A stretch of DNA of 5,808 nucleotides from Spirochaetales bacterium (GTDB lineage Bacteria > Spirochaetota > Spirochaetia > DSM-16054 > Sediminispirochaetaceae), in contig JAASTM010000179.1 in assembly GCA_021767325.1 (NCBI GenBank), positions 1-5,808 of the forward strand, in the 5' to 3' direction. The notes under the pieces are model-generated. The model had not been told where the DNA came from. It did not search any database and was given only the letters and a program-made list of their open reading frames with translations. The stretch's first letter is position 1. Every line of letters begins with the position of its first letter. Made by a program: the position numbers and the translations under genes. Below, piece by piece: positions 1-5,808 of the stretch.

Positions 1-2
1 CA

Positions 3-146
3 ACGGCGGATGTGCTGGACGGGTTCTGGTCGGTGGTGGTCGGCGCGGCGGCCGAGGCCTCGGCCAAAGCGGGCCGCCCGATCCGGATAGATGAGCTGCT
101 GCAGGCGGCCGGCATCGATCCGCAGGATCCTGCCCTGCAAAGGTGA
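3..146 (+). CDS. 3' end of an unrecognised gene (partial, 47 residues visible)
   Basis: An open frame runs in from the left edge and stops at TGA 144-146. It encodes 47 residues, ending in a helix-like acidic/Ala-rich stretch (RIDELLQAAGIDPQDPALQR). The very high GC (about 73% in the first 60 bases) and GC-rich third positions fit real coding in a high-GC host gene. I do not recognise the family. The last five codons and the stop fall inside a 30-bp element (131-160) that recurs at 1493-1522, so the C-terminus may have been altered by a rearrangement. The gene points towards the ATPase, but the ATPase has its own promoter, so co-transcription is not required. A chance open frame in GC-rich DNA cannot be fully excluded from so short a piece. 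Confidence 0.5.
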   Translation, partial: TADVLDGFWSVVVGAAAEASAKAGRPIRIDELLQAAGIDPQDPALQR

Positions 147-160
147 TTTAACAAGCCGGA
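131..160 (+). repeat. Element R, copy 1 (30 bp, 25/30 identical to 1493-1522)
   Basis: By eye, an ungapped alignment with 1493-1522 matches at 25 of 30 positions. It begins with TGCCCTGCA (CTGCCCTGCA from base 130) and continues through AGGTGA and AAGCCGG. In copy 2 the right part is the end of vapC: the stop codon plus the codons for Pro-Gly-Leu. In copy 1 the minus-strand equivalent reads Ser-Gly-Leu and the stop is mutated to TTA. Copy 1 therefore looks like a relic of a vapC 3' end placed after the upstream gene. Confidence 0.55.
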
Positions 161-174
161 CAGGTTGGATAAGC

Positions 175-209
175 CGGACAAATTGTAATTGTCATTTACA
201 ATTTGTCCG
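175..209. promoter_or_regulatory. 14-bp perfect inverted repeat upstream of the ATPase gene (candidate operator)
   Basis: CGGACAAATTGTAA (175-188) is exactly complementary to TTACAATTTGTCCG (196-209) across a 7-base loop, TTGTCAT. All 14 pairs were checked base by base. The right arm contains the proposed -35 hexamer of the ATPase promoter, so a bound protein would block transcription. No T-tract follows, which argues against an intrinsic terminator for the upstream gene. The likeliest role is a binding site for a dimeric regulator, possibly the ATPase's own product through its helix-turn-helix-like segment; that last point is inference. Confidence 0.6.
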
Positions 210-223
210 TTCAGTAGTACACT
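195..223 (+). promoter_or_regulatory. Putative sigma-70 promoter for a leaderless ATPase mRNA
   Basis: TTTACA (195-200, 5/6 match to TTGACA) is followed after exactly 17 bases by TACACT (218-223, 4/6 match to TATAAT). A start 7 bases past the -10 falls on base 230, the A of the ATPase ATG. No Shine-Dalgarno sequence is visible in the 20 bases before that ATG. Promoter position and lack of a ribosome site together suggest a leaderless transcript. Confidence 0.5.
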
Positions 224-226
224 ACT
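213..226. repeat. Short inverted repeat AGTAGT-AC-ACTACT over the -10 region
   Basis: AGTAGT (213-218) pairs perfectly with ACTACT (221-226) around two bases. It covers the proposed -10 hexamer and lies four bases from the larger palindrome at 175-209. Together they may form a two-part operator, but a 6-bp inverted repeat can occur by chance. Confidence 0.35.
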
Positions 227-229
227 CTT

Positions 230-1408
230 ATGTATATCGAAAGGATGATTTCCGATCAACTCCTGAGTTTGAGCACCCAATACCCCGTTATTTTTCTTAC
301 CGGTCCGCGGCAATCCGGAAAAACCACGCTTGCCAGGCATCTGTTCCCCGAAAAAACCTATCTCTCTCTGGAAAATCCGGATACGCTTGAATTTGCGCTC
401 TCCGATCCCCGCAGCTTTCTCACTCAGTCAGATACGGGCATGATAATTGATGAAGCTCAGAGAGCACCCCAACTCTTCTCCTATATCCAGGGCTTTGTTG
501 ATGCAGAAAACAAGCCCGGAGCATATATTCTCACCGGGTCGCAAAACTTCCTATTACTGGAAAAAATTTCACAATCTTTGGCCGGCAGAGTAGCCATACT
601 TCGGCTATTACCCTTCAGTTACGCTGAGTATCAGAAGGAGTTCAATACCGAAGATATTGAAAATATAATTCTCAAAGGAATGTACCCTCCCATTCATGAC
701 AGAGGCTTCACCACAAGCGTGTGGTTTGATCAGTACGTCTCGACATATATAGAAAGAGATGTTCGCAGCATCAAAAACATTGAGAATTTGAACACCTTCC
801 AGCGCTTCCTCAAGCTGTGTGCCGGCCGAAGCGGACAAATTCTGAATTATTCCTCTCTAGCCAACGATTGCGGCATCACCCATAATACAGCCCGCTCCTG
901 GATATCAATATTGGAGGCCAGCTACATAGTCGGGCTTTTGCCACCCTATTATGAGAGTTTTAATAAAAGACTGATCAAATCTCCAAAACTCTATTTTCTG
1001 GACAGCGGGCTCTTGTGCTATCTGCTCGGTATTCATTCCCCTGATATTTTTGCCGTGCACCCGCTTAAAGGATCGGTCTTTGAAACCTTCGTATATGCAG
1101 AACTACTCAAAGTATTTTTTAACACAGCGCGAAGGGCGGAACTCTATTTCTGGAGAGATAAAACTGGGCATGAAATCGACTTCATTGCCCCTCAGGCGGA
1201 CACACTCATATCAATAGAGGTGAAGGCTGGAAGAACCATCAATGCAGACTATTTCAAAAACCTGAAATACTTCGCCGCCCTATCGCCATCCACACACCCA
1301 ATAGTCATCTACAACGGCAGCCAAGAGCAGAGAAGAAACGCAGGTCATGTACTGCCTCTCAGCCGGGCAATCAGCTACTTTGCAGAACGGATAAGCTCCA
1401 TCACCTGA
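230..1408 (+). CDS. AAA-family ATPase with C-terminal DUF4143 (nuclease-fold-like) domain
   Basis: This 392-residue cytoplasmic protein has the usual length and layout of the AAA_14/DUF4143 family. Walker A is GPRQSGKTTL at 25-34 and Walker B is MIIDEAQ at 71-77. A sensor-1-like ILTGSQ lies at 100-105 and the family motif LLPFSYAEY at 126-134. A winged-helix-like segment follows at about 205-240 (SSLANDCGITHNTARSWI). The C-terminal domain has ExxxE-type residues near 285-291, then EIDF (D317) and IEVKAG (E330, K332), a PD-(D/E)XK-like arrangement that appears intact. Substrate and cellular role of this family are not settled, so no function is assigned. The start MYIERMI matches the family N-terminus; there is no Shine-Dalgarno sequence, consistent with a leaderless mRNA. 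GC in two sampled lines is about 42%, well below the flanks, which suggests horizontal acquisition. It is convergent with vapC. Confidence 0.9.
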   Translation: MYIERMISDQLLSLSTQYPVIFLTGPRQSGKTTLARHLFPEKTYLSLENPDTLEFALSDPRSFLTQSDTGMIIDEAQRAPQLFSYIQGFVDAENKPGAYILTGSQNFLLLEKISQSLAGRVAILRLLPFSYAEYQKEFNTEDIENIILKGMYPPIHDRGFTTSVWFDQYVSTYIERDVRSIKNIENLNTFQRFLKLCAGRSGQILNYSSLANDCGITHNTARSWISILEASYIVGLLPPYYESFNKRLIKSPKLYFLDSGLLCYLLGIHSPDIFAVHPLKGSVFETFVYAELLKVFFNTARRAELYFWRDKTGHEIDFIAPQADTLISIEVKAGRTINADYFKNLKYFAALSPSTHPIVIYNGSQEQRRNAGHVLPLSRAISYFAERISSIT

Positions 1409-1412
1409 GCTC

Positions 1413-1500
1413 ATATTCCGCAATAAACTACTCTATCCTAACTTTCATCTGATCGCGGATTCGGCGGGTTGCCTGCAGCCGCTCTTTCTGGCTGCCCTGC
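1413..1500 (-). pseudogene. Remnant of an arsC 3' end (degenerate duplicate)
   Basis: Bases 1421-1500 align without gaps to 2144-2223, the 3' end of the ArsC domain, with 68 of 80 identical by my count (85%). In the matching minus-strand frame it reads [20 protein letters not shown], then I-E and a TAG at 1428-1430 where the intact gene has a Glu codon, a few residues before its own stop. The changes are mostly conservative (E to K, I to M, R to K, A to V, K to R), so the copy probably diverged while still coding. Nothing upstream of it in that frame resembles ArsC: similarity stops abruptly at CTGCCCTGC, where element R begins. No start or P-loop is present, so it cannot make a working reductase. 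Confidence 0.8.
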
Positions 1501-1522
1501 ACAGGTGACTTTATAAGCCGGG
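1493..1522 (+). repeat. Element R, copy 2, overlapping the arsC remnant and the end of vapC
   Basis: It matches 131-160 at 25 of 30 positions. Its first 8 bases (1493-1500) are also the last bases of the arsC remnant, so CTGCCCTGC is microhomology shared by three places: 130-138, 1492-1500 and 2215-2223. Its right part contains the vapC stop codon (TTA at 1511-1513 on this strand). This looks like a recombination junction between an arsC 3' end and a vapC 3' end. Confidence 0.55.
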
Positions 1523-1879
1523 AAACACTATCTCCATTTCTCCGGCGATCTTATTCAACCGGCTATCCAATGTCCACAACTGGGTATCCGGGGTCAATGC
1601 AGTTGCCGCCAAAAGGTGCATATCAACATAGCCTAAGCCTCGTCCGTAAAGTGATCTCTTTTCTATGAAATCTAAAACCTCCCGATCGGAAGCTTGCATC
1701 GCTGCAGGAAGATTCGCCAATAGCGTGAGGACTTGCCTGCGATTTTTCAGGTTACCGCAGGCTATCTCCCCCAATACAAAGGGATGCATCAATACAACAC
1801 CACGGTTCAAATAGTCGTGTAACTTATTTTCTTTTCCCCGAAAGTGATCGATCCAGATTGAGGTGTCGGCTAATATCAT
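1511..1879 (-). CDS. vapC: VapC toxin, PIN-domain ribonuclease
   Basis: A 122-residue PIN-domain protein of normal VapC length. It should be a Mg2+-dependent RNase that cuts RNA when not bound by VapB. The four acidic residues of the active site are in their usual places: D5 in ILADTSIWIDH, E38 in FVLGEIACG, D86 in GLGYVDMHLL and D105 in LWTLDSRL. The toxin therefore looks intact. Its ATG overlaps the vapB stop by four bases (ATGA, 1876-1879), the usual sign of translational coupling. Its 3' end lies inside repeat element R and abuts the arsC remnant, and it is convergent with the ATPase gene about 100 bases away. The RNA target cannot be read from sequence. Confidence 0.93.
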   Translation of the reverse strand: MILADTSIWIDHFRGKENKLHDYLNRGVVLMHPFVLGEIACGNLKNRRQVLTLLANLPAAMQASDREVLDFIEKRSLYGRGLGYVDMHLLAATALTPDTQLWTLDSRLNKIAGEMEIVFPGL

Positions 1880-2073
1880 GCCCGTTTCGGCCGTCGTCGA
1901 GGTATATCTTCGATTCCACTTTCGCTACCCGCAAGCCGTGCCAGCCGTCTGGCGCTTTCACGCTCGATGAGGGCCCGGAGCCCTTCATTGATCAAGGCGG
2001 TGCGCTCTTTTGTTCCGGTCAACTCCTGTGCCTCGACCAGCAGTTCATCATCAATATTCAATGTAGTTCGCAT
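1876..2073 (-). CDS. vapB: VapB antitoxin, ribbon-helix-helix type
   Basis: A 65-residue antitoxin with an N-terminal ribbon-helix-helix DNA-binding part (MRTTLNIDDELLVEAQEL, then a helix ending in LRALIERESARRL). The tail GIEDIPRRRPKRA is the segment expected to wrap VapC and reach its active site. This is the common VapB form paired with this VapC subtype. A GAGGTGG ribosome site lies about 8 bases before the ATG at 2071-2073. The gene has its own promoter in the short gap after arsRC. The VapBC complex probably represses this promoter, as in other vapBC operons. Confidence 0.92.
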   Translation of the reverse strand: MRTTLNIDDELLVEAQELTGTKERTALINEGLRALIERESARRLARLAGSESGIEDIPRRRPKRA

Positions 2074-2094
2074 ACTTCACCACCTCATACACTA

Positions 2095-2124
2095 ATTATA
2101 CATCATTTGATGACGTTTTGTCTG
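2095..2124 (-). promoter_or_regulatory. vapBC promoter with internal inverted repeat
   Basis: On the minus strand a perfect TATAAT -10 lies at 2100-2095. A CAGACA -35 (4/6) lies at 2124-2119, with an 18-base spacer. The first 12 spacer bases next to the -10 (2101-2112) form CATCA-AA-TGATG, a 5-bp inverted repeat well placed as a VapB operator. The ATG follows about 22 bases after the -10. The -35 lies 9 bases beyond the arsRC stop codon. Confidence 0.6.
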
Positions 2125-2132
2125 CATGCCAA

Positions 2133-2957
2133 TCAATTCTCAGCAATAAACTCCTCTATCTTGGCCCTGATCTGATCGCGGATCCGCCGCGTAGCCTGCA
2201 GCCGCTCTTCCTGGCTGCCCTGCGTGGAGGATGGATCGTCAAAGGGCCAGTGCAGCCGCGCTCCGCTGCCGGGAAATATCGGACAGCGCTCTTCGGCCTC
2301 CTTGCTGCAGACCGCCACCACAATGTCATAGGAGCGTTTTTCCTTGTGAAACTCAAACACACTGTTGGTGGAGTTCCCGGAGATGTTATAGCCCTCCTCG
2401 CTCATCACCTGTACCACCAGCGGATTCAAGGTGCCCGGCTCCAGTCCGGCGCTTTCGGCTTCAAACCTGTCACCGGCGAGATCGTTCAGAAAGGTTTCGG
2501 CCATCTGGCTGCGGGCGCTGTTGTGGATGCAGACAAACAGCACCTTTTTCTTCTTATTGCTCATGTATACTCCTTTGCCCTGCGGCATTTTGGGGTAAAC
2601 CCATTTGTGAATGGTCTGGCAGGAAAACCCGCGCTCCCGGTAGTCCTGCAATCTGGCGATATCCTCGCGGTAGATATCATCCGAACTGCGCGCCAGCGCC
2701 ACTATCTGCCCCACCAGGCTGTCCTCGGCGCTGTGCCGGCCGGCAATTTGATAATGGGACCACTGGGCCTTCTTATAGCTGCTGATGAGGCCGGCCGAGT
2801 ACAGACGGTGCAGCTGCCGGGAGGTGTTGCTCTGCTTCAAGTCGAGGATCCGCTCGACCTCGCAGCCGCACAGATCCTCAGCTTCCCAGATGAGAGAGAG
2901 GATCCGCATGCGGTTTTGATCGGCCAGTGTTTTCAGCTCTTCAATGATATCTCGCAT
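2133..2957 (-). CDS. arsRC: ArsR-ArsC fusion: arsenite-responsive repressor joined to a thioredoxin-type arsenate reductase
   Basis: This 274-residue protein joins two normally separate ars proteins. Residues 1 to about 113 are an ArsR winged helix with the As(III)-binding Cys pair C30-x-C32 (DLCGCEV) and a recognition helix ([12 protein letters not shown]). Residues 132-274 are a low-molecular-weight-phosphatase-fold ArsC. Its P-loop CIHNSARS at 143-150 has C143, N146 and R149. Resolving cysteines are C217 and C225, and WPFDDP (237-242) carries the general-acid Asp. The three Cys point to thioredoxin coupling; C217 and C225 are 8 residues apart, against 7 in the S. aureus enzyme. The upstream ribosome site is weak (AGGGTAGG), whereas an in-frame internal ATG has a strong one. 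The gene follows acr3 by 28 bases and is probably in the same operon. arsRC fusions are known, for example in Leptospirillum. Confidence 0.93.
2562..2576 (-). promoter_or_regulatory. Internal Shine-Dalgarno and ATG inside arsRC (possible free ArsC start)
   Basis: On the minus strand AAAGGAG (2576-2570), five bases, then ATG (2564-2562) form a near-ideal initiation site, in frame with the fusion. It would start at residue 132 ([12 protein letters not shown]), exactly where free ArsC proteins begin. The codons of the Shine-Dalgarno sequence encode the linker residues G-K-G-V. This is stronger than the site for the full-length protein, so a 143-residue free ArsC may be made alongside the fusion. 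Confidence 0.6.
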
Positions 2958-2985
2958 TTCAACCTACCCTACCACGTTATGCCCT

Positions 2986-4038
2986 TTAGGTGTATGCCCG
3001 GAATGAACTGCGGGTGGCCACCGCGATCTTCACCAGGGTCAGCATGACCGGTACCTCCACCAGCACACCTACCACTGTGGCCAGCGCGGCCCCGGATTGC
3101 AGACCGAACAGGCTCACCGCCACCGCAACCGCCAGTTCGAAGAAGTTGCTAGCCCCGATCATCGCCCCTGGAGCGGCAATACCGTGCGGCACTTTCCACA
3201 ACTTGGCCCAGCCATAGGCAATACCGAAGATAAGGAAAGTCTGGATGATAAGAGGCACCGCAATCAGCAGGATGTGCAGGGGGTTGTTCAGAATAATCTC
3301 GCCCTGGAATGAAAATAGGATAATCAGGGTCAGCAGTAGTCCGCCGATGGTGGTGTTGTCGAATTTTTTGAGGAACACCCGCTCGAAGTACTCGCTGCCG
3401 TGCCGCTTGATCACAGTGCGCCGCGAAATATAACCGCCGGCCAGGGGAATGACTACAAACAGCACCACCGACAAAAACAGGGTATCGTAGGGCACATGGA
3501 TATTGCTCACTCCTAAGAGAAAGGCCACAATCGGAGTAAAGGCCACCAGAATGATCAGGTCATTCACCGCCACCTGCACCACCGTGTAGGCGGGGTCGCC
3601 GTCCGACAGATGACTCCACACAAAGACCATAGCGGTACAGGGCGCCGCCCCCAGCAGGACTGCCCCGGCCACATACTCGGTCGCCAGGGAGCCTTCGATA
3701 AAAGGGGCGAAGACCACCTTGAGAAAGAAATAGGCAATCAAGTACATAGTGAAGGGCTTGATGAGCCAGTTCGTGACGGTCGTAATGGTGAGTCCCTTGG
3801 GCCTCTTGGTGGCGTTTACGATGCTGGTAAAATCGACCTTCAGCATCATCGGATAAATCATCAGCCAGATGAGCACGGCCACCGGAATGGAAACCCGGGC
3901 GTACTCCAGGGTACTGAGAAACTCCGGAACTGCCGGCAGAAAGCGGCCTATCAGCGTACCCGCTGCAATACAGAGGGCCACCCAGAGGGTTAAATATCTC
4001 TCAAATAGACTAATCTGCTTTTTTTCTGCGGTTGGCAT
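2986..4038 (-). CDS. acr3: ACR3-family arsenite efflux carrier
   Basis: A 350-residue inner-membrane protein with about ten hydrophobic segments, the usual ACR3 size. It should export arsenite using the proton-motive force. The signature LGAAPCTAMVFVWSHL holds the conserved Cys (C134) needed for transport. A second signature, IGASNFFELAVAVAVSLFGL (294-313), precedes GVLVEVPVML with the conserved Glu (E328). The frame stays open to an ATG at 4081-4083, but that codon lies inside the operator, and the extra 15 residues are unlike the family. I therefore start at 4036-4038 (MPTAEKKQISLFERYLTLW); TAGGAG (4055-4050) lies 11 bases before it, a rather long spacing. First gene of the arsenic operon, followed by arsRC. 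No ArsA or ArsD is present. Confidence 0.94.
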   Translation of the reverse strand: MPTAEKKQISLFERYLTLWVALCIAAGTLIGRFLPAVPEFLSTLEYARVSIPVAVLIWLMIYPMMLKVDFTSIVNATKRPKGLTITTVTNWLIKPFTMYLIAYFFLKVVFAPFIEGSLATEYVAGAVLLGAAPCTAMVFVWSHLSDGDPAYTVVQVAVNDLIILVAFTPIVAFLLGVSNIHVPYDTLFLSVVLFVVIPLAGGYISRRTVIKRHGSEYFERVFLKKFDNTTIGGLLLTLIILFSFQGEIILNNPLHILLIAVPLIIQTFLIFGIAYGWAKLWKVPHGIAAPGAMIGASNFFELAVAVAVSLFGLQSGAALATVVGVLVEVPVMLTLVKIAVATRSSFRAYT

Positions 4039-4064
4039 ATTGAATTGTACTCCTATAACATGAC

Positions 4065-4086
4065 TATATGAACATATAATCATATA
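4065..4086. promoter_or_regulatory. ArsR/SmtB-type operator of the acr3-arsRC operon
   Basis: TATATGA (4065-4071) and TCATATA (4080-4086) are perfect 7-bp inverted arms separated by 8 bases. The plus-strand run ATATGAACATATAATCATAT closely resembles the imperfect palindromes (ATATGAACA...TTCATAT) bound by ArsR/SmtB/CzrA-family repressors. It overlaps the -10 and the predicted transcription start of acr3. Expected to be bound by the ArsR half of the fusion and released by As(III). Confidence 0.7.
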
Positions 4087-4112
4087 TTAAACAAAAACAG
4101 CTCACCAGTCAA
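4084..4112 (-). promoter_or_regulatory. Promoter of the acr3-arsRC operon
   Basis: On the minus strand TTGACT (4112-4107, 5/6) and TAATAT (4089-4084, 4/6) are separated by exactly 17 bases. The predicted start is near 4077, inside the operator, leaving a leader of roughly 40 bases before the acr3 ATG. The -35 begins about 20 bases past the MFS stop codon, so the arsenic operon is independent of the MFS gene. Confidence 0.55.
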
Positions 4113-4132
4113 TGTATTCGGGGATCCTTTAT

Positions 4133-5560
4133 TCAGCCTGTGCTTTTTTTCGTTCGGCTCCCGCGGCCGGATCGCCGGCTGCTGGTCTTCTCATCGGCCC
4201 GCAGGCTGCTTCTCGTCTGGCCGGTCCGCCGGGCCGATTTGCTCCGACCGGACCGCGGCCGGCGCAGAAGATTATAGGCGACGAGGGTTGTACGGGGAAC
4301 GGTGCGGTAAGTCGACTTTGCCCCGCGGACGAGAAATTCCGGAATATAGTGCAGCCGCAGCAGACCAAAACCGAGGAAGAGGGCCAGACTGAGCGCGATG
4401 AACAGGTAGAGTGCCACCGGGCCGAAACGCGCCATGGCGATGGATGCGAGCAGCGGGCCGAGCATCGAGCCCAAGCCGTAGAACACATACAGGGCACTGG
4501 CCGCCTCTATCATCTCATGCGAGGCGAGCTGATCGTTTACCGTAGCCAGAGCCAGCGGATAGAGCGGCATCATGAAGCCGCCAATCAGAAAGCCCATCAG
4601 GAGCAGGAAGGGACTCATCCCGTCTGACAGGGTGAAGCCGAGGATCGCCGCAATCGACACGGCCGAACTGATAATGAGGGCAATCCGGCGGTCGCGGTGG
4701 TCGGAAATCCACCCGAGGGGCATCTGCAGCAGAATAGTCCCGAAGGAGGCTACCATCAGCAGGATTCCGATTGCCCCGGGATCCATCTCAAGGGTCTGGG
4801 CATAGCGGGGTGTGAGCGTCAGGTGGGCCCCGATCACCATCCCGCTGATGATTACACCGGTAGAACCGAGGGGGGATTTTCTGAACATCCCCACGATGCG
4901 GATCTTGATGCTGCCGACCTGCGGATTGCCGTGGACATCACCGAGGCCGATCGGCATCACGCAGATCGAAATAAGAATCGAGGTAATTCCAAACAGACTG
5001 AAATCGGCCGGCGAGAATACACCTAACAGCGGCTGGGCGATTCCATTGGCCGCCAGAAAGACAATCCCGTACAGAGAGAGGATCCGGCCCCGGCTCTTGT
5101 TCGGGGCCGAAGAGTTGAGCCAGCTCTCCACCACCACCAGTACGATAGAAAGACACATCCCGTGCAGCAGGCGAAATACCACCCACCAGAAAGGCGAGAT
5201 GACCAGCACATGGGCCAGGGAGGTTGCCGAGGCCAGCGAGGCGAAAGCGGCGAAGGTGCGCACATACCCCACATTGCGAATCGTCAAGAGTGCGAGAAAT
5301 GACCCTGCCAGCAGTCCGCCGTAATAACTGGAACTGATTATACCAATGGCCTGTTCGCTGAAGCCCTCGATTCCCGCGCGCAGCGAGACTGCCGTGGTCT
5401 GCAGGGCCGATCCGCTGGCAAGCAGGAATACACTTGCAAATATAGCAATAACGGTAGTGAGGCTTTTCTTCTGCGATGGTTCCGGGGCGGGACCCGCGTG
5501 CTGCTGAACCTTCGCAGGCTCCTCACTAACCGGCTGTTCTGTCGCCGCTTCTATACTCAT
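4133..5560 (-). CDS. MFS transporter, YcaD-like, with Arg/Ser-rich C-terminal tail
   Basis: A 475-residue major facilitator with twelve hydrophobic segments between residues 35 and 402. It has a soluble 33-residue N-terminus and a central loop near 207-232. Family signs are AIGIISSSYYGGLLAG (71-86), VVVESWLNSSAPNKSRGRIL (142-161), the loop 8-9 motif GWISDHRDRR (283-292) and PLYPLALATVNDQL (332-345). These fit the YcaD-like group, whose substrates are unknown. The neighbouring arsenic operon makes an arsenical substrate thinkable, but it has its own promoter and the protein does not look like ArsJ or ArsP. Family homology seems to end at VPRTTLVAYNL (421-431). The last 45 residues contain 16 Arg/Lys and may be a late extension or frameshift product. 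Start at 5558-5560 follows a weak GAGAG ribosome site; TAATAT near 5586-5591 could be a -10. Confidence 0.88.
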   Translation of the reverse strand: MSIEAATEQPVSEEPAKVQQHAGPAPEPSQKKSLTTVIAIFASVFLLASGSALQTTAVSLRAGIEGFSEQAIGIISSSYYGGLLAGSFLALLTIRNVGYVRTFAAFASLASATSLAHVLVISPFWWVVFRLLHGMCLSIVLVVVESWLNSSAPNKSRGRILSLYGIVFLAANGIAQPLLGVFSPADFSLFGITSILISICVMPIGLGDVHGNPQVGSIKIRIVGMFRKSPLGSTGVIISGMVIGAHLTLTPRYAQTLEMDPGAIGILLMVASFGTILLQMPLGWISDHRDRRIALIISSAVSIAAILGFTLSDGMSPFLLLMGFLIGGFMMPLYPLALATVNDQLASHEMIEAASALYVFYGLGSMLGPLLASIAMARFGPVALYLFIALSLALFLGFGLLRLHYIPEFLVRGAKSTYRTVPRTTLVAYNLLRRPRSGRSKSARRTGQTRSSLRADEKTSSRRSGRGSRTKKSTG

Positions 5561-5649
5561 AACGTTGCGTCTCTCTTTGTTCCCATATTAAAAGCTTAAC
5601 AATTGAGAAACCGCTATTCAAGCAGCTGCACCCACAGTTGTGATCCGGC

Positions 5650-5808
5650 CTACACCAGCGGATTGTTCACCTTCAGGCCGGGGAACCGCGAAAAGTCCCG
5701 GTCGGCAGTCCAGAGTTCCTCGACCCCGTGAGCCAGACAGATGGCGGCAATGCGCGCATCGTGGATGCGCGGGCCGGAAACCTGAGATGCTTCCAGCATG
5801 TGCCGCAG
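5650..5808 (-). CDS. C-terminal part of a second VapC-like PIN-domain toxin (partial)
   Basis: The gene enters from the right edge; 52 residues and a TAG stop (5650-5652) are visible. RIHDARIAAICLAHGVEELW carries the third PIN acidic residue (the Asp of HDA). The fourth is the first Asp of the following TADRDFSRFPGL, ending in NNPLV. This D-R-D-F-x-R-F-P ending is typical of a VapC subgroup different from the toxin at 1511-1879, so the two are not a duplicated pair. The N-terminal half and any antitoxin lie outside the window. The stop is 89 bases before the MFS start, and I see no terminator or other gene in that gap. Confidence 0.88.
   Translation of the reverse strand: MRHMLEASQVSGPRIHDARIAAICLAHGVEELWTADRDFSRFPGLKVNNPLV

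Follow-up and report, generated by a model that had tools for sequence, protein, structure and literature searches.

Genes at the locus

The window, by which we mean the whole stretch of 5808 bases that was analysed, is apparently one complete metagenome contig. Read from left to right, it carries the end of an oxidoreductase gene, an ATPase gene, vapC, vapB, an arsR-arsC fusion gene, ACR3 and an MFS transporter gene. The MFS protein is 72% like its counterpart in M. aestuarii, and the host is a relative of Marispirochaeta. The genes that bear on the argument are listed below.

3..146, + strand: 3' end of a Gfo/Idh/MocA-type oxidoreductase gene, which terminates ALQR*
230..1408, + strand: gene of an AAA_14-DUF4143 ATPase, PADLOC candidate PDC-S01, with residue K311 coded at 1160-1162
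1511..1879, - strand: gene of a vapC-like PIN-domain toxin (PIN, 2.8e-07)
1876..2073, - strand: vapB antitoxin gene (VapB_antitoxin, 3e-16)
2133..2957, - strand: arsR-arsC fusion gene, assigned from the open reading frame and domain profiles

The oxidoreductase fragment matches, over its residues 4-35, a 415-aa GFO_IDH_MocA protein in locus L140 at 63%. The toxin and antitoxin genes resemble VapBC in that a PIN toxin adjoins a VapB-type antitoxin, but the VapC of the window falls under the NCBIfam VapC equivalog cut-off (29.1 versus 80). Closer relatives of the MFS protein (94%, P0122) and of arsC (85%, P0003) were reached as protein entries only.

The ATPase was matched over its full length (residues 2-378, E 1.9e-110) by the PDC-S01 profile PDLC04790, and its domains are DUF4143 (1.5e-52) and AAA_14 (9.3e-29). 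The Walker A/B residues K31, D74 and E75 and the PD-(D/E)XK residues D317, E330 and K332 are all present, and these positions are kept in 212-215 of the 215 aligned proteins (81 seed and 134 held-out). By sequence the protein belongs to PDC-S01, the PADLOC phage defence candidate combining AAA_14 with DUF4143 in bacteria and archaea, with which it shares the profile match, the domain order and the PD-(D/E)XK residues; we take COG1373 to be a label of the same AAA_14-DUF4143 family. A sequence search of the PDB with the ATPase gave no match. The top entries of a viral structure library were AAA+ and replication-factor-like proteins, with no close full-length match among them. The archaeal AAA+ ATPases 2QEN and 2FNA are among the closest known systems, in a comparison that barely covered the C-terminal nuclease-like part containing residue 311.

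The accessible part of the published description presents PDC-S01 as an ATPase fused to a PD-(D/E)XK superfamily domain, ranks it fourth in frequency among prokaryotic defences and states that most core-defensome PDCs await validation (PMC12988326). That part of the description differs from the account given here in that it mentions neither an operator nor self-recognition (PMC12988326). In the literature that we reached, which included few subscription papers and preprints, no description of an operator of DUF4143, COG1373 or PDC-S01 was found.

Origin of the repeated gene ends

An earlier note on this DNA had proposed that the ATPase gene and vapCB are each bracketed by the same two sequence scars, R and S, as would be left at a small exchange site. 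The repeats and the features associated with them are the following.

130..159, + strand: R1, the oxidoreductase 3' end plus intergenic letters (repeat comparison)
1492..1521, + strand: R2, the second copy of R (ALHR*), which runs into the vapC stop (repeat comparison)
1417..1500, - strand: S1, an arsC 3'-end relic that contains a stop codon (repeat and translation comparison)
2140..2223, - strand: S2, the 3' end of the intact arsC part (repeat and translation comparison)
1492..1500, + strand: the 9-bp microhomology junction CTGCCCTGC, common to S1 and R2 (word positions)
153..185, + strand: AAGCCGGACA.., repeated in part 18 bp downstream, ahead of the operator described below (repeat comparison)

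Both repeats proved genuine. The S copies are identical at 71/84 positions (85%) and the R copies at 26/30, and neither identity was attained in any of 200 shuffled windows; R stripped of its 9-bp word retains 17/21 identical letters, a value attained anywhere in the window by 1 of the 200 shuffles. The ATPase gene does lie between the first R-S pair and vapCB between the second. R opens with 17 nt that belong to the upstream gene, namely its final codons and stop (ALQR* in R1; R2 read in the register of R1 gives ALHR*). S1 contains a TAG and lacks the arsC stop. The word CTGCCCTGC, 7/9 of which is G or C and which is common to the arsC and oxidoreductase gene ends, was found in the window at three places only (130, 1492 and 2215). 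Rightward of it the S copies agree at just 5/30 letters, and leftward of it the R copies likewise agree at just 5/30. Because the similarity ends exactly at this thrice-present word, S1 and R2 must have been joined inside the 9-bp microhomology, where the note had placed the junction.

The geometry of the junction is exactly that of a tandem duplication, as the note had also remarked, and one could envisage that R-vapCB-S was duplicated in situ through the 9-bp word and that the ATPase gene later replaced the first vapCB. The sequence ATAAGCCGG, which is present at the vapC end and again immediately before the ATPase operator, could have served such a replacement. Two events are required, however, and the first vapCB would have left no trace except the ambiguous AAGCCGG. 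The letters in R1 that the note took for a relic of a vapC 3' end are ambiguous, as AAGCCGG stands at 153 and recurs 18 bp on, at 171, where it directly precedes the ATPase operator. In addition, the differences between S1 and S2 in part resemble coding drift in both copies. We therefore regard duplication followed by replacement as rather unlikely.

A hand count over the aligned codons, with the last one omitted, gave 15 nucleotide differences between S1 and S2, of which 9 fall in third positions; a third-position excess of this size has a probability of 0.03 by chance. At ACC and TAT, S1 matches two outgroup arsC genes and S2 differs from them. Such a pattern is compatible with two arsC lineages, S1 having decayed later, and it bears out the note's suggestion of an old event or of one that passed through a related strain. 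The comparison favours two lineages over recent decay of one copy, on a stretch of 80 bp that cannot settle the matter.

Divergence of this kind could also come from a chimera, in which two strain variants of one locus were fused during library preparation, amplification or assembly. The window is apparently a whole contig, the junction shares 9 bp only, and repeats that are 85% alike are strain-like, all of which would suit such an artefact. On the other hand, the internal stop of S1 and its missing arsC stop mark it as an old relic, unlike the arsC of a live strain, and as an overlap in an assembly 9 bp would be short; we consider a chimera improbable.

The same repeat pair brackets two different modules, which would suit a site-specific system that swaps cassettes at a site dedicated to exchange. 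R and S are, however, ordinary gene 3' ends rather than dedicated sites, no recombinase appeared when 8 proteins of the window were compared with Pfam, and no second cargo was found at this place. The closest arsC genes within reach (73-76%) belong to loci L138 and L139, from the order of G447 (4 genomes); in both, arsC faces another gene (a DUF362 gene in L138) with neither module in between. Such a dedicated site is very improbable, and the small exchange site of the note is not supported. Wider searches for relatives of the locus gave little: a plasmid search returned one match (78.6% over 2% of the window), the best arsC in a phylum sample of 392 genomes was 65% identical with no close relative of the locus, and there was no close relative among the 46 genomes of the order of G397 and none on viral contigs carrying the ATPase. 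A donor or recipient allele was not found in the 392-genome sample or in the orders of G397 and G447. Nor did the genomes reached include a strain with the arrangement that the note had suggested looking for, upstream gene-R-vapCB-arsRC alone. P0003, considered as a donor of S1, was rejected for its differing C-terminus.

The arrangement is probably explained by DNA from a related strain, joined at the nine-letter match, that brought the ATPase gene and vapCB side by side next to the arsenic operon. An allelic segment taken up from such a strain would have carried an end of this oxidoreductase gene together with the ATPase gene and an arsC end. In the sequence, the arsC end S1 adjoins the oxidoreductase end R2 within the 9-bp word, and the other side would have been anchored in the oxidoreductase gene, at R1 or to its left, by ordinary homologous recombination. 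This corresponds to homology-facilitated illegitimate recombination (HFIR), a scar of which includes a short microhomology join at one end, here the 9-bp CTGCCCTGC at 1492-1500. A single HFIR event would have gained the ATPase gene without loss of vapCB and produced all four scars together. In the part of the source available, HFIR is proposed for the T6SS arrays of V. cholerae, in which a new module is gained and the downstream old immunity gene is kept, and is described as rare relative to homologous recombination (PMC5361080). The likeness lies in a module being added by means of an anchor with the old downstream gene retained (PMC5361080). The window differs from those arrays in that its flanks are an oxidoreductase end and an arsC end and in that a duplicated arsC end marks the join. 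The anchoring crossover of such an event would fall outside the window or at its edge.

Addition in one event is the most economical model; as it accounts for all four scars, a first vapCB may have been replaced but need not have been. We put at slightly better than even the chances that HFIR added the segment of oxidoreductase end, ATPase gene and arsC end beside vapCB, the ATPase gene being self-contained and self-repressing through a dyad of its own. It could be carried in this way because it would be self-contained, with its own promoter inside the dyad.

A dyad over the ATPase promoter and its coupling to residue 311

The region between R1 and the ATPase gene holds the following features.

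175..209, no strand: predicted dyad operator of the ATPase gene, 35 bp (repeat and family comparison)
within 175..209, no strand: the coded letters of the dyad, T206 C207 and their mirror G177 A178 (coordinates counted by hand)
195..223, + strand: a promoter-like pair, TTTACA at 195-200, a 17-bp spacer and TACACT at 218-223 (read from the sequence)

The dyad covers the -35 box and is followed by the -10-like box and then the ATG, and the transcript is predicted to start near the ATG and to be leaderless. Relatives in both bacteria and archaea have such a dyad at the promoter of this gene. We compared a seed set of 81 loci, in which the window was joined by the 80 best among 106 relatives. The core of the dyad or a close variant of it lies upstream of the gene in 79/81 seed loci (the exceptions are L070 and L080), and arm letters 10-14 co-vary between the two arms (z 5.6 to 8.3 against re-dealt arms). 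When 50 seed genomes were searched, the exact core pattern was detected in 17, at one place each, and 16 of these 17 places are just upstream of such an ATPase gene, the exception being in G001 (L160); the reversed pattern, used as a control, occurred at 0 places. A dyad scoring at least 8 overlies the gene's own promoter in 61/81 seed and 84/134 held-out loci, compared with 2% and 1%, respectively, of letter-shuffled upstream sequences. A -10-like box (at least 4/6 letters) follows the dyad in 64/79 seed loci, versus 34% after shuffling, and the aligned first codon lies 3-6 nt past that box in 44/79, a spacing that suggests leaderless transcripts in the family.

The letters at arm positions 12 and 13 follow residue 311 of the encoded protein according to a code in which N corresponds to TA, K to TC, S to CA and R to CC. 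The window fits it, with K311 and TC. In the seed set (79 loci) the code was obeyed in 20/20 loci with N, 11/12 with K, 12/15 with S and 22/29 with R, and 3 loci have other residues. With a dyad score of at least 8 and one of these four residues, 49/58 seed loci are as coded, so that the dyad letters follow the encoded protein.

The held-out set comprised 134 further loci from three sampled phyla in which seed loci are scarce, one of them archaeal and the other two those to which a Bacteroidetes locus and a Brocadiaceae locus belong. Median identity of a held-out protein to its nearest seed relative is 52%, with values reaching 97% among the archaeal proteins, and many held-out proteins closely resemble each other (27 pairs more than 95% identical). 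Dyads were located by symmetry at fixed spacing, blind to the letters. With this finder, 65 of the 89 held-out loci with N, K, R or S at position 311 obeyed the code (mean after shuffling 21.8, maximum 37 in 5000), and 45/134 loci have other residues there. Of the 84 held-out loci scoring at least 8, 59 carry N, K, R or S, and the code holds in 51 of those (mean after shuffling 16.7, maximum 29). R is the loosest residue of the code, fitting in 3/5 held-out loci. Given that many coded held-out loci lack the inner ATTGACAAT, the inner part of the dyad seems to be the promoter of the host and the outer part the address.

It is conceivable that some other host regulator binds the dyad and that residue 311 merely travels with its lineage, given that couplings of this type are inflated by phylogeny. 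We ranked the alignment columns, using dyads with at least 5/6 symmetric letters and proteins below 70% identity. Column 311 came first for both letters jointly in the seed set (275 columns), in the held-out set (328) and in all loci (323), and in all loci it stood far above the rest (z 14.5 versus 6.2 for the next column; 12.2 versus 4.2 with perfect dyads). For letter 13 alone in the held-out loci it was fifth. In a test of close pairs over all loci, column 311 came 1st (of 286 and of 266) with stricter dyads and 2nd of 291 with looser ones; in the held-out loci alone it ranked 13th of 245. A parsimony test of changes on the same branch was weak, with 12 shared where 6.3 were expected (P 0.011), and did not single out column 311, since a number of others scored better. 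That some further columns score in the pair and branch tests is what another regulator would lead one to expect, but column 311 exceeds them by far in the ranking, the rule is kept in many held-out loci in which the inner dyad sequence is lost, and the core pattern occurs away from the promoters of this gene once in 50 genomes. Another regulator is accordingly an unlikely explanation. In the predicted structure of the ATPase (mean pLDDT 91), residue 311 is located in a loop between strands 306-310 and 315-322, the second of which holds Asp317.

Outside these sets, the rule was looked for in 8 plasmid homologs chosen among the 40 listed of 400 matches: 4 follow it (two of them from one strain), 3 show no dyad, and the perfect dyad of the last one fits in another register only. 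A distant T. thermophilus gene, taken to be TT_P0211, has no dyad. Distant subfamilies do not all follow the residue-311 rule. Paralogs within a genome have identical half-sites in 1/19 pairs, against a background of 7.9%.

Proposed self-regulation of PDC-S01

We propose, with a probability of about 0.6, that PDC-S01 is self-addressed: the PD-(D/E)XK domain would read the dyad of its own promoter, residue 311, in the hairpin loop that immediately precedes the catalytic strand, would set two base pairs in each half-site, and the gene would stay silent until infection draws the protein away. What the coupling predicts is that PDC-S01 recognises and regulates its own gene through the nuclease-like domain. 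The ATPase would bind its dyad as a dimer and, once bound, repress its own gene; phage or foreign DNA might then engage the protein and so release the repression, a step at which we can only guess. With the inner dyad letters set by the promoter type of the host and the outer letters by the protein, the gene would function alone wherever recombination drops it. According to the portion of the report available, TT_P0211 of T. thermophilus, a DUF4143 protein, is raised 6.6-fold with plasmid DNA in an Argonaute-bearing strain (PMC4406477). By analogy this gives a hint that the PDC-S01 family is inducible, from a subfamily that itself seems to be without this type of operator.

The scars at the present locus would illustrate the addition, in one step, of such a self-contained gene beside a resident module. 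If the proposal is true, a fold of the nuclease type acts as a specific repressor of its own gene. If the code is true, a common and uncharacterised defence family gains its first testable mechanism, one that names the DNA recognised, the way of silencing and the residue that decides.

Other genes of the window

A single protein of 274 aa, in which arsR and arsC are fused, is encoded at 2133-2957 of the window, and among the matches listed, proteins of similar length in Alkalispirochaeta and other Spirochaetota cover both the arsR and the arsC part. The far end of the contig (5650-5808) encodes the tail part of a second PIN-domain-like protein, with a match (E 0.00056) that falls short of Pfam's cut-off.

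Leaders and plasmid-borne homologs of the ATPase gene

Gammaproteobacterial copies of the ATPase gene at L009, L018, L024, L026, L040, L047 and similar loci have a longer leader, and a ATGTAAAGC-like stretch recurs there in the interval between the promoter and the start codon. In a distant homolog carried by an Azotobacter chroococcum plasmid (L307), a dyad, GGTGTAATTTC..GAAATTACACC, lies immediately 5' of the ATG, in a register that differs from that of the others. The ATPase gene of an Emticicia oligotrophica plasmid (L301) stands by itself, flanked by araA and the L-ribulose-5-phosphate 4-epimerase gene, and lies on the strand opposite to both; its operator agrees with the code that relates residue 311 of the ATPase to two letters of the dyad arm.

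Paralogs within one genome

Several copies of the ATPase gene are found in some genomes, and in such same-genome paralogs, for example the pairs L190/L258 and L191/L245, Asn at residue 311 accompanies the half-site ATTGTA and Ser accompanies ATTGCA.
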